Assembly: GCF_010907035.1 (NCBI RefSeq)
Contig: NZ_QUMK01000009.1
Span: forward strand, 1 to 64,000
Origin: Rhodopseudomonas sp. BR0M22
GTDB lineage: Bacteria > Pseudomonadota > Alphaproteobacteria > Rhizobiales > Xanthobacteraceae
Direction: 5' to 3'
DNA length: 64,000 nucleotides
A program made the position numbers and the translations under genes. Shown here piece after piece: positions 1-64,000 of the stretch. The notes beneath the pieces were generated by a model. The model ran no database searches. It was not told where the DNA came from and saw only the letters and a program-made list of their open reading frames with translations. Within the stretch, counting starts at the first letter, position 1, and each line of letters begins with the position of its first letter.

Positions 1-40
1 GGTATACGCATCGCATGTCCCCGCTCCCCCGCCCGCTCCG

Positions 41-1897
41 ATGACCCGCACCGCGCCCCGCGAAACCGACGACGAACTCGACGCGCGGATGCTGTCGACG
101 TTGAATCATGTGTTCGGCCTGTCGTCGTTCCGCGGCCAGCAGGAAGCGATCGTGCGGCATGTCGCCGATGGCGGCGATGCGTTGGTGCTGATGCCGACCG
201 GCGGCGGCAAGTCGCTGTGCTACCAACTGCCGGCGCTGCTGCGCGACGGCTGCGGCGTGGTGGTGTCGCCGCTGATCGCGCTGATGCGCGACCAGGTGGC
301 AGGGCTGCTGGAAAGCGGCGTGCGCGCCGCGGCGCTGAATTCGACCTTGTCTTACGACGAGGCGAACGCAATCGAGCAACAACTGCTGAAGGGCGAGCTC
401 GATCTGCTCTATGTCGCGCCGGAGCGATTGCTGACACCTCGCTGCCTCGGCCTGTTGGCGCGGGCGAAGATCGCGCTGTTCGCGATCGACGAGGCGCATT
501 GCGTCTCGCAATGGGGCCACGACTTCCGGCCCGAATATGTCGGCCTGTCGGCGATCGCCGAGAAGTTTCCGAACGTGCCGCGGATCGCGCTGACCGCGAC
601 CGCCGATGCGCTGACCCGCCGCGAGATCGCCGAGCGGCTGGTGCTGACGGACGCACCGTGCTTCGTGTCGAGCTTCGACCGGCCCAACATCCGCTACAGC
701 ATCGTCGACAAGCAGAACGCGCCGGCGCAGCTCAAGGCCTTCATCGACGATCGCCACCGCGGCCATTCCGGCGTGGTGTATTGCCTGTCGCGCGCCAAGG
801 TCGAGGACATCGCCGAGACGCTGAGCAAATCCGGCCTCACCGCGCTGCCGTATCACGCCGGCCTGCCGCCGGAGGTGCGCGCGCGCAATCAGGATCGCTT
901 CCTCAACGAAGACGGTATCGTGATCGTCGCCACCATCGCGTTCGGCATGGGCATCGACAAGCCGGACGTGCGGTTCGTCGCGCATCTCGATCTGCCCAAG
1001 AGCATCGAGGCCTATTACCAGGAGACCGGACGCGCCGGCCGCGACGGCAAGCCGTCCGAGGCGTGGATGGCCTACGGGCTCAGCGACATCGTCCAGCAGC
1101 GCCGGATGATCGACGAGAGCAGCGGCTCCGACGCCTTCAAGCGGGTTTCGATGGGCAAGCTGGATGCGCTGGTGGGCCTTTGCGAATCCACCGGCTGTCG
1201 CCGCACCCGACTGCTCGGCTATTTCGGCGAGACGGCGCAGCACGAGAGCTGCGGCAATTGCGACAACTGCCTCACCCCGCCGAAGGTGATCGACGGCACC
1301 GTGCCGGCACAGAAGCTGCTGTCCTGCGCCTATCGCACCGGGCAGCGGTTCGGCGCCCAGCACCTGATCGACGTGCTGCTCGGGCGGCTGACCGATCGCG
1401 TCACTCAATTCGGCCACGACAAGCTGTCGGTGTTCGGCATCGGCGGCGAGTTTGGCGAGAAACAATGGCGCGCGGTGATCCGCCAACTGGTGTCGCTCGG
1501 CCATCTGGCACCGGACAGCGAGGCGTTCGGCGCCTTGAAGCTGACCGAGACCTCCCGGGCGGTGCTCAAGGGGGAAACCCAGGTGATGCTGCGCGAACAG
1601 ACCGGCCGGCCGCCGCGAGCAAAATCCCGCCGCGGCGATCTGGCCGGCGGCGCGTCGCGCGAGACCAGCGGCGATCCAGAGCTGTTTGCCGCGCTGAAAG
1701 CGTGGCGATCTGAAGTGGCCAAGGCGCGCGGCGTGCCGGCCTATGTGGTGCTGCACGATGCCACTATCGATGGACTGGCCGCGGCAAAGCCGCGAACGCT
1801 GGACGAGATGCGGGGCATTCCGGGCATTGGCGACAAAAAGCTCGAGCATTACGGCGCCGCGCTACTGGCAGTTATCGGCGAACGGCGCCAGTCGTAG
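41..1897 (+). CDS. recQ: ATP-dependent DNA helicase RecQ
   Basis: 3'-5' DNA helicase of the RecQ family, acting in recombination and repair of stalled forks. The 618-residue protein has the family's usual length and order: Walker A TGGGKS at residues 53-58, DEAH box at 150-153 followed by the RecQ-typical aromatic-rich loop, the second helicase lobe (GMGIDKPDVR, then QETGRAGRDG), a zinc-binding cysteine cluster ending CGNCDNC at 404-410, a winged-helix region, and a C-terminal HRDC domain at about 540-615 (GIPGIGDKKLEHYG). The ATG at 41 is the first in frame in the window. It appears to stand alone; the next gene starts 80 bases on with its own ribosome site. Confidence 0.97.
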   Translation: MTRTAPRETDDELDARMLSTLNHVFGLSSFRGQQEAIVRHVADGGDALVLMPTGGGKSLCYQLPALLRDGCGVVVSPLIALMRDQVAGLLESGVRAAALNSTLSYDEANAIEQQLLKGELDLLYVAPERLLTPRCLGLLARAKIALFAIDEAHCVSQWGHDFRPEYVGLSAIAEKFPNVPRIALTATADALTRREIAERLVLTDAPCFVSSFDRPNIRYSIVDKQNAPAQLKAFIDDRHRGHSGVVYCLSRAKVEDIAETLSKSGLTALPYHAGLPPEVRARNQDRFLNEDGIVIVATIAFGMGIDKPDVRFVAHLDLPKSIEAYYQETGRAGRDGKPSEAWMAYGLSDIVQQRRMIDESSGSDAFKRVSMGKLDALVGLCESTGCRRTRLLGYFGETAQHESCGNCDNCLTPPKVIDGTVPAQKLLSCAYRTGQRFGAQHLIDVLLGRLTDRVTQFGHDKLSVFGIGGEFGEKQWRAVIRQLVSLGHLAPDSEAFGALKLTETSRAVLKGETQVMLREQTGRPPRAKSRRGDLAGGASRETSGDPELFAALKAWRSEVAKARGVPAYVVLHDATIDGLAAAKPRTLDEMRGIPGIGDKKLEHYGAALLAVIGERRQS

Positions 1898-1977
1898 CGG
1901 CGAGGGACTGCTCCAGATCCTGCTGCCTGGTCCAGATCCTGCAAAGGATCTCCCGACGGACTTCAGGAGGTGTCGCG

Positions 1978-2205
1978 ATGCCGCTTTACGGTTTCCATTG
2001 TAAGCAATGCGACAAGGACAGCGAATTGCTGGTCGGTTTCGACGACAAGCCGCCCTGCCCGGCCTGCGGCAGCCGGCGGATGGAGCGACTGGTGTCGCGC
2101 CCGGCAGCGCCCGGCAAGAGCAAGAGTCTGATCAAAGCCGCACGCGCCCAAGCGGCACGCGAGGGGCACTTCTCGAACTACAGCCGTAACGAGCGTCGCG
2201 GCTGA
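1978..2205 (+). CDS. FmdB-family zinc ribbon protein
   Basis: Small 75-residue protein of the FmdB/CxxC regulatory-type zinc ribbon family. It opens with the family signature MPLYGFHCKQC, and the second knuckle CPAC lies near residues 31-34, so four cysteines can bind one zinc. The tail is basic and rich in Lys/Ala, without motifs. A strong Shine-Dalgarno AGGAGG at 1965-1970 fixes the ATG start. The family's cellular role is poorly established; members are often near formamidase genes, but there is no such neighbour here. Identity as a zinc ribbon is secure, function is not. Confidence 0.85.
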   Translation: MPLYGFHCKQCDKDSELLVGFDDKPPCPACGSRRMERLVSRPAAPGKSKSLIKAARAQAAREGHFSNYSRNERRG

Positions 2206-2326
2206 TCTGGGTTCGAGTCGGGCACGGGTGACCGGTCGGATCAACAGACTGAATCAGACGACGACCCTTGATCAGACGCACTGAGCCCGGTCGCACAGAG
2301 CGAACCGGGCCCGCACACGCCTGCGA

Positions 2327-2605
2327 TCAGTCGGCGTCATAGCCATAGGCGTCATTATAGTCGTATGCGCGGTAGCCAGCGCTCCAGGCGCTGTAGCGAG
2401 GATTCGCCACGCAGTTGCCGCCCGCGCCCTGCGCTGCGTAGCGGCAGGCTTCGAAGCTGACGAAACTGCAGTTGCCGGGATATCCCTGCTGCGCGCCCTG
2501 CTTGCAGTACGGATACTCCACCTGCGCCATCGCGGGCTTGGCAGTCATCAGTTGCGCGGCACCCACTGCGCCGAGCGCCATCGCGGTCAAGGCCAGAGCT
2601 TTCAT
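2327..2605 (-). CDS. DUF3551-type secreted small protein
   Basis: A 92-residue protein with an N-terminal signal peptide (basic MK, a hydrophobic stretch rich in Ala/Leu/Gly, then a PAMAQ cleavage-like site near residue 27), followed by a short mature part with YPYCKQG, a central C-F-x-S-F-E-x-C block and a late NCVANPRY. This cysteine spacing is that of DUF3551, which is abundant in Bradyrhizobium and Rhodopseudomonas and has no known function. I chose the ATG at 2605 rather than an upstream start because GGAGA sits about 8 bases before it and the signal peptide begins there. Likely periplasmic. Confidence 0.75.
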   Translation of the reverse strand: MKALALTAMALGAVGAAQLMTAKPAMAQVEYPYCKQGAQQGYPGNCSFVSFEACRYAAQGAGGNCVANPRYSAWSAGYRAYDYNDAYGYDAD

Positions 2606-2864
2606 CGTGATGTCTCCTGTGTTGCGGGGCACGTCACCGTGCCGTCATGAGTTGCCAACGACACACCGCAACCAACGTTCCAGCGCCCGGCCGGTGCCGC
2701 GTTGTCGCATGCCCGCATTCGGATCCGTCGAATTGCGCCTGGGTCCTGGCGATGGCACAAGCTCGGGTCGAAGCAGACGAGAAATGCGTGCGCACGGCGG
2801 TCAATTGCCACCGTGCGAAAAATCAACGAGTGCGGGGGAATCCGCACCTTTCGGGAGAGAAGCG

Positions 2865-4451
2865 ATGCCGCAAGCGATCGAGGCGCCGGGAGTGGTGACT
2901 CCGTTCGACGGAATGGATGTGCCGTGGCTTTTGAAGCTGCACGCCGAAGCGCGGCGCGCGCATCCGTTCGTGATCTGGGCGCCGTTCGACGGCCCGTCGC
3001 GGAGCTGGAGCTACGGCGAATTCCACGACCGCGTCGGTGCGCTCGCCGCCGGCCTCGCTAGGCGCGGCATCAAGCCGGGCGACTACCTGCTGATCCATCT
3101 CGACAATTGCGTCGAATTCCTGCTCGCCTGGTTCGCCTGCACCGAACTCGGCGCGATCGCGGTGACCACCAACACCCGCTCGGCCGCCGCAGAAATCGAG
3201 TACTTCGCGGAGCATTGCGGCGCGGTCGCCGCCATCACCCAGCCGGCCTATGCCGATCTGGTCGCCGCCAACTGCAAGAAGCTGAAATGGATGGCGGTGA
3301 TCGGACACGATCCCGGCGCGGCAGTCGCCGCGCAGCCGGTCGCGAAGGGCGATTCGTTCGACAGTCTGTTCGGCGACAGCGCCGACCGGCCGCGCCGACC
3401 GACCGATCCGCTGGCGCCGTGCAGCGTGCAGTACACCTCGGGCACCACGTCGCGCCCGAAGGCGGTGCTGTGGACTCACGCCAACGCGTTGTGGGGCGCC
3501 AAGATCAACGCGGCACACCAGACGCTGCGCGCCGACGACGTGCATCTGTTGTATCTGCCGTTGTTCCACACCAATGCGCTGGCCTATTCGATGCTGTCGA
3601 CGCTGTGGGTCGGCGGCACTGTCGTGGTGCAGCCGCGGTTCTCGGCAAGCCGCTTCTGGAAGGTCTCGCTGGAGCATGGCTGCACTTGGCTGTCGACGAT
3701 CCCGTTCTGCATGAAGGCGCTGCTCGAGCACGAGGTCCCGAAGGCGCATCGCTTCCGGCTGTGGGGCACCGCAGTGGCCGAACCGCCGCCGTTCGCCTCG
3801 TTCGGCATCAAGATCATCGGCTGGTGGGGCATGACCGAGACCATCACCCACGGCATCATCGCCGAAGCCGATCAGCCCAACACGCCGATGTCGATCGGCC
3901 GCGCTGCGCCCGAATACGCGATCCGCATCGTCGGCGACGACGGCGCCCCGACACGCGTCGGCGACACCGGCAATCTGCTGATCAAGGGCGTGCCGGGACT
4001 GTCGCTGTTCAAGGAGTATCTGCACAACGAGACGGCGACGCGCGACAGTTTCGATGAGTTCGGTTACTTCATCACCGGCGACCGCGTGACGCGGCTCGAA
4101 CACGGCGCAATTCGGTTCGGCGACCGCGCCAAGGATATGCTGAAGGTCGGCGGCGAGAATGTCGCGGCATCCGAGATCGAGCAGGTGGTGATCACCGTGC
4201 CGGGCGTGCGCGAAGCCGCGGTAGTGGCCAAGAAGCACCCGATGCTCGACGAAGTGCCGGTGGTCTTCGTGATTCCGCAAGGCGGCGTCGCCGCGGCGCC
4301 TCCGGATTTTGCCGATCGCATCACCGCGGCCTGCGCCGCCGCGCTCGCCGACTTCAAGCGCCCGCGCGAAATCCGCCTGGTCGACGACATGCCGCGATCG
4401 ACGCTGGAGAAGGTCGCGAAAGCCGAACTCCGCAAGATGCTAGCAGAGTAA
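2865..4451 (+). CDS. AMP-forming acyl-CoA synthetase (ANL superfamily)
   Basis: ATP-dependent acyl/aryl-CoA ligase of the ANL superfamily (528 residues), making an acyl-adenylate and then an acyl-CoA. Seen motifs: the phosphate loop YTSGTTSRPKAV, the GWWGMTETITHG region that binds adenylate, the TGDRV motif, the hinge GDRAKDMLKVGGENV, and a C-terminal lysine in STLEKVAKAEL that should be the adenylation Lys. Overall it resembles the crotonobetaine/carnitine-CoA ligase (CaiC-like) branch, but the substrate cannot be read from sequence. The ATG at 2865 is preceded by GGGAGAG; the open frame extends upstream without conserved features. It stands alone, convergent with the HD-GYP gene. Confidence 0.88.
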   Translation: MPQAIEAPGVVTPFDGMDVPWLLKLHAEARRAHPFVIWAPFDGPSRSWSYGEFHDRVGALAAGLARRGIKPGDYLLIHLDNCVEFLLAWFACTELGAIAVTTNTRSAAAEIEYFAEHCGAVAAITQPAYADLVAANCKKLKWMAVIGHDPGAAVAAQPVAKGDSFDSLFGDSADRPRRPTDPLAPCSVQYTSGTTSRPKAVLWTHANALWGAKINAAHQTLRADDVHLLYLPLFHTNALAYSMLSTLWVGGTVVVQPRFSASRFWKVSLEHGCTWLSTIPFCMKALLEHEVPKAHRFRLWGTAVAEPPPFASFGIKIIGWWGMTETITHGIIAEADQPNTPMSIGRAAPEYAIRIVGDDGAPTRVGDTGNLLIKGVPGLSLFKEYLHNETATRDSFDEFGYFITGDRVTRLEHGAIRFGDRAKDMLKVGGENVAASEIEQVVITVPGVREAAVVAKKHPMLDEVPVVFVIPQGGVAAAPPDFADRITAACAAALADFKRPREIRLVDDMPRSTLEKVAKAELRKMLAE

Positions 4452-4461
4452 TCATTCCTCA

Positions 4462-4556
4462 CGTCATTCCGGGGCGCGCCGCGAGGCGCGAACCCGGAAT
4501 CTCGAGGTTCAGGACGAAGCAGTTCCGGGTGCGCTTCGCGCGTCCCAGAATGGCAG
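4462..4556. repeat. Interspersed palindromic repeat pair (CGTCATTCCGGG family)
   Basis: Two inverted units lie between two convergent genes: CGTCATTCCGGGGCGCG...CGAACCCGGAAT at 4462-4500 and its inverted, partly decayed partner TTCCGGGTGCGCTTCGCGCG...AGAATGG up to 4556. Each half can fold into a GC-rich hairpin. The composition and layout match REP-like elements common between genes in this bacterial group. The position between two 3' ends suggests it could also slow convergent transcription. Confidence 0.75.
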
Positions 4557-4563
4557 GCCCCGA

Positions 4564-5667
4564 TCAGCCGCCCATCGCCACCGGACGGAACGCCTGCAGC
4601 AGGCGCTGGTCGATTTTGCCGCCCATGTTTTCCATCGCGATAAACGCCTGCAACGGCGTCTTCGGCGTGTGATTCTTACGCGGTGCCACGAGGGAAGCGA
4701 AGATGTCGACGATGGTGGTGATGCGGACGATGTCGGCGATCTGATCGCCGTGCAGCCCATCCGGATACCCCGAGCCGTCGAGCAGCTCGTGATGGTGCAA
4801 CACCACGTCGAGCGTCTCGCGCGGGAAGCTGCCTTCGGCGACCAGCGCCTCGTAGCCGCGCCGCGGATGCTCGCGGAATTTGCGCAAGGAGTCGCCGTTC
4901 AGATTGTCGAGGTTGTCCAGCGCCGACACGTCCACATAGGCTTTGCCGACGTCGTACAGCAGCGCCGCACGGGTCAGGCGGCGCTGATCCTCCTCGCGCA
5001 TCCCGAGATATTGCGCGAACGCGACCGCAAAGCCGGTCGCGAACAGGCAGAGCCGATAGCTTTCATCGTGATGGCGGCCGACGGTGGCGAGCCATTCGCG
5101 CAGCGACGACCGCTTGATCGCCCTGAGAATAGGACCTTCCGCCTGCATCACGTCCTGAAACGTCAGCGGCTTACCGTGCAGCCGCTCGAACATCTTCACC
5201 AGCACCTTGTGGGCGGCGGTGACGCCGTCGCTCAGCGCTTCGGCGCGCGCGGTCGCGGTGTCCTCGGAAGGGTCCGGAAACGCCGCGCGGATCCGCTGCA
5301 GCAGGTCGCGGGGATCGAACGGACGCGCGATGGTGTCGGTGGCGCCGAGCGCCCACGCCTGCATCGAGCCGTGATGCAGCTCATCGGCGAGCACGAACAA
5401 CCGAGGCATCGGCTGATAGGCACCGCCGAGCAGCTTGCGCCGAACCAATTGCACGCTGTCCGCGGAACGCAGATTGATGTCGACCACGATGCCGGACAGA
5501 TCGCGCGACGGCGCATCCGGCAACTGCGCGGTCGGCACGGTCTCGACCTCCGCCACGCTCGCCAAAATGCCCGCAATATCGACACTTCGATCGCGGCGAT
5601 CGGACGCCAGCAGCAGTCGCCGTCGCGGCGCAGGATTGGTCGCGGGTTGTCGGGCTAACGCATTCAT
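4564..5667 (-). CDS. Receiver-like/HD-GYP domain protein with degenerate active site
   Basis: A 367-residue protein with an N-terminal CheY-like domain (about residues 15-130) and a C-terminal HD-GYP-type domain (about 190-340). HD-GYP enzymes hydrolyse cyclic di-GMP. The GYP part is intact (HHHELLDGSGYPDGL, about 291-305) and the late VDIF aspartate is present, but the metal-binding HD pair reads YD (Y238-D239). In the receiver part Asp63 could be the phosphosite, while the conserved Lys before Pro is Arg115. So phosphorylation and catalysis are both doubtful. Start: the ATG at 5667; an in-frame TTG at 5700 is an alternative with no better ribosome site. No neighbouring kinase. Confidence 0.8.
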   Translation of the reverse strand: MNALARQPATNPAPRRRLLLASDRRDRSVDIAGILASVAEVETVPTAQLPDAPSRDLSGIVVDINLRSADSVQLVRRKLLGGAYQPMPRLFVLADELHHGSMQAWALGATDTIARPFDPRDLLQRIRAAFPDPSEDTATARAEALSDGVTAAHKVLVKMFERLHGKPLTFQDVMQAEGPILRAIKRSSLREWLATVGRHHDESYRLCLFATGFAVAFAQYLGMREEDQRRLTRAALLYDVGKAYVDVSALDNLDNLNGDSLRKFREHPRRGYEALVAEGSFPRETLDVVLHHHELLDGSGYPDGLHGDQIADIVRITTIVDIFASLVAPRKNHTPKTPLQAFIAMENMGGKIDQRLLQAFRPVAMGG

Positions 5668-5883
5668 ACAGATCACCGGATCGATGCTTTGGGCAGGCAA
5701 TGGTCATACACTAAGGAGAAACTCGTTCCCTGAGATTAACGGGCGTTGTTAACGAGGCGTGACCGTCGCGGCGTGCATTTGATACAATGTCAAAACCGTG
5801 ATTATGCGAGGGGTCGCGCTCGGAAGACGCATCGGTATGATGCGCATCAGATGGCTCTTTCGACTAAGACGGAACGGAGACAG

Positions 5884-6249
5884 ATGACCGTGATACCGCC
5901 CGCGATGGTTCGTTTGCTCTGCGCCGTAACGATCGTCGCCGGCGCGCTGCTATCGGTCGCACCGGCCTTCGCTCAACAACCCGCGCAGATCGCCCCGCCG
6001 CCGTTCACGGCGACGCTGTCCAATACCACGCCGCTCGTGTTCGGCATGGACGCCAACGAGGCCGCGAGCGCCCTCGGCATGCCGCTCAATTATGTCGGCG
6101 GCGGCCCCGGCAACGAAACCTATTTGGTGATCCGCACCCAGGGCGGCACCGGATTCTTCGACCGCAAGGACCGGCTGTATCTGCAATTCCGCCACGGCCG
6201 GCTGGCCGGCTGGAAGGGGGACTGGGGCCGCAACTGGATGTGGCGATAG
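5884..6249 (+). CDS. Hypothetical secreted protein
   Basis: A 121-residue protein with a clear signal peptide (MVRLLCAVTIVAGALLSVAPAFAQQ, cleavage near residue 32). The mature part holds the phrase VFGMDANEAASALGMPLNYVGG and ends in an aromatic stretch WKGDWGRNWMWR. I do not recognise a named domain; the block resembles short periplasmic proteins with a small beta-rich repeat. The ATG at 5884 has GGAG at 5876-5879; a longer in-frame start at 5746 would bury the signal peptide. Its 3' end lies 56 bases before the hydrolase gene, so they may be co-transcribed. Confidence 0.65.
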   Translation: MTVIPPAMVRLLCAVTIVAGALLSVAPAFAQQPAQIAPPPFTATLSNTTPLVFGMDANEAASALGMPLNYVGGGPGNETYLVIRTQGGTGFFDRKDRLYLQFRHGRLAGWKGDWGRNWMWR

Positions 6250-6305
6250 CGCCGGTCCGCCCGTCTCGATCGAATCCATCGTCATCACAACGCAGAGGAT
6301 CGCCC

Positions 6306-6977
6306 GTGGGACACGACATCACGCTGAAGGCCGCCGACGATTTCGAATTCGGCGGTTATCGGGCCGATTCGGCCGGCACTCCGAAAGCCGCGATCGTCGT
6401 GATTCAGGAAATCTTCGGGGTCAATCATCACATCCGCAACGTCTGCGACCGCCTCGCCGCGCAAGGCTACGTGGCGATTGCGCCGTCGATCTTCGATCGC
6501 ACGGAACCCAACTTCCAGAGCGGCTATTCGCCCGAAGAGATCGCGGTGGCACGCAAATTCGTCGCCAATCCGGATTGGCCCGCGATGCTGCGCGACACCC
6601 AGGCGGCGATCGACGCGGTGCGGGCTGTCGGCCCTGTCGGCATCATCGGCTTTTGTCTCGGCGGCAGCGTCGCCTATGCGGCGGCCACCAAGCTGCAGGG
6701 GCTGAAGGCCGCGGTCGGCTACTACGGCGGCGCCATCGTGCGTTTCGCCGATGACAAGCCATCGGTGCCGACGCAATTGCATTTCGGTGAGAAGGATTCC
6801 GGAATTCCGCTCAGCGACGTCGAAGCCATCCGGTCGAAGCGACCAGAGGTCGAGATCCTGGTGTATCCGGGCGCGCAGCACGGCTTCGGCTGCGACGAAC
6901 GGGCAAGCTACGACAAGCCGAGCTCTGATCTCGCCTGGCAGCGCAGCCTGGCGTTCTTCGCATCACATCTGAAGTGA
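6306..6977 (+). CDS. Dienelactone hydrolase family protein
   Basis: Alpha/beta hydrolase of the dienelactone hydrolase family (223 residues), which in characterised members opens carboxymethylene butenolide in chlorocatechol degradation; most genome copies have unknown substrates. Seen: QEIFGVN with the catalytic-site Glu, the nucleophile elbow GFCLGGS with Cys in place of Ser as in true dienelactone hydrolases, and the late YPGAQHGF with the catalytic His. I chose the GTG at 6306 because GAGG lies about 10 bases upstream and homologues begin with this GHDITLKA segment. Upstream codons overlap the preceding gene and look non-coding. Cytoplasmic. Confidence 0.87.
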   Translation: MGHDITLKAADDFEFGGYRADSAGTPKAAIVVIQEIFGVNHHIRNVCDRLAAQGYVAIAPSIFDRTEPNFQSGYSPEEIAVARKFVANPDWPAMLRDTQAAIDAVRAVGPVGIIGFCLGGSVAYAAATKLQGLKAAVGYYGGAIVRFADDKPSVPTQLHFGEKDSGIPLSDVEAIRSKRPEVEILVYPGAQHGFGCDERASYDKPSSDLAWQRSLAFFASHLK

Positions 6978-7007
6978 CTGTGGTCGAAGTCGGCTTCGGG
7001 GCGCCGG

Positions 7008-7661
7008 TCAGAACCAGCGCTCACCGACATAGACCGTGTCGCCGGGGCTGAGCGGGGTGCCGAGCGGCACCACTTCGCGCACCGTCGCGCCGCCTTCGGG
7101 ATGCGTCACCGTTACATGATCGCGCTGCGCCCGCGGGGTGAAGCCACCGGCAATCGCGACGGCGCTTTCGACGCTCATATGCGGCACATACGGATACTGA
7201 CCCGGCGCCGTCACCTCACCGAGGATAAAGAACGGCCGATACGATTCCACTTCGACCGCCACCGAGGGCTCGCGAATGAAGCCGCGGCGCAGCCGCGAGG
7301 TGATCTCGGCGGCAAGACCTGCGGGCGTGCGACCGCGCGCCGGCACCGAGCCGATCAGCGGCATCGTGATCGCGCCGGCCGCGTCGATCGAATAGGTGTT
7401 GGTCAGCCCTTCCTGGCCGTAGACCACGACGCGCAGCCGATCGCCGGCGTCGAGCCGGTAAGCCGGCTCCGGACCATTGGGCGCCGCATAGGCCGTGGCC
7501 ATCGGCGGAACGCGTCCGCCATAGGCGATGGTATCGAGTGTGTTCTGCGGCTGCACCATGACGACCGGGCCCGAGCGACGCATGCAGCCGCCGAGCGCCA
7601 GCGCGGTCGCCACGATGATCATCGATACTTGAAACGCGCCTACTACACGCACTGGAGCCAT
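7008..7661 (-). CDS. Polysaccharide export lipoprotein (Wza-like)
   Basis: Outer-membrane polysaccharide export protein, 217 residues. A lipobox LGGC ends the signal peptide at about residue 26, so the mature protein should be lipid-anchored. A Poly_export domain follows (YRLDAGDRLRVVVYGQ...MPLIGSVPARGRTPAGLAAEI, about 67-130) and then an SLBB-like segment (FILGEVTAPGQYPYVPHMSVESAVAIAGGF). Family members form the export channel for capsule or exopolysaccharide together with a Wzc-like kinase. It is short compared with Wza (about 380 residues), as is common for alphaproteobacterial forms with one SLBB repeat. No other capsule gene is in the window. Confidence 0.87.
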   Translation of the reverse strand: MAPVRVVGAFQVSMIIVATALALGGCMRRSGPVVMVQPQNTLDTIAYGGRVPPMATAYAAPNGPEPAYRLDAGDRLRVVVYGQEGLTNTYSIDAAGAITMPLIGSVPARGRTPAGLAAEITSRLRRGFIREPSVAVEVESYRPFFILGEVTAPGQYPYVPHMSVESAVAIAGGFTPRAQRDHVTVTHPEGGATVREVVPLGTPLSPGDTVYVGERWF

Positions 7662-7768
7662 CCCTCGTCACGAGACGGCTTTGTTTATGACCCGTTAGGG
7701 TTAACAAACGGTTTGGGCCGGGAAGCGCGTCCCGCTCGTCCGGTGGAGGCGACATCCCAGCCCCGTGT

Positions 7769-7791
7769 GCCGCCGCAGACCGTGCGGCGGC
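7769..7791 (-). other. Stable stem-loop between msrA and the export gene
   Basis: GCCGCCGCA GACCG TGCGGCGGC forms a perfect 9-bp GC-only-rich stem with a 5-base loop. It lies 25 bases past the stop of msrA in its direction of transcription. There is no run of U after it on either strand, so it is not a classic intrinsic terminator; it could stabilise the msrA mRNA end or act with Rho. Confidence 0.5.
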
Positions 7792-7815
7792 AGACGGGTC
7801 TGGTTTTCCGTCGAC

Positions 7816-8472
7816 TTAGACCGCGACGCCGACCCCGACCGGGCACGACACGCCTGTGCCGCCGAGACCGCAATAGCCGCCGGGATTCTTGGCGAGATAC
7901 TGCTGGTGGTAGTCCTCGGCGTAATAGAACGGACCTGACGGCGCGATCTCGGTGGTGATCGGACCGTAGCCCTTCGACTTCAGCGCCGCCGCATAAGACT
8001 CACGCGAGGCTTTGGCAGCCCGGTCCTGATCGTCCCCAAAGGTGTAGATCGCCGAGCGATATTGCGACCCGACGTCGTTGCCCTGCCGCATCCCCTGGGT
8101 CGGGTCGTGGCTTTCCCAGAAGGTCTTCAGCAGCGTGTCGTAAGAGATCTTGGCGGGATCGAACGCCACCAGCACCACTTCGGTGTGGCCGGTCCGCCCC
8201 GAGCAGACCTCCTCGTAGGTCGGATTGGGCGTGAAGCCGCCGGCGTAGCCGACCGCAGTGGTGTAGACGCCGTCGCCGAGCTGCCAGAACTTGCGCTCGG
8301 CGCCCCAGAAGCAGCCGAGTCCGAACACCGCCTGCTGCAGGCCTTCGGGGAACGGCGGCTGCAGCCGGTGGCCATTGACGAAATGCGTGCGCGCCGTCGG
8401 GATCGGCGTCGGCCGACCCGGCAACGCCTCGGCGGCACTCGGCATCGCGGTCGATTTGCGCATGAAGAACAT
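7816..8472 (-). CDS. msrA: Peptide methionine (S)-S-oxide reductase MsrA
   Basis: Reduces methionine-S-sulfoxide in oxidised proteins. The 218-residue protein (E. coli MsrA is 212) has the catalytic GCFWG motif near residue 56, the YAGG and GHTEVV motifs, and the usual SQYRSAIY and AEDYHQQYL segments; a C-terminal Cys in GYCGLGG and one in SCPVG can resolve the disulfide. The ATG at 8472 is preceded by GGGAGGG at a good distance; an in-frame start at 8526 has no ribosome site. Monocistronic as far as can be seen. Confidence 0.95.
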
Positions 8473-8645
8473 CGAAGACCCTCCCGGCGCGGACGCAAGC
8501 GGCGGGTTGCCGCATGGTCTGCGCATCCATGATGGCGACAGCCGGCCCCAGCGTGGCGCTGATGCAATCGGCTCTCAACTCAATTTCAGGATAGATATAG
8601 GCGTCTTCGCAGCGGCGGCGAGATTGTTACGCCGCGGCCGGCCCG

Positions 8646-8963
8646 TCAGTCGCGGGCATAGCCGATCAACGGCTTGCGCGGGCGGAACAGCAGCATCAGC
8701 GCCAGCCCGATCACGCCCAGCACCGCGAAGGTCGGCTGCGTCAGCACAAATTTGGCGACATGATCCCAAACCCAGGGAGCGGTCTGCTCGAGCCAGTCTC
8801 GGAACGATTGCTGGCTGGCCTGATGGATGTCGTTCCAGAAATCCCCGAGCTTGGTCAGTTGCACCGAATTGTCGGCAACCGACCGCGCGCCGTCATAGAC
8901 CAGGAAGATGAAACCTCCGGTCAGAAACAGCAGGCCGATCAGCCGAAATAAGCCGCGGATCAT
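8646..8963 (-). CDS. Small membrane protein, two predicted helices
   Basis: A 105-residue protein with a hydrophobic segment at about residues 4-24 (LFRLIGLLFLTGGFIFLVYDG), an amphipathic middle with several Trp (FWNDIHQASQQSF, LEQTAPWVWDHV), and a second membrane segment at about 76-94 ending in basic RPRKP. I do not recognise a characterised family; similar short proteins occur in related bacteria. Topology N-in/C-in with a periplasmic loop is suggested by the basic ends. It is divergent from rpsT. Confidence 0.6.
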   Translation of the reverse strand: MIRGLFRLIGLLFLTGGFIFLVYDGARSVADNSVQLTKLGDFWNDIHQASQQSFRDWLEQTAPWVWDHVAKFVLTQPTFAVLGVIGLALMLLFRPRKPLIGYARD

Positions 8964-9110
8964 CTCAACTACCCCGATTGCCTCTGCCCCGAGCCGGGCT
9001 TACCGGGCGGAACGCCGGAATTCAACCTCACTAGGCCCCGGGCGGCGTGCGATGGCGACGGTTCCGGGTTCCCCCTCTAGAAGGGGCCGGCACTCGGCAG
9101 CGCGTCCCCG

Positions 9111-9139
9111 TTGACGCTGGATAGCACTGCCAGTATAAC
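9111..9139 (+). promoter_or_regulatory. Sigma-70-type promoter for rpsT
   Basis: TTGACG at 9111-9116 and TATAAC at 9134-9139 are separated by exactly 17 bases, one mismatch each from the consensus. The predicted start lies near 9146, giving an untranslated leader of about 178 bases before rpsT. The rest of 8964-9323 holds no gene I can support. Confidence 0.65.
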
Positions 9140-9323
9140 GCGCCCGATGGCGGTGGGGGCGATCCTGCCGCCGCTGTTCTTTGGGCGGCGCCGCGAATTG
9201 TGGCCGTGTCGGCTCCGGGAGCATCTTCAGCAACATCCGGAACACACGGCGTGTCGCATTCGAGCGGCTCCGCCAATCAGCCCCGGCCGCTCGAACAGAG
9301 GCCGCTGCAGGATTTGAGAGATC

Positions 9324-9590
9324 ATGGCTAATACGTCTTCCGCCAAGAAAGCGACCCGCAAGATCGCCCGGCGCACCGCGGTGAACAAGTCGCGTCGGAC
9401 TCAGATGCGCGGGTCGGTCCGGACCGTCGAGCAGGCGATCGCCAGCGGCGACCGCGAGGCCGCCCTGAAGGCGATGGCCCGCGCCGAGCCGGAACTGATG
9501 CGCGCAGCGCAGCGCAACATCATTCACAAGAACGCCGCGAGCCGAAAGGTGTCGCGTCTGACGCACAGCATCGCCAAGCTGGCGAAGTAA
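9324..9590 (+). CDS. rpsT: 30S ribosomal protein S20
   Basis: Primary 16S rRNA-binding protein of the small subunit body. 88 residues, strongly basic, with the family start [17 protein letters not shown] and the [11 protein letters not shown] and [12 protein letters not shown] helices; length matches the family. GAGAG precedes the ATG. It has its own promoter (9111-9139) and an intrinsic terminator immediately behind it, so it is monocistronic. Location just upstream of dnaA is common in this order of bacteria. Confidence 0.97.
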
Positions 9591-9617
9591 TTCTCACCAT
9601 CATCTTCGATGGTTTCA

Positions 9618-9648
9618 ATGCCCGGCTTTCGCCGGGCATTTTCTTTTT
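9618..9648 (+). terminator. Intrinsic terminator of rpsT
   Basis: ATGCCCGGC TTTC GCCGGGCAT is a perfect 9-bp stem with a 4-base loop at 9618-9639, followed directly by TTTTCTTTTT. It lies 28 bases past the rpsT stop codon. Confidence 0.92.
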
Positions 9649-10833
9649 GGGCGATCGCTCGTGCCGCGCGGCTACCCGCGCTCTCCCGCCTCCGGAGTAA
9701 TTGCCGAGCAATTGCGAGGCGCGCTCGCTCAAAACTTGAACCGAATCCCGCGCACGACCACTCCACCTGCCTCGTTCCGAAACATCGCGCCGACGAGCGT
9801 CAACTCGACTTGACGCGCAGCTCGAAAAACCGCTGCGGCACAGCAGGAACTTTGGCACTTGCGCGACTCGCTTGACTTTCGACGCGCGCTTCCCCGTGCA
9901 ACTACGCAGTCGTTTGTGACAAGGGTTACCCTGTCCGAGCGCACACGAAAATCTGCGGCGAGCGAACCACTTATCGGCAAAGCGCAGACGACCGTTTGGA
10001 AAACGCGCTCACCCGGCGGCCAAAGGTAAAGGATTCATGAAATTCTTTTTGGTACGCGGCCGAAATGTCACGCACCGAGCACACATCGAATCTGTGCACA
10101 GATTCAAAATCTTGCCGAAGCGGAATTGATTAGTTGCCTGTTTCATCCGCGCTCGAGGCGAAATCTTCACCCTCCCCTCGGAATCATATCCATTGCAGCG
10201 GAGGAGCCGTCGTGGTTTTCATAGTCCACCCGCGACGCCCACGGCTCTTCAGATCAGAGCGGTTTGAGAACCAAGGGCGGACATGCAAATCGGCGGCGGT
10301 ATGCATGTTGGTGGCTTTTCCAAATGACGGTCGAACTGCAACTCATAGCAATATGAGGCTGGCGAAGCCGTGTCTGAATTCTTGTGGATGCCTTCGTGAT
10401 GCGAATGGCTTCCAGGCGAACGACGACATCGACGATCCAGCAGCGGGCCGACACGGTCTCGGATAGCATCCGACGCGGTTTTGGTTTTGGCGACGTCTGG
10501 CCGCGCGCGAGCGCGGCGAGAGGGGGAGGTTTCATGAGCACCGCATCCGACGTATCATTCGAACCTGCCGATCTTCCGATCGAATTCTCCGCCATCGCGG
10601 GACATTCGTTTTTTAATGGTCGTTGCTGCGCTCACGCTCCGGTCTATCCGTCGAGTCCTCCGCTGAGCTGACCTCGTACTCCCATCTGTCCTCGGCCCTG
10701 ATCTGACGTCGGCTGCTTCAGCCGAAACGGAAGACCATTGGCCGAAATCGTCTCGCTGGTCGCGGCGACGGCGTGAGCCGTCATGGCTCGCCGCTGCGAT
10801 GGCCCGTCACTCTGGAATTGAAAAGCTGCTGAA
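9649..10833. other. 1.2 kb gene-free region upstream of dnaA (possible origin region)
   Basis: No open frame here has a convincing ribosome site, known domain or consistent third-position GC. The middle (about 10020-10200) is visibly AT-richer than the surroundings, and there is an 18-bp perfect palindrome at 10088-10105. I looked for TTATCCACA-type DnaA boxes and found only a weak TTGTGGATG near 10382, so an origin is not supported by boxes; the placement between rpsT and dnaA is the only hint. The hairpin GACGGC-GTGA-GCCGTC at 10767-10782 lies in the dnaA leader. Confidence 0.4.
10088..10105. repeat. 18-bp perfect palindrome upstream of dnaA
   Basis: GAATCTGTGCACAGATTC reads the same on both strands. 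It is in an AT-richer part of the gene-free region, 728 bases before the dnaA start. It may be an operator for a dimeric regulator; the TGTGCACA core is not a canonical DnaA box. Confidence 0.6.
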
Positions 10834-12252
10834 ATGTCGAACATGGAACAGGATCGCTGGTCTCGCGTGAAGGGCCGTTTGCGCTCGAGCGTCGGCGAGG
10901 ACGTGTATTCGAGCTGGTTCGCGCGAATGGACCTCGAAAGCGTTCAAGACGAGAGCGTGCACCTGTCGGTGCCGACCCGGTTCCTGAAGAGCTGGATTCA
11001 GACGCACTACTCCGACAAGGTACTGTCGTGCTGGCAAGCCGAACTGCCGGAGGTCAGCCGCATCGACCTCACCGTGCGCTCGCCGGTGCGTTGCGCAGCG
11101 CCCGCCAAGGACGTCCCGGCACCGGTCGAAAGCCGCCGCGACGAGCAGCGCCCGACTGCCGAGCGCAGCAACGGCGCAGTGCCGGTCTCGGCCAGTCACG
11201 ATGCGCTCGGCGGCTCGCCGCTCGATCCGCGTCTGACGTTTGCGAGCTTTGTGGTCGGCCGCTCCAACACGCTGGCGCACGCCGCCGCCAAGCAGGTGGC
11301 CGAAGGCCGCCGCGGCGACCCGGTGATGTTCAATCCGCTGTACATCCATTCCGGCGTCGGCCTCGGCAAGACGCATCTGCTGCAGGCCGTGACCTGGGCA
11401 GGCAATGCCGGCAACGAGCGCAAGGTGCTGTATCTCACCGCCGAGAAGTTCATGTACGGCTTCGTCGCCGCGCTGAAGACGCAGACCTCGCTGGCCTTCA
11501 AAGAAGCGCTGCGCGGCATCGACGTGCTGGTGATCGACGACCTGCAGTTCCTGCAGGGCAAGACCACCCAGGCCGAGTTCTGTCATACGCTGAACGCGCT
11601 GATCGACGCCGGCCGACAGGTCGTCGTCGCCGCCGACCGCCCGCCGTCAGACCTCGAGAGCCTCGACGAGCGGGTGCGCTCGCGCCTCGCCGGCGGCCTC
11701 GTGGTGGAAATGGCGCCGCTCGGCGAAGATCTCCGCCTCGGCATCCTGCGCTCGCGCGTGGTCGCGGCTCGCGCTCATCATGTCAGCTTCGACGTGCCGC
11801 AGCCGGTGCTCGAATATCTCGCCCGCACCATCACGCATAACGGCCGCGATCTCGAAGGCGCCATCAACCGCCTGCTGGCCCATTCCAAGCTGAACAATCA
11901 GCCGGTGACGCTGGAGATGGCCGAGCACGAAGTGCGCGACCTGATCCGTCCCTCCGAGCCGAAACGGATCAAGATCGAAGACATCCAGCGCATCGTCGCG
12001 CGGCAGTACAATGTCAGCCGCTCCGACCTGCTGTCGTCGCGCCGGACCGCCAACGTGGTGCGGCCGCGCCAGGTCGCGATGTATCTGGCCAAGACCCTGA
12101 CGCTGCGGTCGCTGCCGGAGATCGGCCGGCGCTTCGGCGGACGCGACCACACCACGGTGCTGCACGCCGTCCGCAAGATCGAAGGGCTGGTGTCCAAGGA
12201 CACCACGCTGTCGGACGAGGTCGAAACGCTGAAGCGCCAGCTTCAGGAATAG
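10834..12252 (+). CDS. dnaA: Chromosomal replication initiator protein DnaA
   Basis: AAA+ initiator that binds the origin and opens it, then helps load DnaB. 472 residues in the usual four parts: domain I at about 1-80, a variable linker to about 125, the AAA+ module with Walker A GVGLGKT at 174-180 and Walker B VLVIDD at 231-236, and the DNA-binding domain IV with the DnaA signature [11 protein letters not shown] at 435-445. The ATG at 10834 and one at 10843 (Met4) are both possible starts; neither has a strong ribosome site. It is followed by dnaN, recF and gyrB in the order typical for many bacteria. Confidence 0.97.
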
Positions 12253-12494
12253 GCCGTGCGCCGGCCGACCACTTCCGGCACGATTTTTCGGCCCGAATAT
12301 CGGGGAAATTGAGCTGACGGCGGCCGCTCACCCTTGCGTCCGCCGCCTAACCACGCCAACCTGCGCCCCCCGCGCGGGTCCGGGTGACCTTGCGGGTGCC
12401 AAATTGCCACGGCGCCGCATCAGGCCGCCGGGCCTCTCCAATATAGCCGGCAGCCTCATCACACGATGCGGGCGCGGATCAGGCGGGTTTTGCA

Positions 12495-13613
12495 ATGAAG
12501 GTCACGGTCGAACGCGCGCAACTGCTCAAGTCGCTGGGCCACGTCCATCGTGTGGTCGAGCGCCGTAACACCATTCCGATCCTCGGCAACGTGCTGGTTC
12601 GCGCCGAGAACGCGCAGCTTGCGCTGAAGGCGACCGACCTCGACCTCGAAGTCACCGAGACGCTGCCGGCCGAAACCGCGACCGCAGGATCCACCACCGT
12701 ACCGGCCCACATGTTCTACGACATCGTCCGCAAGCTGCCGGACGGTTCGCAGATCGTGCTGGAAAGCGACGGCGACCGTTCGGTGCTGGCGATCCGCGCC
12801 GGGCGCTCACGCTTCACCCTGCAGACCTTGCCGGAAAGCGATTTCCCCGATCTTGCCGCCGGTGAGATGAGCCACGCGTTCAAGCTGCCGGCATCCGACG
12901 TCAAGCGGCTGATCGATCGCACCCAGTTCGCGATCTCGACCGAAGAGACCCGCTATTATCTGAACGGCATCTATCTGCACACCGCCGCGAACGCGACCAC
13001 TCCGTCGCTTCGCGCGGTCGCCACCGACGGCCACCGACTGGCCCAGCTCGACCTGACGCTGCCGAGCGGCGCCGACGGCATGCCCGGCGTGATCGTGCCG
13101 CGCAAGACCGTCAGCGAAGTGCAACGGCTGATCGAAGACACCGAGGCTGAGATCGGCCTCGAATTGTCGACCGGCAAGATCCGTTTCACGCTCGGCAACG
13201 TCGTGCTGACCTCCAAGCTGATCGACGGCACCTTCCCCGATTACGGACGAGTGATCCCGCAGAACAACGACAAGGAACTGCTGGTCGACAAGAAGGACTT
13301 CGAAGCCGCGGTCGACCGCGTCTCGACGATCTCCTCCGAGCGCGGCCGCGCCGTGAAGCTGGCGCTGAGTGCCGGCAAGCTGGTGCTGTCGGTGACCAAT
13401 CCGGATTCCGGCAGTGCGACCGAAGAACTCGAGGTCGAGTACGCCTCCGATCCGCTCGATATCGGCTTCAACTCGCGCTATCTGCTCGATATCGCCGCGC
13501 AGATCGAAGGCGAGGTCGCGGTGCTGAAGCTCGCCGATCCCGGTTCGCCGACCCTGATTCAGGACCGCGATTCCAAGAGCGCGCTGTATGTCCTGATGCC
13601 GATGCGGGTGTAG
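12495..13613 (+). CDS. dnaN: DNA polymerase III beta sliding clamp
   Basis: Ring-forming processivity clamp of the replicative polymerase. 372 residues, three repeated clamp domains (about 1-120, 130-250, 252-372), beginning MKVTVERAQLLKSLGHV and ending in the standard YVLMPMRV that lines the peptide-binding pocket. Separated from dnaA by 242 bases with no gene; that gap carries no clear terminator. Start ATG is supported by family alignment. Confidence 0.97.
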   Translation: MKVTVERAQLLKSLGHVHRVVERRNTIPILGNVLVRAENAQLALKATDLDLEVTETLPAETATAGSTTVPAHMFYDIVRKLPDGSQIVLESDGDRSVLAIRAGRSRFTLQTLPESDFPDLAAGEMSHAFKLPASDVKRLIDRTQFAISTEETRYYLNGIYLHTAANATTPSLRAVATDGHRLAQLDLTLPSGADGMPGVIVPRKTVSEVQRLIEDTEAEIGLELSTGKIRFTLGNVVLTSKLIDGTFPDYGRVIPQNNDKELLVDKKDFEAAVDRVSTISSERGRAVKLALSAGKLVLSVTNPDSGSATEELEVEYASDPLDIGFNSRYLLDIAAQIEGEVAVLKLADPGSPTLIQDRDSKSALYVLMPMRV

Positions 13614-13662
13614 GCGGGTCGCTTCAACAGCACCATCGTCATCGCCCCGTTGGAGCCGAATG

Positions 13663-13803
13663 CGTCATTGCCGGGCTTGCCCGGCAATCCATCTTCTTCG
13701 TGTGACCCAAGCGTTGCGGCCGGCGAGACGTCGCAGGATCTCGACGATAATTTTGTCCGCTAGCGCGGACGCTGGATTGCCGGGTCGAGCCCGGCAATGA
13801 CAC
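13663..13803. repeat. Inverted pair of REP-like repeats between dnaN and recF
   Basis: Two copies of a hairpin unit face each other: CGTCATTGCCGGGCTTGCCCGGCAATCC at 13663-13690 and GGATTGCCGGGTCGAGCCCGGCAATGAC at 13774-13801. Each is itself a palindrome; together they form a long inverted repeat. Between them GTCCGC-TAGC-GCGGAC (13755-13770) is another short hairpin. The right copy ends only about 8 bases before the recF start codon. Confidence 0.85.
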
Positions 13804-13810
13804 CCTCATC

Positions 13811-14950
13811 ATGACCGCCGCCCGCATCACACGCCTGACGCTGACGCATTTTCGGAATTATCGCGGGGCGTCGCTGACCACGACCGCCGATCAGGTCGTG
13901 CTGGTCGGCCCGAACGGAGCCGGCAAGACCAACTGCCTGGAGGCGATCTCGTTTCTGTCGCCGGGCCGGGGCCTGCGTCGGGCGAGGCTGGAAGACGTCG
14001 GCGGCCATGAAGGCGACGGATCCTGGGCGGTGTCGGCGGAGGTCGAAGGCGCGCTCGGTCTGGCGACCCTCGGGACCGGGATCGAGCCGCCGCGCGGCGA
14101 GGTGGCGACGACACGGCGCTGCCGCATCGACCGCGAACCGGTCGGCTCCGCGGCGGCGTTCGGCGATCATCTGCGCATGGTGTGGCTGACGCCGGCGATG
14201 GACGGGCTGTTCATGGGCGCAGCCTCGGAGCGCCGGCGTTTCTTCGACCGCCTGGTGCTGGCGATCGACAGCGGGCATTCGGCCCGCGTCTCTGCCCTCG
14301 ACCGCAGCCTGCGATCGCGCAATCGCCTGCTCGAAGATCATCGCAACGCCGACTCGCACTGGCTCGACGCGATCGAGCGGGAAACAGCGGAGCTCGCCAT
14401 TGCCGTCGCGGCGCAGCGTGGCCAGACCGCGCTCAAGCTGGCCGCGATGCTCGATGCGCGCGGCGCAATTTCCGCCTTTCCCTCGGCCAGGATCATGCTC
14501 GATGGCTGGATGGAGAACGCGCTGAATTCCGAGCCTGCGACCGTCGTCGAAGACCGCTACCGCGCCATCCTGCGCGGCAACCGCAGCCGCGACGCCGCGG
14601 CCGGCCGCACCCTCGACGGCCCGCACCTCACCGATCTGGAGGTGATCTACGCGCCCAAAGCGATGCCGGCGCGGGACGCCTCCACCGGCGAGCAGAAAGC
14701 GCTGCTGATCGGTCTCGTGCTGGCGCACGCGCAGCTCGTCGCCGAGACCACTTCGATCACGCCGCTGTTGCTGCTCGACGAGGTGGTGGCGCATCTCGAC
14801 CCCGGCCGCCGCGGAGCGCTGTTCGCCGAACTCGCCAAGCTCGGCGCCCAGGTCTGGATGACCGGAGCGGACCCTCTGGCGTTCGCCGAGATCGGTCCGG
14901 CGGCGGCGATTTTCGACGTCGAGAACGGCCGAATCAGCCCGCGCGGATGA
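13811..14950 (+). CDS. recF: DNA replication and repair protein RecF
   Basis: SMC-like ATPase that loads RecA at gaps with RecO and RecR. 379 residues, opening with the family phrase RLTLTHFRNYR, Walker A GPNGAGKTN at about 36-44, the STGEQKALLIGLVLAHA signature near 292, and Walker B LLLLDEVVAHLD near 319-330. The ATG at 13811 follows directly on a palindromic repeat and has no usual ribosome site, so translation efficiency may be low or the RNA hairpin may matter. Next gene is gyrB after 216 bases. Confidence 0.95.
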   Translation: MTAARITRLTLTHFRNYRGASLTTTADQVVLVGPNGAGKTNCLEAISFLSPGRGLRRARLEDVGGHEGDGSWAVSAEVEGALGLATLGTGIEPPRGEVATTRRCRIDREPVGSAAAFGDHLRMVWLTPAMDGLFMGAASERRRFFDRLVLAIDSGHSARVSALDRSLRSRNRLLEDHRNADSHWLDAIERETAELAIAVAAQRGQTALKLAAMLDARGAISAFPSARIMLDGWMENALNSEPATVVEDRYRAILRGNRSRDAAAGRTLDGPHLTDLEVIYAPKAMPARDASTGEQKALLIGLVLAHAQLVAETTSITPLLLLDEVVAHLDPGRRGALFAELAKLGAQVWMTGADPLAFAEIGPAAAIFDVENGRISPRG

Positions 14951-15085
14951 GGTGCTGACGCGCCCAAAACCGTCTGCTTCGCGGTTCTTCGCAGCAACCG
15001 CCGAAACGGCCTTCGCGAGGCTTGCAGATGCGGCTAAAATCTCTATTTCTTCAACGGGTTGAACGGCGCGACTTTGCGCTGGTGA

Positions 15086-17608
<2,523 letters not shown>

Positions 17609-17663
17609 CGAACCGTCGCGATCCGCAGCAGGACACGCTCCGCCGGCGTCCCCCCACCTATGA

Positions 17664-17690
17664 CGAGGCGTGCCTTCCGCCTCGCTTTCG
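17664..17690. terminator. Weak hairpin between convergent gyrB and ABC permease
   Basis: CGAGGCG TGCCTTC CGCCTCG forms a 7-bp stem at 17664-17684, 56 bases after the gyrB stop, followed by CTTTCG with only three T. It may end gyrB transcription weakly or work with Rho. Confidence 0.35.
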
Positions 17691-17696
17691 GGGCGT

Positions 17697-18614
17697 TCAC
17701 CGTCGATACGGCTCACCGAGCGTGGCGGGCGCCATTTGGCGCCCCACTAATCCGCCGACGGCGAGCAGCGCCATGAGATAAGGCAGCATGATCAGCAGCG
17801 CGTTGGGCACGCCGATGCCGAGCGCGGGGAGCTGGAATTGCAGCGCGGTGGCGGCGCCGAACAGCAGGCAGGCCAGCGTGGTGCCGCCGATCCGCCATTT
17901 GCCGAAGATCACCGAGGCGATCGCCAGATAGCCGGCGCCACGGGTCATGCCCTCGGTGAACGTGTGGATGTCGCCGATCGACAGGAACGCGCCAGCCAGC
18001 GCGGCCATCAGGCCGGCCAACAGCACCACGCCGTAGCGCACGAACGTCACCGACAGGCCCGATTTGTCGACCGCCTTCGGCTCGGCGCCGGCGGCGTGAA
18101 TCGCGAGGCCGAGCGAAGTGTAGCGCAGCACCAGCGCGGTGATCACGATCAGCACGATGCCGGCGTAGAGCAGCCAGACCTGCTCGAACACCGCCGGCCC
18201 GATGATCGGGATATCTCCGAGCAGCGGCAGCTTGATCTTGGCGAGGCCGGGGATCTCCGCGCGCGACCGCGCGCCGAAGATTTCCCGATGCGCCAGCGTC
18301 GTCGCGCCGAGCACCAGGATGTTGATACCGATGCCGGATACGATCTGGTTGGCGCGCAGCGTATTCGACAGAAACGCCTGCAACAGCGCCACCGGCACCA
18401 CCGACAAAATGCCGATCAGTAGCCCGAGCAACGGATCACCAGTCGCCCAGGCGCCGACGGCGGAAGCGAAGGCCGACATCAGCATCATGCCCTCGATGCT
18501 CATGTTGAGCACGCCGGCGCGCTCGCTGACCATCTCACCGATGCCGGCCAGCAGCAGCGGCGCTGCGAGACGAATCGACGAGCCGATGAACACAGCAAAC
18601 AGCTCCCAGCTCAT
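17697..18614 (-). CDS. ABC transporter permease (BMP/nucleoside type), second subunit
   Basis: Integral membrane permease of the RbsC/BPD_transp_2 family, 305 residues with about eight to ten hydrophobic segments. It carries the family patterns MVSERAGVLNMSIEGMMLM near the N-terminus and LAGAFLSIGDIHTFTEGMTRGAGYLAIASVIFGKW, which is the usual coupling-loop region. Starts at the ATG at 18614, overlapping the previous permease stop by four bases (ATGA), so the two are translationally coupled. Last gene of a four-gene importer operon. Confidence 0.92.
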   Translation of the reverse strand: MSWELFAVFIGSSIRLAAPLLLAGIGEMVSERAGVLNMSIEGMMLMSAFASAVGAWATGDPLLGLLIGILSVVPVALLQAFLSNTLRANQIVSGIGINILVLGATTLAHREIFGARSRAEIPGLAKIKLPLLGDIPIIGPAVFEQVWLLYAGIVLIVITALVLRYTSLGLAIHAAGAEPKAVDKSGLSVTFVRYGVVLLAGLMAALAGAFLSIGDIHTFTEGMTRGAGYLAIASVIFGKWRIGGTTLACLLFGAATALQFQLPALGIGVPNALLIMLPYLMALLAVGGLVGRQMAPATLGEPYRR

Positions 18615-19702
18615 CGGCGCTCCCACTTTTCGATGAACAAAGCTGCGCCGGCCAGCGTGATCACGATCAGCCCCTGGATCACCACCACCAACGCGGTCGG
18701 CACAGCCGCAGTCATCTCCATGTTGATGCCGCCGGACCGTAAAAATCCGAACAGCAGCGAGGCGGCGATCACGCCGGGGATCGAGCCGCGTGACAGCAGC
18801 CCGGCGACCAAGCCGTCGAAGCCGTAGCCGGACGAGAAGCCGTCCTTCAGCGTGTACTGCTCGCCCAGCAGCATCAGCGCCCCGGCGAGCCCGCCGAGCG
18901 CGCCGGCGGCCGACAGCGCGACGACGATCGTGCGCGTGGTCGAAATGCCGGCGCGATACGCCGCCACCGGATTGAGCCCGACGGCACGCAGCCGCACGCC
19001 GAACAAGGTCCTGGCCAGGATCACGCCGACCACGACCGCCAGGATCAGCGTCAGCGGCAGCCCGAGATGCACCGGGAAACCATAATCGCCAGTCAGCAGC
19101 GGCAGCTTGGCGGCGTCCGGAATCTCCAGCGATTCCGGCAGCGTCGCCGAGCTGGTCATCGGCTTGCGCAGCAGTGCCGGCGACTGCACGCACCAGTACA
19201 GCAGCCACACGCCGATGAACGACAGCAACAGCGTCGAGATCACCTCGTTGGTGCCCGACCTGACCTTCAGCACCGCGGCGATCCCGCCCCACAACGCGCC
19301 GGCGATCACCGCCGCCAGCGTCGGCAGGATGAAGGCAAGGCCGAGCGGCAAGCCGGCGACGTGGCCGTACAGCGCCACGGCCGTCGCGGCGATGCCGCCG
19401 ACAGCGATCTGGCCTTCACCGCCGACATTGGTGAGATTGGCTCGGTTGGCCAGGACGAAGCCGAAGCCGACCAGCGCGAACACGCAGGCTCGATTGAGCG
19501 AGGCGGCGAGCGCGTAGGGCGAGCCGATCGTGCCATCGACGAACGCCGCGATCGCATCCGCGACCGGCACGCCGATCACCGCGATCAACGCCAACCCCAC
19601 CGCCGCCGCGAACGCCACCGCGGCGAGTGGAATCAGCAGGCTCGGCCGCAGCCCGAAGCGCGGCGCAGCGACGGCGGACGGCTTGTCGTCGACGGCCGTC
19701 AT
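18611..19702 (-). CDS. ABC transporter permease (BMP/nucleoside type), first subunit
   Basis: Membrane permease of the same superfamily, 363 residues, longer at its N-terminus than its partner. It has multiple hydrophobic helices, the loop FALVGFGFVLANRANLTNVGGEGQ (the GEGQ motif of this subunit type) and GGLAGALMLLGEQYTLKDGFSSGYGFDGLVAGLLS. Its ATG at 19702 overlaps the ATPase stop by four bases and its own stop overlaps the next permease start. Such two-permease importers move nucleosides or similar small solutes in characterised BmpDEFG/NupABC systems; the substrate here is unknown. Confidence 0.92.
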   Translation of the reverse strand: MTAVDDKPSAVAAPRFGLRPSLLIPLAAVAFAAAVGLALIAVIGVPVADAIAAFVDGTIGSPYALAASLNRACVFALVGFGFVLANRANLTNVGGEGQIAVGGIAATAVALYGHVAGLPLGLAFILPTLAAVIAGALWGGIAAVLKVRSGTNEVISTLLLSFIGVWLLYWCVQSPALLRKPMTSSATLPESLEIPDAAKLPLLTGDYGFPVHLGLPLTLILAVVVGVILARTLFGVRLRAVGLNPVAAYRAGISTTRTIVVALSAAGALGGLAGALMLLGEQYTLKDGFSSGYGFDGLVAGLLSRGSIPGVIAASLLFGFLRSGGINMEMTAAVPTALVVVIQGLIVITLAGAALFIEKWERR

Positions 19703-21279
19703 TGCGCCTGCCCCGCCATCATCGCGCCGATCTCCGCCTTGCGCGATACATCGGCCGCGCAGGTGCCCATGATCCGGCCGCGGTACAGCACCACGATACG
19801 ATCGGCGACGCTGAGCAGCTCGTCCAGCTCCGACGACACCAGCAGCACCGCGATGCCACGGCTGCAAGCGTCGCGAATGTGGCCATACACAGCCGCGACC
19901 GCACCGACATCGAGGCCGCGGGTCGGCTGCGACGCCACCAGGCAGGACAGGTTCGGCAGCGTGATCTCGCGCGCCAGCACCGCCTTTTGCTGATTACCGC
20001 CGGACAGGCTGGAGAACGGCGCTCCAGGGCCGCGGGCGCGAACGTCGAAGCGTTGCATTAGGGTCGTCGCTTCCCGCTGCAGGGCGGTGCGATTGAGGAA
20101 ACCGAACCGCGTGAACTCATCGAGTCGATTGAGATAGATATTTTCGGCCAGACTCATGCCCAGCACGCAGCCGACCGCATGACGATCTTCCGAGACGATA
20201 CCGACGCCGGCGGCGGTGATCTCCTTCGGCGAACGCCCGGTGAGATCCGTCTCACCCAGATAGTAGCGGCCTGAGGTCGGCGTCACCATGCCGGCAAGCA
20301 CCGCCGCGAGTTCGCTCTGGCCATTGCCCTCGACACCGGCGACGCCGACGATCTCGCCGCGGTCGACTGTCAGGGTGAAATTGTCGAGGCGCGTCACGCC
20401 CTGGCGGTCCCTCACCGTCAACCCGTCGATCTGCAGCGCCTCGACCTTGCTACGCGGCGGCTGACGACCGACAGGTTCGACATTGCCGAGACCGAGCGTG
20501 GAAGCCGCCGCGCCGTCGAGCTCGGCAACGTCGCCGTGAATCATCGCGCGCACCAGCATATCGATGTCCCGCGTCGGCGCATCCGATGTCACCACGGTGC
20601 GGCCGCCGCGTAGCACGGTGACGCGGTCGGCCACCTCCTTGATCTCGGCGAGCTTGTGCGTCACCAGCACCACAGCGCGGCCGCTGGCTGCGACGCGTCG
20701 GCACACAGCCAACAGCGAGGCGATCTCGTCCGGCAGCAGCACCGCGGTCGGCTCGTCGAGCACGAACAGCTGCGGATCGCGAATCAGACATTTGACGATC
20801 TCGACGCGTTGCCGCTCTCCGACCGAAAGGTCGTCGATCTTCGCGAACGGATCGAGCGGCAGGCCGTAATCCTCGCCGAGCCGGGCGAGCTGGCGCGCGC
20901 ATTCTTTTCGGTTCAGCACACCACGACCGCGGCCGAGCAGCACGTTGTCGACCACGGTCATGTCGCCGACCAGACTGAAATGCTGGTGCACCATCGCGAT
21001 GCCCTGCGCCAGCGCATCCGCAGGACCCGACGGTTGATACGGCGCGCCGCGATACGTCATCGCGCCGCCGTCCGGCTGGTACACGCCGAATATCACGTTA
21101 CACAGCGTCGACTTGCCGGCGCCGTTTTCCCCCAGGATGCAGTGCACCTCGCCCGGCCGCAGATCGAGTGAGACCTCCGACAACGCGGTGAAGCCGCCGA
21201 ACCGCTTCGTCACCTCTGACAGGCTGAGAAGCGGCGCGGCAGCGACATCCACGACGTTCGCGAGCGAGGCGCTGCGCAT
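19699..21279 (-). CDS. ABC transporter ATPase, two nucleotide-binding domains
   Basis: Cytoplasmic ATPase of the importer, 526 residues with two fused NBDs as in RbsA/MglA. First half: Walker A GENGAGKST near residue 53, signature LSVGERQRVEIVKCL, Walker B LFVLDEPTAVL. Second half: degenerate P-loop GVEGNGQSE, signature LSGGNQQKAVLAREI, and LVASQPTRGLDVGA. The weak second Walker A is normal for this family. The start at 21279 (MRSASLANV) lies five bases after the substrate-binding protein stop. Part of the operon bmp-ATPase-permease-permease. Confidence 0.93.
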   Translation of the reverse strand: MRSASLANVVDVAAAPLLSLSEVTKRFGGFTALSEVSLDLRPGEVHCILGENGAGKSTLCNVIFGVYQPDGGAMTYRGAPYQPSGPADALAQGIAMVHQHFSLVGDMTVVDNVLLGRGRGVLNRKECARQLARLGEDYGLPLDPFAKIDDLSVGERQRVEIVKCLIRDPQLFVLDEPTAVLLPDEIASLLAVCRRVAASGRAVVLVTHKLAEIKEVADRVTVLRGGRTVVTSDAPTRDIDMLVRAMIHGDVAELDGAAASTLGLGNVEPVGRQPPRSKVEALQIDGLTVRDRQGVTRLDNFTLTVDRGEIVGVAGVEGNGQSELAAVLAGMVTPTSGRYYLGETDLTGRSPKEITAAGVGIVSEDRHAVGCVLGMSLAENIYLNRLDEFTRFGFLNRTALQREATTLMQRFDVRARGPGAPFSSLSGGNQQKAVLAREITLPNLSCLVASQPTRGLDVGAVAAVYGHIRDACSRGIAVLLVSSELDELLSVADRIVVLYRGRIMGTCAADVSRKAEIGAMMAGQAQ

Positions 21280-21284
21280 CGCGA

Positions 21285-22253
21285 TCAGCCCTTCAGCACC
21301 TTGATCTTGCCGTCGCGCAGATCCTTCATGATCGCATCGAGCTTGGCCTTCTGCTCCGGGGTCGCGCCGCAAATCACCATGTTCGACGCTTCCGGCCCCA
21401 TCTTCAGGCCGAACTCTTTGTAACCCGGCTTCCAGCTACCTTTGACCGCCTCGTCGATCGCATATTGGACCTGGAAGCCGGTGCCGGTGACCGAATAGGC
21501 GACGTAGAGCGGATCGGTGCCGCAGCGATCGGTGTAGCTGCCGATGATGTGCGTCCCCTTTTCCTTGGCGGCCTGCTCCATGCCGCGCAGCCCGAGATTG
21601 AGGATGTGGTAGTGGATGTCGGCGCCTTGAGCGATCGCCGCCAGCGTCGCCTCCTTGGCCTTGGCGACGTCGTCGAAATCGCCGGTGAAGTTTTCGATGT
21701 ATTTGATGTTCGGGTTGATCGCCTTGGCGCCGTTGCCGAACTCCTTGCCGGCGTTGACGATCGACGGAATCTCGAGCCCTCCGACGTAGCTGACCACGCC
21801 CGTCTTCGACAGCATCGCCGCAGCGGCACCCGCCGCATAAGCGATCTCCGCCTGCTTGACGTCGTATCCCGCGACGTTCGGCGCGCTTTCGCCGTCGTTG
21901 CCGCCGACGATCGAGAAGTGCACCTTCGGGAAGCGCTTGGCGATCTTGTACACCGACGCCTGGGTCTGGCCGCCGACTCCGATCACCAGCGTGTTCTTGC
22001 TGGCGAGATTAGTCAGCGCTTGGTCCATGTCGGCGTAGTTGATGTTCTCGATCATCTGTACCTTGATCTTGTCGCCGTATTTCTTCTCGGCGGCCATCAG
22101 CCCGTCGTAGGACGATTCCATCCAACCCTTGTCGGACTTCGAGCCGGGGATCAGGATTCCGACCTTGAGTGGGTCGGCGTGAGCAAGGCTTGCGGAGAGC
22201 GCCAGCGCGCCGCCGAGCAGCGCAGCCTGGAGAACGGAACGGCGTGACCTCAT
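21285..22253 (-). CDS. BMP-family ABC transporter substrate-binding protein
   Basis: Periplasmic binding protein of the Bmp/PnrA-like family (322 residues), whose studied members bind nucleosides. It has a signal peptide (RRSVLQAALLGGALALSASLAHA, cleavage near residue 26) with twin Arg but no strong Tat box, then VGILIPGSKSDKGWMESSYDGL and IIGSYTDRCGTDPLYVAYS. There is no lipobox, so it should be soluble in the periplasm. First gene of the importer operon and divergent from the hydrolase operon across a 333-base AT-richer region. Substrate unknown; the neighbouring hydrolases hint at an amide- or ureido-containing compound. Confidence 0.92.
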   Translation of the reverse strand: MRSRRSVLQAALLGGALALSASLAHADPLKVGILIPGSKSDKGWMESSYDGLMAAEKKYGDKIKVQMIENINYADMDQALTNLASKNTLVIGVGGQTQASVYKIAKRFPKVHFSIVGGNDGESAPNVAGYDVKQAEIAYAAGAAAAMLSKTGVVSYVGGLEIPSIVNAGKEFGNGAKAINPNIKYIENFTGDFDDVAKAKEATLAAIAQGADIHYHILNLGLRGMEQAAKEKGTHIIGSYTDRCGTDPLYVAYSVTGTGFQVQYAIDEAVKGSWKPGYKEFGLKMGPEASNMVICGATPEQKAKLDAIMKDLRDGKIKVLKG

Positions 22254-22334
22254 GAAGACCCTCGTTGCGGTGGTGAAGAACGTCCGGCTTCATCCCGCAG
22301 CAAGCAGCGTGCCAAGGCCATATCATGTTGATTT

Positions 22335-22383
22335 GTAAGCAAATAAATTCCGAAAACGCCGACCTAAACAAACAAATGCTTAC
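22335..22383. promoter_or_regulatory. Inverted GTAAGCA half-sites in the divergent control region
   Basis: GTAAGCA at 22335-22341 and its inverted copy TGCTTAC at 22377-22383 are 42 bp apart centre to centre, about four helical turns, in the AT-rich part of the 333-base region between the importer and the hydrolase operon. The left site also sits in a small palindrome TTTGTAAGCAAA. Candidate operator, possibly for the TetR-type protein encoded at 24596. The rest of 22254-22586 shows no other gene. Confidence 0.4.
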
Positions 22384-22586
22384 TTTTTATCCAGAGCTGG
22401 GCGCCGTTTGTCGAAATCCTGGGCAGCGGCACGCGACGAAGGTGCGACGCGCATTGAATCGGCTGGCAAATCTCCTTTGGCAGCGAACTTGCAAACTGCC
22501 GAAAGCATGATCCGCGGACGTAGGGGCAAGAGATCATCGCCTCGCATGTCTCGCGCTCGAAACAGAGCACGCAACGGGAGTGTCGC

Positions 22587-23393
22587 ATGACAGCAAGTGA
22601 GCCGCGCACGCAACCAATCGGCGGCGGCCAGCTCGGCATCGGCCGGCAATACGCATGGTGGGCGGATGAAACCACGGTCGACATGGCGATGCCGCAACCT
22701 GCACCGCGACCGATCACGCTTCCCTGCGCGCCGCAGAACGTCACCGTCGATCTCAACCGCACGGCGATGATCGTGATCGACATGCAGAACGATTTCTGCA
22801 CCGCCGGAGGCTGGGTCGATCACATCGGCGGTGACTATCGGCCCGACCGCAAGCCGATCGAACCACTCCAAAAGCTGCTGCCGATGCTACGCAACGCCGG
22901 CGTACCGGTGATCTGGGTGAACTGGGGCAATCGGCCGGACCTCGCCAATATGCCGCCGAACCAGATTCATTTGTACAAACCGCAAGGCAAAGGCACCGGC
23001 CTCGGCGATCCATTGCCGGGCAGCGGCGCGCATGTGCTGGAGAAAGACTCCTGGGCCGCCGCGGTGGTCGACGAGTTGCCGCAACAGCCCGAGGACATCA
23101 AGGTCGACAAGTATCGGATCAGCGGCTTCTGGGACACGCCGCTCGACAGCATTCTGCGCAATCTCGGCGTCAAGTCGCTGCTGTTTTCCGGCGTCAACAC
23201 CGATCAATGCGTCCTGCACTCGCTGACCGACGCCAATTTCCTGGGCTATGGCTGCATCCTGGTGCAAGATTGCTGCGCGACCTCGTCGCCGGAGTTCTGC
23301 ACCGAGGCGACGATCTGGAACGTGAAAAAGTGCTTCGGCTTCGTCACCGACTCGACGTCGATCATGACCTCGATGGGCAAGCCGGTTGGATGA
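22587..23393 (+). CDS. Isochorismatase-family cysteine hydrolase
   Basis: Cysteine hydrolase of the isochorismatase/nicotinamidase-like superfamily, 268 residues. The triad is visible: Asp in VIDMQNDFC (near 66), Lys in VDKYRISGFWDTPL (near 174-180) and the nucleophile Cys in GVNTDQCVLHS (near 208). Members act on C-N bonds such as biuret, N-carbamoylsarcosine, ureidoacrylate or nicotinamide. The context (amidase next, ABC importer opposite) fits hydrolysis of an imported amide or ureide, but the exact substrate is not readable. GGGAG precedes the ATG. Its stop overlaps the amidase start. Confidence 0.88.
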   Translation: MTASEPRTQPIGGGQLGIGRQYAWWADETTVDMAMPQPAPRPITLPCAPQNVTVDLNRTAMIVIDMQNDFCTAGGWVDHIGGDYRPDRKPIEPLQKLLPMLRNAGVPVIWVNWGNRPDLANMPPNQIHLYKPQGKGTGLGDPLPGSGAHVLEKDSWAAAVVDELPQQPEDIKVDKYRISGFWDTPLDSILRNLGVKSLLFSGVNTDQCVLHSLTDANFLGYGCILVQDCCATSSPEFCTEATIWNVKKCFGFVTDSTSIMTSMGKPVG

Positions 23394-24586
23394 ACATGAT
23401 CGATCCGATACAGACGCCGCCCGCCGGCAGCGCATTCATCCCCGGCCCGTTGCTGCATCTGGCGGCGACCGCATGCGGGCCGCTCGACGGGCTGAGCTTC
23501 GCGGTGAAGGATCTGATTGACATCGCCGGCACTGTCACCGGCGGCGGCAATCCGGACTGGCTACGCACGCACGAGCCTGCCGCGCGCTCGGCGCCGGTGG
23601 TCGAACGGCTGCTCTCGGCCGGTGCCAGCGTGCACGGCAAGACCATCACCGACGAACTCGCTTTCAGCCTCGAAGGCATCAACGCGCATTACGGCACGCC
23701 GCTGAACCCGGCCTGCCCCGATCGCATTCCAGGCGGCTCGTCGTCGGGCTCGGCTTCGGCCGTTGCGGCCGGGCTGGTCGATTTCGCACTCGGCACCGAT
23801 ACCGGCGGCTCAGTGCGGGTGCCAGCGAGTTTCTGTGGCATTTACGGCATCCGGCCCACCCACGACGCGATCCCGCTCGACGGTGTGATGCCTTTCGCGC
23901 CGAGCTACGACACGGTCGGCTGGTTCGCACGGGATGCGGAAATGCTGGCGCGCGTCGGTGACGTCGTCCTTCCCAAAGCCGAGCCTGAACCGATCCGCAG
24001 GTTGCTGATCGTGCGCGACGCGTTCGAGATCGCGGATGACGATGTGGCCATCGCCCTCCGCGCGATCTGTGCGAAGCTCGATGCCCGCGACGAAATCACC
24101 GTGTTCGACGGCGCGAAGGCCGAATGGTTCGAGGCCTATCAAGTGCTCCAGGGCACCGAGAACTGGCGTGAGCTCGGCGGCTGGATCAGCACGACGCGAC
24201 CGAGCTTCGGCGACGCGATCGCGCCGCGTTTTGCCAGAACCGCGGACATCACTGCGGACGATGTCGCGCGATGGCAGCCGCTTCGCGACGCGATCCGCAG
24301 CCGGCTGCGCACGCAGCTTGCCGGCGGCATCGGTTGGCTGATCCCGACCGCGCCTTGCATCGCTCTGCCGAAGCACAGCCCCGAACCCGGCGAGCAGCAC
24401 GGCCCGTTCTACACGCGCGCGCTGACGCTGACGTCGATCGCCGGCCACGCCGGGCTGCCTCAAGTCAACCTCCCAGTGGCCACCGTCGACGGCTGCCCGG
24501 TCGGACTGTCGCTGATCGGCGGTGCCGGCGCCGATCGCGCAGTGCTGGACGCAGCATGCCGATTGAGCGCACGCCTCAACGACTAG
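23390..24586 (+). CDS. Amidase signature family amidohydrolase
   Basis: Ser-cisSer-Lys amidase of 398 residues, on the short side for the family and similar to AMI1-type amidases. Visible triad: Lys in SFAVKDLID (near 39), the cis-Ser in GGSSSGSASAVAAG and the nucleophile Ser in DTGGSVRVPASFCG (near 142). The ATG at 23390 overlaps the preceding stop (ATGA), a sign of coupled translation; a second Met two codons later is possible. Likely acts on the product of, or alongside, the cysteine hydrolase. Substrate unknown. Confidence 0.9.
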   Translation: MNMIDPIQTPPAGSAFIPGPLLHLAATACGPLDGLSFAVKDLIDIAGTVTGGGNPDWLRTHEPAARSAPVVERLLSAGASVHGKTITDELAFSLEGINAHYGTPLNPACPDRIPGGSSSGSASAVAAGLVDFALGTDTGGSVRVPASFCGIYGIRPTHDAIPLDGVMPFAPSYDTVGWFARDAEMLARVGDVVLPKAEPEPIRRLLIVRDAFEIADDDVAIALRAICAKLDARDEITVFDGAKAEWFEAYQVLQGTENWRELGGWISTTRPSFGDAIAPRFARTADITADDVARWQPLRDAIRSRLRTQLAGGIGWLIPTAPCIALPKHSPEPGEQHGPFYTRALTLTSIAGHAGLPQVNLPVATVDGCPVGLSLIGGAGADRAVLDAACRLSARLND

Positions 24587-24595
24587 GCTTTCGAC

Positions 24596-25288
24596 ATGAC
24601 CGACCGCATTGCCGACCTCGACACCCTCGACGCCAAGCCACGCCGCCGGCCGCGCCGCAACGCCGATCAGAACCGTGCCGCGATTTTGAAAGCAGCGACC
24701 GCCGAATTCGCCACCCACGGCTATGCCGGCGCACGCATCACCCGGATCGTCACCAAGGCCGGCTCCAATCCGCGGATGATCTACGAACTGTTCGGCAGCA
24801 AGTCCGAACTGTACGTCGCGACCCTGGAGAGTGCGCTCGGCGCGCTCCGGACCGAAGAGCTGACGCTTGATCTGATGCACCTCGATCCGCTCGACGGACT
24901 GCTGAAACTGCTCGACTTCATGAGCGGGCATTTCGAACGCAACAGCCATCTCGTCAGCCTGCTGCGCAGCGAAAACATGATGAAGGCGCGCCATATGAAG
25001 AAGTCGGCGCGAATCCAGCAGATGTCGTCGCCGGTGCTCGGAATGACCACACGCCTGCTGGCCCGCGGCGTCGCCGAGGGCCGACTCGCGTCCGACATCG
25101 ATCCCTTGCGGCTCTATGTGATGATTGCAGCGCTCAGCCAGTTTCACTGCGCCAACGTGCACACGCTGTCGTCGATGTTCGAGACCGACCTGAGTAAGTC
25201 CGAATGGCGGGCGCAGCGCCGCGACGACGCCCGCAAGATGCTGGCGGCATATCTGACCCGTGGCCGCGACGAGGTCGGCAAGAGCTGA
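24596..25288 (+). CDS. TetR/AcrR-family transcriptional regulator
   Basis: 230-residue regulator with an N-terminal TetR helix-turn-helix (about residues 25-72: AAILKAATAEFATHGYAGARITRIVTKA, then NPRMIYELFGSKSELY) preceded by a basic stretch PRRRPRRN, and a C-terminal ligand domain of RutR-like layout. It lies 9 bases after the amidase, so it is the third gene of that operon and probably controls this operon and the opposite importer. Ligand unknown. It is typical for such regulators to respond to the substrate of the pathway. Confidence 0.9.
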   Translation: MTDRIADLDTLDAKPRRRPRRNADQNRAAILKAATAEFATHGYAGARITRIVTKAGSNPRMIYELFGSKSELYVATLESALGALRTEELTLDLMHLDPLDGLLKLLDFMSGHFERNSHLVSLLRSENMMKARHMKKSARIQQMSSPVLGMTTRLLARGVAEGRLASDIDPLRLYVMIAALSQFHCANVHTLSSMFETDLSKSEWRAQRRDDARKMLAAYLTRGRDEVGKS

Positions 25289-25381
25289 CCAGGAATCCGC
25301 GTCGACCAAAAGGGACGATGATCTCGACCTGTAATGGCCGGGACAAGCTCCCGGCCATTACGCAGGCGGTGGTGTAAAGCG

Positions 25382-26500
25382 CTACGCCGCGCGCTCCGCC
25401 TTCAGCACACCGCGGCGGATCTGGTCTTCTTCGATCGACTCGAACAGCGCCTTGAAGTTGCCTTCGCCGAATCCGTCGTCGCCCTTGCGCTGGATGAATT
25501 CGAAGAAGATCGGGCCGATCGCATTGGCCGAGAAGATCTGCAGCAGCACCTTGGTCTGGCCGCCGTCGACGACGCCTTCACCGTCGATCAGGATGCCGTT
25601 CCGCTGCAGCCGGGCGAGATCTTCGCCGTGCTTCGGCAATCGGGCATCGACACGCTCGAAATACGTCTCGGGCGGCGACGGCATGAACGGCAGGCCGCTC
25701 GCGCGCAAATCTTCGACCGTCGCGTAGATGTCGCGGCAACCGCAGGCGATGTGCTGAATGCCCTCGCCGCGATACAGGTTGAGATATTCTTCGATCTGAC
25801 CGGAATCGCCGGCGTCCTCGTTGATCGGAATCCGGATCTTGCCGTCGGGACTGGTCAGCGCACGGGAGAACAGGCCGGAGGCGCGGCCCTCGATGTCGAA
25901 GAAACGGATCTGCCGGAAATTGAACAGCTTGGCGTAGAAGCCTGTCCACACATCCATCCGGCCGCGATGAACGTTGTGGGTCAGGTGATCGATGTAGTAG
26001 AGGCCGGTGCCGACGGGCCGGGCGTCACGGGCCCCGACCCACTCGAATTCAGCGTCGTAAGCTGAGCCCTTCGCGCCGTAGCGATCGACGAAATACAGCA
26101 GGCTTCCGCCGATGCCCTTGATCGCCGGAACGTCGAGCGTCGCCTGCGCGGCCGTGACGCCGGCTGGTTCGGCGCCCAGCGCGACCGCACGCTCATAGGC
26201 CTGTTTGGCATCGACCACGCGAAACGCCATCGACGGCGCGCACGGGCCATGGGCAGCGACGAAGTCGGTGCCGTGGGTGCCGGGCTGCTCGTTGACCAGA
26301 TAGTTGACGTCGCCCTGGCGATAGACCGAGATCGCCTTGGTGCGATGCGTCGCAACCAGGCTGAAGCCCATCAGCTTGAACAGGCTGTGAAGCTGCGCCG
26401 GATCGGGATGGGCGAATTCGACGAACTCGAAGCCGTCAGTGCCCATCGGATTGTCGGCAGTGATCGTCGCCGGCTGCGCATTGTGCGGAAATGGTCCCAT
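25382..26500 (-). CDS. hpd: 4-hydroxyphenylpyruvate dioxygenase
   Basis: Non-heme Fe(II) enzyme of tyrosine degradation: 4-hydroxyphenylpyruvate + O2 to homogentisate + CO2. 372 residues in two vicinal-oxygen-chelate halves. The metal ligands can be seen: His in DHLTHNV (near 170), His in GIQHIACG (near 250) and Glu in PIFFEFIQRKG (near 336). The ATG at 26500 is preceded by GAGGAGG. It is divergent from an Lrp-type gene, with 125 bases between them that contain a palindromic site. No other homogentisate genes are in the window. Confidence 0.95.
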   Translation of the reverse strand: MGPFPHNAQPATITADNPMGTDGFEFVEFAHPDPAQLHSLFKLMGFSLVATHRTKAISVYRQGDVNYLVNEQPGTHGTDFVAAHGPCAPSMAFRVVDAKQAYERAVALGAEPAGVTAAQATLDVPAIKGIGGSLLYFVDRYGAKGSAYDAEFEWVGARDARPVGTGLYYIDHLTHNVHRGRMDVWTGFYAKLFNFRQIRFFDIEGRASGLFSRALTSPDGKIRIPINEDAGDSGQIEEYLNLYRGEGIQHIACGCRDIYATVEDLRASGLPFMPSPPETYFERVDARLPKHGEDLARLQRNGILIDGEGVVDGGQTKVLLQIFSANAIGPIFFEFIQRKGDDGFGEGNFKALFESIEEDQIRRGVLKAERAA

Positions 26501-26591
26501 CGGCGGCTCCTCCTCAAGATTTGGCTTTGCGCCATCATCGACCCGTCGCCGCGCAAGGGGCGTGCAAATGCGAGCCGCTCGCGCTAATCTG

Positions 26592-26606
26592 TGCACGATC
26601 CGTGCA
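26592..26606. promoter_or_regulatory. Palindromic site between hpd and the Lrp-type gene
   Basis: TGCACG-ATC-CGTGCA has perfect 6-base arms around a 3-base centre and lies in the short divergent control region, 20 bases before the regulator's start. The size (15 bp) and symmetry match Lrp/AsnC operators, so the neighbouring regulator is the natural candidate to bind it. Confidence 0.45.
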
Positions 26607-26625
26607 TGAATGGTGGCTTTCGCGC

Positions 26626-27105
26626 ATGATGTCCGTCGATGCTTTCGACCTGAAGATCCTGAGCGCGCTGCAGGACGATGGCCGCCTCACCAATCAGGAG
26701 CTGGCGGATCGGGTGCAATTGTCGCCGTCGCAGTGCTCGCGGCGGCGGATGCGGCTGGAGCAGGACAACATCATCACCGGCTATCGGGCCGAACTCGCCG
26801 GCGACGCGCTCGGGTTCGGCGTCGTCGCCTTCATCCAGATCACGCTGGCGACGCACTCGCCGGGCAACGCCGAGAAGTTTCGATCACTGGTCGGCCGGAT
26901 CGACGAAGTGCAGGAAGCCTATTCGCTGACCGGCGACGCGGACTATGTGCTCAAGGCCGTCCTGCGCGATCTCAAAGGCCTGTCCGACCTGGTCAACAAC
27001 GTGCTGATGCCGCACCAGAGCGTCGCGCATGTGCGATCCTCGATCGTGCTCGATCGCCTCAAGGAAAGCGCGAGGCTGCCGCTGAAGCAACTCGCGACCG
27101 GCTGA
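26626..27105 (+). CDS. Lrp/AsnC-family transcriptional regulator
   Basis: 159-residue regulator with an N-terminal winged helix-turn-helix (FDLKILSALQDDGRLTNQELADRVQLSPSQCSRRRMRLE) and a C-terminal RAM/AsnC ligand domain (about 75-150, with YSLTGDADYVLKAV). The family binds amino acids or related ligands. Divergent from hpd, so probably a regulator of tyrosine/phenylalanine degradation, as with other hpd-linked Lrp proteins; that is inference from context. Start at the ATG at 26626 or the next codon (MM). Confidence 0.92.
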   Translation: MMSVDAFDLKILSALQDDGRLTNQELADRVQLSPSQCSRRRMRLEQDNIITGYRAELAGDALGFGVVAFIQITLATHSPGNAEKFRSLVGRIDEVQEAYSLTGDADYVLKAVLRDLKGLSDLVNNVLMPHQSVAHVRSSIVLDRLKESARLPLKQLATG

Positions 27106-27149
27106 TCGCCGGGCGTCCGTGATCGGACGAGGGTCCGACCTCGGTCGGG

Positions 27150-28601
27150 TCAACTCTTCGGAATCGAAATCTGACAAACCACGCCGGCAGGAGAAAATTC
27201 CAGCTTCGCCCCGCCGCTGCCGAGGCTGCGCGAAATCAGCGTCTGGCCGAAACCAGAGCTTTGCGGCGGGGTCACCGGCGGGCCGTCGTGCTCGCGCCAT
27301 TCGATCGTGAGCGCCTCGTCGCCGTCAGCGATCCGGCGCACCGAGATCCTGCCGGCCGGGATCGAGAGCGCGCCGTATTTCACCGCATTGGTGGTGAGTT
27401 CGTGAAACACCAGACCGAGCGACACCGCCATCTTGGCTTCCACCGCGATATCGAGACCCTCGGTCAGGATGCGGCCGCTGGACAGCGACGCGAACGGCGC
27501 CAGTTCGGCGGCAAGCACGTCGCGGATCTGCAAGTTTTGCCACGAGGCGTTGGACAGCAGCGTATGGGTCGCCGCCAATGCCTGAATCCGGCCGGTGAAC
27601 GACTTCTGAAACTCTTCGATGGTGCGCTCGTGCGCGGCGGTCCGGGCGCAGATCGCCATCACCATGGTCAGCGTATTCTTCACCCGATGGTCGAGTTCCC
27701 CCATCAGCAGCGACTGGTGCCGTTCGGCCGCCTTGCGCTGCGACAGATCGACCAGCGTCACGACGCAGCCCTGGGTTCGCTCGCCCGAGACCACCAGCGG
27801 CGCGGCGCTGATCATCACGTCGGTGATCGCGGCCGACGGCGTGCGCACCGCGGCCTCCAGCCCCTGCACCGGAAGGCCGGCGGTCGCCATCGTGACGATG
27901 TCGTCACTGCTCATCAGTTCGGAGGCTTCGGGGAAGCCGAGCGCAATCGCCTCGGCGAAAGTCTTGCCGACCGGAGCCTCGGCGCAGATCCGCATCGCCG
28001 CGCCGTTGAGATGGGTGACGTGGCCGGCCCGATCGCAGACGATCACCGCCTCGTTGGCCGAAGCCAGGATGGCACGCGCGAGCCGCTCGGACTCGCGGGC
28101 CGCCGCGGCCTGCTCGCGCTCGCTGATGTCGGTGAAGGTGACGGCAGCGCCCTGAACGATGCCGAACTCCAGCGGCGTCCCGGTCAGCAGCATGCTGCGC
28201 TCGGCGTTGCCGACCCGCAGATGGATCTCGGCCGACTGCCGTTCCTGTTGCGCCTGCGCCAGCAGGCTTTGAAAGGCCGCCTGATTGACCGGATCGAGCA
28301 AGGCGATCAGCGCCGGTGCGGTCAACGAGCCATGGGGACAATCGAGCAGCGTGCACAGCGCCTGATTGGCGTAGAGCAGCTGGCCGTCGTGATCGAACGC
28401 GGCGGCGCCGACATCCATCGCCTCCATGAAGGTGCGATAGGATTGTCCGCCGCCTTCGAGCGTGAACACCTGCTCGGCGTCGGCACCTCGCACAACGAGG
28501 GCGTCGATTTCCCCCTCACGAATCGCCCGCAGCGTCTCTTCGGCCTCCTCCAGCCGGGCTTCCAGCTCCGCCCTGCTCAGCGCCGAGACCGCCGACGTCA
28601 C
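27150..28601 (-). CDS. PAS-domain HWE/HisKA_2-type sensor histidine kinase in the kai operon
   Basis: Soluble 483-residue histidine kinase. It has a short N-terminal coiled coil (about 6-30), a PAS domain at about 53-165, a second PAS at about 172-290, the phosphoacceptor region [11 protein letters not shown] with His305, and an ATPase part with N-box [14 protein letters not shown] (Asn405) and [15 protein letters not shown]/HisKA_2 kinases often pass phosphate to stand-alone receivers. No membrane segment and no response regulator nearby. Its GTG start overlaps the kaiB stop by four bases (GTGA), so it is translated with KaiB and is probably the output or input kinase of the Kai proteins. 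Confidence 0.9.
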
Positions 28602-28882
28602 GACGACGACTCCTCCACCGCCAGATGCACCAGGACTTTCGGGGTGTCGGACAGATCGCCGATGATCTTGCGGATCGGCACCGGCAGTTCCTTGACCAGG
28701 GTCGGGATCGCCACGATGCCGTGCTCGCGCGCGAGCTGAGGCGACTTCTTCAGATCGATCACCTCGACCCTGTACTTGCCGGCCAAATGCTCCGCACAGA
28801 TCTTCTCGAGATTACGGATCGCCGCCAGCGACTTTGGGGTTTCTCCGGCGACATAGAGTACCAGCTTGATCGGATCGGCCAT
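28598..28882 (-). CDS. kaiB: Circadian clock protein KaiB
   Basis: 94-residue KaiB, a thioredoxin-like fold protein that in cyanobacteria binds KaiC and switches fold. Seen: the N-terminal [22 protein letters not shown], the middle [28 protein letters not shown] (typical KaiB core) and [13 protein letters not shown]. Length is close to 100, as in the family; it ends in acidic/serine residues. It lies 11 bases after kaiC and overlaps the kinase gene. With no KaiA in the window, this matches the KaiA-less systems known in purple bacteria. Confidence 0.96.
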
Positions 28883-28893
28883 TGGTCGCGTCC

Positions 28894-30585
28894 TTACTTC
28901 GTGCCAACGGCCGGGCCGGCAACGCCCCGGCTCCGCGCCATATCGTTCGCGTCGCGTTCGGTCTGCGCCCGATAGCTGGCTTCCACCTGCATCAGACGCT
29001 GCAGCTCGGCTTCATCGACCGCAAGATCCGCCTGCAACGCATCGATCTGGGCGAGCGCGCGCTTGCGACGCTGCTCGATCTGGTCCTGCAGCCGCGCCAT
29101 CTCGGTGCGCCGCTCGTGCTCGAGACGTCGCGCCTTGGCCTCTTCGGCCCTGCGTGCCGATCCGGTCACCGCGCCGCCGTCGCCGAGATACGGCGGCAGC
29201 AGATGAATACCGTCGTTCGACATCACAAACTCGCGCACCTGATTGGAGTGCGCGATGCCGCGCGCCTTCAACAAATAAAGCTCGCGGTTGAATTCACCGT
29301 GCGCCTCGCGATTGAGCAGCAGAATCCAGGCATCCATCAGCGACGACAGACCGCCGTCGGTCTCGGTGCTCACGCCATGGGAGAGATGCGTGAACACGCC
29401 GGTGATGCCGTTGGACTTCAGATAGTCGACGATGCGGAGCAGCATCGATTGCACTTCGCCGGCCTGACCGCTTTCGGTGAAGGCCGAGATAGGGTCGAGA
29501 ACAACGAGGTCGGGCTTGAAACGCGCGACCTCGCGCAGCATCACGGCCAGATGCATCTCCAGGCTGTAGAAGGTCGGCCGGGCCGCGATGTAGCGAAGCT
29601 GGCTGCTGGTCAGCCAACGCTCCAGATCGGTGCCGACCGACCGCATGTTGCGGACGGTCTGGGCTTCGGATTCCTCGAACGACAGATACAGCGCCTTGCC
29701 GCCCCGGCGACAGGCGGCGTCCACCATCATGCAGGCCAGCGAGCTTTTGCCCGAACCCGCCACGCCGCTGATCAGCACGCTGGTGCCGCGAAAGAAGCCG
29801 CCCCCGGACAGCATCGCATCGAGGTCGTCGACGCCGGTCGAAATCCGATCCTGATAGACTTTGTGCGACAGCCCGAGCGACGACACCGGCAGCACGCTGA
29901 AGCCGTCTTCGTCGATCAGGAATGGATACTCGTTCGTGCCGTGCGCGGTACCGCGATACTTGACGATCCGGAGCCGACGGGTGGAAATCTGATTGTCGAC
30001 GCGATGATCGAGCAGGATCACGCAGTCCGAAACATATTCTTCGAGGCCCTGCCGGGTCAGCGTGCCGTCGCCGCGCTCGCCGGTGATAACCGCGGTCAGT
30101 CCCTTCTGCTTCAGCCAGTCGAACAGCCGCCGGATCTCGGCGCGCAGCACGGCGGGGTTCTGAAACGCCGAAAACAGGCTCTCGATGGTGTCGAGGACGA
30201 TGCGCTTGGCGCCGATCTGATCGACGGCGAACTCCAACCGCAAAAACAGCGCTTCCAGATCGTAATCGCCGACCTCGGCGACCTCGGTCGGATCGATCGC
30301 GATGTGCTCGATCAGAATCCGTTCCTGCTCGATCAGGCCCTGCAGATCGAAGCCGAGCGAGGCAACGTTATCGACGATGTCGCCCGGACGCTCTTCGAAC
30401 GTCACGAACACGCCCGGTTCGCCGTAGAGCCGTGCACCGTTGATCAGGAAGGTCGATGCGAACAGCGTCTTGCCGCAGCCCGCCGAGCCGCAGACCAAAC
30501 TCGGACGCCCGGAGGGCAGACCGCCGAGGGTCAGATCGTCGAAGCCTTCAATACCCGTCGGGGCTTTAGTAATGCCGTCAGTCAT
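28894..30585 (-). CDS. kaiC: Circadian clock ATPase/kinase KaiC with coiled-coil tail
   Basis: 563-residue double-RecA ATPase. CI: Walker A GSAGCGKT at 33-40 and catalytic Glu pair at 64-65. CII: Walker A GVAGSGKS at 274-281 and Glu pair at 304-305. The phosphosite segment reads [10 protein letters not shown], so both phosphoacceptors would be Ser414 and Ser415 where the cyanobacterial protein has Ser-Thr. After CII comes a charged tail (about 476-545, heptad-like [20 protein letters not shown]...) predicted to be a coiled coil, as in the Rhodobacter type, which allows hexamers to pair. First gene of kaiC-kaiB-kinase. The ATG at 30585 has a weak ribosome site and an inverted repeat directly upstream. 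Confidence 0.95.
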
Positions 30586-30591
30586 CGGACC

Positions 30592-30612
30592 ACAAATCGT
30601 TTTGCGATTTGT
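30592..30612. promoter_or_regulatory. Inverted repeat just upstream of kaiC
   Basis: ACAAATCG-TTTTG-CGATTTGT has perfect 8-base arms and a 5-base loop. It starts 7 bases before the kaiC ATG, where the ribosome site should be. It could be an operator or an mRNA hairpin that hides the ribosome site. Confidence 0.5.
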
Positions 30613-30773
30613 AGGAGAACGGCAAGTCTCTGCCTAGAGGACGGTACGCGAAAAACCCTCATCCGGGTGCAGGAACCAATTCCGACGTTCCGCGTTCCGC
30701 GCGACTAATTCGCCCCGACTGTCAAACCCACTTGACGATCGTCCCGCCTCCGCGCCCCATAGCCTCGGGCGCT

Positions 30774-31853
30774 TCAGTCCCCCCGACTAACGATCACCCC
30801 GTACCAGCCGAGGCCGCGATACGTCTCGTAGCCGGGTGTTAGGTGGAAGCCTATGAGGGCGCCGCTGCTGTCCCGGTAGGTCCCGTTGCGCGGATGGGCG
30901 GTTTGCAGCGGAAAGCGCTCATCCAGGCAGCCCCGCCCGTCCGAGGCGGCGATGACCCGCCGATCGGCATCGAGCAGCAACACACGTGAGCGGTTTGGAT
31001 CATCGACCCGAACGCCCTGCACGATGGCTTTTGCCTGCGGCTCCCAATCGAAGTGAATCGCCAGAACGCCGAGCGGGGCGCCGTCGCTGCGCCCTTCGGA
31101 GCGAATGCTGGCGCAATAAGTCGCCACCTGAGCATCGGCCAGCAACGGCTGCCGTCTGATGTTACCGGCCACGTAGTCGTCGCCGCTGTGCAGCCGCAGC
31201 GCCTGCTTGAACCAGTCCTGACCGGCGACGTTCTGGCCTGCAACGGTAAAGCGGTCCGGTCGCCCATTGGCCAGGATGGTGCCGTCGAGACCGCACAGCC
31301 ACAGATCGAGATAGACCGTATAGGCAGACAGGATCACGCCCAACCGCTGGGACGCATGGGCGACAGCTCGAGGCGACGACCCGGACGCACAATCGACCAC
31401 AGCCGAATCGGTCGCCCACCAGCGCACATCGCAGGTCCGCTCGTAGAGATTCCGATCGATCAGTTCGACGGCATTGAGCGCCAGATCGACCAGCCGGTCG
31501 CCCCGCGAACGCTCGGTCATGTTGCCGATCGAATCGATCAGTTCGCCGGTCCGTTTGGTGAGCTGCACCTCGAGATCCCGCGCGATCTGCTCGATTTGTG
31601 CACCGACGGCACGAACTTCCTGGGCCACGACTGCAAAGCCCGCGCCCTGCTTGCCGGCCCGCGCACTTTCGATCAGCGCATTGAGCGCCAGAATTTTCAT
31701 CTGACTGGTAATTTTCTGGATTTCCCGGGTCTTACCACGGGCAACCTCGTCGACTTCCGAGGTCAGCCTGACAACGAGCGCGGAGACATCCACCCGATCA
31801 TCCGCACCGGACTCAGCGACGGCATCGACCCTGCGAACCGCTGCAGCGCACAT
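30774..31853 (-). CDS. Soluble chemoreceptor-like protein with C-terminal Cache-type sensor
   Basis: 359-residue protein with no membrane segment. The N-terminal third holds a short methyl-accepting chemotaxis signalling hairpin: the tip ILALNALIESARAGKQGAGFAVVAQEVRAV at about 54-83. The rest (about 120-355) looks like a PDC/Cache-type sensor: DLWLCGLDGTILANGRPDRF, then GQDWFKQAL, then VLAIHFDWEPQA and LLLDADRRVIAASD, ending GLGWYGVIVSRGD. The order is the reverse of a usual receptor. The ATG at 31853 has GGGAGGGG close upstream; a start at 31892 is less likely. It lies 188 bases upstream of kaiC on the same strand. Confidence 0.75.
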   Translation of the reverse strand: MCAAAVRRVDAVAESGADDRVDVSALVVRLTSEVDEVARGKTREIQKITSQMKILALNALIESARAGKQGAGFAVVAQEVRAVGAQIEQIARDLEVQLTKRTGELIDSIGNMTERSRGDRLVDLALNAVELIDRNLYERTCDVRWWATDSAVVDCASGSSPRAVAHASQRLGVILSAYTVYLDLWLCGLDGTILANGRPDRFTVAGQNVAGQDWFKQALRLHSGDDYVAGNIRRQPLLADAQVATYCASIRSEGRSDGAPLGVLAIHFDWEPQAKAIVQGVRVDDPNRSRVLLLDADRRVIAASDGRGCLDERFPLQTAHPRNGTYRDSSGALIGFHLTPGYETYRGLGWYGVIVSRGD

Positions 31854-32113
31854 ATATCCCCTCCCCCGGGCGCGACGCAGCGCCGGGAGCAAAGGTGATC
31901 AAATTGCCCTAATGATTACTAAATCTGAGGACGTTCGACACACATCTTGTAAAGCAAAAACTCTTATTCCGCGGAAATCCGCCGACAACCGGCAACTAAC
32001 ACCGCATCACCAAACTGAAACGACCAACCTTCGAAAGTTCACAGCCGCCGCGGCGCTCAGCACGAGTCATCGGCTTGAACGCCTGATACTTATCAAGCGA
32101 ACAAATTACTCCA

Positions 32114-32623
32114 TCAGAGTACAGACATCGCCGGCACCGGCAGCGCCGTCACCGACTTGATCTTCTCCATCGCAAAGCGTGAGGTCACGTTCTTCAACGG
32201 CACGGTGCCGATCAGCTTCTTGTAGAATTGGTCATAGGCGCGCATGTCGGCGACCACGACCCGCAGCATGTAGTCGACATCTCCCGCCATCCGATAGAAC
32301 TCGATCACTTCCGGCATCGCGCTGACCGCATCGGCGAAGGTCGTCAGCCACGCATCGGAGTGATCGCCGCTCTCGATCGAGACGAAGACCGACAATCCCA
32401 GCCCGATCTTGTCCTGATCGACCAGAGCGACCCGCTTGGTGATCACCCCATCGGCCTCGAGGCGCTGAATCCTCTTCCAGCACGGCGTCGAGGACAGCCC
32501 GACCCGGTCTCCGATCTCGGCGACCGACAGCGAAGCATCCTGCTGGAGCACGGTGAGAATCTTTCGGTCGATGGCGTCGAGCCGCCGGCTGGGCTCGGCG
32601 GCTGCGGTCTCGATATCGGCCAT
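32114..32623 (-). CDS. Lrp/AsnC-family transcriptional regulator
   Basis: 169-residue regulator: winged helix-turn-helix at about 14-60 (LDAIDRKILTVLQQDASLSVAEIGDRVGLSSTPCWKRIQRLE) and a RAM ligand-binding domain to the end (FYRMAGDVDYMLRVVVADM). The pattern STPCWKR is the usual recognition helix of this family. The ATG at 32623 has GGAAG upstream; an earlier in-frame start at 32662 is possible. It stands apart from its neighbours (260 bases to the next gene), so its target cannot be inferred; it may regulate itself or an amino-acid gene elsewhere. Confidence 0.9.
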   Translation of the reverse strand: MADIETAAAEPSRRLDAIDRKILTVLQQDASLSVAEIGDRVGLSSTPCWKRIQRLEADGVITKRVALVDQDKIGLGLSVFVSIESGDHSDAWLTTFADAVSAMPEVIEFYRMAGDVDYMLRVVVADMRAYDQFYKKLIGTVPLKNVTSRFAMEKIKSVTALPVPAMSVL

Positions 32624-32767
32624 GTCAGAGAACTTTCTTCCAATAATGACGTTAAACGTCATCTTACTTGGAATGAAATTTCTCGCAAGCCGAAGTTCCG
32701 CACGATCGGTCTGCCCGCCGGAGGGCCGCGTTCGACCAGCGGCTGCAGATTCGCCGCCAGTGGAGGC

Positions 32768-32977
32768 TCAGGCGACCCGCAGTTTGGCGCCGCGGCCACT
32801 GGAGCAGCTCTCGAGATGGCGTGCCGCCGCCTTCTGCGCGTCGCCGGGGGAGCGGAACCCCTGACCTTCGAGCCCTGAGAAATCCGCGCAGGCGGAATGG
32901 AAGCGGAAGCTGCGGCCGTCGCGCACCACGATTCCTGCGGCGCGTGAATCGACTTCGATGATGAAGGCATGGGACAT
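32768..32977 (-). CDS. Small conserved hypothetical protein
   Basis: 69-residue protein beginning MSHAFIIEVDSRAAGIVVRDGRSFRFHSAC, continuing with LEGQGFRSPGDAQKAAARHLE. Short proteins with this VIEV-x-AGIVVRDG-FRF pattern recur in Rhodopseudomonas/Bradyrhizobium genomes, in my recollection, with no known role. AGAGAAG precedes the ATG by about 8 bases. Two longer overlapping frames on the same strand lack such a start and are less likely. Confidence 0.6.
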   Translation of the reverse strand: MSHAFIIEVDSRAAGIVVRDGRSFRFHSACADFSGLEGQGFRSPGDAQKAAARHLESCSSGRGAKLRVA

Positions 32978-33116
32978 GGCGGCACTTCTCTGGTCGGCGA
33001 CTCGCTCGGTCGAGCGGCACGCCGGCCTGATAGCCGCGCACTGTATCAGGCAGATGAAGAGCGCTTAAATCTTTGATCTTACGTCGATCTACGGAGCCTG
33101 ACGGAGCATCGACCGA

Positions 33117-33362
33117 TCAGCAGCAGGACATCGGCGGAAACGCCGGCTGCAGCTTACGCAGCGCCCGATAGAACCGCGCGAACCAGCGGCGCGGCCAGGG
33201 CTGGGCTTGCAGCCAGCGCTCCTGCACGTCGTCATCGGGCTCGATCGGCGCCCCGGCCTCGTCGGTCGCGGGGGGGGCCTCGGTGGCAGGCGCCGCGGGC
33301 TTCGCCGGCGCCTCGAACGCAGCCGCGATCCGCGGCCGGTCGTCGTAAGTGAGCATCGCCAT
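33117..33362 (-). CDS. Hypothetical protein at the end of the ccoGHIS operon
   Basis: 81-residue protein starting MAMLTYDDRPRIAAAFEAP one base after the ccoS stop codon. An Ala/Pro-rich, acidic middle is followed by an aromatic/basic stretch (WLQAQPWPRRWFARFYRALRKL) and the C-terminus PPMSCC. I do not recognise a family. The tight linkage to ccoS suggests co-transcription; the paired terminal Cys could bind metal, but that is speculation. A longer upstream start would overlap ccoS almost fully. Confidence 0.55.
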   Translation of the reverse strand: MAMLTYDDRPRIAAAFEAPAKPAAPATEAPPATDEAGAPIEPDDDVQERWLQAQPWPRRWFARFYRALRKLQPAFPPMSCC

Positions 33363-33363
33363 G

Positions 33364-33549
33364 TCAGCCTCGCTGGTCTGCCGGCGACTTGGCCGGCGGT
33401 GGCAAAGGCGGATCGTCGTCGGCGATCGCTCGCCAGGCGGCTCCGTCAAGATCTTCGTATTGACCGCTCTTCAGCGACCACAGAAACGCGCCCAGCCCGA
33501 GCAAGCCGAGCCCGAGTGCCAACGGCACGAGAATGACCATCACTTCCAT
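33364..33549 (-). CDS. ccoS: cbb3 oxidase maturation protein CcoS (FixS)
   Basis: 61-residue single-span membrane protein. It has the family core LGLGLLGLGAFLWSLKSGQYEDLDGAAWRAI; the SGQYEDLDG stretch is diagnostic. CcoS is required for mature cbb3 oxidase. Start at 33549 (GGAGG 8 bases upstream), overlapping the end of fixI by 10 bases; a second Met at 33540 is possible. Part of the fixGHIS operon. Confidence 0.95.
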   Translation of the reverse strand: MEVMVILVPLALGLGLLGLGAFLWSLKSGQYEDLDGAAWRAIADDDPPLPPPAKSPADQRG

Positions 33550-35738
33550 CGGGCGCCTCCCCGGCGGACGCGGCGCGCCCGCATCGCGTTCAGCATCACC
33601 AGAAGCGACGAGCCGGACATTGCAAGAGCTGCGATCAACGGCGTGGCATAGCCGGAGATCGCGATCGGGACCGCCAGCATGTTGTAGCCGACGGCCAGGC
33701 CGAGATTCTCGCGCATCACAGCCATCGCCTTGCGCGAATAATCCACGGCAGCCAGCACAGGCGCCAGCTCCTTGCCCAGGAACACCAGATCGGCGGTGGC
33801 CTGGCTGAGATGCGTGGCGCTGATCGGCGACATCGAGACGTGAGCGGCGGCGAGCGACGGGGCGTCGTTCATACCGTCACCGACCATCATCACGGTGCGC
33901 CCCTGCTTCTTGAGCGCCTCGATATGCGCGATTTTCTCCGAAGGCGTGACGGCCGCACGCCAGACACCGACGCCGAGCGCGTCGGCGGCATGGCGGACCG
34001 CGGGTTCACGGTCTCCCGACAACAATTCCACGGCGATACCGCGGTTACGAAGCGCATCGATCGTCTTGGCCGCATCCGGCCGCAGCAACTGCCGAACCGC
34101 GAACACGACCCGCTGCTCGCCGCGGCTGAACGCAACGACGGAGACTTCGGGATCTTCACTGAGGATCTGATTGGCTTCGGCATCGGCACCGCAGAATTCA
34201 GGGCTGCCGAGGCGCAGTTCTTCGCCGCCGAATTCGGCACGAACGCCGCGCCCGGGTTCTTCGACCACGCCTTGCAGCGGCGATTTGGCCTGCGCCGCAC
34301 GGGCCACCGCCGCAGCGACCGGATGATGGCTGGCGAGCGCCAGACGGCCGGCGAGTTCGAACACATCAGGCGGCACGCTGCCGGCATTGACGACATCGAG
34401 CTCGGGAAGCGTCAGCGTCCCGGTTTTGTCGAACACGACGGTATCGACAGCCGCGGCCCGCTCGATCGCATCGCCGGCGTTGAGCAGAACGCCAGCCCGG
34501 AACATCGCCCCGGAGGCGACCGTCTGCACCGCCGGGATCGCCAGACCGAGCGCACAGGGGCAGGTGATGATCAGCACCGCGATGCCGATCACGATGGCAT
34601 CGTGCCAGCTCGCGCCGGCCAACACCCAACCGATGATGGTGAGCAGCGCGGCAGCATGGACCACCGGCGCATACAGACGCGAAGCACGATCGGCGAGCTG
34701 CACATAGTGCGAGCGCGCCTGCAGCGCATGATCGAGCAGCCGTGTGATCTCGGACAGCAGCGTGCCTTCGGCTGCGGCCGCCACCCGGACCCGCAGCGTT
34801 CCGGAAATATTGAGGGTGCCGGCGTAGACCTGCGTGCCGCGTTCGGCCGGCACATGCAGCGTTTCACCGGTGATCAGGCTCTGGTCGATCTCGGACCGCC
34901 CATCCACCACGGTGCCGTCGACGGCACAGCGCTCGCCGGGCCGCAACAGCACGATGTCGCCGGATCGCACGGCCGCGATCGGCACCTCGGCGATCTCGTC
35001 GGGACCGACGAACTTGGTCGCGGTTTCCGCCTTCAGCGCCGCGAGGTTGCCGGCGACGGCGCGGGTCTTCTGCCGCATCTTCTGGTCGAGGAAGCGCCCC
35101 GCCAGCAGAAAGGCGATCAGCATCACGGCGGCGTCGAAATAGGCGTGCTCGGCGTGGTTGATGGTCTCGACCAGCGACATGCCGAGCGCCAGCGCGATGC
35201 CGATCGTGATCGGCACGTCCATATTGACGCTTTTCGCCTTCAGCGCACGAAACGCCGACTGGAAGAACGGCTGCCCCGCATAGGCGGCGCACGGCAGCGC
35301 CACCAGCGCAGAGAGCCAATGGAAGAAGTCGCGCGCCTCGGGGCTGAGATCGCCGCCGTACCACACCGGCACCGACAGCATCATCACGTTCATGGTGGCG
35401 AAGACGGCGACGCCGAGGCAGCGCAGCAGATACTTGCTGCGCTCGGCCTCTTCGACTTCGGCCCGCACCGGCTCGTAAGGATAGGCCTTGTAGCCCAGCT
35501 CGGCGAGCCGATCGATGAACTGGCCGGGCTCCAGCGTGCTGTCCTTGGTCCACTCCACCGCGAGCCGGCGATCGGTGAGGTTGACGCGCGCCAGCGTCAC
35601 ATCCGGAATCGACTGCAGGCCACGTTCGATCTTGGCCATGCAGCTCGCACAATGGACGCCTTCGACGGCGAGGTCGAGGTGAGCGACCCGGCCGTCGACG
35701 TCTTTGACGTAGTGTGAGAAATCCCGCGTCTGCAGCAT
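33540..35738 (-). CDS. fixI: Copper-translocating P-type ATPase for cbb3 assembly (CcoI/FixI)
   Basis: 732-residue P1B-type ATPase that supplies copper for the CuB site of cbb3 oxidase. Seen: an N-terminal heavy-metal domain with VEGVHCASC (Cys30, Cys33), about eight membrane spans, the actuator TGET, the metal-site CPC in ITCPCALG, the phosphorylation motif DKTGT and the hinge GDGMNDAPSLAAAHV. The order and the neighbours ccoG, ccoH and ccoS identify it as CcoI rather than a detoxification pump. Confidence 0.95.
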   Translation of the reverse strand: MLQTRDFSHYVKDVDGRVAHLDLAVEGVHCASCMAKIERGLQSIPDVTLARVNLTDRRLAVEWTKDSTLEPGQFIDRLAELGYKAYPYEPVRAEVEEAERSKYLLRCLGVAVFATMNVMMLSVPVWYGGDLSPEARDFFHWLSALVALPCAAYAGQPFFQSAFRALKAKSVNMDVPITIGIALALGMSLVETINHAEHAYFDAAVMLIAFLLAGRFLDQKMRQKTRAVAGNLAALKAETATKFVGPDEIAEVPIAAVRSGDIVLLRPGERCAVDGTVVDGRSEIDQSLITGETLHVPAERGTQVYAGTLNISGTLRVRVAAAAEGTLLSEITRLLDHALQARSHYVQLADRASRLYAPVVHAAALLTIIGWVLAGASWHDAIVIGIAVLIITCPCALGLAIPAVQTVASGAMFRAGVLLNAGDAIERAAAVDTVVFDKTGTLTLPELDVVNAGSVPPDVFELAGRLALASHHPVAAAVARAAQAKSPLQGVVEEPGRGVRAEFGGEELRLGSPEFCGADAEANQILSEDPEVSVVAFSRGEQRVVFAVRQLLRPDAAKTIDALRNRGIAVELLSGDREPAVRHAADALGVGVWRAAVTPSEKIAHIEALKKQGRTVMMVGDGMNDAPSLAAAHVSMSPISATHLSQATADLVFLGKELAPVLAAVDYSRKAMAVMRENLGLAVGYNMLAVPIAISGYATPLIAALAMSGSSLLVMLNAMRARRVRRGGARWK

Positions 35739-35772
35739 TCGGCGATCCTCGTCACGCCCGCCGGCTCGGCGT

Positions 35773-36273
35773 TCAGTTCAACATCAGTTTGTTCCTGGAC
35801 AGGAACAGGCGAACGCCGCCCTTGTCGCCTTCCAGGACCAGATCCCAGCGGCCGGGCAGCACCCCGTCCGCACCGCCGCGGTAGACGCCGGTGCTAACTT
35901 CCGCCAGCGTCACTTCGCGATCGAACTGCTTGTCCGAAGGACGCTCGAGCCGACCGAAGAAGTTCAGGCCCTCGATCGGCAGCCCGGCTTTGTCGCGGGC
36001 TTCGACCCGCAACACTGCAGCTCCGTCGGGCTTGCGCTCGACTTTGGCGTCGACCTTCCAGCCACGCTGGTCCTGATCGCGCGCAGCGGCAATCTCTCGC
36101 TCGTAAGCAAGACTTGCCGCATACGCGCTGTCGACCTCGGTGCCCGGCAAAGTCTTGATCGCCAGCGTCATCATCAGCCCGTTGACTCCGAACACGATGC
36201 CGAAGAAGGCCACCAGGATGGCGAGGACGACTTTGCCGGTGAGCGGACGCGGCGATGATTTCGAACGGCTCAT
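35773..36273 (-). CDS. fixH: FixH (CcoH) cbb3 assembly protein
   Basis: 166-residue protein with one N-terminal membrane span (KVVLAILVAFFGIVFGVNGLMMTLA, about 14-38) and a periplasmic beta-rich part of the FixH domain with VSTGVYRGG and PGRWDLVLEGDKGG near the end. Required for cbb3 oxidase assembly together with CcoI. It sits 20 bases after fixG and 34 before fixI, in the normal order G-H-I-S. Confidence 0.93.
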   Translation of the reverse strand: MSRSKSSPRPLTGKVVLAILVAFFGIVFGVNGLMMTLAIKTLPGTEVDSAYAASLAYEREIAAARDQDQRGWKVDAKVERKPDGAAVLRVEARDKAGLPIEGLNFFGRLERPSDKQFDREVTLAEVSTGVYRGGADGVLPGRWDLVLEGDKGGVRLFLSRNKLMLN

Positions 36274-36293
36274 GATTCAGGCTCCGGTTCGGA

Positions 36294-37751
36294 TCAGGGC
36301 GTGACGAAGACGTCCTTGGTGGAGGCGACCTCGCCGAGACCGATATCGGTGACATGGAACGTCACCGGCACCGAGCTCGGCACGTCGTCGCTGGAATTGG
36401 AGTCGACCAGAACACGCAATTCGGTGGTGGTATCGCGCCCCAAAATGATCATCGGCCTGGCCGGCGTGATCGAATCCGCACCGACCACATGAATCACCGC
36501 ATTCGGCGGCCCATCGACGTCGACGGCGACGACCCGGTCGAAGCCGCGCTTGTTGAGGAAGCGGATGGTGTAACCGTTCCGGACCGAGCCGTCGGACAAG
36601 CGCACCGCGACCGGGTTGCGGTCGTGCAGCACGTTGATGTCGAGCAGGGTCCGGTTCGCCAGCTTGTAGATCATCGCGCCGCCGATCGCGACGATGATCA
36701 GCGTGTAGATCACCGTTCGGGCCCGGATCGGCTTGAAGATCTCCGGCTTGCCCTCCATCCGGCGATGGATGTTGATGTCGTTGTCGTAGCCGATCAGCCG
36801 GGTCGGCCGACCGATCTTCGTCATCACGTTGTCGCAGGCATCGATGCACAGACCGCACTGGATGCAGTCGAGCTGAGGCCCGTTGCGGATGTCGATGCCG
36901 GTCGGACAGACAGCCACGCATTGGTTGCAGTCGACGCAGTCGCCGACCGGCTCACCGATGGCACGGAGCTGCGCCGCTTTCTTGAGCGACGAGCGCTTCT
37001 CGCCGCGGTCGTACTTGTAGGTGACGTTGAGCGCCCACTCGTCGGTCAGCGCCGCCTGAATTCGCGGCCACGGGCACATATAGACGCAGACCTGCTCGCG
37101 CATGAAGCCGGCCAGCGTGTAGGTGGTGAAAGTGAGAATGCCGATCCAGATGTACGCCACCATCGGGGCGTCGAAGGTGACCAGCTCCTTGATCAGGGTC
37201 GGAGCGTCGGCGAAGTACAGCACCCAGGCGCCGCCGGTCCACCACGCGATCATCAGCCAGATCGAATGCTTGAGCGCGAGTTCCGCGGCGCGCTGCATCT
37301 TGAAGCCTTCGCCGGCCTTGCGCATCCGCTCGCGGCGATCGCCCTCGACGAACCGCTCGACCGCGTAGAACAGATCGGTCCAGACCGTCTGCGGGCACAG
37401 ATAGCCGCACCACACCCGGCCGCCGAGCGAGTTCATCAGGAACAGCACGATGGCGGCGACGATCAACAGGCCGGTGAAATAATAGATTTCCTGCGGCCAC
37501 AGCTCGATGGCGAAGAAGTAGAACCGGTTATTCGCGAGGTCGATCAGCACCGCCTGATCGGGGGCGCCGAGACCGCGGTTCCAGCGAACGAACGGCAAGA
37601 AGTAATAGATCCCGAGGCACACGGCCATCAGGATCCATTTGATGCGCCGGAACGGACCGGAGACGCTTTGCGGATAGATTTTCTTTTGGGCGAGGTACAG
37701 CGGGCCGTCGTCGTCCGGCTGCAATTCGGTCGCGCGCAGGGGCTTGTTCAT
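36294..37751 (-). CDS. fixG: cbb3 assembly protein CcoG (FixG), 4Fe-4S membrane protein
   Basis: 485-residue membrane protein with several hydrophobic helices and two cysteine clusters, CVDCNQCVAVCP and CIQCGLCIDACD, that bind two 4Fe-4S clusters; further conserved Cys lie in WCGYLCPQ and VYMCPWPR. The C-terminus has an immunoglobulin-like FixG_C region (LVDSNSSDDVPSSVPVTFHVTD). CcoG reduces Cu(II) for delivery to the oxidase. I chose the ATG at 37751 (MNKPLRAT) as homologues begin there; an upstream start at 37793 is possible. First gene of the fixGHIS unit, 111 bases after ccoP, with no separate FixK box seen. Confidence 0.94.
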   Translation of the reverse strand: MNKPLRATELQPDDDGPLYLAQKKIYPQSVSGPFRRIKWILMAVCLGIYYFLPFVRWNRGLGAPDQAVLIDLANNRFYFFAIELWPQEIYYFTGLLIVAAIVLFLMNSLGGRVWCGYLCPQTVWTDLFYAVERFVEGDRRERMRKAGEGFKMQRAAELALKHSIWLMIAWWTGGAWVLYFADAPTLIKELVTFDAPMVAYIWIGILTFTTYTLAGFMREQVCVYMCPWPRIQAALTDEWALNVTYKYDRGEKRSSLKKAAQLRAIGEPVGDCVDCNQCVAVCPTGIDIRNGPQLDCIQCGLCIDACDNVMTKIGRPTRLIGYDNDINIHRRMEGKPEIFKPIRARTVIYTLIIVAIGGAMIYKLANRTLLDINVLHDRNPVAVRLSDGSVRNGYTIRFLNKRGFDRVVAVDVDGPPNAVIHVVGADSITPARPMIILGRDTTTELRVLVDSNSSDDVPSSVPVTFHVTDIGLGEVASTKDVFVTP

Positions 37752-37862
37752 AGCGGGGGTTCTTTTCCCTTCCAACGTCGAACGCAAGTTCAATTCCGGG
37801 CGCGCGGATCATAGCCTCGCGTGTCCCCCAACACGCGGATCCTGCGCGCCCGCAAGCGGCGG

Positions 37863-38744
37863 CTATTTGCCGCCGCCGAGCGAGTGGACGTACACCGCCA
37901 TCGCCTTGATGGTGGTCGGATCGAGGCGACCGATCCACGCCGGCATCACGCCGCCGCGACCGTTGGTGATCGTCTCGATGATGGTGGCTTCGTCACCACC
38001 GTACAGCCAGATCTTATCGGTCAGGTTGGGCGCACCAAGTTCGGGATTGCCCTTGGCGTCTTCACCGTGACAGGCGACGCAGTTCTCCGCGAAGATCTGC
38101 TTGCCGGCCGCCAGATCGACGCCCGGCCGGGTCGATTGACCCGACAGCGAACGAACGAAGTTCGCGACCTGAACGATCTGCTCCTTGGTCAGCACGCCGT
38201 CCTTGCCGAACGCCAGCATGTTGCCCATGTGGCCGTCGTCGTTACCGGAGCGCGCACCGTACTTGATGGTCTTTTCGATCTGCTCCAGGGTGCCGCCCCA
38301 CAGCCAATCGTCGTCGTTGAGGTTCGGGAAGCCCTTGCCGCCGGCCGCACCGGAGCCGTGGCACGCGGCGCAGTTGTCGCCGAACACCACCTTGCCCTTG
38401 GCGCGAGCCAGCGCGAGCAGCGCCGGATTCTTCTCGATCTCTTCGAGCGAGGCGTTCGCCAGCGCCTGCATCTTCTCGCCGCGAATCTGATTGAGCTTGG
38501 CGAGATCGACGTCGAGTTCGGCACGCGACGAGTAGCCGAACAGGCCGTGGGTGTAGCCGTTCATCAACGGCCAGGCCGGGTAGACGATGAAGTAGCCGAT
38601 CGCCCAGATGATGGTGGCGTAGAAGGTCCAGATCCACCACCGCGGCAGCGGCGTGTTCAGTTCCTGGATGCCGTCCCACTCGTGGCCGGTCGTGGCCGTG
38701 CCGGTGACTTTGTCGATTTCGCCGTGATGTGCATGGTCAGCCAT
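37863..38744 (-). CDS. ccoP: cbb3 oxidase diheme subunit CcoP
   Basis: 293-residue membrane-anchored diheme c-type cytochrome that accepts electrons for the oxidase. One membrane helix near residues 32-54 (WWIWTFYATIIWAIGYFIVYPAW), then two heme motifs, CAACH in GDNCAACHGSG and CVACH in AENCVACHGED, each followed by Met ligands (GHMGNML; GVMPAW). The ATG at 38744 (MADHAHHGEID) matches the family; it lies 7 bases after ccoQ. Confidence 0.96.
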   Translation of the reverse strand: MADHAHHGEIDKVTGTATTGHEWDGIQELNTPLPRWWIWTFYATIIWAIGYFIVYPAWPLMNGYTHGLFGYSSRAELDVDLAKLNQIRGEKMQALANASLEEIEKNPALLALARAKGKVVFGDNCAACHGSGAAGGKGFPNLNDDDWLWGGTLEQIEKTIKYGARSGNDDGHMGNMLAFGKDGVLTKEQIVQVANFVRSLSGQSTRPGVDLAAGKQIFAENCVACHGEDAKGNPELGAPNLTDKIWLYGGDEATIIETITNGRGGVMPAWIGRLDPTTIKAMAVYVHSLGGGK

Positions 38745-38751
38745 GGTCGTC

Positions 38752-38916
38752 TCAGTCCTCTCGAAGCGGCATCTGGGCGGCCTCGTCGAACGCCTGTTTG
38801 TTTTTCGGCCAGAGCGCATACACCACGATGGCGACGAAAATGGCCATGAACAGCGGCGTCCACCATGTCGTGACGAGACTGGACGCGATGTTGTCGAAGT
38901 AGATGATCGCTTTCAT
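38752..38916 (-). CDS. ccoQ: cbb3 oxidase small subunit CcoQ
   Basis: Short membrane protein of 54 residues that I translated from the gap between ccoO and ccoP: it begins MKAIIYFDNIASS, has one span (WTPLFMAIFVAIVVYALWP) and a charged tail KNKQAFDEAAQMPLRED. The single helix followed by WPKNKQAFDEAA is typical for CcoQ, which stabilises the complex. It lies 9 bases after ccoO and 7 before ccoP and completes the ccoNOQP set. Confidence 0.94.
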   Translation of the reverse strand: MKAIIYFDNIASSLVTTWWTPLFMAIFVAIVVYALWPKNKQAFDEAAQMPLRED

Positions 38917-38925
38917 GTCGCCGCC

Positions 38926-39660
38926 TCAGCGAAGGTTCGCTTTTTCGTCGTACAGTTTGAAGTCGACCAGGGTGCCGAGCATCTGCAGGTACGAGACCAG
39001 CGCATCGAGCTCGGTCGGATCGCCGCCCTGGCCATCGAAATTGCGCACCACCGCCTTGGGATAGCGCTTCAGCAGATCGGCCGCGTCGGCGCCGTCCGGA
39101 TCGACCTGCGCCTTGGCGTCGGCCGCAGCCTTGGCGATGTCCTCGTCGCTGTAAGGAACGCCGAGTTCGCGGTTGGTCTTCAGATGCGCGGACAGGCTGG
39201 CGAGATCGACCTTGTTGTCGGCGAGGAACGCGTAGTTCGGCATCACCGACTGCGGCACGATCGAACGCGGATTCTTCAGATGGGCGACGTGCCAATCGTC
39301 GGAATACTTGCCGCCGACCCGCGCGAGGTCGGGACCGGTTCGCTTGGAGCCCCACTGGAACGGATGGTCGTACATCGACTCCGCGGCCAGCGAGTAGTGG
39401 CCGTAGCGTTCGATTTCGTCGCGCAGCGGACGGATCATCTGCGAGTGGCAGAGATAACAGCCCTCGCGGATGTAGACGTTGCGACCCGCGAGTTCGAGCG
39501 GGGTGTAGGGACGCATCCCATCCACCTTTTCGATCGTGCTCTTCAGGTAGAACAGCGGCGTGATCTCGACCAGGCCTCCGATCGCGATGACGATCAAGAT
39601 GCCGACGATCAGGATGACGGAGTTGGTCTCGAAGATTTTGTGCCGAGCCCAGATTGACAT
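38926..39660 (-). CDS. ccoO: cbb3 oxidase monoheme subunit CcoO
   Basis: 244-residue membrane-anchored cytochrome c with one N-terminal helix ([20 protein letters not shown], about 14-33) and one heme motif CYLCH in [10 protein letters not shown]; Met in MPNY is a candidate axial ligand. It passes electrons from CcoP to CcoN. AGGAGAG precedes the ATG. 12 bases after ccoN. Confidence 0.96.
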
Positions 39661-39672
39661 TTGTTGCTCTCC

Positions 39673-41319
39673 TTACTCGGCGGGCTGCAGGGCAGCTTGA
39701 GGCTGCGCCTCGGACCGTTCGCCGACGCGAACCGTCATCCAGAGATTGTAGGCCATGATCAGCGCGCCGATCAGGAACAACCCGCCGCCGGCGGCACGAA
39801 TGACATAGAAGGGATGCATCGCTTCGACCGACTCGATGAACGAGTATTCGAGGAAGCCGAGCGAGGTGTAGGCACGCCACATCAGACCCTGCAGGATGCC
39901 CGACACCCACATCGCCGAGATGTAGAGGACGATGCCGAGGGTCGCGATCCAGAAGTGCCAGTTGACCAGGCGGATGCTGTAGAGCTGCTTACGGCCCCAC
40001 ACCCACGGCACCAGGCAGTACAGCGCGCCGAAGGACACGAAGCCGACCCAGCCGAGCGCGCCGGAGTGAACGTGGCCGATGGTCCAGTCGGTGTAGTGGC
40101 TGAGCGAGTTGACCGCCTTGATGGCCATCATCGGACCTTCGAAGGTCGACATGCCGTAGAAGGCGACCGACACCACCATCATGCGCAGCACCGGATCGGT
40201 GCGGAGCTTGTCCCACGCGCCCGACAGCGTCATCAGGCCGTTGATCATGCCACCCCAGGACGGCATCCACAGCATGATCGAGAACGTCATGCCGAGCGTC
40301 TGCGTCCAGTCAGGCAGTGCGGTGTAGTGCAGATGGTGCGGACCGGCCCAGATGTACAGGAAGATCAGCGCCCAGAAGTGGATGATCGACAGCCGATACG
40401 AATAGACCGGCCGCTCCGCCCGCTTCGGGATGAAGTAGTACATGATGCCGAGGAAGCCGGCGGTGAGGAAGAAGCCGACCGCGTTGTGGCCGTACCACCA
40501 CTGGAACATCGCGTCCTGCACGCCCGACCAGACGATGTAGGACTTGGAACCGAGGAAGCTGACCGGCAGCGTCGGATTGTTGCCGAGATGCAGCACCGCG
40601 ATGGTGATGATGAAGGCGAGATAGAACCAGTTGGCGACGTAGATGTGCGGCTCTTTGCGCTTCATCAGGGTCGCCAGGAACACCAGCAGGTAGGTGACCC
40701 AGACGATGGTCAGCCACAGGTCGGCGTACCATTCCGGCTCGGCGTATTCCTTCGACTGGGTGACGCCGAGCAGGTAGCCCGTGCCTGCGATCACGATGAA
40801 GAAGTTGTAGCCGATCGCCACGAACCAGGGGGCGAGGTCACCGGCGAGGCGCGCCCGCGTCGTCTTCTGGACGACGTAGAACGACGTCGCCAGCAGCACG
40901 TTGCCACCGAAGGCGAAGATCACCGCGGAGGTGTGCAGCGGTCGCAGACGGCCAAAATTCACCCATTGGGCGATATTGAGACCGGGATACGCCAGCTCCA
41001 GGGCGATATAGAGGCCGGCGCTGAAGCCGGCGATGCCCCAGAACATGGCCATGAAGGACATGAACTTGATCGGCCCCAAATTGTAGTTCGGAGCGCCGTT
41101 GATCTCCTGCGGCGGCAGGCCCGACCGGCTGCGATGCCGGACGATAATCGCGAACACCGCCCAGGCGCTGAACGCGGCCGCGAGCGAGGCGTGAAATGCG
41201 AAGGGAGCATCATGGGCGTAGATCGCCGCATAGATGGACAGGATCGTGGTCAATATGAACACGATCGTGAGACCACCCTCGCCAAGGGTGATCCGCTTCG
41301 AATTCAGGGCTTGATTCAT
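39673..41319 (-). CDS. ccoN: cbb3 cytochrome c oxidase catalytic subunit CcoN
   Basis: 548-residue heme-copper oxidase subunit I of the C type, high-affinity terminal oxidase for microoxic respiration. About 12 membrane spans; conserved His-rich helices can be seen ([65 protein letters not shown]). I chose the ATG at 41319 ([10 protein letters not shown]); upstream codons to 41379 look non-coding. A perfect FixK/FNR-type site lies 63 bases upstream, so the ccoNOQP operon should respond to low oxygen. Confidence 0.96.
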
Positions 41320-41381
41320 CTGATCAATCTTTTCTTCGGCGGGCAGGTAGCTGCACCATCCCCGGTTTCGGGACCGCACAT

Positions 41382-41395
41382 TTGATCGAAATCAA
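41382..41395. promoter_or_regulatory. FixK/FNR-type box upstream of ccoN
   Basis: TTGATCGAAATCAA is an exact match to TTGAT-N4-ATCAA, the site for FixK/FNR/AadR proteins. It lies 63-76 bases before the ccoN start. With a centre at -41.5 the transcript would begin near 41347. The rest of 41396-41619 contains no gene or other clear signal. Confidence 0.9.
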
Positions 41396-41619
41396 AATGC
41401 CCAAATTTGCGCCACTGTGGCGGGCGTTTTGTGCGGTGCGATCGACACCTCGTGCTTTTCGATGAAATGCCTCGAAATTGCAAGAACCATCGTGACTTGT
41501 CGCACCCGTCCTCGGCCGCTTACGAGTCCCGGTCGATGGACCGAGACAGCCGTTCGACGAAAGAATGAGGCTGAAATCAGCGAATGATTTTCAGTCGCGC
41601 AACCCAGGGCTGAACGCCC

Positions 41620-42552
41620 TCACACGGACACGATTTCGCGCTGCCGTTCGTAGGTCTTGAGGTGGGTGTAGACGACCCGCAGCAGGGGCGTCCGGACGTC
41701 GCCGGCCTCACCGCGCGCAATCAGATCGCCAACGACATGATCGGCCTCGATCCTGGCGCCGGCCTGGATGTCACGGAACATCGAGGCGGTCAGCTTGGAG
41801 CCTTCCGCGAGCAGCATGGAACGGGTGCGATCGACGGCGGCCTGGCGCGGCGGGTGACCGGCCGCGGCTGCAATTTTGGCGATCTCGTCGAGCACCCCGA
41901 GCATGAAACCGGCACCGCCGGGCGCCGCCAGGATGTCACCGACCGCGCCCCGCATCAGCGATGTCGACCCCGCCAGCGTCGCAAGAAACACCCATTTTTC
42001 CCACATTTCCTGCACAATCACCGGCGAGGCGTTGACGCCGAAATCGCAGCCACCGAGCGCCGCAGCAATTTGCGTCACCCGCTCCGACATCGCGCCGTCA
42101 CGCTCGCCGAAGGTGATCGCGCTCATCGGCGCGAGCTGCACGACGTGGCGCTTTGCATCGAGGGTCGCCGCGATGACGCATTGGCCGCCGAGCACCCGGT
42201 CGCGGCCGAACGCGGCATCCAGCACGTCGAGATGCTTCATGCCGTTGAGCAGCGGCAGGATCGTGGTGCGAGGACCGACGCCGGGGCGGAACGACGTGAT
42301 CGCGTCGTCGAGGTCGAACGCCTTGCAGCTCAGCACCACAAGGTCGTAGTCGGGCTTCAGCGCCGCAGCCTGCACGGCGGGCGGATTGGGAATCGTCGCA
42401 TCCCCGTGCGGACTCCGGATTACCAGCCCGTCGCGCGCGAGTTCCGCCGCCCGGCCGGGCCGCACCAGGAACGTGACATCACGGCCGGCCTGCAGCAGGC
42501 GCCCGCCGAAATAGCCGCCGATCGCGCCGGCACCAACGATCAAAACCCGCAT
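41620..42552 (-). CDS. 2-dehydropantoate 2-reductase family protein
   Basis: 310-residue NADPH-dependent ketopantoate reductase-like protein (ApbA/PanE family), which makes pantoate for coenzyme A. It starts with the Rossmann motif VLIVGAGAIGGYFG, keeps the Lys of VVLSCKAFD and the C-terminal domain with the Glu/Asn/Asp pattern (KWVFLATLAGSTSLMRGAVG). Many genomes have several such genes and not all are true PanE, so the symbol is left open. Monocistronic, downstream of the next SDR gene by 73 bases on the same strand. Confidence 0.85.
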   Translation of the reverse strand: MRVLIVGAGAIGGYFGGRLLQAGRDVTFLVRPGRAAELARDGLVIRSPHGDATIPNPPAVQAAALKPDYDLVVLSCKAFDLDDAITSFRPGVGPRTTILPLLNGMKHLDVLDAAFGRDRVLGGQCVIAATLDAKRHVVQLAPMSAITFGERDGAMSERVTQIAAALGGCDFGVNASPVIVQEMWEKWVFLATLAGSTSLMRGAVGDILAAPGGAGFMLGVLDEIAKIAAAAGHPPRQAAVDRTRSMLLAEGSKLTASMFRDIQAGARIEADHVVGDLIARGEAGDVRTPLLRVVYTHLKTYERQREIVSV

Positions 42553-42625
42553 CGCGTCCTCATGGCATTTTTGCGTGTCTTAGCCGGATCGCGCCGCAGC
42601 CGCGAGCGGCGTAACGACATACCTC

Positions 42626-43363
42626 TCACCACTTCTCGCCGTAGGGGCGGATCTCCATCTCGAAGGTCCAGGCGCTCTTGGGCTGCTGGTAGAGCTGCCA
42701 GTAGGCCCCGGCCACGGCTGCGGGCGGCATCAGCAGATCGGGATTGGCGAGCGCATCCTTGCCGAACACCTGCTCGCGGCGCTCGCGCACCCAGGCGGTG
42801 TCGACCCCGGAGTCGATGATCAGATGCGCAACGTGGATGTTCTTCGGCATCAGTTCGCGCGCCATCGACTGCGCCACCGCACGCAGGCCGAACTTGGCCG
42901 AGGCGAACGCCGCGAACCCCGAGCCGCCGCGCAAGGACGCTGTCGCGCCGGTGAAGAAGATCTTGCCCTGCCCGCGCGCCAGCATCAGCCGCGCCGACTC
43001 CCGACCCGACACGAAGCCGGCCCAGCACGCCATTTCCCAGACCTTGCGGAACACCCGATCGGTGGTGTCCAGGATCGGGAAATTGACGTTGGCGCCGACG
43101 TTGAAGATCGTCACTTCCAGGGGCGCGTGGGCGTCGGCGTCGTTCAGGAACGCCGTCACCTCGTCCTCTTTGCGGGCATCCAGAGACCGCGCGACGATCT
43201 TGCCGCCGGCGGCCTCGATCTCCGCCACCAGCGGCGCCAGCTTGTCGCCGTTGCGACGGCCGGCGAACACGGTGAAGCCCTCGGCGGCAAACTTCTTGGC
43301 GATCTCCGCACCGATGTAATCGCCGGCTCCGATCACCGCGACGGTTGCGTTGCGTGGCTGCAC
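42626..43363 (-). CDS. SDR-family protein lacking the catalytic tyrosine
   Basis: 245-residue short-chain dehydrogenase-like protein. It has an unusual cofactor loop GAGDYIGAEIA in place of TGxxxGIG, an NVGAN motif at the NNAG position, and the segment FTGATASLRGG...FAAFASAKFG, where the YxxxK tyrosine is Phe (TTC codon) although the Lys is present. Enzymatic role is thus uncertain. The GTG at 43363 has AGGGAG six bases upstream; an ATG at 43387 would put the start inside a repeat. Similar Phe-bearing SDRs occur in related bacteria, from memory. Confidence 0.75.
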   Translation of the reverse strand: MQPRNATVAVIGAGDYIGAEIAKKFAAEGFTVFAGRRNGDKLAPLVAEIEAAGGKIVARSLDARKEDEVTAFLNDADAHAPLEVTIFNVGANVNFPILDTTDRVFRKVWEMACWAGFVSGRESARLMLARGQGKIFFTGATASLRGGSGFAAFASAKFGLRAVAQSMARELMPKNIHVAHLIIDSGVDTAWVRERREQVFGKDALANPDLLMPPAAVAGAYWQLYQQPKSAWTFEMEIRPYGEKW

Positions 43364-43381
43364 GGGCGTCTCCCTCAAGCT

Positions 43382-43465
43382 CGTCATTGCGAGCGAAGCG
43401 AAGCAATCCACGTTCTCAGCACGGAGCGACTGGATTGCGTCGTCGCTTCGCTCCTCGCAATGACG
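43382..43465. repeat. Interspersed palindromic repeat (GTCATTGCGAGCGAAGC family)
   Basis: CGTCATTGCGAGCGAAGCGAAGCAATCCA at the left end faces TGGATTGC...CGCTTCGCTCCTCGCAATGACG at the right end, giving an 84-base inverted repeat that can fold into a long hairpin. A second copy of the same family lies at 44985-45066. It lies between two genes on the minus strand. Confidence 0.88.
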
Positions 43466-43482
43466 GGAGAGATCGATTGAAG

Positions 43483-44085
43483 CTAGCCGTACATCTCTTC
43501 GACGTCGCGAAGCTGTTCCTTGCCGAAGAACATCTCCTTGCCGACGAAGAAGGTCGGCGAGCCGAACGCGCCGCGCTGGACGGCGTCTTCGGTGTTGGCG
43601 ATCAGCTTCGCCTTTACCTCCGGCTCCTGCGCACTGGTCAGCAGGGCCTTGCCGTCGAGGCCGGACGACGACAGCGCCGCGGCGGCGACTTCGAGATCGT
43701 CCATCTTCTTGGGCTCGACCCACATATGGTGAAACGCGGCCTCGACGTATTTGTCGAAGACGCCGTCGAGCTGCGCCGCGACCGCGGCCCGCATCAGGTT
43801 GAGGGTGTTGACCGGGAAATTCGGATTCCAGACATACGGCTTGACCGCATAGCGCTTCAGGAAGCGCTCGGTTTCGAGCGCGTGGAATTCGCGCTTGTTC
43901 TTGATGCCGGCCAGCGTCTCCGCCGGGGATTTGTTGTTGGTGGCCTTGAAGATGCCGCCGAGCAGCACCGGCACGTAGTCGAATTTGACGCCGATCCGCC
44001 GCTCGATCGCCGGGATCGCCTCGTGGGCCAGGAAGGCGTTGGGACTGCCGAAGTCGAACAGGAATTGCGGGGCGGGCTGGGTCAT
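43483..44085 (-). CDS. DsbA/kappa-GST-type 2-hydroxychromene-2-carboxylate isomerase family
   Basis: 200-residue thioredoxin-fold protein of the DSBA-like family. The active-site position reads FGSPNAF, with Ser instead of the CxxC of oxidoreductases, as in 2-hydroxychromene-2-carboxylate isomerase (naphthalene pathway) and kappa-class GST. Other family blocks: PVLLGGIFKATNN, the late GAFGSPTFFVGKEMFFG with cis-Pro. GGAGG precedes the ATG. Divergent from the GST at 44301; no aromatic degradation genes are nearby, so the true substrate is open, probably a glutathione conjugate. Confidence 0.88.
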   Translation of the reverse strand: MTQPAPQFLFDFGSPNAFLAHEAIPAIERRIGVKFDYVPVLLGGIFKATNNKSPAETLAGIKNKREFHALETERFLKRYAVKPYVWNPNFPVNTLNLMRAAVAAQLDGVFDKYVEAAFHHMWVEPKKMDDLEVAAAALSSSGLDGKALLTSAQEPEVKAKLIANTEDAVQRGAFGSPTFFVGKEMFFGKEQLRDVEEMYG

Positions 44086-44300
44086 GGTTTCCTCCGGCAG
44101 CGGCAGGGTCGCCTTATATGATTATCGTCATTCTACGAAGACCGTAGCGCGTCTGCCGCGACCGATCAACCGGGTCGGAAGCGAGGCTGGCGACCTTCGG
44201 AACTGTGATGTCCCGCGCCGCGGAAACTTTGCTAAGGCGGAGCGCGTTCTCACGCCTGGTGCCGCTTCAATCACTGACAGACATCCGGGATCTTCGCGAC

Positions 44301-44969
44301 ATGCTGACCGTCCATCACCTCAACAATTCCCGCTCGCAACGCGTGCTGTGGCTCCTGGAGGAGCTCGGCACCCCTTACGAGATCAAGCGCTATCAGCGGC
44401 AGCCGGACATGATGGCGCCGAAGGAGCTGCGCGCCGTGCATCCGCTCGGCAAATCCCCGGTGATTACCGACAACGGCAACACCATCGCCGAGTCCGGCGC
44501 CATCATCGAATACATCGTCGGCACCTACGGGGACGGCCGGCTGATCCCGCCGCCGAACACCCCGGAGCGGCTGCGCTACACCTATTGGCTGCATTACGCC
44601 GAGGGCTCGGCGATGCCGCCCTTGCTGCTGAAGTTGCTGTTCTCGATGATGCCGAAGCGCGCCCCGGCGCTGGTGCGGCCGCTGGTGAAGATGGTGGCGT
44701 CCGGCGCGCTGACCGGCTTCGTCGATCCGCAGCTCAAGCTGCACATGGACTATTGGGAGAGCGAACTCGGCAAGGCCGCGTATTTCGCGGGCGACGAATT
44801 CACCGCCGCCGACATCCAGATGAGTTTCCCGCTGGAAGCCGCCGCCTCACGCGGCGGTCTCGACCAGCGCTACCCAAAGGCGCTGGCCTGGCTCGACCGC
44901 ATCCACGCCCGCCCCGCCTACAACCGCGCGCTTGAAAAAGGCGGGCCCTACGAGATCGGCAAGGCGTAA
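44301..44969 (+). CDS. Glutathione S-transferase family protein
   Basis: 222-residue GST with an N-terminal thioredoxin-like domain (about 1-78: VHHLNNSRSQRVLWLLEELGTPYEI and the Glu-Ser glutathione site AESGAIIEYI) and a C-terminal helical domain (GDEFTAADIQMSFPLEA is the usual N-capping motif). The active-site residue is probably Ser10 or Asn8, of bacterial beta/theta-like kind. Starts at 44301; an upstream in-frame extension lacks similarity. Divergent neighbour is another glutathione-linked fold protein. Confidence 0.92.
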   Translation: MLTVHHLNNSRSQRVLWLLEELGTPYEIKRYQRQPDMMAPKELRAVHPLGKSPVITDNGNTIAESGAIIEYIVGTYGDGRLIPPPNTPERLRYTYWLHYAEGSAMPPLLLKLLFSMMPKRAPALVRPLVKMVASGALTGFVDPQLKLHMDYWESELGKAAYFAGDEFTAADIQMSFPLEAAASRGGLDQRYPKALAWLDRIHARPAYNRALEKGGPYEIGKA

Positions 44970-44984
44970 ACGGCGACCTCTCTC

Positions 44985-45066
44985 CGTCATTGCGAGCGAA
45001 GCGAAGCAATCCAGTCCCGTGCTCGGCTCTGGATTGCTCCGTCGGCTTCGCCTCCTCGCAATGACG
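44985..45066. repeat. Interspersed palindromic repeat (GTCATTGCGAGCGAAGC family), second copy
   Basis: CGTCATTGCGAGCGAAGCGAAGCAATCCAG at the left and CTGGATTGC...GCTTCGCCTCCTCGCAATGACG at the right form a long inverted repeat. It shares its arms with 43382-43465 almost base for base. It lies between convergent GST and SDR genes. Confidence 0.88.
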
Positions 45067-45082
45067 ATCCGGTCTTATTCGG

Positions 45083-45958
45083 TCACCCCATCGGCAGCGG
45101 CGTGACGGTCACACCGGGCGGGGGAACGTCGTCGTCGGGGACGAAGAAGTCGGACATCAGTTGCGCGGTCGGGTCGACGCGGTAGCGTTCGAAATCGGTG
45201 ACGCCGGACTCGTACAACACCCTGTCGTCGATGCAGAACTGGCCGGTGAAGTCGCGCGACGGCTTGGTCAGGATCGCGTGGGCGGCATCGCCCATGATCT
45301 CCGGCGTGCGGCTGGCGCGGATCATCGCGTCGCCGCCGAGCAGATTGCCGACCGCCGCCGTGGCGATCGTGGTGCGGGGCCATAGCGCATTCACCGCAAC
45401 GCCGGCGTGCTTCAGCTCGCCAGACAGGCCGAGCGCCACCATGCTCATGCCGAACTTCGCCATGGTGTAGGCGGTCGACGCCGCGAACCACTTCGCCTTC
45501 ATGTCGAGCGGCGGCGACAGCATCAGGATGTGCGGATTGGCCGCCTTCTTCAGATGCGGGATGCAATATTTCGACACCATGAAGGTGCCGCGACTGTTGA
45601 TCCCCATCATCAGGTCGTAGCGCTTCATGTCGGTGGCCTGCGAATTCGTCAGGCTGATCGCGCTGGCATTGTTGACGCAGATGTCGATGCCGCCGAACTC
45701 CGCCACCGTCTTGCCGATCGCGTCGATCACCTGCGCCTCGTCGCGGATGTCGCAGACCAGCGGCAGCGCCTTGCCGCCGGCCGCGACGATCTCCTCGGCT
45801 GCGGTGTAGATCGTCCCCTTCAGCTTCGGGTGCGGCTCGGTGGTTTTGGCGGCGATTGCCACATTGGCGCCGTCCCGCGCCGCCCGCAGCGCGATCGCAA
45901 GCCCAATGCCCCGGCTCGCCCCGGTGATGAACAGCGTCTTGCCTTGCAGTGATGCCAT
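45083..45958 (-). CDS. SDR-family oxidoreductase (HSDL2-like)
   Basis: 291-residue classical short-chain dehydrogenase. Cofactor motif TGASRGIG at about 12-19, NNAS at the NNAG place, catalytic YTMAK intact. The phrases CVNNASAISLTNSQATDMKRYDLMMGINSRGTF and LSPPLDMKAKWF are those of hydroxysteroid dehydrogenase-like 2 proteins; natural substrate unknown. AGGAGG precedes the ATG at 45958, which settles the start. The C-terminal 40 residues are Pro-rich and not part of the fold. Confidence 0.9.
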   Translation of the reverse strand: MASLQGKTLFITGASRGIGLAIALRAARDGANVAIAAKTTEPHPKLKGTIYTAAEEIVAAGGKALPLVCDIRDEAQVIDAIGKTVAEFGGIDICVNNASAISLTNSQATDMKRYDLMMGINSRGTFMVSKYCIPHLKKAANPHILMLSPPLDMKAKWFAASTAYTMAKFGMSMVALGLSGELKHAGVAVNALWPRTTIATAAVGNLLGGDAMIRASRTPEIMGDAAHAILTKPSRDFTGQFCIDDRVLYESGVTDFERYRVDPTAQLMSDFFVPDDDVPPPGVTVTPLPMG

Positions 45959-46085
45959 CTGATGCAGCCTCCTGGTCGCCCAAATCGATTGGCCGAACAG
46001 ATTAGCAGGGCGCCGCTGCATCTGCTTGCGGCGAGACGTTGAAACACCCGTGCAAGCCGAGGCCTTCGCCGCACACGCGGCGAGC

Positions 46086-46230
46086 TCCCTCCCCCGCTGG
46101 CGGGGGAGGGTTGGGGTGAGGGCAGCCGCGAGTCGCAGCGCGCGCCTCGATCCTGGATTGAGCAAGTCGTTAGTTCACTGCCTGGGGCGCCCTCACCCCG
46201 GCCCTCTCCCGCAAGCGGGAGAGGGAGCGC
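46086..46230. repeat. Palindromic repeats of the CCTCTCCCGCAAGCGGGAGAGG family, inverted pair
   Basis: Two related units point at each other: CTCCCTCCCCCGCTGGCGGG...TTGGGGTGAGGGC at 46086-46124 and GCCCTCACCCCGGCCCTCTCCC...GCGGGAGAGGGAGC at 46190-46229. Each holds a GC-rich hairpin and a flanking GGGGTGAGGG arm that pairs with the other copy. The same family returns at 63572 and 63717 and, as a variant, at 50904-51042. Confidence 0.85.
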
Positions 46231-46263
46231 GCTGTGCTTGCGGCAAACTCAACAGCTGGATCG

Positions 46264-47997
46264 CTAATATCCCGCCGCCGTCGCCCCCCGTGTTCGCGGG
46301 TCCGGCGCGCCATGGAAGCCGGCGCTGTCGATGAAGATCGAATTTGCCGAGGTCTGGCCGAGCGGAGTGACGACGCGGTGGCCCATGGCGCGGAGTGCGT
46401 CCAGCGTCGCGTCCGGAAATCCGTGCTCGACCCGGACCTCGTCCGGCATCCATTGGTGATGCAGACGCGGCGCCGCCACGGCGTCGGCGACGTTCATCCG
46501 GTAATCGATCACATTGGCGATCACCTGCAGCACCGCCGAAATGATGCGGCTGCCGCCGGGCGAACCTGTGACCAGCACCGGCTTGCCGTCCATGAGCAGA
46601 ATCGTCGGCGACATCGACGACAACGGGCGTTTGCCGGGCGCCGGCAGATTGGCCGCGAACCCGACCAGTCCGTAGGCGTTGGATGCGCCGGGCGCGGCGG
46701 TGAAATCGTCGAGCTCGTTGTTGAGCAAAACGCCGGTGCCGTCGGCCACCAGCCCGACGCCGTAAGAGAAGTTGAGCGTGTAGGTGTTGCTGACCGCATT
46801 GCCGTCGGCATCGGCAACAGAAAAGTGCGTGGTGTTCTGGCCCTCCCGCGGCTGCGGCAGCGGCTCAGCGACCGGCGTCGCCCGCTGCGGATCGATGCCG
46901 GCGCGAAGGCTCGCCGCGTAGTCCTTCGATAGCAGCTTCGCCACCGGCGCCGAGCTGAACGCCGGATCGCCGAGATAGCGGGCACGGTCCGCATAGGCGC
47001 GCTTCATCGCTTCGATCAGCAAATGCAACGACGGCGGCGTGCCCTGCCCGAGATCGCGCATCGCGTAGCCTTCGAGGATGTTCAGGCTTTCGATCAGCAC
47101 CACGCCGCCGGACGACGGCTGCGGCATCGCCACGATGTCGTAGCCGCGATAGGTGCCGCGCAGCGGCGCGCGCAGCACCGGCCGATAGCCGGCGAGATCC
47201 TCGGGGGTGATCAGCCCGCCGGCGTCGCGAATGCCGCGCGACAGCTTCTCGGCGACCGGGCCGCGATAGAATCCATCCGGCCCCTGCTGGGCGATGGCTT
47301 CGAGCGTCGCGGCCAGATCGGGCTGCAGCAGCCTGTCGCCCGCCTGCAGCGGCGATCCGTCGGGACGGGCGAACACCTTACGGGTTGAAGGCCAGCGCGA
47401 CAGCCAGCGGTGCCAATCCGGCAGCGTATCGGCGGTGTCGTCGGCAACTTCGATGCCGTCCCGTGCCAGCGCGATCGCCGGCGCGATCACGTCCGCGAGC
47501 TTGAACTTGCCGGAGCCGTATTTGTCCAGCGCCAGCGCCAACCCGGCCACGGTGCCGGGCACGCCGATGCCGAGCGCCGATTTGCGCGATTTGTCCGGGT
47601 CGGGTTTGCCGTCCGTCAGAAACATGTCCTGTGTGGCGGCCTGCGGCGCGGTTTCGCGATAATCGATCGCCACGTCCTCATTCTTCGTCGCGGAATGAAT
47701 CACCATGAAGCCGCCGCCGCCGAGATTGCCGGCGCGCGGATAGGTCACCGCCATGGCAAAGCCGGTCGCCACCGCCGCATCGATCGCGTTGCCGCCGCGG
47801 GCCAGAAAGCTCGCCCCGATTTCCGCAGCCAGCCGTTCCTGCGCCACTACCATGCCGTGTTTGGCGACCACGGCTTGGGCCGGCTCGCGCGCCGTGCCGC
47901 CCCGCATGTCCTGCGCCGGCGCGGGAAGCGGGCGCACCACCAGCACCAGCGCGGCCAGCGTCATCAAAATGCGTTGCGGGACGCGCAGTGTCGTCAT
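46264..47997 (-). CDS. ggt: Gamma-glutamyltransferase
   Basis: Periplasmic N-terminal-nucleophile hydrolase that cleaves glutathione and transfers the glutamyl group. 577 residues with a signal peptide (ending PLPAPAQ, about 29), the large-subunit part, and the self-cleavage/nucleophile site Thr in GQNTTHFSVAD near 375, followed by GVLLNNELDDF and the GG-dipeptide PGGSRII of the small subunit. The ATG at 47997 has GGAG upstream. Divergent from the MFS gene with about 100 bases between the starts. Confidence 0.95.
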   Translation of the reverse strand: MTTLRVPQRILMTLAALVLVVRPLPAPAQDMRGGTAREPAQAVVAKHGMVVAQERLAAEIGASFLARGGNAIDAAVATGFAMAVTYPRAGNLGGGGFMVIHSATKNEDVAIDYRETAPQAATQDMFLTDGKPDPDKSRKSALGIGVPGTVAGLALALDKYGSGKFKLADVIAPAIALARDGIEVADDTADTLPDWHRWLSRWPSTRKVFARPDGSPLQAGDRLLQPDLAATLEAIAQQGPDGFYRGPVAEKLSRGIRDAGGLITPEDLAGYRPVLRAPLRGTYRGYDIVAMPQPSSGGVVLIESLNILEGYAMRDLGQGTPPSLHLLIEAMKRAYADRARYLGDPAFSSAPVAKLLSKDYAASLRAGIDPQRATPVAEPLPQPREGQNTTHFSVADADGNAVSNTYTLNFSYGVGLVADGTGVLLNNELDDFTAAPGASNAYGLVGFAANLPAPGKRPLSSMSPTILLMDGKPVLVTGSPGGSRIISAVLQVIANVIDYRMNVADAVAAPRLHHQWMPDEVRVEHGFPDATLDALRAMGHRVVTPLGQTSANSIFIDSAGFHGAPDPRTRGATAAGY

Positions 47998-48101
47998 CGA
48001 GTGGCTCCGATTTATGCGGCGCAGGCTGCCACGCGGCAGGCGAATCCTATAGGCAATCGACGCCGCGAGGCAAAACAGGGCCGACGCGCGGAAGGAACAA
48101 G

Positions 48102-49499
48102 ATGTCGTCATCTGTCGCGGAAGGCATGGCGCAACCTCGTGAACCGATCCGCTATCCGTCGCAGGGCGCCGTCATCGGCTGGATCCTGTTCGATTGGGCG
48201 GCGCAGCCATACTTCACGCTGATCACCACCTTTATCTTCGCGCCCTATTTCGCCACCTACGTGGCGCCGGATCCGGCGACCGGCCAATCGCTGTGGGGGT
48301 TCGCCACCGCGGCGAGCGGTTTCATCATTGCGTTGGCATCGCCGGTGCTCGGTGCGATCGCGGATGCCAGCGGCCGGCGCAAGCCGTGGATCGCGCTGTT
48401 CGGCGCCATGCTGGTGATCGGATCGATGCTGATGTGGTTCGGCAAACCGGGCGAGCCACATACGATCCTGCCGCTGCTGATCGCCTACGCGGTCGCCACT
48501 ATCGGGGTCGAATTCGCCACCGTGTTCAATAACGCGATGATGCCCAACCTGGTGCCGCCGGAGAAGATCGGCCGCCTGTCCGGCACCGGCTGGGCGACCG
48601 GCTATGTCGGCGGCATCCTGTCACTCGTCCTGGTGCTCGGCTTCCTCGCCGCCAGCCCGGACACCGGCAAGACGCTGCTCGGCATCGCGCCGTGGTTCGG
48701 ACTCGATCCGGCGCAGCACGAAGGCGATCGGATCAGCGGCCCGCTCACAGCGGTGTGGTTCGTGGTGTTCGTGCTGCCGATGTTTCTGCTGACGCCGGAC
48801 TTCCCGGCCAAGCTGGCGCCGCGCGCCGCAATCCGCGAGGGATTGCGCGAGCTCCGCGAGACGCTGCGCGATCTGCCGCGTCGTCGTTCGCTCGCGATCT
48901 TTCTGCTCGCCAACATGATCTACACCGACGGGCTGGTGTCGCTGTTCGCGTTCGGCGGCATCTACGCCACCGGCACCTTCGGCTGGAGCACGATCCAGAT
49001 CGGCACCTTCGGCATCATCCTGGCGATCGCCGCCACCATCGGTGCGTTCGTCGGCGGCAGGCTCGACGATGCGTTCGGTTCCAAACGGGTGATTGCCGGC
49101 TCGCTGCTCCTCCTGCTGGTCGCAATCGCCGGCATCCTGCTGATCGATCCCAGCCATGTGCTGTTGATCGAAGTGACGCCGCCGCAGCCGGGAGGCGCAT
49201 TGTTCGCGTCACCGGCGGAGCGCGCTTATCTGCTGCTCGGCTGCCTGATCGGCATCGCCGGCGGACCGCTGCAGGCCGCATCCCGCACGCTGCTGATCAG
49301 GATCGCCCCACGGGACCGGATCGCTCAGTATTTCGGCCTGTTCGCCCTCACCGGCAAAGTGACGTCGTTCATCGGCCCGCTGCTGATCGCGACCGTCACG
49401 GCGCTGGCCAGCAGCCAGAAAGCCGGCATGGCCGTGCTGGTGCTGTTCTTCGTCGCCGGATTGGCGCTGCTGACCCAGGTTCGGCGCTCGGCGGAGTGA
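48102..49499 (+). CDS. MFS transporter of the UMF1 family
   Basis: 465-residue membrane transporter with about 12 hydrophobic helices. The N-terminal WILFDWAAQPYFTLITTFIFAPYF and the ASPVLGAIADASGRRKPW loop are typical for the UMF1 family (related to fungal Atg22). Substrate not known. GGAAGGA precedes the ATG at 48102. Its stop is followed by the control region of the DAHP synthase gene; no clear terminator lies between, except the small hairpin 49507-49526. Confidence 0.88.
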   Translation: MSSSVAEGMAQPREPIRYPSQGAVIGWILFDWAAQPYFTLITTFIFAPYFATYVAPDPATGQSLWGFATAASGFIIALASPVLGAIADASGRRKPWIALFGAMLVIGSMLMWFGKPGEPHTILPLLIAYAVATIGVEFATVFNNAMMPNLVPPEKIGRLSGTGWATGYVGGILSLVLVLGFLAASPDTGKTLLGIAPWFGLDPAQHEGDRISGPLTAVWFVVFVLPMFLLTPDFPAKLAPRAAIREGLRELRETLRDLPRRRSLAIFLLANMIYTDGLVSLFAFGGIYATGTFGWSTIQIGTFGIILAIAATIGAFVGGRLDDAFGSKRVIAGSLLLLLVAIAGILLIDPSHVLLIEVTPPQPGGALFASPAERAYLLLGCLIGIAGGPLQAASRTLLIRIAPRDRIAQYFGLFALTGKVTSFIGPLLIATVTALASSQKAGMAVLVLFFVAGLALLTQVRRSAE

Positions 49500-49512
49500 T
49501 CGCGCCGGTGCG

Positions 49513-49541
49513 TGGACAAACGCACCGACCTGGTCTATATG
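49513..49541 (+). promoter_or_regulatory. Candidate promoter for the aromatic attenuator
   Basis: TGGACA at 49513-49518 and TATATG at 49536-49541 are 17 bases apart. A start site 6-8 bases past the -10 would fall at 49547-49549, that is on or next to the A of the leader ATG. So the leader mRNA may have no 5' untranslated part. The -10 matches only the first four positions of TATAAT well. Confidence 0.45.
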
Positions 49542-49548
49542 AGCGGGC

Positions 49549-49626
49549 ATGATCCACCTGACCGCCTCGTACTGGTACTTTTATTTTAGCAGCTCGCTGG
49601 CGGCGGGAGGATTTCGCGCGATCTGA
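49549..49626 (+). CDS. Leader peptide for aromatic amino-acid attenuation
   Basis: A 25-residue open frame starting MIHLTASYWYFYFSSS and ending in ARG-Ala-Ile before TGA at 49624-49626. Six aromatic codons in a row (Tyr-Trp-Tyr-Phe-Tyr-Phe, 49570-49587) would stall a ribosome when charged tRNA-Tyr, -Trp or -Phe is short. The frame lies 88 bases before DAHP synthase, the first enzyme of aromatic synthesis, and overlaps RNA segments that pair in a mutually exclusive way. There is no ribosome site, which fits the predicted leaderless transcript. Too short to be called by length, but the codon content and the RNA make it convincing. Confidence 0.85.
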   Translation: MIHLTASYWYFYFSSSLAAGGFRAI

Positions 49627-49659
49627 AGATTGCAGCATAGAGATCCGACAAGCCGCCAG
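49597..49659 (+). promoter_or_regulatory. Antiterminator of the aromatic attenuator
   Basis: CTGGCGGC at 49597-49604, inside the leader frame ten bases past the aromatic codons, pairs perfectly with GCCGCCAG at 49652-49659, the 5' arm of the terminator. CCGCC at 49562-49566 can in turn pair with GGCGG at 49599-49603. So four segments are present as in classic trp attenuators: a ribosome stalled on the aromatic codons frees 49597-49604 for antitermination, while one that reaches the stop at 49626 covers it. Confidence 0.8.
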
Positions 49660-49679
49660 ACCTGGCGGCTTTTTTGTTT
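49651..49679 (+). terminator. Intrinsic terminator of the attenuator
   Basis: AGCCGCCA (49651-49658), loop GACC, TGGCGGCT (49663-49670), then a T-run to 49679 with a single G. It lies between the leader stop codon and the DAHP synthase start, so it must be read through for expression. Confidence 0.9.
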
Positions 49680-49714
49680 GAGCCGGCAGGTCTCCTGAAC
49701 AGGAGCAAACTGCC

Positions 49715-50803
49715 GTGTTGACCACCACAGACGACCTTCGCCTTCAGAAAATCACCGAACTGAGTACGCCCGCCGAAGTGATGGGCGAGATTCCGCGCAC
49801 ACTGACCGCGACACGCACCGTCGCGGCAAGCCGTAGCGCGATTCACGCCATCCTGACCGGAGCCGACGACCGGCTGCTCGTCGTCGTCGGCCCGTGTTCG
49901 ATTCACGATCCGGCCGCGGCCATGGACTACGCCAATCGTCTGGCGGCGCTGCGCGAGACCCTGGCCGACCGGCTCGAGATCGTGATGCGGGTGTATTTCG
50001 AAAAGCCGCGGACCACGGTGGGTTGGAAGGGGTTGATCAACGATCCCGATCTCGACGGCAGCTTCCGGATCGACAAGGGATTGCGGCTGGCGCGTGACGT
50101 GCTGTCGGCGGTGAACAATCTCGGCCTGCCGGCCGCCACCGAATTCCTGGATCTGATCACGCCGCAATACATCGCGGATCTGGTCGCCTGGGGGGCGATC
50201 GGCGCGCGAACCACCGAGAGCCAGATCCACCGCGAACTGGCATCGGGGCTATCCTGCCCGATCGGGTTCAAGAACGGCACCGACGGTAACGTCCGGATCG
50301 CCGCGGAGGCGGTGAAATCCGCGGCGCAGCCGCATCATTTCATGGCGGTGACCAAGGGCGGGCGCAATGCGATCGCGGCCACCACTGGTAACAGCGACTG
50401 CCACGTCATCCTACGCGGCGGCGTCGCGCCGAACTACGACGCCGCAAGCGTCGAAGCCGCCGCAGCGGTGCTCGGCAAGATCGGCCTGGCGCCGCGGCTG
50501 ATGATCGACGCCAGCCACGCCAACAGCAGCAAGCAGCCGGACAACCAGCCGAAGGTGACGGCCGATATCGCGCGCCAGTTGGCGGCGGGCGAGAGCCGCA
50601 TCTTCGGCGTGATGATCGAAAGCAACCTAGTTGCCGGTCGGCAGGACGTCGTGCCGGGTCAGCCGCTGCGCTACGGCCAGAGCATCACCGACGGCTGTAT
50701 CGACTGGGAGTCGACCGAGACGGTGCTGCACGAGCTGGCCGCCGCGGTCGAGAACCGGCGAGCTGCGCGGCGTAGCGCTCAGCAAGAAGGTGCTGCGGCT
50801 TGA
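49715..50803 (+). CDS. 3-deoxy-7-phosphoheptulonate synthase, class I
   Basis: Joins phosphoenolpyruvate and erythrose 4-phosphate to make DAHP, the entry to chorismate and aromatic amino acids. 362 residues of the AroF/G/H type: GPCSIHDP (about 60), RVYFEKPRTTVGWKG (about 92), IGFKNGTDG (about 187) and the metal-binding IDASHANSSKQ with His near 268. E. coli paralogues are 350-356. Starts at the GTG at 49715 with AGGAG at 49701-49705. Expression appears controlled by the attenuator at 49549-49679. Which amino acid feeds back on the enzyme cannot be told. Confidence 0.94.
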   Translation: MLTTTDDLRLQKITELSTPAEVMGEIPRTLTATRTVAASRSAIHAILTGADDRLLVVVGPCSIHDPAAAMDYANRLAALRETLADRLEIVMRVYFEKPRTTVGWKGLINDPDLDGSFRIDKGLRLARDVLSAVNNLGLPAATEFLDLITPQYIADLVAWGAIGARTTESQIHRELASGLSCPIGFKNGTDGNVRIAAEAVKSAAQPHHFMAVTKGGRNAIAATTGNSDCHVILRGGVAPNYDAASVEAAAAVLGKIGLAPRLMIDASHANSSKQPDNQPKVTADIARQLAAGESRIFGVMIESNLVAGRQDVVPGQPLRYGQSITDGCIDWESTETVLHELAAAVENRRAARRSAQQEGAAA

Positions 50804-50903
50804 TCGCTGAGCGGGGCAGCGGCCTCGGGTCGCCGCCCCGCTTTTCGCAAAACAATGGTCGTCGCCCGGCTGCAAAGGCGATGACGGTTGAGGCCGTCGC
50901 CTC

Positions 50904-51042
50904 TTCCCTTCTCCCCTTGTGGGAGAAGGTGGCGTGGACGCAGTCCGCGTCGGATGAGGGGTGAGGCGGGCATTGAGCCTCGGCTGCGTCCCCCTCACCC
51001 GGCTCGCTGCGCTCGCCACCCTCTCCCACAAGGGGAGAGGGT
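50904..51042. repeat. Palindromic repeat pair (TCCCCTTGTGGGAGAAGG variant)
   Basis: CCCTTCTCCCCTTGTGGGAGAAGG at the left (from 50904) and CCCTCACCC...CCCTCTCCCACAAGGGGAGAGGG at the right (to 51042) are inverted copies of a hairpin unit with GATGAGGGGTGAGG between. They fill the gap between convergent DAHP synthase and purH. Confidence 0.85.
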
Positions 51043-51049
51043 TCAAAGA

Positions 51050-52639
51050 TTAGTGCCGGAAGTGCCGGGTGCCGGTGAACACCATGGCGATGCCGGCGTC
51101 GTCGGCGGCCTTGATCACTTCGTCGTCGCGGACCGAACCGCCGGGCTGGATCACCGCGGTGGCGCCGGCCTCGATGCAGGCCAGCATGCCGTCGGCGAAC
51201 GGGAAGAACGCATCCGACGCGACCACCGAGCCCTTGGTCATCGGCGCCGCGAGCTTCAGCTCAGCCGCCGCATCCTGCGCCTTGCGGGCGGCGATGCGGG
51301 CAGAGTCGACGCGGCTCATCTGACCGGCACCGATACCGACCGTGGCGAGGTCCTTGGCGTAGATGATGGTGTTGGACTTGACGTGCTTGCCGACGCGGAA
51401 CGCGAATTTCAGGTCGCGCAGCTCGGCTTCGGTCGGCTGCCGCTTGGTAACGACCTTCAGCGCCATGTCGTCGACCACCGCATTGTCGCGGCTCTGCACC
51501 AAGAGGCCGCCGGCGACAGTCTTGTAGGTCAGGCCGTTGGCACGCGGATCGGGCAGCGCGCCCGCCAGCAGCAGCCGCAGATTCTTCTTCGCCGCGACGA
51601 TCGCGATCGCTTCCTCGGTGGCGTCGGGCGCGATGATCACTTCGGTGAAGATCTCGGTGATGGCGCGCGCGGCTTCCGCATCGAGGGTGCGGTTGAGCGC
51701 CACGATGCCGCCGAACGCCGACACCGAGTCGCAGGCCAGCGCCTTGCGATACGCATCGAGCAGGCTTGCGCCCTCGGCGACGCCGCAGGGGTTGGCGTGC
51801 TTGACGATGACGCAGGCCGCGGTGCGCCCGGCGTCGAACTCGCCGACGCACTCATAGGCCGCATCGGTGTCGTTGATGTTGTTGTAGGACAGTTCCTTGC
51901 CCTGCACCTGGCGCGCGGTGGCGACGCCTGGGCGCTTCTCCGGGGTGGCGTAGAACGCCGCGGTCTGGTGCGGGTTTTCGCCGTATCGGAGGCTCTGGAT
52001 CAGCCGACCGCCGATCGCGCGGAAGTCCGGCGCGTCGGTCTTGAGCTGCAGCGCGAACCAGTTGGAGATCGCCGCATCGTAAGCGGCGGTGCGCGCATAG
52101 GCCTTGGCGGCGAGGCGGCGGCGCAGGGTGAGCGTGGTCGCGCCGTTGTTGGCCGCGAGTTCGTCGAGCACCGCCTGATAATCGCTGGCCTCGACCACCA
52201 CGGCGACATCGTCGTGGTTCTTGGCCGCGGCGCGGATCATCGCCGGGCCGCCGATGTCGATGTTCTCGATGCAGTCTTCGTAAGATGCGCCCTTATCGAC
52301 GGTCGCTTCGAACGGATACAGATTGACGACGAGCAGGTCGATCTGCGCGATGCCGTGATCGGCCATCGCCTTCTTGTGCTCGGCATTGTCGCGGATCGCC
52401 AGCAGGCCGCCATGCACCTTGGGGTGCAGGGTCTTGACCCGGCCGTCCATCATTTCGGGGAAGCCGGTGAGATCGGAGACGTCCTTCACCGGCAGGCCGG
52501 CGGCTGCAATCGCCTTGGCGGTGCCGCCGGTCGAAACCAGCTCGACGCCGTGGCCGACGAGCGCCTTGGCGAAATCGATCAGGCCGGTCTTATCGGATAC
52601 GGACAGAAGGGCACGGGTGACGCGGCGCGGCTCAGTCAT
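51050..52639 (-). CDS. purH: Bifunctional AICAR transformylase/IMP cyclohydrolase
   Basis: Catalyses the last two steps of de novo purine synthesis. 529 residues: the MGS-like cyclohydrolase domain at about 8-150 ([33 protein letters not shown]) and the transformylase domain after 200 (the Lys-His pair in [10 protein letters not shown]; the late [26 protein letters not shown]). The ATG at 52639 follows AGAGGA; an earlier Met at 52669 is unlikely. Likely monocistronic. Confidence 0.97.
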
Positions 52640-52807
52640 GGGGCAAGATCCTCTGATGGAAGGAAACAAATGCCCAGGCGCGCGGCAGATACGTCCCGCG
52701 CTTCCCGATGGTGCTCCATCCTAGGTCGCCAGTCGCGCGAGGCGAGCGTGGATTAGCAGTTTTCGCCGGCCGCGACAACGGCGACCAAGGTTTCAAGTGC
52801 ACCCAGT

Positions 52808-52853
52808 CCTCATCTTGAGGAGGACGGCGCTTCGTGCCTCCTCACCATGAGGT
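52808..52853. repeat. Short inverted repeat of the CCTCAT...ATGAGG family
   Basis: CCTCATCTTGAGGAGG at the left faces CCTCCTCACCATGAGG at the right with GACGGCGCTTCGTG between. It is the fifth kind of interspersed palindrome in the window, 36 bases from the next gene end. The rest of 52640-52888 shows nothing else. Confidence 0.7.
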
Positions 52854-52888
52854 TCTGCCTGAGATGAGCGCTCGGCCATCGGAGCGAC

Positions 52889-54775
52889 CTACAGCGGCAG
52901 CTCCGGCTCGCGACGGGCGGCGCGACGGGCGCTGGTAGCCTGCGGCGACGCATTGGAGCGGATGAAGCTCCAGCGCACGTTCGGCGCCTCGATCGAATTC
53001 TGCCGGATCACGATCTGGGTCGAGCGGCGTGGCCCGTCGTTGCCGGCCAGGAACACGGTCTCTTCGAGATCGACCTTGTCGTCGGCCGCCTCGAAGGTCC
53101 AGACCTCGCGATTGGGCAGCACCAGCATCACTCCGCGGGCATCGTGGAGCCGGCTGGCCTTGACCGACGGATGAAGGTGAAAGCGCACGGCGTAGTCGGC
53201 CTGGGCGGCACGGTGGCGGCCGCCCTGCACCGGCGTCAGGCTGTCTTCGCCGTCGATCCGGCTGCCATCGTGCTTCACCATCAGCACCCGCCGATGCAGC
53301 ACGCCGAACTTGTCGCGATAGCCGTCGTGTGCGGTCGTCAGCAACACGCCGCCGGCGACTTCCTCGCGGCGGTTTTCGACCTGCCGCGGTCCGCCAACCA
53401 CCGGCGAGCCGTGCAGGAAGCGCTTCATCGCCGAGCGCTCGACGAAGCTGCAGGACGAGGTGTCGTGACAGGTGACGGTCGAATGCGCCACCGTCGAGCG
53501 GGCAAAGCCGCGCCAGCTCTCGCGGTTGGTGGTCGGCATGCCGCTGTTGATCACGATCCGGCACGAGCCGGACGACAATTCGAACGACAGGCAGCCGGCA
53601 TGGGCTTCCTGGCTGACATTGGAAGGCGGCGGCGCGCCGGCGTCGACGATCGCCAACGTCGCACCGGCATCGATCCGCTGGTAGCCGGAATGCGGCATGC
53701 TGGCGAGCGGCGTGCCCTGGCTGTCGTCATAGGCGAGCAGCGTCGCCAGCAGATCGGACGGCGTCGCGCTCATGCCGTTGAACAGCGCGAAATTGCCGTC
53801 GCCGTGGCGGAAGAACCGCAGCATCGGCATCATCCGGTCGATCGCGTTGAGAAGCGCCGGCGGCGGCGCGATGTTGCGGGCCGCAAACGTCTGCCGCAGC
53901 GGCAACAGGTCGATCAACAGCTCGATCAGCGCGCCCGGATTGCGCGAGATGTGGCCGCCATCCGGCAGGATCTGGCGCTGCAATTCGTCGGACAGCCGCT
54001 TGGTGGCGCCGCGAATCTGGCGTGCCTGGTTCGCAAGGCACAGCGACGCGTAGCACAGCGCGATCGTCACCTGCAGCCGCGGCACGCCGTCCTGAACATC
54101 GACCAACGCGTAGCGCAGCGCCCGGATTTCGCGGGTCAGGGCACGCAGATAGCGGCGATAGAACTTGCCGTCGGTGTCGGACAGCACCAATGGCGCCTGC
54201 GACAGCAGCGAGATCACCCGCCGCGCCAGCACGTCCGGCCGTCGCCCGACCGGACCGGTGCGCGACATGTTGCTGAGCCAGTCGTCGACCAGCGAGCGGG
54301 CATTGGCGCGGGTGATCGCGGTGTCGGCGGCGCGCAGATGGCGCAGCCAGCCGAAGCCGAGCAGCGCGGCTTCCCAATCATCCGAAGGCGGTTCGAGATC
54401 GAAGATCGAGCGGCCGTGACAGGTGACGATCTTGCCGGCGAAGACGAAGCGGCCGGCATAGATCTCGGCAGCACGGGTCGCGTCCGCAGTGCGCAGATCG
54501 TGCGGGGCGATGATCAGCCGGTCGGTGCGGCCAGGCCACAGCCTCGTGACCGCGACGGAGCCGCTCGACGTGCGCGCCCACACGGTGCGCGCGAAGCGGC
54601 CCATGATCAGCGTCGAAATTCGTCTGCGGGGTGCGACCGACACCTGCGCTAGAGCCCCCAATCGTTGATACGCATCACGTTGCTGCCTTCTGCGGACGGC
54701 GAATGTCAGATCACGCAGGACGTCGGACAAGCGTCCAGTCCGGTACAGCTTCGATTGGAACGGCTCTGCGGACAT
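52889..54775 (-). CDS. Heparinase II/III-family protein
   Basis: 628-residue protein with an alpha-helical toroid-like N-terminal part (about 60-370: LTREIRALRYALVD, RQILPDGGHISRNPGALIELLIDLLPL) and a C-terminal beta-rich heparinase II/III-like domain (about 395-610, with the hallmark GCLSFELSSGSCRIVINSG and HSTVTCHDTSSCSF). Such proteins are polysaccharide lyases in other bacteria; the substrate here is unknown. No signal peptide is clear in the chosen start, and starts at 54775, 54874 or further inside are all possible because none has a good ribosome site. 167 bases after the methyltransferase gene, same strand. Confidence 0.85.
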   Translation of the reverse strand: MSAEPFQSKLYRTGRLSDVLRDLTFAVRRRQQRDAYQRLGALAQVSVAPRRRISTLIMGRFARTVWARTSSGSVAVTRLWPGRTDRLIIAPHDLRTADATRAAEIYAGRFVFAGKIVTCHGRSIFDLEPPSDDWEAALLGFGWLRHLRAADTAITRANARSLVDDWLSNMSRTGPVGRRPDVLARRVISLLSQAPLVLSDTDGKFYRRYLRALTREIRALRYALVDVQDGVPRLQVTIALCYASLCLANQARQIRGATKRLSDELQRQILPDGGHISRNPGALIELLIDLLPLRQTFAARNIAPPPALLNAIDRMMPMLRFFRHGDGNFALFNGMSATPSDLLATLLAYDDSQGTPLASMPHSGYQRIDAGATLAIVDAGAPPPSNVSQEAHAGCLSFELSSGSCRIVINSGMPTTNRESWRGFARSTVAHSTVTCHDTSSCSFVERSAMKRFLHGSPVVGGPRQVENRREEVAGGVLLTTAHDGYRDKFGVLHRRVLMVKHDGSRIDGEDSLTPVQGGRHRAAQADYAVRFHLHPSVKASRLHDARGVMLVLPNREVWTFEAADDKVDLEETVFLAGNDGPRRSTQIVIRQNSIEAPNVRWSFIRSNASPQATSARRAARREPELPL

Positions 54776-54942
54776 GCGTGCGGCGGAGACGAAAGATCGT
54801 TGTGAAACAAGGCAACCTCGAATTAACGAAAATTCGTTGCGAATCCTTTTAATCTGGAAACCCGCCCCACACACCCTGGCGATAGACGAATGTGGACAGG
54901 CGCTGCTGCGCCACGTCCTGGCAGCGGGTCAATTGGCTGATT

Positions 54943-56295
54943 TTACAGCGACTTCACCAGTCGCGCCGCGTAGAAGCCGTCGAATCCGGCGAGCCGTGGA
55001 TCGCTGTGCGGCAAATGGCACGGCAGAGTCCGGAGCGCGCCGTCCGCGGTCACGATGTCGGCGAGTCCTGCCACTTCGGCCGGATCGACCGGGGCCCGGC
55101 GCATCGACGGCTCCGCATCCAGCAGCGACGCGATCGCCTGCTCGCCCTCCTCGGGTTCGAGCGAGCAGGTGCAGTACACCAGCGTGCCGCCGGGCCGCAG
55201 CAAAGACACCGCCTTCTTCAGCAGTCGGTCCTGCACCGCAGCGAGCGCGCCGATGTCGCTCTCCTGCTTCAGCCAAGCGACGTCGGGATGGCGACGAATG
55301 GTGCCGGTCGACGCGCACGGCGCATCGATCAGCACGGCGTCGAAATCCGCTGCGGCGCCATTGCGCCACTCCGCCGCATCGGCCACGCCGGTTTCGGCGT
55401 CGAGCGAGAGCCGCGCAAGGTTTTCACGCAACCTAGCCACACGCGCAGGCGAACGATCGATCGCACTGACCCGCGCACCGGCCGACACGAGCTGCGCGGT
55501 CTTCCCGCCCGGCGCCGCACACAAATCGGCGACGGCTTTGCCCTGAAGATCGCCGAACAGACGCACCGGCAATGCCGCCGCCGCATCCTGAACCCACCAT
55601 TGCCCCTCGGTGAAGCCTGGCAGCATCCGCACCGAACCCTGCAGCAGCGTGCGGACGGTGCCGGTCGGCAAGACTTCGCCGTGCAGCCGCGCGGCCCAAT
55701 GCGGCGCGTCGGACTTTACCGTGAGATCGAGCGACGGCTCATGGCTGATCGCGACCGCAATCGCGCGGGCCGTCTCCTCCCCGTAATGCGCGCTCCAGCG
55801 CGCCAGCAGCCACTGCGGCACATCTGGAGTCGCAGCGGCGAGTTCTTCGACCAGCGGCAGACCCTCGCGCGCGCAACGTCGCAGCACCGCGTTGACGAGC
55901 CCGGCATATTTCGCAGCACGGCGGTCAGATTGTACCAGCCGCACCGACAGATCGACTGCAGCGTGGTCCGGCACCTCCATCCACAGGATCTGCGCGGTGC
56001 CGATCAACAGCGCGCTCTTGGCGCGAGGCGCATCGGTCGGCACGCCGCGATCGAGCAGCCTTGCCAGCAGTCCTTCCAGCGTTCCAAGCCGGCGCAGGAT
56101 CGTCGCGACCAGCCGGCGCATCAGCGCCCGATCGCGATCCGACAGCGTCTTCAGCCCCGGATGCGCGGCCGGACCTTCGAGCTGGTCGTCGAGCATCCGG
56201 CGCTTTTGCAGCACCCCGTCCAGAATGTCCGCGGCGATACGGCGCGCGGCGAGGCCGGGCACCTCGGAAGCTTGGGCGAATCTTGGAGCAGGCAT
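54943..56295 (-). CDS. RsmB/NOP-family RNA 5-methylcytosine methyltransferase
   Basis: 450 residues: a NusB-like RNA-binding domain at the N-terminus (about 10-150) and an SAM methyltransferase domain at about 235-445. Motif I reads LCAAPGGKT; the two catalytic cysteines of m5C enzymes sit in DAPCASTG and YCTCSLEPEE. This matches RsmB, which methylates C967 of 16S rRNA, and the length (E. coli 429) agrees; substrate assignment is by family. The ATG at 56295 is clear. Divergent from the SDHAF4-like gene. Confidence 0.92.
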   Translation of the reverse strand: MPAPRFAQASEVPGLAARRIAADILDGVLQKRRMLDDQLEGPAAHPGLKTLSDRDRALMRRLVATILRRLGTLEGLLARLLDRGVPTDAPRAKSALLIGTAQILWMEVPDHAAVDLSVRLVQSDRRAAKYAGLVNAVLRRCAREGLPLVEELAAATPDVPQWLLARWSAHYGEETARAIAVAISHEPSLDLTVKSDAPHWAARLHGEVLPTGTVRTLLQGSVRMLPGFTEGQWWVQDAAAALPVRLFGDLQGKAVADLCAAPGGKTAQLVSAGARVSAIDRSPARVARLRENLARLSLDAETGVADAAEWRNGAAADFDAVLIDAPCASTGTIRRHPDVAWLKQESDIGALAAVQDRLLKKAVSLLRPGGTLVYCTCSLEPEEGEQAIASLLDAEPSMRRAPVDPAEVAGLADIVTADGALRTLPCHLPHSDPRLAGFDGFYAARLVKSL

Positions 56296-56451
56296 GAATC
56301 GAGGGTATCACAGCACGAGGAGAGGCGCCGCGCGATGCTGCGCGCCGGTCTGCCGTGAATGGCAGTTGAATATGCCAAATGTAAGAATCGCCGCCGCGTT
56401 CCACGACAGCGGTGATCCGTGTCTGCCCTGTGAACAGAAAGGCGTCTGCCG

Positions 56452-56670
56452 ATGACCGAATCCGATCCGCATGCCGCGACACCGGCGGCCGCCCCTCCCC
56501 GCAAGGATCTGCCGGAAGCCGCCAAACGCGCGCTTGCCGAGGCCGAAGCGCGCCGCATCGAGGCTGCCCGGCAGGCGGAGGCGCGGGCCAAAGAGGTTCA
56601 GGGGCCGAAGGGTCCCGAGCCGACCCGCTATGGCGACTGGGAAGTCAAAGGCATCGCGTCGGACTTCTGA
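56452..56670 (+). CDS. SDHAF4-like (DUF1674) succinate dehydrogenase assembly factor
   Basis: 72-residue protein whose C-terminus GPEPTRYGDWEVKGIASDF is the DUF1674/SDHAF4 signature; the eukaryotic Sdh8/SDHAF4 helps assemble flavinated SdhA. The N-terminal half is Ala/Glu/Arg-rich and helical. Presence in alphaproteobacteria fits mitochondrial ancestry. No sdh genes are in the window. Confidence 0.9.
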   Translation: MTESDPHAATPAAAPPRKDLPEAAKRALAEAEARRIEAARQAEARAKEVQGPKGPEPTRYGDWEVKGIASDF

Positions 56671-56758
56671 GACGAGGTGCCACAACCTGCGGGTTATTCC
56701 GCAATCCCACCCTGCAGTCCTGGTTGCTTCGCCTCCCGACTCGACCCATTGCAGCAAC

Positions 56759-57331
56759 ATGCCCTCGAATTTCAGAACGAACCGGCCACGAATCTCGCGA
56801 CTGCCGTGGCGCAGCCGGCTGTGGCCGTGGGTGTTCGTGCTCGGGGTTGCGGCCGGCACGATGCTGCCCGCACGGCATTGGCTGCATCTGTCCTGGTTGA
56901 AGCCGCCTCCATCGCAGGGCCTCGATAATGACAGCGAGACGGTGTGGCGACGCGCCGGCAATCCGACCACACGCCATTCGGTCGACGTGCTGTATACGAT
57001 CGATGGCGATACCTTCGATGCGACGGTGCATCTGTGGCCGGGGGCGGATCTGCGCACACGGGTGCGGCTGCGCGGCATCGACGCGCCGGAGCTGAAGGCG
57101 CAATGCGCCCGCGAATTGCGGATGGCAGAGGCTGCGACCGAAGCGCTGCGCCGGCTGCTCGCCGAGGGCGAGGTCGCGATCTACAACATCGGGCCCGACA
57201 AGTATCAGGGCCGCGTCGTCGCCGACGTCGCCACCAGACGCACGGCCAACGTCTCCAGCGCGCTGCTCGAAAGCGGCCACGTCCGCGCTTATGGCGGCGG
57301 GCATCGGCTGGGATGGTGCGGCGATAAATGA
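56759..57331 (+). CDS. Thermonuclease-family (SNase-like) protein with replaced 3' end
   Basis: 190-residue protein with an N-terminal membrane/signal segment (WPWVFVLGVAAGTML, about 22-36) and a staphylococcal-nuclease fold: YTIDGDTFDATV, the catalytic-type Arg in RVRLRGIDAPE, a Glu in ARELRMAEAATEAL and Arg in DKYQGRVVADV. Ends GWCGDK. The last 57 codons are repeated at 58195-58377 in nearly the same form, so the present 3' end may have been supplied by an incoming DNA piece. Start at 56759; upstream codons overlap the previous gene. Confidence 0.85.
   Translation: MPSNFRTNRPRISRLPWRSRLWPWVFVLGVAAGTMLPARHWLHLSWLKPPPSQGLDNDSETVWRRAGNPTTRHSVDVLYTIDGDTFDATVHLWPGADLRTRVRLRGIDAPELKAQCARELRMAEAATEALRRLLAEGEVAIYNIGPDKYQGRVVADVATRRTANVSSALLESGHVRAYGGGHRLGWCGDK
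57149..57320 (+). repeat. Left copy of 172-bp direct repeat (nuclease 3' end)
   Basis: Matches 58195-58366 with only four differences over 172 bases (near 57237-57245 and at 57313). It begins CGCCGGCTGCTCGCCGAGG and ends GGTGCG; outside these limits the copies diverge completely. Confidence 0.95.
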
Positions 57332-57365
57332 AGTCTACAATCTTCGAATTGGAAGCGAACAAAGA

Positions 57366-57392
57366 CATTGATCGACTACGAATCGATCAATG
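57366..57392 (-). terminator. Terminator behind the inserted gene
   Basis: CATTGATCGA-CTACGAA-TCGATCAATG has perfect 10-base arms. Read on the minus strand it lies 18 bases after the stop of the 223-residue gene and is followed by TCTTTGTT. It could also end the nuclease transcript from the other side. Confidence 0.7.
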
Positions 57393-57409
57393 AACGCCGG
57401 ACACTTAAA

Positions 57410-58081
57410 TCAAATCATTGAAATTTTTAGATCCTGGAATTCTGTATCCAAGCCCCTAATGCTTTCATCGCTGGCGGGATCGCGCCCATCGATTAGGGCC
57501 CTCATCGTCCTGATGAATCGAACACCCAAATAGTAAATGGCGCTCGAAGTATCGATGACAAAGAACTGTTCACCAGTATAATTGCTTCCCGAACTCCTCC
57601 GAATTGAATCGGCGAATCCAGAAACATGATCATCGTAGTGCGCCGCACTCTTGTTTGCCATGTCACGTATCAAACGATTTCGATTATCATATTCTCGCGT
57701 TACATCATTGTAATACGCGCGTACTAATAGCCTATCACGCAATGTGTACCGACAAAAATCACCTCCGGGCAGCACGGACCAAGTCTTATAACCAATAATA
57801 CTACCAACCAAATTTGGCTCAGCTTTACGGGGCTTGGGAGGCCTTGAGAATAGCGAAAGCTCGATGCCGAATTTATCGGCCTGATTAAGCAGCAAGGGCC
57901 GCAAGGTCTTCGACTTTCCTGTTGGGTCGAATCCAACGAGTGCGCGAAGCTGCGTTACTATGCCAAGGAGATAATGCCCTTCCCGCCTTTCGTGAAAATG
58001 CCTCGCCAAAGCAGAAATATGGACCAAGGCCGTCTCCAACTCCAATAGCTGCTCTTCATCGGACTTAGGAACAATAACCAT
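57410..58081 (-). CDS. Hypothetical protein in AT-rich insertion
   Basis: 223-residue protein of unknown family. Mostly helical by composition; the N-terminus (DEEQLLELETALVHISALARHFHERREGH) suggests a helical hairpin, and the middle holds TLRDRLLVRAYYNDVTREYDNRNRLIRDMANKSAAHYDDH, a pattern I have seen in uncharacterised proteins of accessory regions. No signal peptide, membrane span or catalytic motif. Codon use is AT-rich, unlike all neighbours, which points to recent transfer. Function not assignable; a defence or element-borne role is only a guess from context. Confidence 0.7.
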   Translation of the reverse strand: MVIVPKSDEEQLLELETALVHISALARHFHERREGHYLLGIVTQLRALVGFDPTGKSKTLRPLLLNQADKFGIELSLFSRPPKPRKAEPNLVGSIIGYKTWSVLPGGDFCRYTLRDRLLVRAYYNDVTREYDNRNRLIRDMANKSAAHYDDHVSGFADSIRRSSGSNYTGEQFFVIDTSSAIYYLGVRFIRTMRALIDGRDPASDESIRGLDTEFQDLKISMI

Positions 58082-58194
58082 CGTTCAGCCAATCGGACTC
58101 TTCAAATGGGGTCAAACGCCTTGCGAATAAGCGAACGTAAATTGTATCAAAGATAAAATCTAGGCCGCGATTTAAAGCCGCCAGGAACGCACCA

Positions 58195-58377
58195 CGCCGG
58201 CTGCTCGCCGAGGGCGAGGTCGCGATCTACAACATCGGGCCCGACAAGTATCAGGGCCGCGTCGTCGCCGACGTCGCCACCAGGCGGACCGCCAACGTCT
58301 CCAGCGCGCTGCTCGAAAGCGGCCACGTCCGCGCTTATGGCGGCGGGCATCGGCTGGGCTGGTGCGACACGCGTTGA
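58195..58377 (+). pseudogene. Displaced 3' end of the nuclease gene
   Basis: The right copy of the 172-bp repeat continues in frame to a TGA at 58375-58377 and would encode the last about 60 residues of the nuclease, ending GWCDTR. It has no start and lacks the catalytic part, so it is a remnant, most likely the original end of the gene before the insertion. Confidence 0.8.
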
Positions 58378-58392
58378 TGCGGCACGCCCCGC

Positions 58393-59277
58393 TCAGGCGA
58401 CCGCGCTGACCTTCGCGGTCGCGGGGCCGTCGAGCACTCCGTCGGCTTCTGCCGCTTCCGGCACGATCGAGGGCGCCGGTTGAGCAGCTTCGATGGCGCT
58501 CTGTAACAGACCATCGCCGTCGACCAGCGGCTTGGGTTTGTCCGCCCAGTGCAGCGTTGTGTAGTCGAAGCCGTTGACGATGGTCGGCTTCACCACCTCG
58601 AAGTACGGCGAGATGTCGAAGTCGCGCGGCATGTAGAGAGACGAATGCCTGATCTGCAGGATCTCCCGCCGCGCCGCCCGGCTGCCGGCCTTGGTGATCT
58701 TCGGCAGGATCGGATAGCGCACCGCCTCGAACGCCTGGGCGATCAGCGCCGAGCAGATGATCTTGGTCGGGTCGCCGGAGCCGAGCGCGATCATGCGCCG
58801 CCGCCAACGCTGCGGCACCGGCATCGGAACGAGATAGCGCATCAGGTCGATGATGTTCTTGGTATCGTAGCCGAAGCCGATCCGATTGATCGCGTAGCGG
58901 CACACCGTATGGCGATCCTCGTAGGACAGACCGACCGGACGGCAGACCCTGGTGTGATAGGCCAGATGCCGCGACAGCGGCGATGAACTCACGCCCTCGC
59001 CGATATTGGCCTCGACCAGCACATGCGGCTCGCCGTCCGGCTCGGTGACGCCGTCGATCGGCCCGACGTAGAGCGCGGCATGCGACCAGGTCGATTGCGT
59101 CAGATACTTGATGATGCCGGCGATCCGGCTGTTGCCCTCGACCAGCAAGACGTCACCCGGCTCCATCATGGTGCGGAGGTGGTCGGGATCGCTCGGGGTG
59201 AACGGCTCGTAACCCGGTTCTTCCTTCTGCAAGTAGCTGGCGATCAACTTGCCGATGGCTTCGAGCACCACACCCAT
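58393..59277 (-). CDS. YiiX/YebB-like permuted NlpC/P60 cysteine hydrolase
   Basis: 294-residue protein with the layout of circularly permuted papain-like NlpC/P60 enzymes: first a Gly-Asp-rich strand MEPGDVLLVEGNSRIAGIIKYLT, then the His motif TWSHAALYVG (about 66-75) and Glu in VLVEANIGEG, and later the Cys in KIICSALIAQAF (about 174-185). Such enzymes cleave amide or thioester bonds in lipids or peptides. No signal peptide. The C-terminal 50 residues are Ala/Pro/Glu-rich. It starts at the ATG at 59277; its stop is 16 bases from the nuclease remnant. Confidence 0.8.
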   Translation of the reverse strand: MGVVLEAIGKLIASYLQKEEPGYEPFTPSDPDHLRTMMEPGDVLLVEGNSRIAGIIKYLTQSTWSHAALYVGPIDGVTEPDGEPHVLVEANIGEGVSSSPLSRHLAYHTRVCRPVGLSYEDRHTVCRYAINRIGFGYDTKNIIDLMRYLVPMPVPQRWRRRMIALGSGDPTKIICSALIAQAFEAVRYPILPKITKAGSRAARREILQIRHSSLYMPRDFDISPYFEVVKPTIVNGFDYTTLHWADKPKPLVDGDGLLQSAIEAAQPAPSIVPEAAEADGVLDGPATAKVSAVA

Positions 59278-59626
59278 TGCTGCGCTCCTGCGGGGATCAT
59301 TGCTGCGACATCGTCACATTTTGTTCGTCGATGATCGTCGAGCAAAGCCGTTGCAGTTTAGTTCATCTGGTTCCTCGCGCGGTTACGCATCGTTCACCAC
59401 GAACGGTTGCCGGCTCGCAGCGATTCCGGCAAGTTGACGGCAGCGGCAGCGCCTTGCGGCGCCGCCGAAACGCTCTGCGGACGACGCGAAACGCGACGGA
59501 GTTCAATAGATTGGCCACAGTCGCGCAGCGCCGTGCCGTTACTCTCCGAGACACGTCCCGCGCCGGCGGCTTTGCGCCGGACGGCTCGATCGTCTCGGCC
59601 GCCTTCAAGCTTCCGGAAACCATGCC
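59278..59626. other. Divergent intergenic region without a recognised gene
   Basis: 349 bases between the NlpC-like gene and the amine oxidase. I see a small hairpin CGTTC-ACCA-CGAACG near 59389-59404, a TTGACG near 59434 without a fitting -10, and no open frame with a ribosome site. It must hold both promoters. Confidence 0.5.
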
Positions 59627-61084
59627 ATGACGATTTCGCGACGCAGCCTGCTCGAGGGCCTGCTCGGCGCCACCGCCGGCCTAGCGTTGCTGCCTGCATT
59701 GGCGGGCCGGGCGAGCGCTGCTCTGCCGCGCGAGGCGGAGGTCGTCGTGGTCGGCGCCGGCGCCGCCGGCATCGCGGCGGCGCGGCGCATCGCGGCGGCC
59801 GGCCGCAAGGTGATCGTGGTCGAAGCCGCCTCGCAGGTCGGCGGACGCTGCCTGACCGATACCACCAGCTTTGCGGCGCCGTTCGACCGCGGCGCGCGCT
59901 GGCTGCACAATCCCGACAGTAACCCGCTGGTCCGGCTGGCGCGCAGCTCCGGCTTCGCGGTGACGCCGGTCGCCCCCGGCCAGAAGATCCGGATCGGGCG
60001 ACGCAACGCCCGCTCGCGCGAGACCGAGGACCTGCTGGCCACTTACGTCCGCGCCAGCCGGGCGATCAGCGAGGCCGCACGCGGCAAGACAGACATCTCC
60101 TGCGCGGCCGCGATGCCGAACGACCTCGGCGATTGGACGGCTACGATCGACTATCTGCTGGGGCCTGCGACCACCAGCAAGGACCTGCGCGCGCTGTCGG
60201 CGATGGATGCCGCGCGGACGCTGGATCGCACCGCGCTGATCGGCTGCCCGCAAGGCATCGGCAGCCTGCTGACGCAGCTTGCAGCGTCGCTGCCGGTTGC
60301 GCTGTCGACCCCGGTGAAGCGGATCGTCTGGAGCGGGCGTGATCTTGCGGTCGAAACCGCATCCGGCCGGATCGGCGCGCGCGCCATCATCGTCACCGCA
60401 TCGACCAACGTGCTGACCTCGGGTAATCTGGCGTTCTCTCCCGACCTGCCGAAGCGGCAGCTCGACGCCGCCGCGCGGCTAAGCCTCGGCAGCGCCGACC
60501 GCATCGCGCTGCAGTTCAAGGGCAATCCGCTCGGGCTGTCGCGCGACGAGACCATCATCGAACGCGCCGACGACATCCGCACCGCGACGCTGGTCGGCAA
60601 TATCGGCGGCTCGTCGCTGTGCACGGTCGACGTCGCCGGCTCGTTCGGGCGCCAGCTCGCCGCGCAAGGCGAAGCAGCGATGCAGGATTTCGCGATCGAA
60701 TGGCTCGGCAAGCTGTTCGGCAGCGACATCGCCGGCGCCGTCGAGCGCAAAGCGGCAACGCGCTGGAACGAGATGCCCTACGTGCTGGGCGCGATGTCGG
60801 CGGCGGAGCCGGGCGGCCAGCCGTCGCGCAAGGTGCTGGGCGAGCCGCTCGGCAATCTGTTCTTCGCCGGCGAAGCCACCCACGAAACCCTGTTCGGCAC
60901 CGTGCAGGGCGCCTGGGAATCCGGCGAGCAAGCCGCCGAGGCCGCACTGAAGAAGATCGGCGCGATCAAGCAGCCGGCGCCCGAGAAGCCCGCAGGGAAA
61001 CAGAGGCCGCGGCGCGAGCCGAAGCCCCGCCGCGAACAGCGACCGCCCGCGACCGCGAGCGGCGCGTCGTCGTGGTGGCGCTGA
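59627..61084 (+). CDS. Tat-exported FAD-dependent amine oxidase family protein
   Basis: 485-residue flavoprotein. It opens with a twin-arginine type signal (TISRRSLLEGLLGATAGLALLPALAGRASA), then the FAD-binding VVVVGAGAAGIAAARR and the GG doublet VGGRCLTD, GARWLH, and the C-terminal FFAGEATHETLFGTVQGAWESGEQAA, which together identify the monoamine-oxidase/polyamine-oxidase family. Substrate is likely a primary or polyamine, unproven. The last 40 residues are Lys/Arg/Pro-rich and probably disordered. Convergent with pheT (7 bases between stops). Confidence 0.9.
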   Translation: MTISRRSLLEGLLGATAGLALLPALAGRASAALPREAEVVVVGAGAAGIAAARRIAAAGRKVIVVEAASQVGGRCLTDTTSFAAPFDRGARWLHNPDSNPLVRLARSSGFAVTPVAPGQKIRIGRRNARSRETEDLLATYVRASRAISEAARGKTDISCAAAMPNDLGDWTATIDYLLGPATTSKDLRALSAMDAARTLDRTALIGCPQGIGSLLTQLAASLPVALSTPVKRIVWSGRDLAVETASGRIGARAIIVTASTNVLTSGNLAFSPDLPKRQLDAAARLSLGSADRIALQFKGNPLGLSRDETIIERADDIRTATLVGNIGGSSLCTVDVAGSFGRQLAAQGEAAMQDFAIEWLGKLFGSDIAGAVERKAATRWNEMPYVLGAMSAAEPGGQPSRKVLGEPLGNLFFAGEATHETLFGTVQGAWESGEQAAEAALKKIGAIKQPAPEKPAGKQRPRREPKPRREQRPPATASGASSWWR

Positions 61085-61091
61085 CCGGCCT

Positions 61092-63503
61092 TTAGCCGCG
61101 CAGGCTGCCGCCGGTCTTCTTGGTGACTTCCGCCACGATCTTGGCCGCGACCGCCTCGATCTCCTGATCGGTCATGGTCTTGTCGCGCGGCTGCAGCGTC
61201 ACCGCGATCGCCACCGACTTCTTGTCGGGGTCGATGCCCTTGCCCTCATAGACGTCGAACACGCTGACTGATGTGATCAGCTTCTTGTCGACGCCCTGCG
61301 CGGCACGGACAATGTCGGCCACCGCGACCTTGCGATCGACGATGAAGGCGAAGTCGCGCGACACCGGGTGGAACGCGGACAATTCCAGCGCCGGCTTGGC
61401 GCGGGTCGGCCGCTGCTTCGGATCGGGGATCTTCTCCAGCATCACTTCGAACGCCACCAGCGGACCGTCGGCACCGAGCTGTTCGAGCACCCGCGGATGC
61501 AATTCGCCGAAGTAACCAAGCACGTTCTGCGGCCCGATCTGGATCGCGCCGGAGCGGCCCGGATGCAGCCAGGCCGGCAGCTTGTTGGTGGCGATCTGCA
61601 GACCCGCCATCGGCGCACCGGCCGCGGCCAGCACCGCGAACGCATCGGCCTTGGCATCGAGCGCGGTCGCCTGCGCCGAACCCGACCAATGCCGGCCGAG
61701 GCCGGCGGAGGACGCGACGCCGCGGCGGACACCGCTCGCAGCCATGAACTGATCTTTCGGCAGGTCGCCCTTGAACACCTGCCCGACTTCGAACAGCGCG
61801 AGGTCGGGCGAGCCGCGGTCGGCGTTGGCCTGGGCGGCGGCGATCAGGCCGGGCAGCAGGCTCGGCCGCATGTCGGACAGATCGGACGCGATCGGATTGG
61901 CGAGGGCCAATTCGGCTTGGCCGCCGCCGAACGCTTCGGCAGCGGGCTTGGAGATGAACGACCAGGTCACCGCCTCGGTCAGGCCGCGCGCCGCCAGCGC
62001 ACGCTTGGCACGGCGGGTGCGGGTCTGCATCTGGGTGAGCACCGGCTTGCGCGGGGCATCGCCTCGCTCGAACGGCGTCAGCGGCACCTTGTCGACGCCG
62101 ACGATCCGAACGATTTCTTCGACGATATCGGCCTTGCCGTGAACATCGCTGCGCCACGACGGCACCGCGACCTTCACCACCGGCGCCTGACCCGCAACCG
62201 CGAAGCCGAGGTGGTTGAGGATACGGCGGACCTCGGTCAGCGACACTTCGATGCCGGCGAGCCGCTTCACCTCGGCGAGCGGGAAGTCGATGATCTTGTC
62301 ATCGGCGAACTGATTGCCGACCACCACCACGTCCGACGGCGTGCCGCCGCAGAACTCCATCACCAGCTTGGTGGCCAGTTCGAGCCCCGGCAGCATGAAG
62401 GCCGGATCGACGCCGCGCTCGAAGCGATAACGCGCATCGGTGTTGATGCCGAGCTTGCGGCCGGACTGGGCGATATTGATTTCGTTCCACAGCGCCGATT
62501 CGATCAGCACGTCGGTGGTCTCGGACGAGCAGCCGGACAACTCGCCGCCCATGATGCCGGCGAGCGACTCGACACCGTGATCGTCCGCGATCACGCAGAC
62601 CGACGAATCCAGCGTGTAGGTGCGGCCGTCGAGCGCCAGCAGCGTCTCGCCATCGTGAGCGCGGCGCACCACCAGATTGCCCTTCACCTTGGCGGCGTCG
62701 AACACATGCAGCGGGCGCGAGCGATCGAACGTCAGGTAGTTGGTGATGTCGACCAGCGCGTTGATCGGGCGCAGGCCGATCGCGGTCAGACGCTTCTGCA
62801 GCCATTCCGGCGACGGGCCGTTCTTGACGCCCTTCACCAGCCGCAGCGCGAAGCCGGGGCACAGCTTGCTGTCTTCGACGGTGACGCTGACCGGGCACGG
62901 GAATTCGCCCTTGACCGGCTTGATGGCGGGATCCTTGAACTTGCCCATATCGGCGGCGGCGAGATCGCGCGCGATGCCGTGCACGCCGGCGCAGTCCTGC
63001 CGGTTCGGCGTCAGGTTGATATCCAGCACCGGATCGCCGAGCCCGGCCCAGGCCGCATAGGCGGCGCCGACCGGCGCATCGGCCGGCAACTCGATGATGC
63101 CGTCGTGGTCGTCGGAGATCTGCAATTCGGCGGCCGAGCACAACATGCCGCGGCTCTCGACACCGCGAATATTGCCGATACCGAGCGTGAAATCCTTCGC
63201 CGGGATGTAGGTGCCCGGCGCCGCGAACACGGTGACGAGACCGGCGCGCGCGTTCGGCGCACCGCACACCACCTGCACCGGTGCGCCGCCGTCACCGACA
63301 TCGACGGTGCAGACCTGCAGCTTGTCGGCGTTGGGATGCTTGCCGGCGGTCAGTACCTTGGCGATGGTGAACGGCGCCAGCGCCTTCGCCTTGTCCTCGA
63401 TGCCCTCGACCTCGAGCCCGATCATGGTGAGCTTGTCGGCGAGCTTCTCGAGCGTCTCGTCGGTGTCGAGATGATCTTTCAGCCAGGAGAGGGTGAGTTT
63501 CAT
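61092..63503 (-). CDS. pheT: Phenylalanyl-tRNA synthetase beta subunit
   Basis: Large subunit of the alpha2-beta2 PheRS. 803 residues: the tRNA-binding OB domain at about 40-150 (the EMAP-like region with [16 protein letters not shown]), B3/B4 editing domain, two B5 domains, the core-like domain with [14 protein letters not shown], and the C-terminal FDX-ACB domain ([16 protein letters not shown]). Length and order fit the family. pheS is not in the window; it should lie upstream (beyond 64000) with the DUF559 gene between. Confidence 0.97.
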
Positions 63504-63571
63504 CGGTTGTTACTTCCGTCTGGCAGCGCGGAAAGACGCGCCGTGCTGAATTGTCGAAACAGTGCCCGCGT

Positions 63572-63612
63572 CGCCCTCACCCCACCCCTCTCCCGCAAGC
63601 GGGAGAGGGAGC
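63572..63612. repeat. CCTCTCCCGCAAGCGGGAGAGG-family repeat
   Basis: GCCCTCACCCCACCCCTCTCCC then GCAAGCGGGAGAGGGAGC: a hairpin unit with the CTCACCCCA arm. It lies 70 bases before pheT. Confidence 0.85.
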
Positions 63613-63648
63613 CGGCCGTGCCGAATGGAGGGGCTGCGGGTCATATGG

Positions 63649-64000
63649 TTAGTCCAAATGGTCTGATGACGGGCGCTGCGTGCGTGCAGGTCGCTGCTTC
63701 GCCGCCCGCTCGGCGCGCTCCCTCTCCCGCTTGCGGGAGAGGGTTGGGGTGAGGGCCCTTGCCGCAAGCTCGGTCGCAATGCTCTGCAACACCCCGTCCC
63801 GATTGCCCATCACCTCGGCATTGCTGAAGCGGACTACCCGAAATCCGCGCGCCTCGATCTCCGCGGTGCGCGCCGCATCTTCGCGCTCACTGTCGTCCGA
63901 GAAATGCTGACCGCCATCGAGCTCGACCACCAGCTTTTTCGCGTGACAGGCGAAATCCGCAATGAACGGCCCGATCGGCACCTGCCGCTTGAACGAAAAC
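63649..64000 (-). CDS. DUF559-family endonuclease-like protein, 5' end outside window
   Basis: C-terminal 117 or so residues of a DUF559 protein, a Vsr/PD-(D/E)XK-like nuclease fold of unknown role. Visible core: FKRQVPIGPFIADFACHAKKLVVELDGGQH with the active-site-type Asp and Glu-x-Asp-Gly-Gly-Gln-His, then RVVRFSNAEVM. The frame stays open to the end of the window, so the start is beyond 64000. The tail after VLQSIATELAARAL is translated from a palindromic repeat (TPTLSRKRERERAE) and is not part of the fold. It lies between pheT and, presumably, pheS. Confidence 0.85.
   Translation of the reverse strand, partial: FSFKRQVPIGPFIADFACHAKKLVVELDGGQHFSDDSEREDAARTAEIEARGFRVVRFSNAEVMGNRDGVLQSIATELAARALTPTLSRKRERERAERAAKQRPARTQRPSSDHLD
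63717..63757. repeat. CCTCTCCCGCAAGCGGGAGAGG-family repeat inside DUF559 gene
   Basis: GCTCCCTCTCCCGCTTGCGGGAGAGGG then TTGGGGTGAGGGC, inverted relative to the copy at 63572. It lies within the 3' part of the DUF559 reading frame and supplies its sequence there. Confidence 0.85.

Follow-up and report, generated by a model that had tools for sequence, protein, structure and literature searches.

The control of DAHP synthase sets the flow of carbon into aromatic metabolism, and the well-known model for this control is Escherichia coli with its three isozymes and protein repressors. Transcription attenuation by the classical logic of leader peptide, antiterminator, and terminator is exemplified by the pheA and pheST attenuators of E. 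coli, and pheA and pheS leaders are a known kind of attenuator. A single leader can also read several amino acids, i.e., threonine and isoleucine or the branched-chain amino acids in the thr and ilv attenuators of E. coli. The element described here resembles thr and ilv in having several inputs per leader and differs from them in that its inputs belong to the aromatic family.

Attenuators have been reported or predicted upstream of DAHP synthase genes as well, and the following comparisons draw on excerpts of the cited papers. In Corynebacterium glutamicum, the AroR leader (Phe-Tyr-Phe) attenuates aroF and responds to Phe, not to Tyr (PMC11802643; PMC4046766; the system of Neshat 2014). Compared by description only, it is alike in being a leader peptide attenuator with aromatic codons in front of a DAHP synthase gene; however, it is actinobacterial and there is no Trp in the reported motif. 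For aroF of Acholeplasma, a Phe uORF with terminator has been predicted (motif uORFC-13-1; PMC8632094), which by its description shares the position before a DAHP synthase gene but encodes Phe only, uses its U-run as coding sequence, and is represented by 24 sequences from Acholeplasma and environmental samples. Putative attenuators are listed for Vibrio aroAI-alpha_Y > tyrA (PMC1173090), and a motif is predicted for Shewanella aroF (PMC2659441). The leader peptide attenuation logic of E. coli pheA/pheST is stated in PMC11802643; these attenuators follow the same logic but have Phe-dominated codons and control other genes. Finally, trpL (rnTrpL) of Sinorhizobium meliloti is a leaderless attenuator of trpE, for which functions in trans have been shown (PMC7298713; PMC10117765). 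The present element is similar in that its leader ATG is predicted to lie at the transcript start and in that it precedes an alphaproteobacterial gene for aromatic amino acids; in contrast, the 14-aa ORF of trpL has Trp codons only, and trans functions are those shown for trpL.

The element was found in a window of 64,000 nucleotides from Rhodopseudomonas sp. BR0M22 (contig NZ_QUMK01000009.1, positions 1 to 64,000). Very probably it controls a class I DAHP synthase gene by ribosome-mediated transcription attenuation, with inputs from Tyr, Trp, and Phe. Its logic is classical, and what is new in this real and conserved attenuator candidate is the set of inputs and the gene family in Proteobacteria. 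A proteobacterial Tyr, Trp, and Phe leader of a DAHP synthase was not found among the literature matches listed, which does not establish its absence from print; to this extent the claim of an earlier sequence-only reading that such a three-amino-acid leader is undescribed in this group holds, whereas attenuation of DAHP synthase genes in general has been reported or predicted elsewhere, in the four groups named above. No Rfam, NCBIfam, or Pfam family was found for the leader. Membership in the Rfam families Phe_leader (RF01859) and Trp_leader (RF00513) was rejected, as the scores of the window, 23.4 and 17.1 bits, fall short of the gathering thresholds of 55 and 41, respectively, and no such match occurred in the 20 relatives scanned.

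Leader ORF, predicted promoter, and RNA segments

The features of the locus are collected in Table 1. The leader ORF ends 88 nt before the start of the class I DAHP synthase gene, and an intrinsic terminator lies between the two. The genome of the window encodes one class I and one class II DAHP synthase, and a further match to the PF00793 family is taken as KDO8P synthase. Downstream, on the minus strand, a ZMP/ZTP riboswitch (RF01750, 63.4 bits, 52665-52746) is situated at the 5' end of an ORF (51050-52669) that is read as purH.

Table 1. Features of the leader region and the class I DAHP synthase gene (coordinates of the window).
Feature	Coordinates	Strand	Basis or remark
Probable promoter: TGGACA (49513-49518), 17-nt spacer, TATATG (49536-49541)	49513-49541	+	spacing kept in 28 alphaproteobacterial leaders
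Leader ORF, 25 aa and TGA, peptide MIHLTASYWYFYFSSSLAAGGFRAI	49549-49626	+	ORF translation, conservation; predicted leaderless
Segment 1, protector strand	49557-49566	+	pairs with 49599-49607; folding
Regulatory codons Y8 W9 Y10 F11 Y12 F13	49570-49587	+	inside leader ORF
Segment 2, antiterminator strand CTGGCGGC, inside ORF	49597-49604	+	8-nt copy of the 3' arm of the terminator; RNA motif conservation
Hairpin H2, stop codon (49624-49626) in loop	49609-49646	+	folding; nested inside antiterminator
Segment 3 GCCGCCAG	49652-49659	+	pairs with segment 2 (antiterminator) or segment 4 (terminator)
Intrinsic terminator, 49650-49658/49663-49671 and T-run 49670-49675	49650-49675	+	folding; present with all 39 order-sample class I DAHP synthases
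Shine-Dalgarno AGGAG of DAHP synthase gene	49701-49705	+	sequence
Class I DAHP synthase (AroF/G/H family), 362 aa, GTG start	49715-50803	+	PF00793 E 1.5e-94; TIGR00034 529.6 bits, cut-off 173.2

The sequence-only reading had proposed a 25-codon ORF with the consecutive codons Tyr-Trp-Tyr-Phe-Tyr-Phe (YWYFYF); it is borne out, the run occupying codons 8-13, and all coordinates of that reading hold on re-reading of the window. In its six frames, the window contains a single run of six aromatic codons and 100 dinucleotide shuffles contain none; runs of at least four such codons number three versus 0.23 per shuffle. In a column-shuffle test of codon linkage among aligned leaders, 39/40 in-frame rows have an aromatic codon at position 9 versus 21.0 expected (TGG in 25/40), with 9/38 versus 2.6 at codon 12 and 41/41 versus 37.2 at codon 10. 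At codons 8 and 11, observed and expected values are equal and the test has no power, and codon 13 carries little information. The aromatic codons vary among leaders, comprising TAT, TAC, TTT, TTC, and TGG. An ORF rich in codons for the end products, as is typical of attenuators, was thus found in the YWYFYF run, with codons 9 and 12 kept and such ORFs present before 39/39 genes of the order sample.

At the RNA level the antiterminator motif CTGGCGG is conserved, yet in 6/42 leaders it stands in another reading frame; in L097 and L098, for example, nearly identical bases are read as PLAEEG and SPWQRKG, respectively. The linkage of the aromatic codons together with this frame-independent antiterminator separates the translation of the run from the RNA structure, and, along with some covariation, supports the RNA switch as well as the interpretation from sequence comparison that the aromatic codons are under selection and the run is translated. 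A conserved peptide function for the SLAAGG/PLAEEG tail was considered and rejected, given the equivalent RNA in another frame and the result that neither Pfam (nine leaders compared) nor NCBIfam (ten) yielded a match up to E 1. A possibly decaying attenuator is that of L036 (Candidatus Burkholderia humilis, 2314-2449), whose leader ORF overruns the usual stop and whose antiterminator motif is read in a different frame.

The leader ORF is probably translated from a leaderless message, as judged from the placing of a -10 element and from a missing Shine-Dalgarno sequence. A promoter-like pair, absent from the sequence-only reading, has a TATATG ending 7 nt before the leader ATG. Across the 28 alphaproteobacterial loci, the spacing of the best -35/-10 pair is 17 nt in 27 and 18 nt in one, and the end of the -10 element is 6-9 nt from an in-frame leader ATG (taken to the first of two in-frame ATGs for L010, L090, and L093). 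A Shine-Dalgarno-like 4-mer precedes the leader ATG at 1/28 of these loci versus the DAHP synthase start at 27/28. The arrangement of S. meliloti trpL, i.e., a -10 element close to the ATG and no Shine-Dalgarno sequence, is thus seen here as well, with a predicted start site. A strict sigma-70 scan of the window did not call the promoter because position 6 of the -10 element is not T. The trpE leader of the same genome (L176, contig C123), a Trp leader MRTFRPTPQLRRRWWRTS, looks leaderless too and has the same promoter-to-ATG geometry (TTGACT-17-TCGTCT-7-ATG).

The RNA segments proposed in the sequence-only reading are found again by folding, partly in extended form. Its terminator (stem 49651-49658/49663-49670 with T-run) is real and its stem extends to 9 bp, and the perfect pairing of 49597-49604 with 49652-49659 over eight bases exists as described. 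The pairing of 49562-49566 (CCGCC) with 49599-49603 (GGCGG) is part of a 9-bp helix formed by 49557-49560 and 49562-49566 with 49599-49607. A further hairpin missing from that reading, H2, which holds the UGA stop codon in its loop, forms in both states. The leader RNA folds with z = -4.1, and in the leader of the window the occurrence of the terminator arm as an 8-nt copy has p ~0.005 (200 shuffles). Among the 42 diverse leaders, 37 have a copy of at least 6 nt, and 26 reach p <= 0.05 singly.

Covariation provides moderate support, which comes mostly from H2: in alignment A1, 10 of its 15 pairs show two-sided changes, with only 68-75% of cells pairing. Over the whole structure there are 27 two-sided cells versus 14.0 in shuffles; pairs with two-sided changes number 11 versus 8.3, a value equalled or passed in 30/500 shuffles and thus not striking, and further pair types show no excess (28 versus 29.0). 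For the antiterminator, covariation is weak (one pair with two-sided changes, reached by 299/500 shuffles) because its core GGCGG/CCGCC is nearly invariant. Some co-ordinated changes in three strands occur at 49598/49658/49663 and 49604/49652/49669. The protector helix formed by segments 1 and 2 shows no two-sided changes, is kept in 74% of cells of A1, and is partly broken outside the close kin.

Alternative folds under a ribosome mask

A 28-nt ribosome footprint was moved codon by codon along the leader and the transcript was refolded. This masking reproduces the four-segment logic of the sequence-only reading, in which the antiterminator excludes the terminator. Free full-length RNA of the window favors the terminator (-53.5 versus -48.3 kcal/mol for the antiterminator), as does RNA with a ribosome on the stop codon (-37.2 versus -27.4 kcal/mol). 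With a stall at Y8 or W9, the antiterminator prevails in the full transcript (-42.9 versus -39.1 kcal/mol), and likewise at Y10 (-41.8 versus -39.1 kcal/mol), whereas both folds are balanced at F11 (-39.3 versus -39.1 kcal/mol). A stall at Y12 favors the antiterminator only before segment 4 exists; at F13 the antiterminator loses one of its eight pairs, and at codons 14-24 it cannot form. Masking at the non-aromatic codons 2-7 has the same effect as at Y8-Y10. The earlier proposal that distances suit stalling at the aromatic codons therefore stands for Y8, W9, Y10, and F11, whereas Y12 and F13 are less effective or ineffective in the model because both are close to the antiterminator strand.

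The effective codons Y8-F11 of the window thus cover Tyr, Trp, and Phe, and sensing of all three amino acids is plausible in this model. It is quite possible, though we favor it less, that the attenuator responds to no more than one or two of the aromatic tRNAs (e.g., those for Trp or Tyr) and that the other codons are passengers or tune the stalling distance. The AroR leader of C. glutamicum, as described in an excerpt, has Phe-Tyr-Phe codons and yet responds to Phe without a Tyr response (PMC11802643). Effective codons are those far enough from segment 2, F11 of the window being borderline; all three amino acids are among the codons with P(antiterminator) > 0.5 in only 22/42 leaders, one of the three is missing altogether in 13/42, and Trp is absent from several Oxalobacteraceae leaders and from the Cupriavidus leader L061. 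This narrower sensing is countered by the presence of all three amino acids among the effective codons of the window and by codon 9, which stays aromatic, and mostly TGG, against the column-shuffle expectation.

The attenuator with three inputs was also examined for its behavior before segment 4 is made. At this stage, P(antiterminator) exceeds 0.5 for a stall at one or more of the aromatic codons in 41/42 diverse leaders and stays below 0.1 in 42/42 when the ribosome is on segment 2. An antiterminator that excludes the terminator and is freed by stalling was thus found in silico, in the window and, before segment 4, in those 41 leaders. At the same stage, free RNA of the window favors the antiterminator (-40.2 versus -37.6, i.e., by 2.6 kcal/mol), and so does RNA with a ribosome at codon 25 (by 3.5 kcal/mol), although both terminate in the full-length fold. 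The same early preference is shown by free RNA in 20/42 leaders and by RNA carrying a ribosome on the stop codon in 18/42, so that termination there needs segment 4 to displace segment 2. This preference of free RNA slightly lowers confidence in the attenuator reading.

Full-length folds were calculated for 72 of 74 leaders, omitting L036 and L059 (judged a false pass of the scanner). A clear full-length switch, defined as terminator > 0.5 in free RNA and at the stop codon and < 0.5 at an aromatic codon, is seen at equilibrium in 19/72 leaders (15/28 from α-Proteobacteria, 4/44 from others), and a universal thermodynamic switch of the full-length RNA was accordingly rejected. In the full-length fold, termination persists in 51/72, and L040 and L041 adopt the antiterminator even as free RNA. 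In leaders lacking the equilibrium switch, kinetics would have to do the work.

Distribution of the leader and the DAHP synthase family

In the order sample, 39/297 genomes have a class I DAHP synthase, and an aromatic leader with terminator is located upstream of 39/39. Conservation of the aromatic run and the stems in relatives, suggested as a check in the sequence-only reading, is therefore evident in this sample and extends to Burkholderia, Massilia, Xanthomonas, Dyella, and other named genera. In the family sample, 15/149 genomes have the class I gene and the leader is found with 15/15. Among named genomes, the scanner detected an aromatic-run ORF plus terminator at 59/80 class I loci, one of which (L059) was judged false; these include 13/13 loci from Hyphomicrobiales. 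Within the same 80 loci, those from enterobacteria, Photobacterium, Thauera/Azoarcus, and Methylotenera are without the leader-terminator pair. Loci L046 (52 nt upstream) and L049 (199 nt) were dropped before leaders were counted.

Covariance model R1 was built from alignment A2, consisting of 42 chosen, diverse leaders out of 74, and matches in genomes that supplied rows of A2 are not independent of it. In the order sample, the top 39 matches (E <= 4.9e-9) are exactly the 39 class I leader places, and in the phylum sample, where 225/398 genomes have a class I synthase, 48/48 matches at E <= 5.2e-9 closely precede a class I DAHP synthase gene, both cuts having been set after seeing the match lists. 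At E <= 0.001, the model matches 104/297 and 143/398 genomes, respectively, and most of the weak rows are partial, covering the 3' terminator part. From the phylum search, 54 upstream stretches (L122-L175, eight of them from the order search) were read out of the 225 genomes.

These matches bear on two other explanations. The main product might be the terminated RNA of about 125 nt, or the peptide, acting in trans like S. meliloti rnTrpL/peTrpL, with attenuation of the synthase being secondary. The leader is probably leaderless like that of S. meliloti trpL, whose attenuator RNA and 14-aa peptide are described as acting in trans (PMC7298713), and the trpE leader of the genome itself has the same promoter-to-ATG geometry; we nevertheless consider this explanation unlikely, as the part following the aromatic codons is kept as RNA and its change of frame in 6/42 leaders indicates that the peptide is not conserved as a peptide, and as all 39 order and 48 phylum matches within the above cuts are placed in cis before a class I DAHP synthase. 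Even less credible is a constitutive terminator, belonging to the upstream transporter gene or a spurious transcript, beside a chance ORF and without regulation: a transporter-like ORF does end at 49499, about 50 nt upstream of the leader, but the 39/39 conservation, the linkage of aromatic codons, and the mutually exclusive folds make this highly improbable. The class II DAHP synthase gene of the same genome, for which a leader was also considered and rejected, has neither an aromatic leader nor such a terminator in the upstream stretch read, which argues further against a constitutive terminator.

The attenuator assignment can also be compared with weaker matches of R1. Thirteen full-length ones (L190-L202) were read as five leaders of tyrS-like ORFs, one pheS leader, four leaders of pheA-like ORFs, and three matches that look like chance (L195, L201, and L202). 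As the DAHP synthase model also retrieves pheA, pheS, and tyrS leaders, the mechanism is of a known kind, and the retrieval of pheA and pheS adds to the likeness with the E. coli attenuators. The five tyrS leaders (L190-L194 in G261, G377, G411, G394, and G426, from base 201 in gene orientation) contain Tyr-rich ORFs, e.g., MIKTAATFVYFYYVTSIPAAA, before a tyrS-like ORF, together with a CCGGCGG-type antiterminator strand and a terminator, and come from one family of the order. By their sequence these elements are probably tyrosine attenuators of tyrosyl-tRNA synthetase; tyrS was identified by TIGR00234 for L190 and L191 and from the translation only for the other three.

Phylogenetic analysis of the synthases included 111 of 131 rows, 20 near-copies being omitted. 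Leaders were labelled by the ORF scanner alone, ignoring the terminator; L035, which has a terminator and an aromatic-rich ORF with too short a run, was labelled as having none, and L082, a scanner pass without terminator, was set to none. The leader label needs 9 changes on this tree versus 20.3 for shuffled labels, near-copies favoring clustering, which implies that the leader follows one family of the enzyme. The gene of the window groups with that of Mesorhizobium (support 98) and not with the Bradyrhizobium-type genes of its own family, suggesting from tree position that gene and attenuator moved together. Two class I synthases from records labelled Melainabacteria and Anaerolineae (L052 and L056) fall among proteobacterial rows and have no leader; they perhaps represent misbinned contigs or transfer. 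Three genomes, G607 (L168/L169), G453 (L170/L171), and G724 (L145/L174), possess two class I synthases each, with a clear aromatic leader on one and none or an unclear one on the other, hinting at a division of labor between isozymes.

Proposed mechanism and significance

In the proposed mechanism, transcription from a sigma-70-type promoter would begin with the leader ATG or close beside it, and the leaderless message would be loaded by a 70S ribosome. If Tyr-, Trp-, or Phe-tRNA is short, the ribosome would stall at codons 8-11 and cover segment 1, leaving segment 2 free to pair with segment 3, with the stop-codon hairpin nested within; the terminator would be blocked and the synthase gene transcribed. 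If all three tRNAs are charged, the ribosome would run on, mask segment 2, and then sit on the stop codon in the hairpin loop. Segments 1 and 2 would re-form their helix behind it, the terminator would form, and the RNA would end near 49675. In untranslated full-length RNA, the combination of the 1:2 helix and the terminator is predicted to be most stable. At the first step of the pathway, the single leader would in this way combine the three end products as an OR gate.

There is an even chance, in our judgment, that these leaders constitute an undescribed attenuator family across the α-, β-, and γ-Proteobacteria that moves with one class I DAHP synthase and in which a single leaderless ORF serves as an OR gate for the charging of Tyr-, Trp-, and Phe-tRNA. 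If so, it would be the RNA counterpart of the strategy based on the three isozymes AroF, AroG, and AroH, as one synthase would receive transcriptional feedback from all three end products. It would also add to the probable examples of attenuation through a leaderless leader ORF, and, since the codons for each amino acid can be replaced separately, it would offer a clean test bed for the OR-gate behavior of multi-input attenuators. For the organism, it would explain how supply is adjusted to demand in a lineage whose only class I enzyme is accompanied by a class II enzyme free of such leader control.
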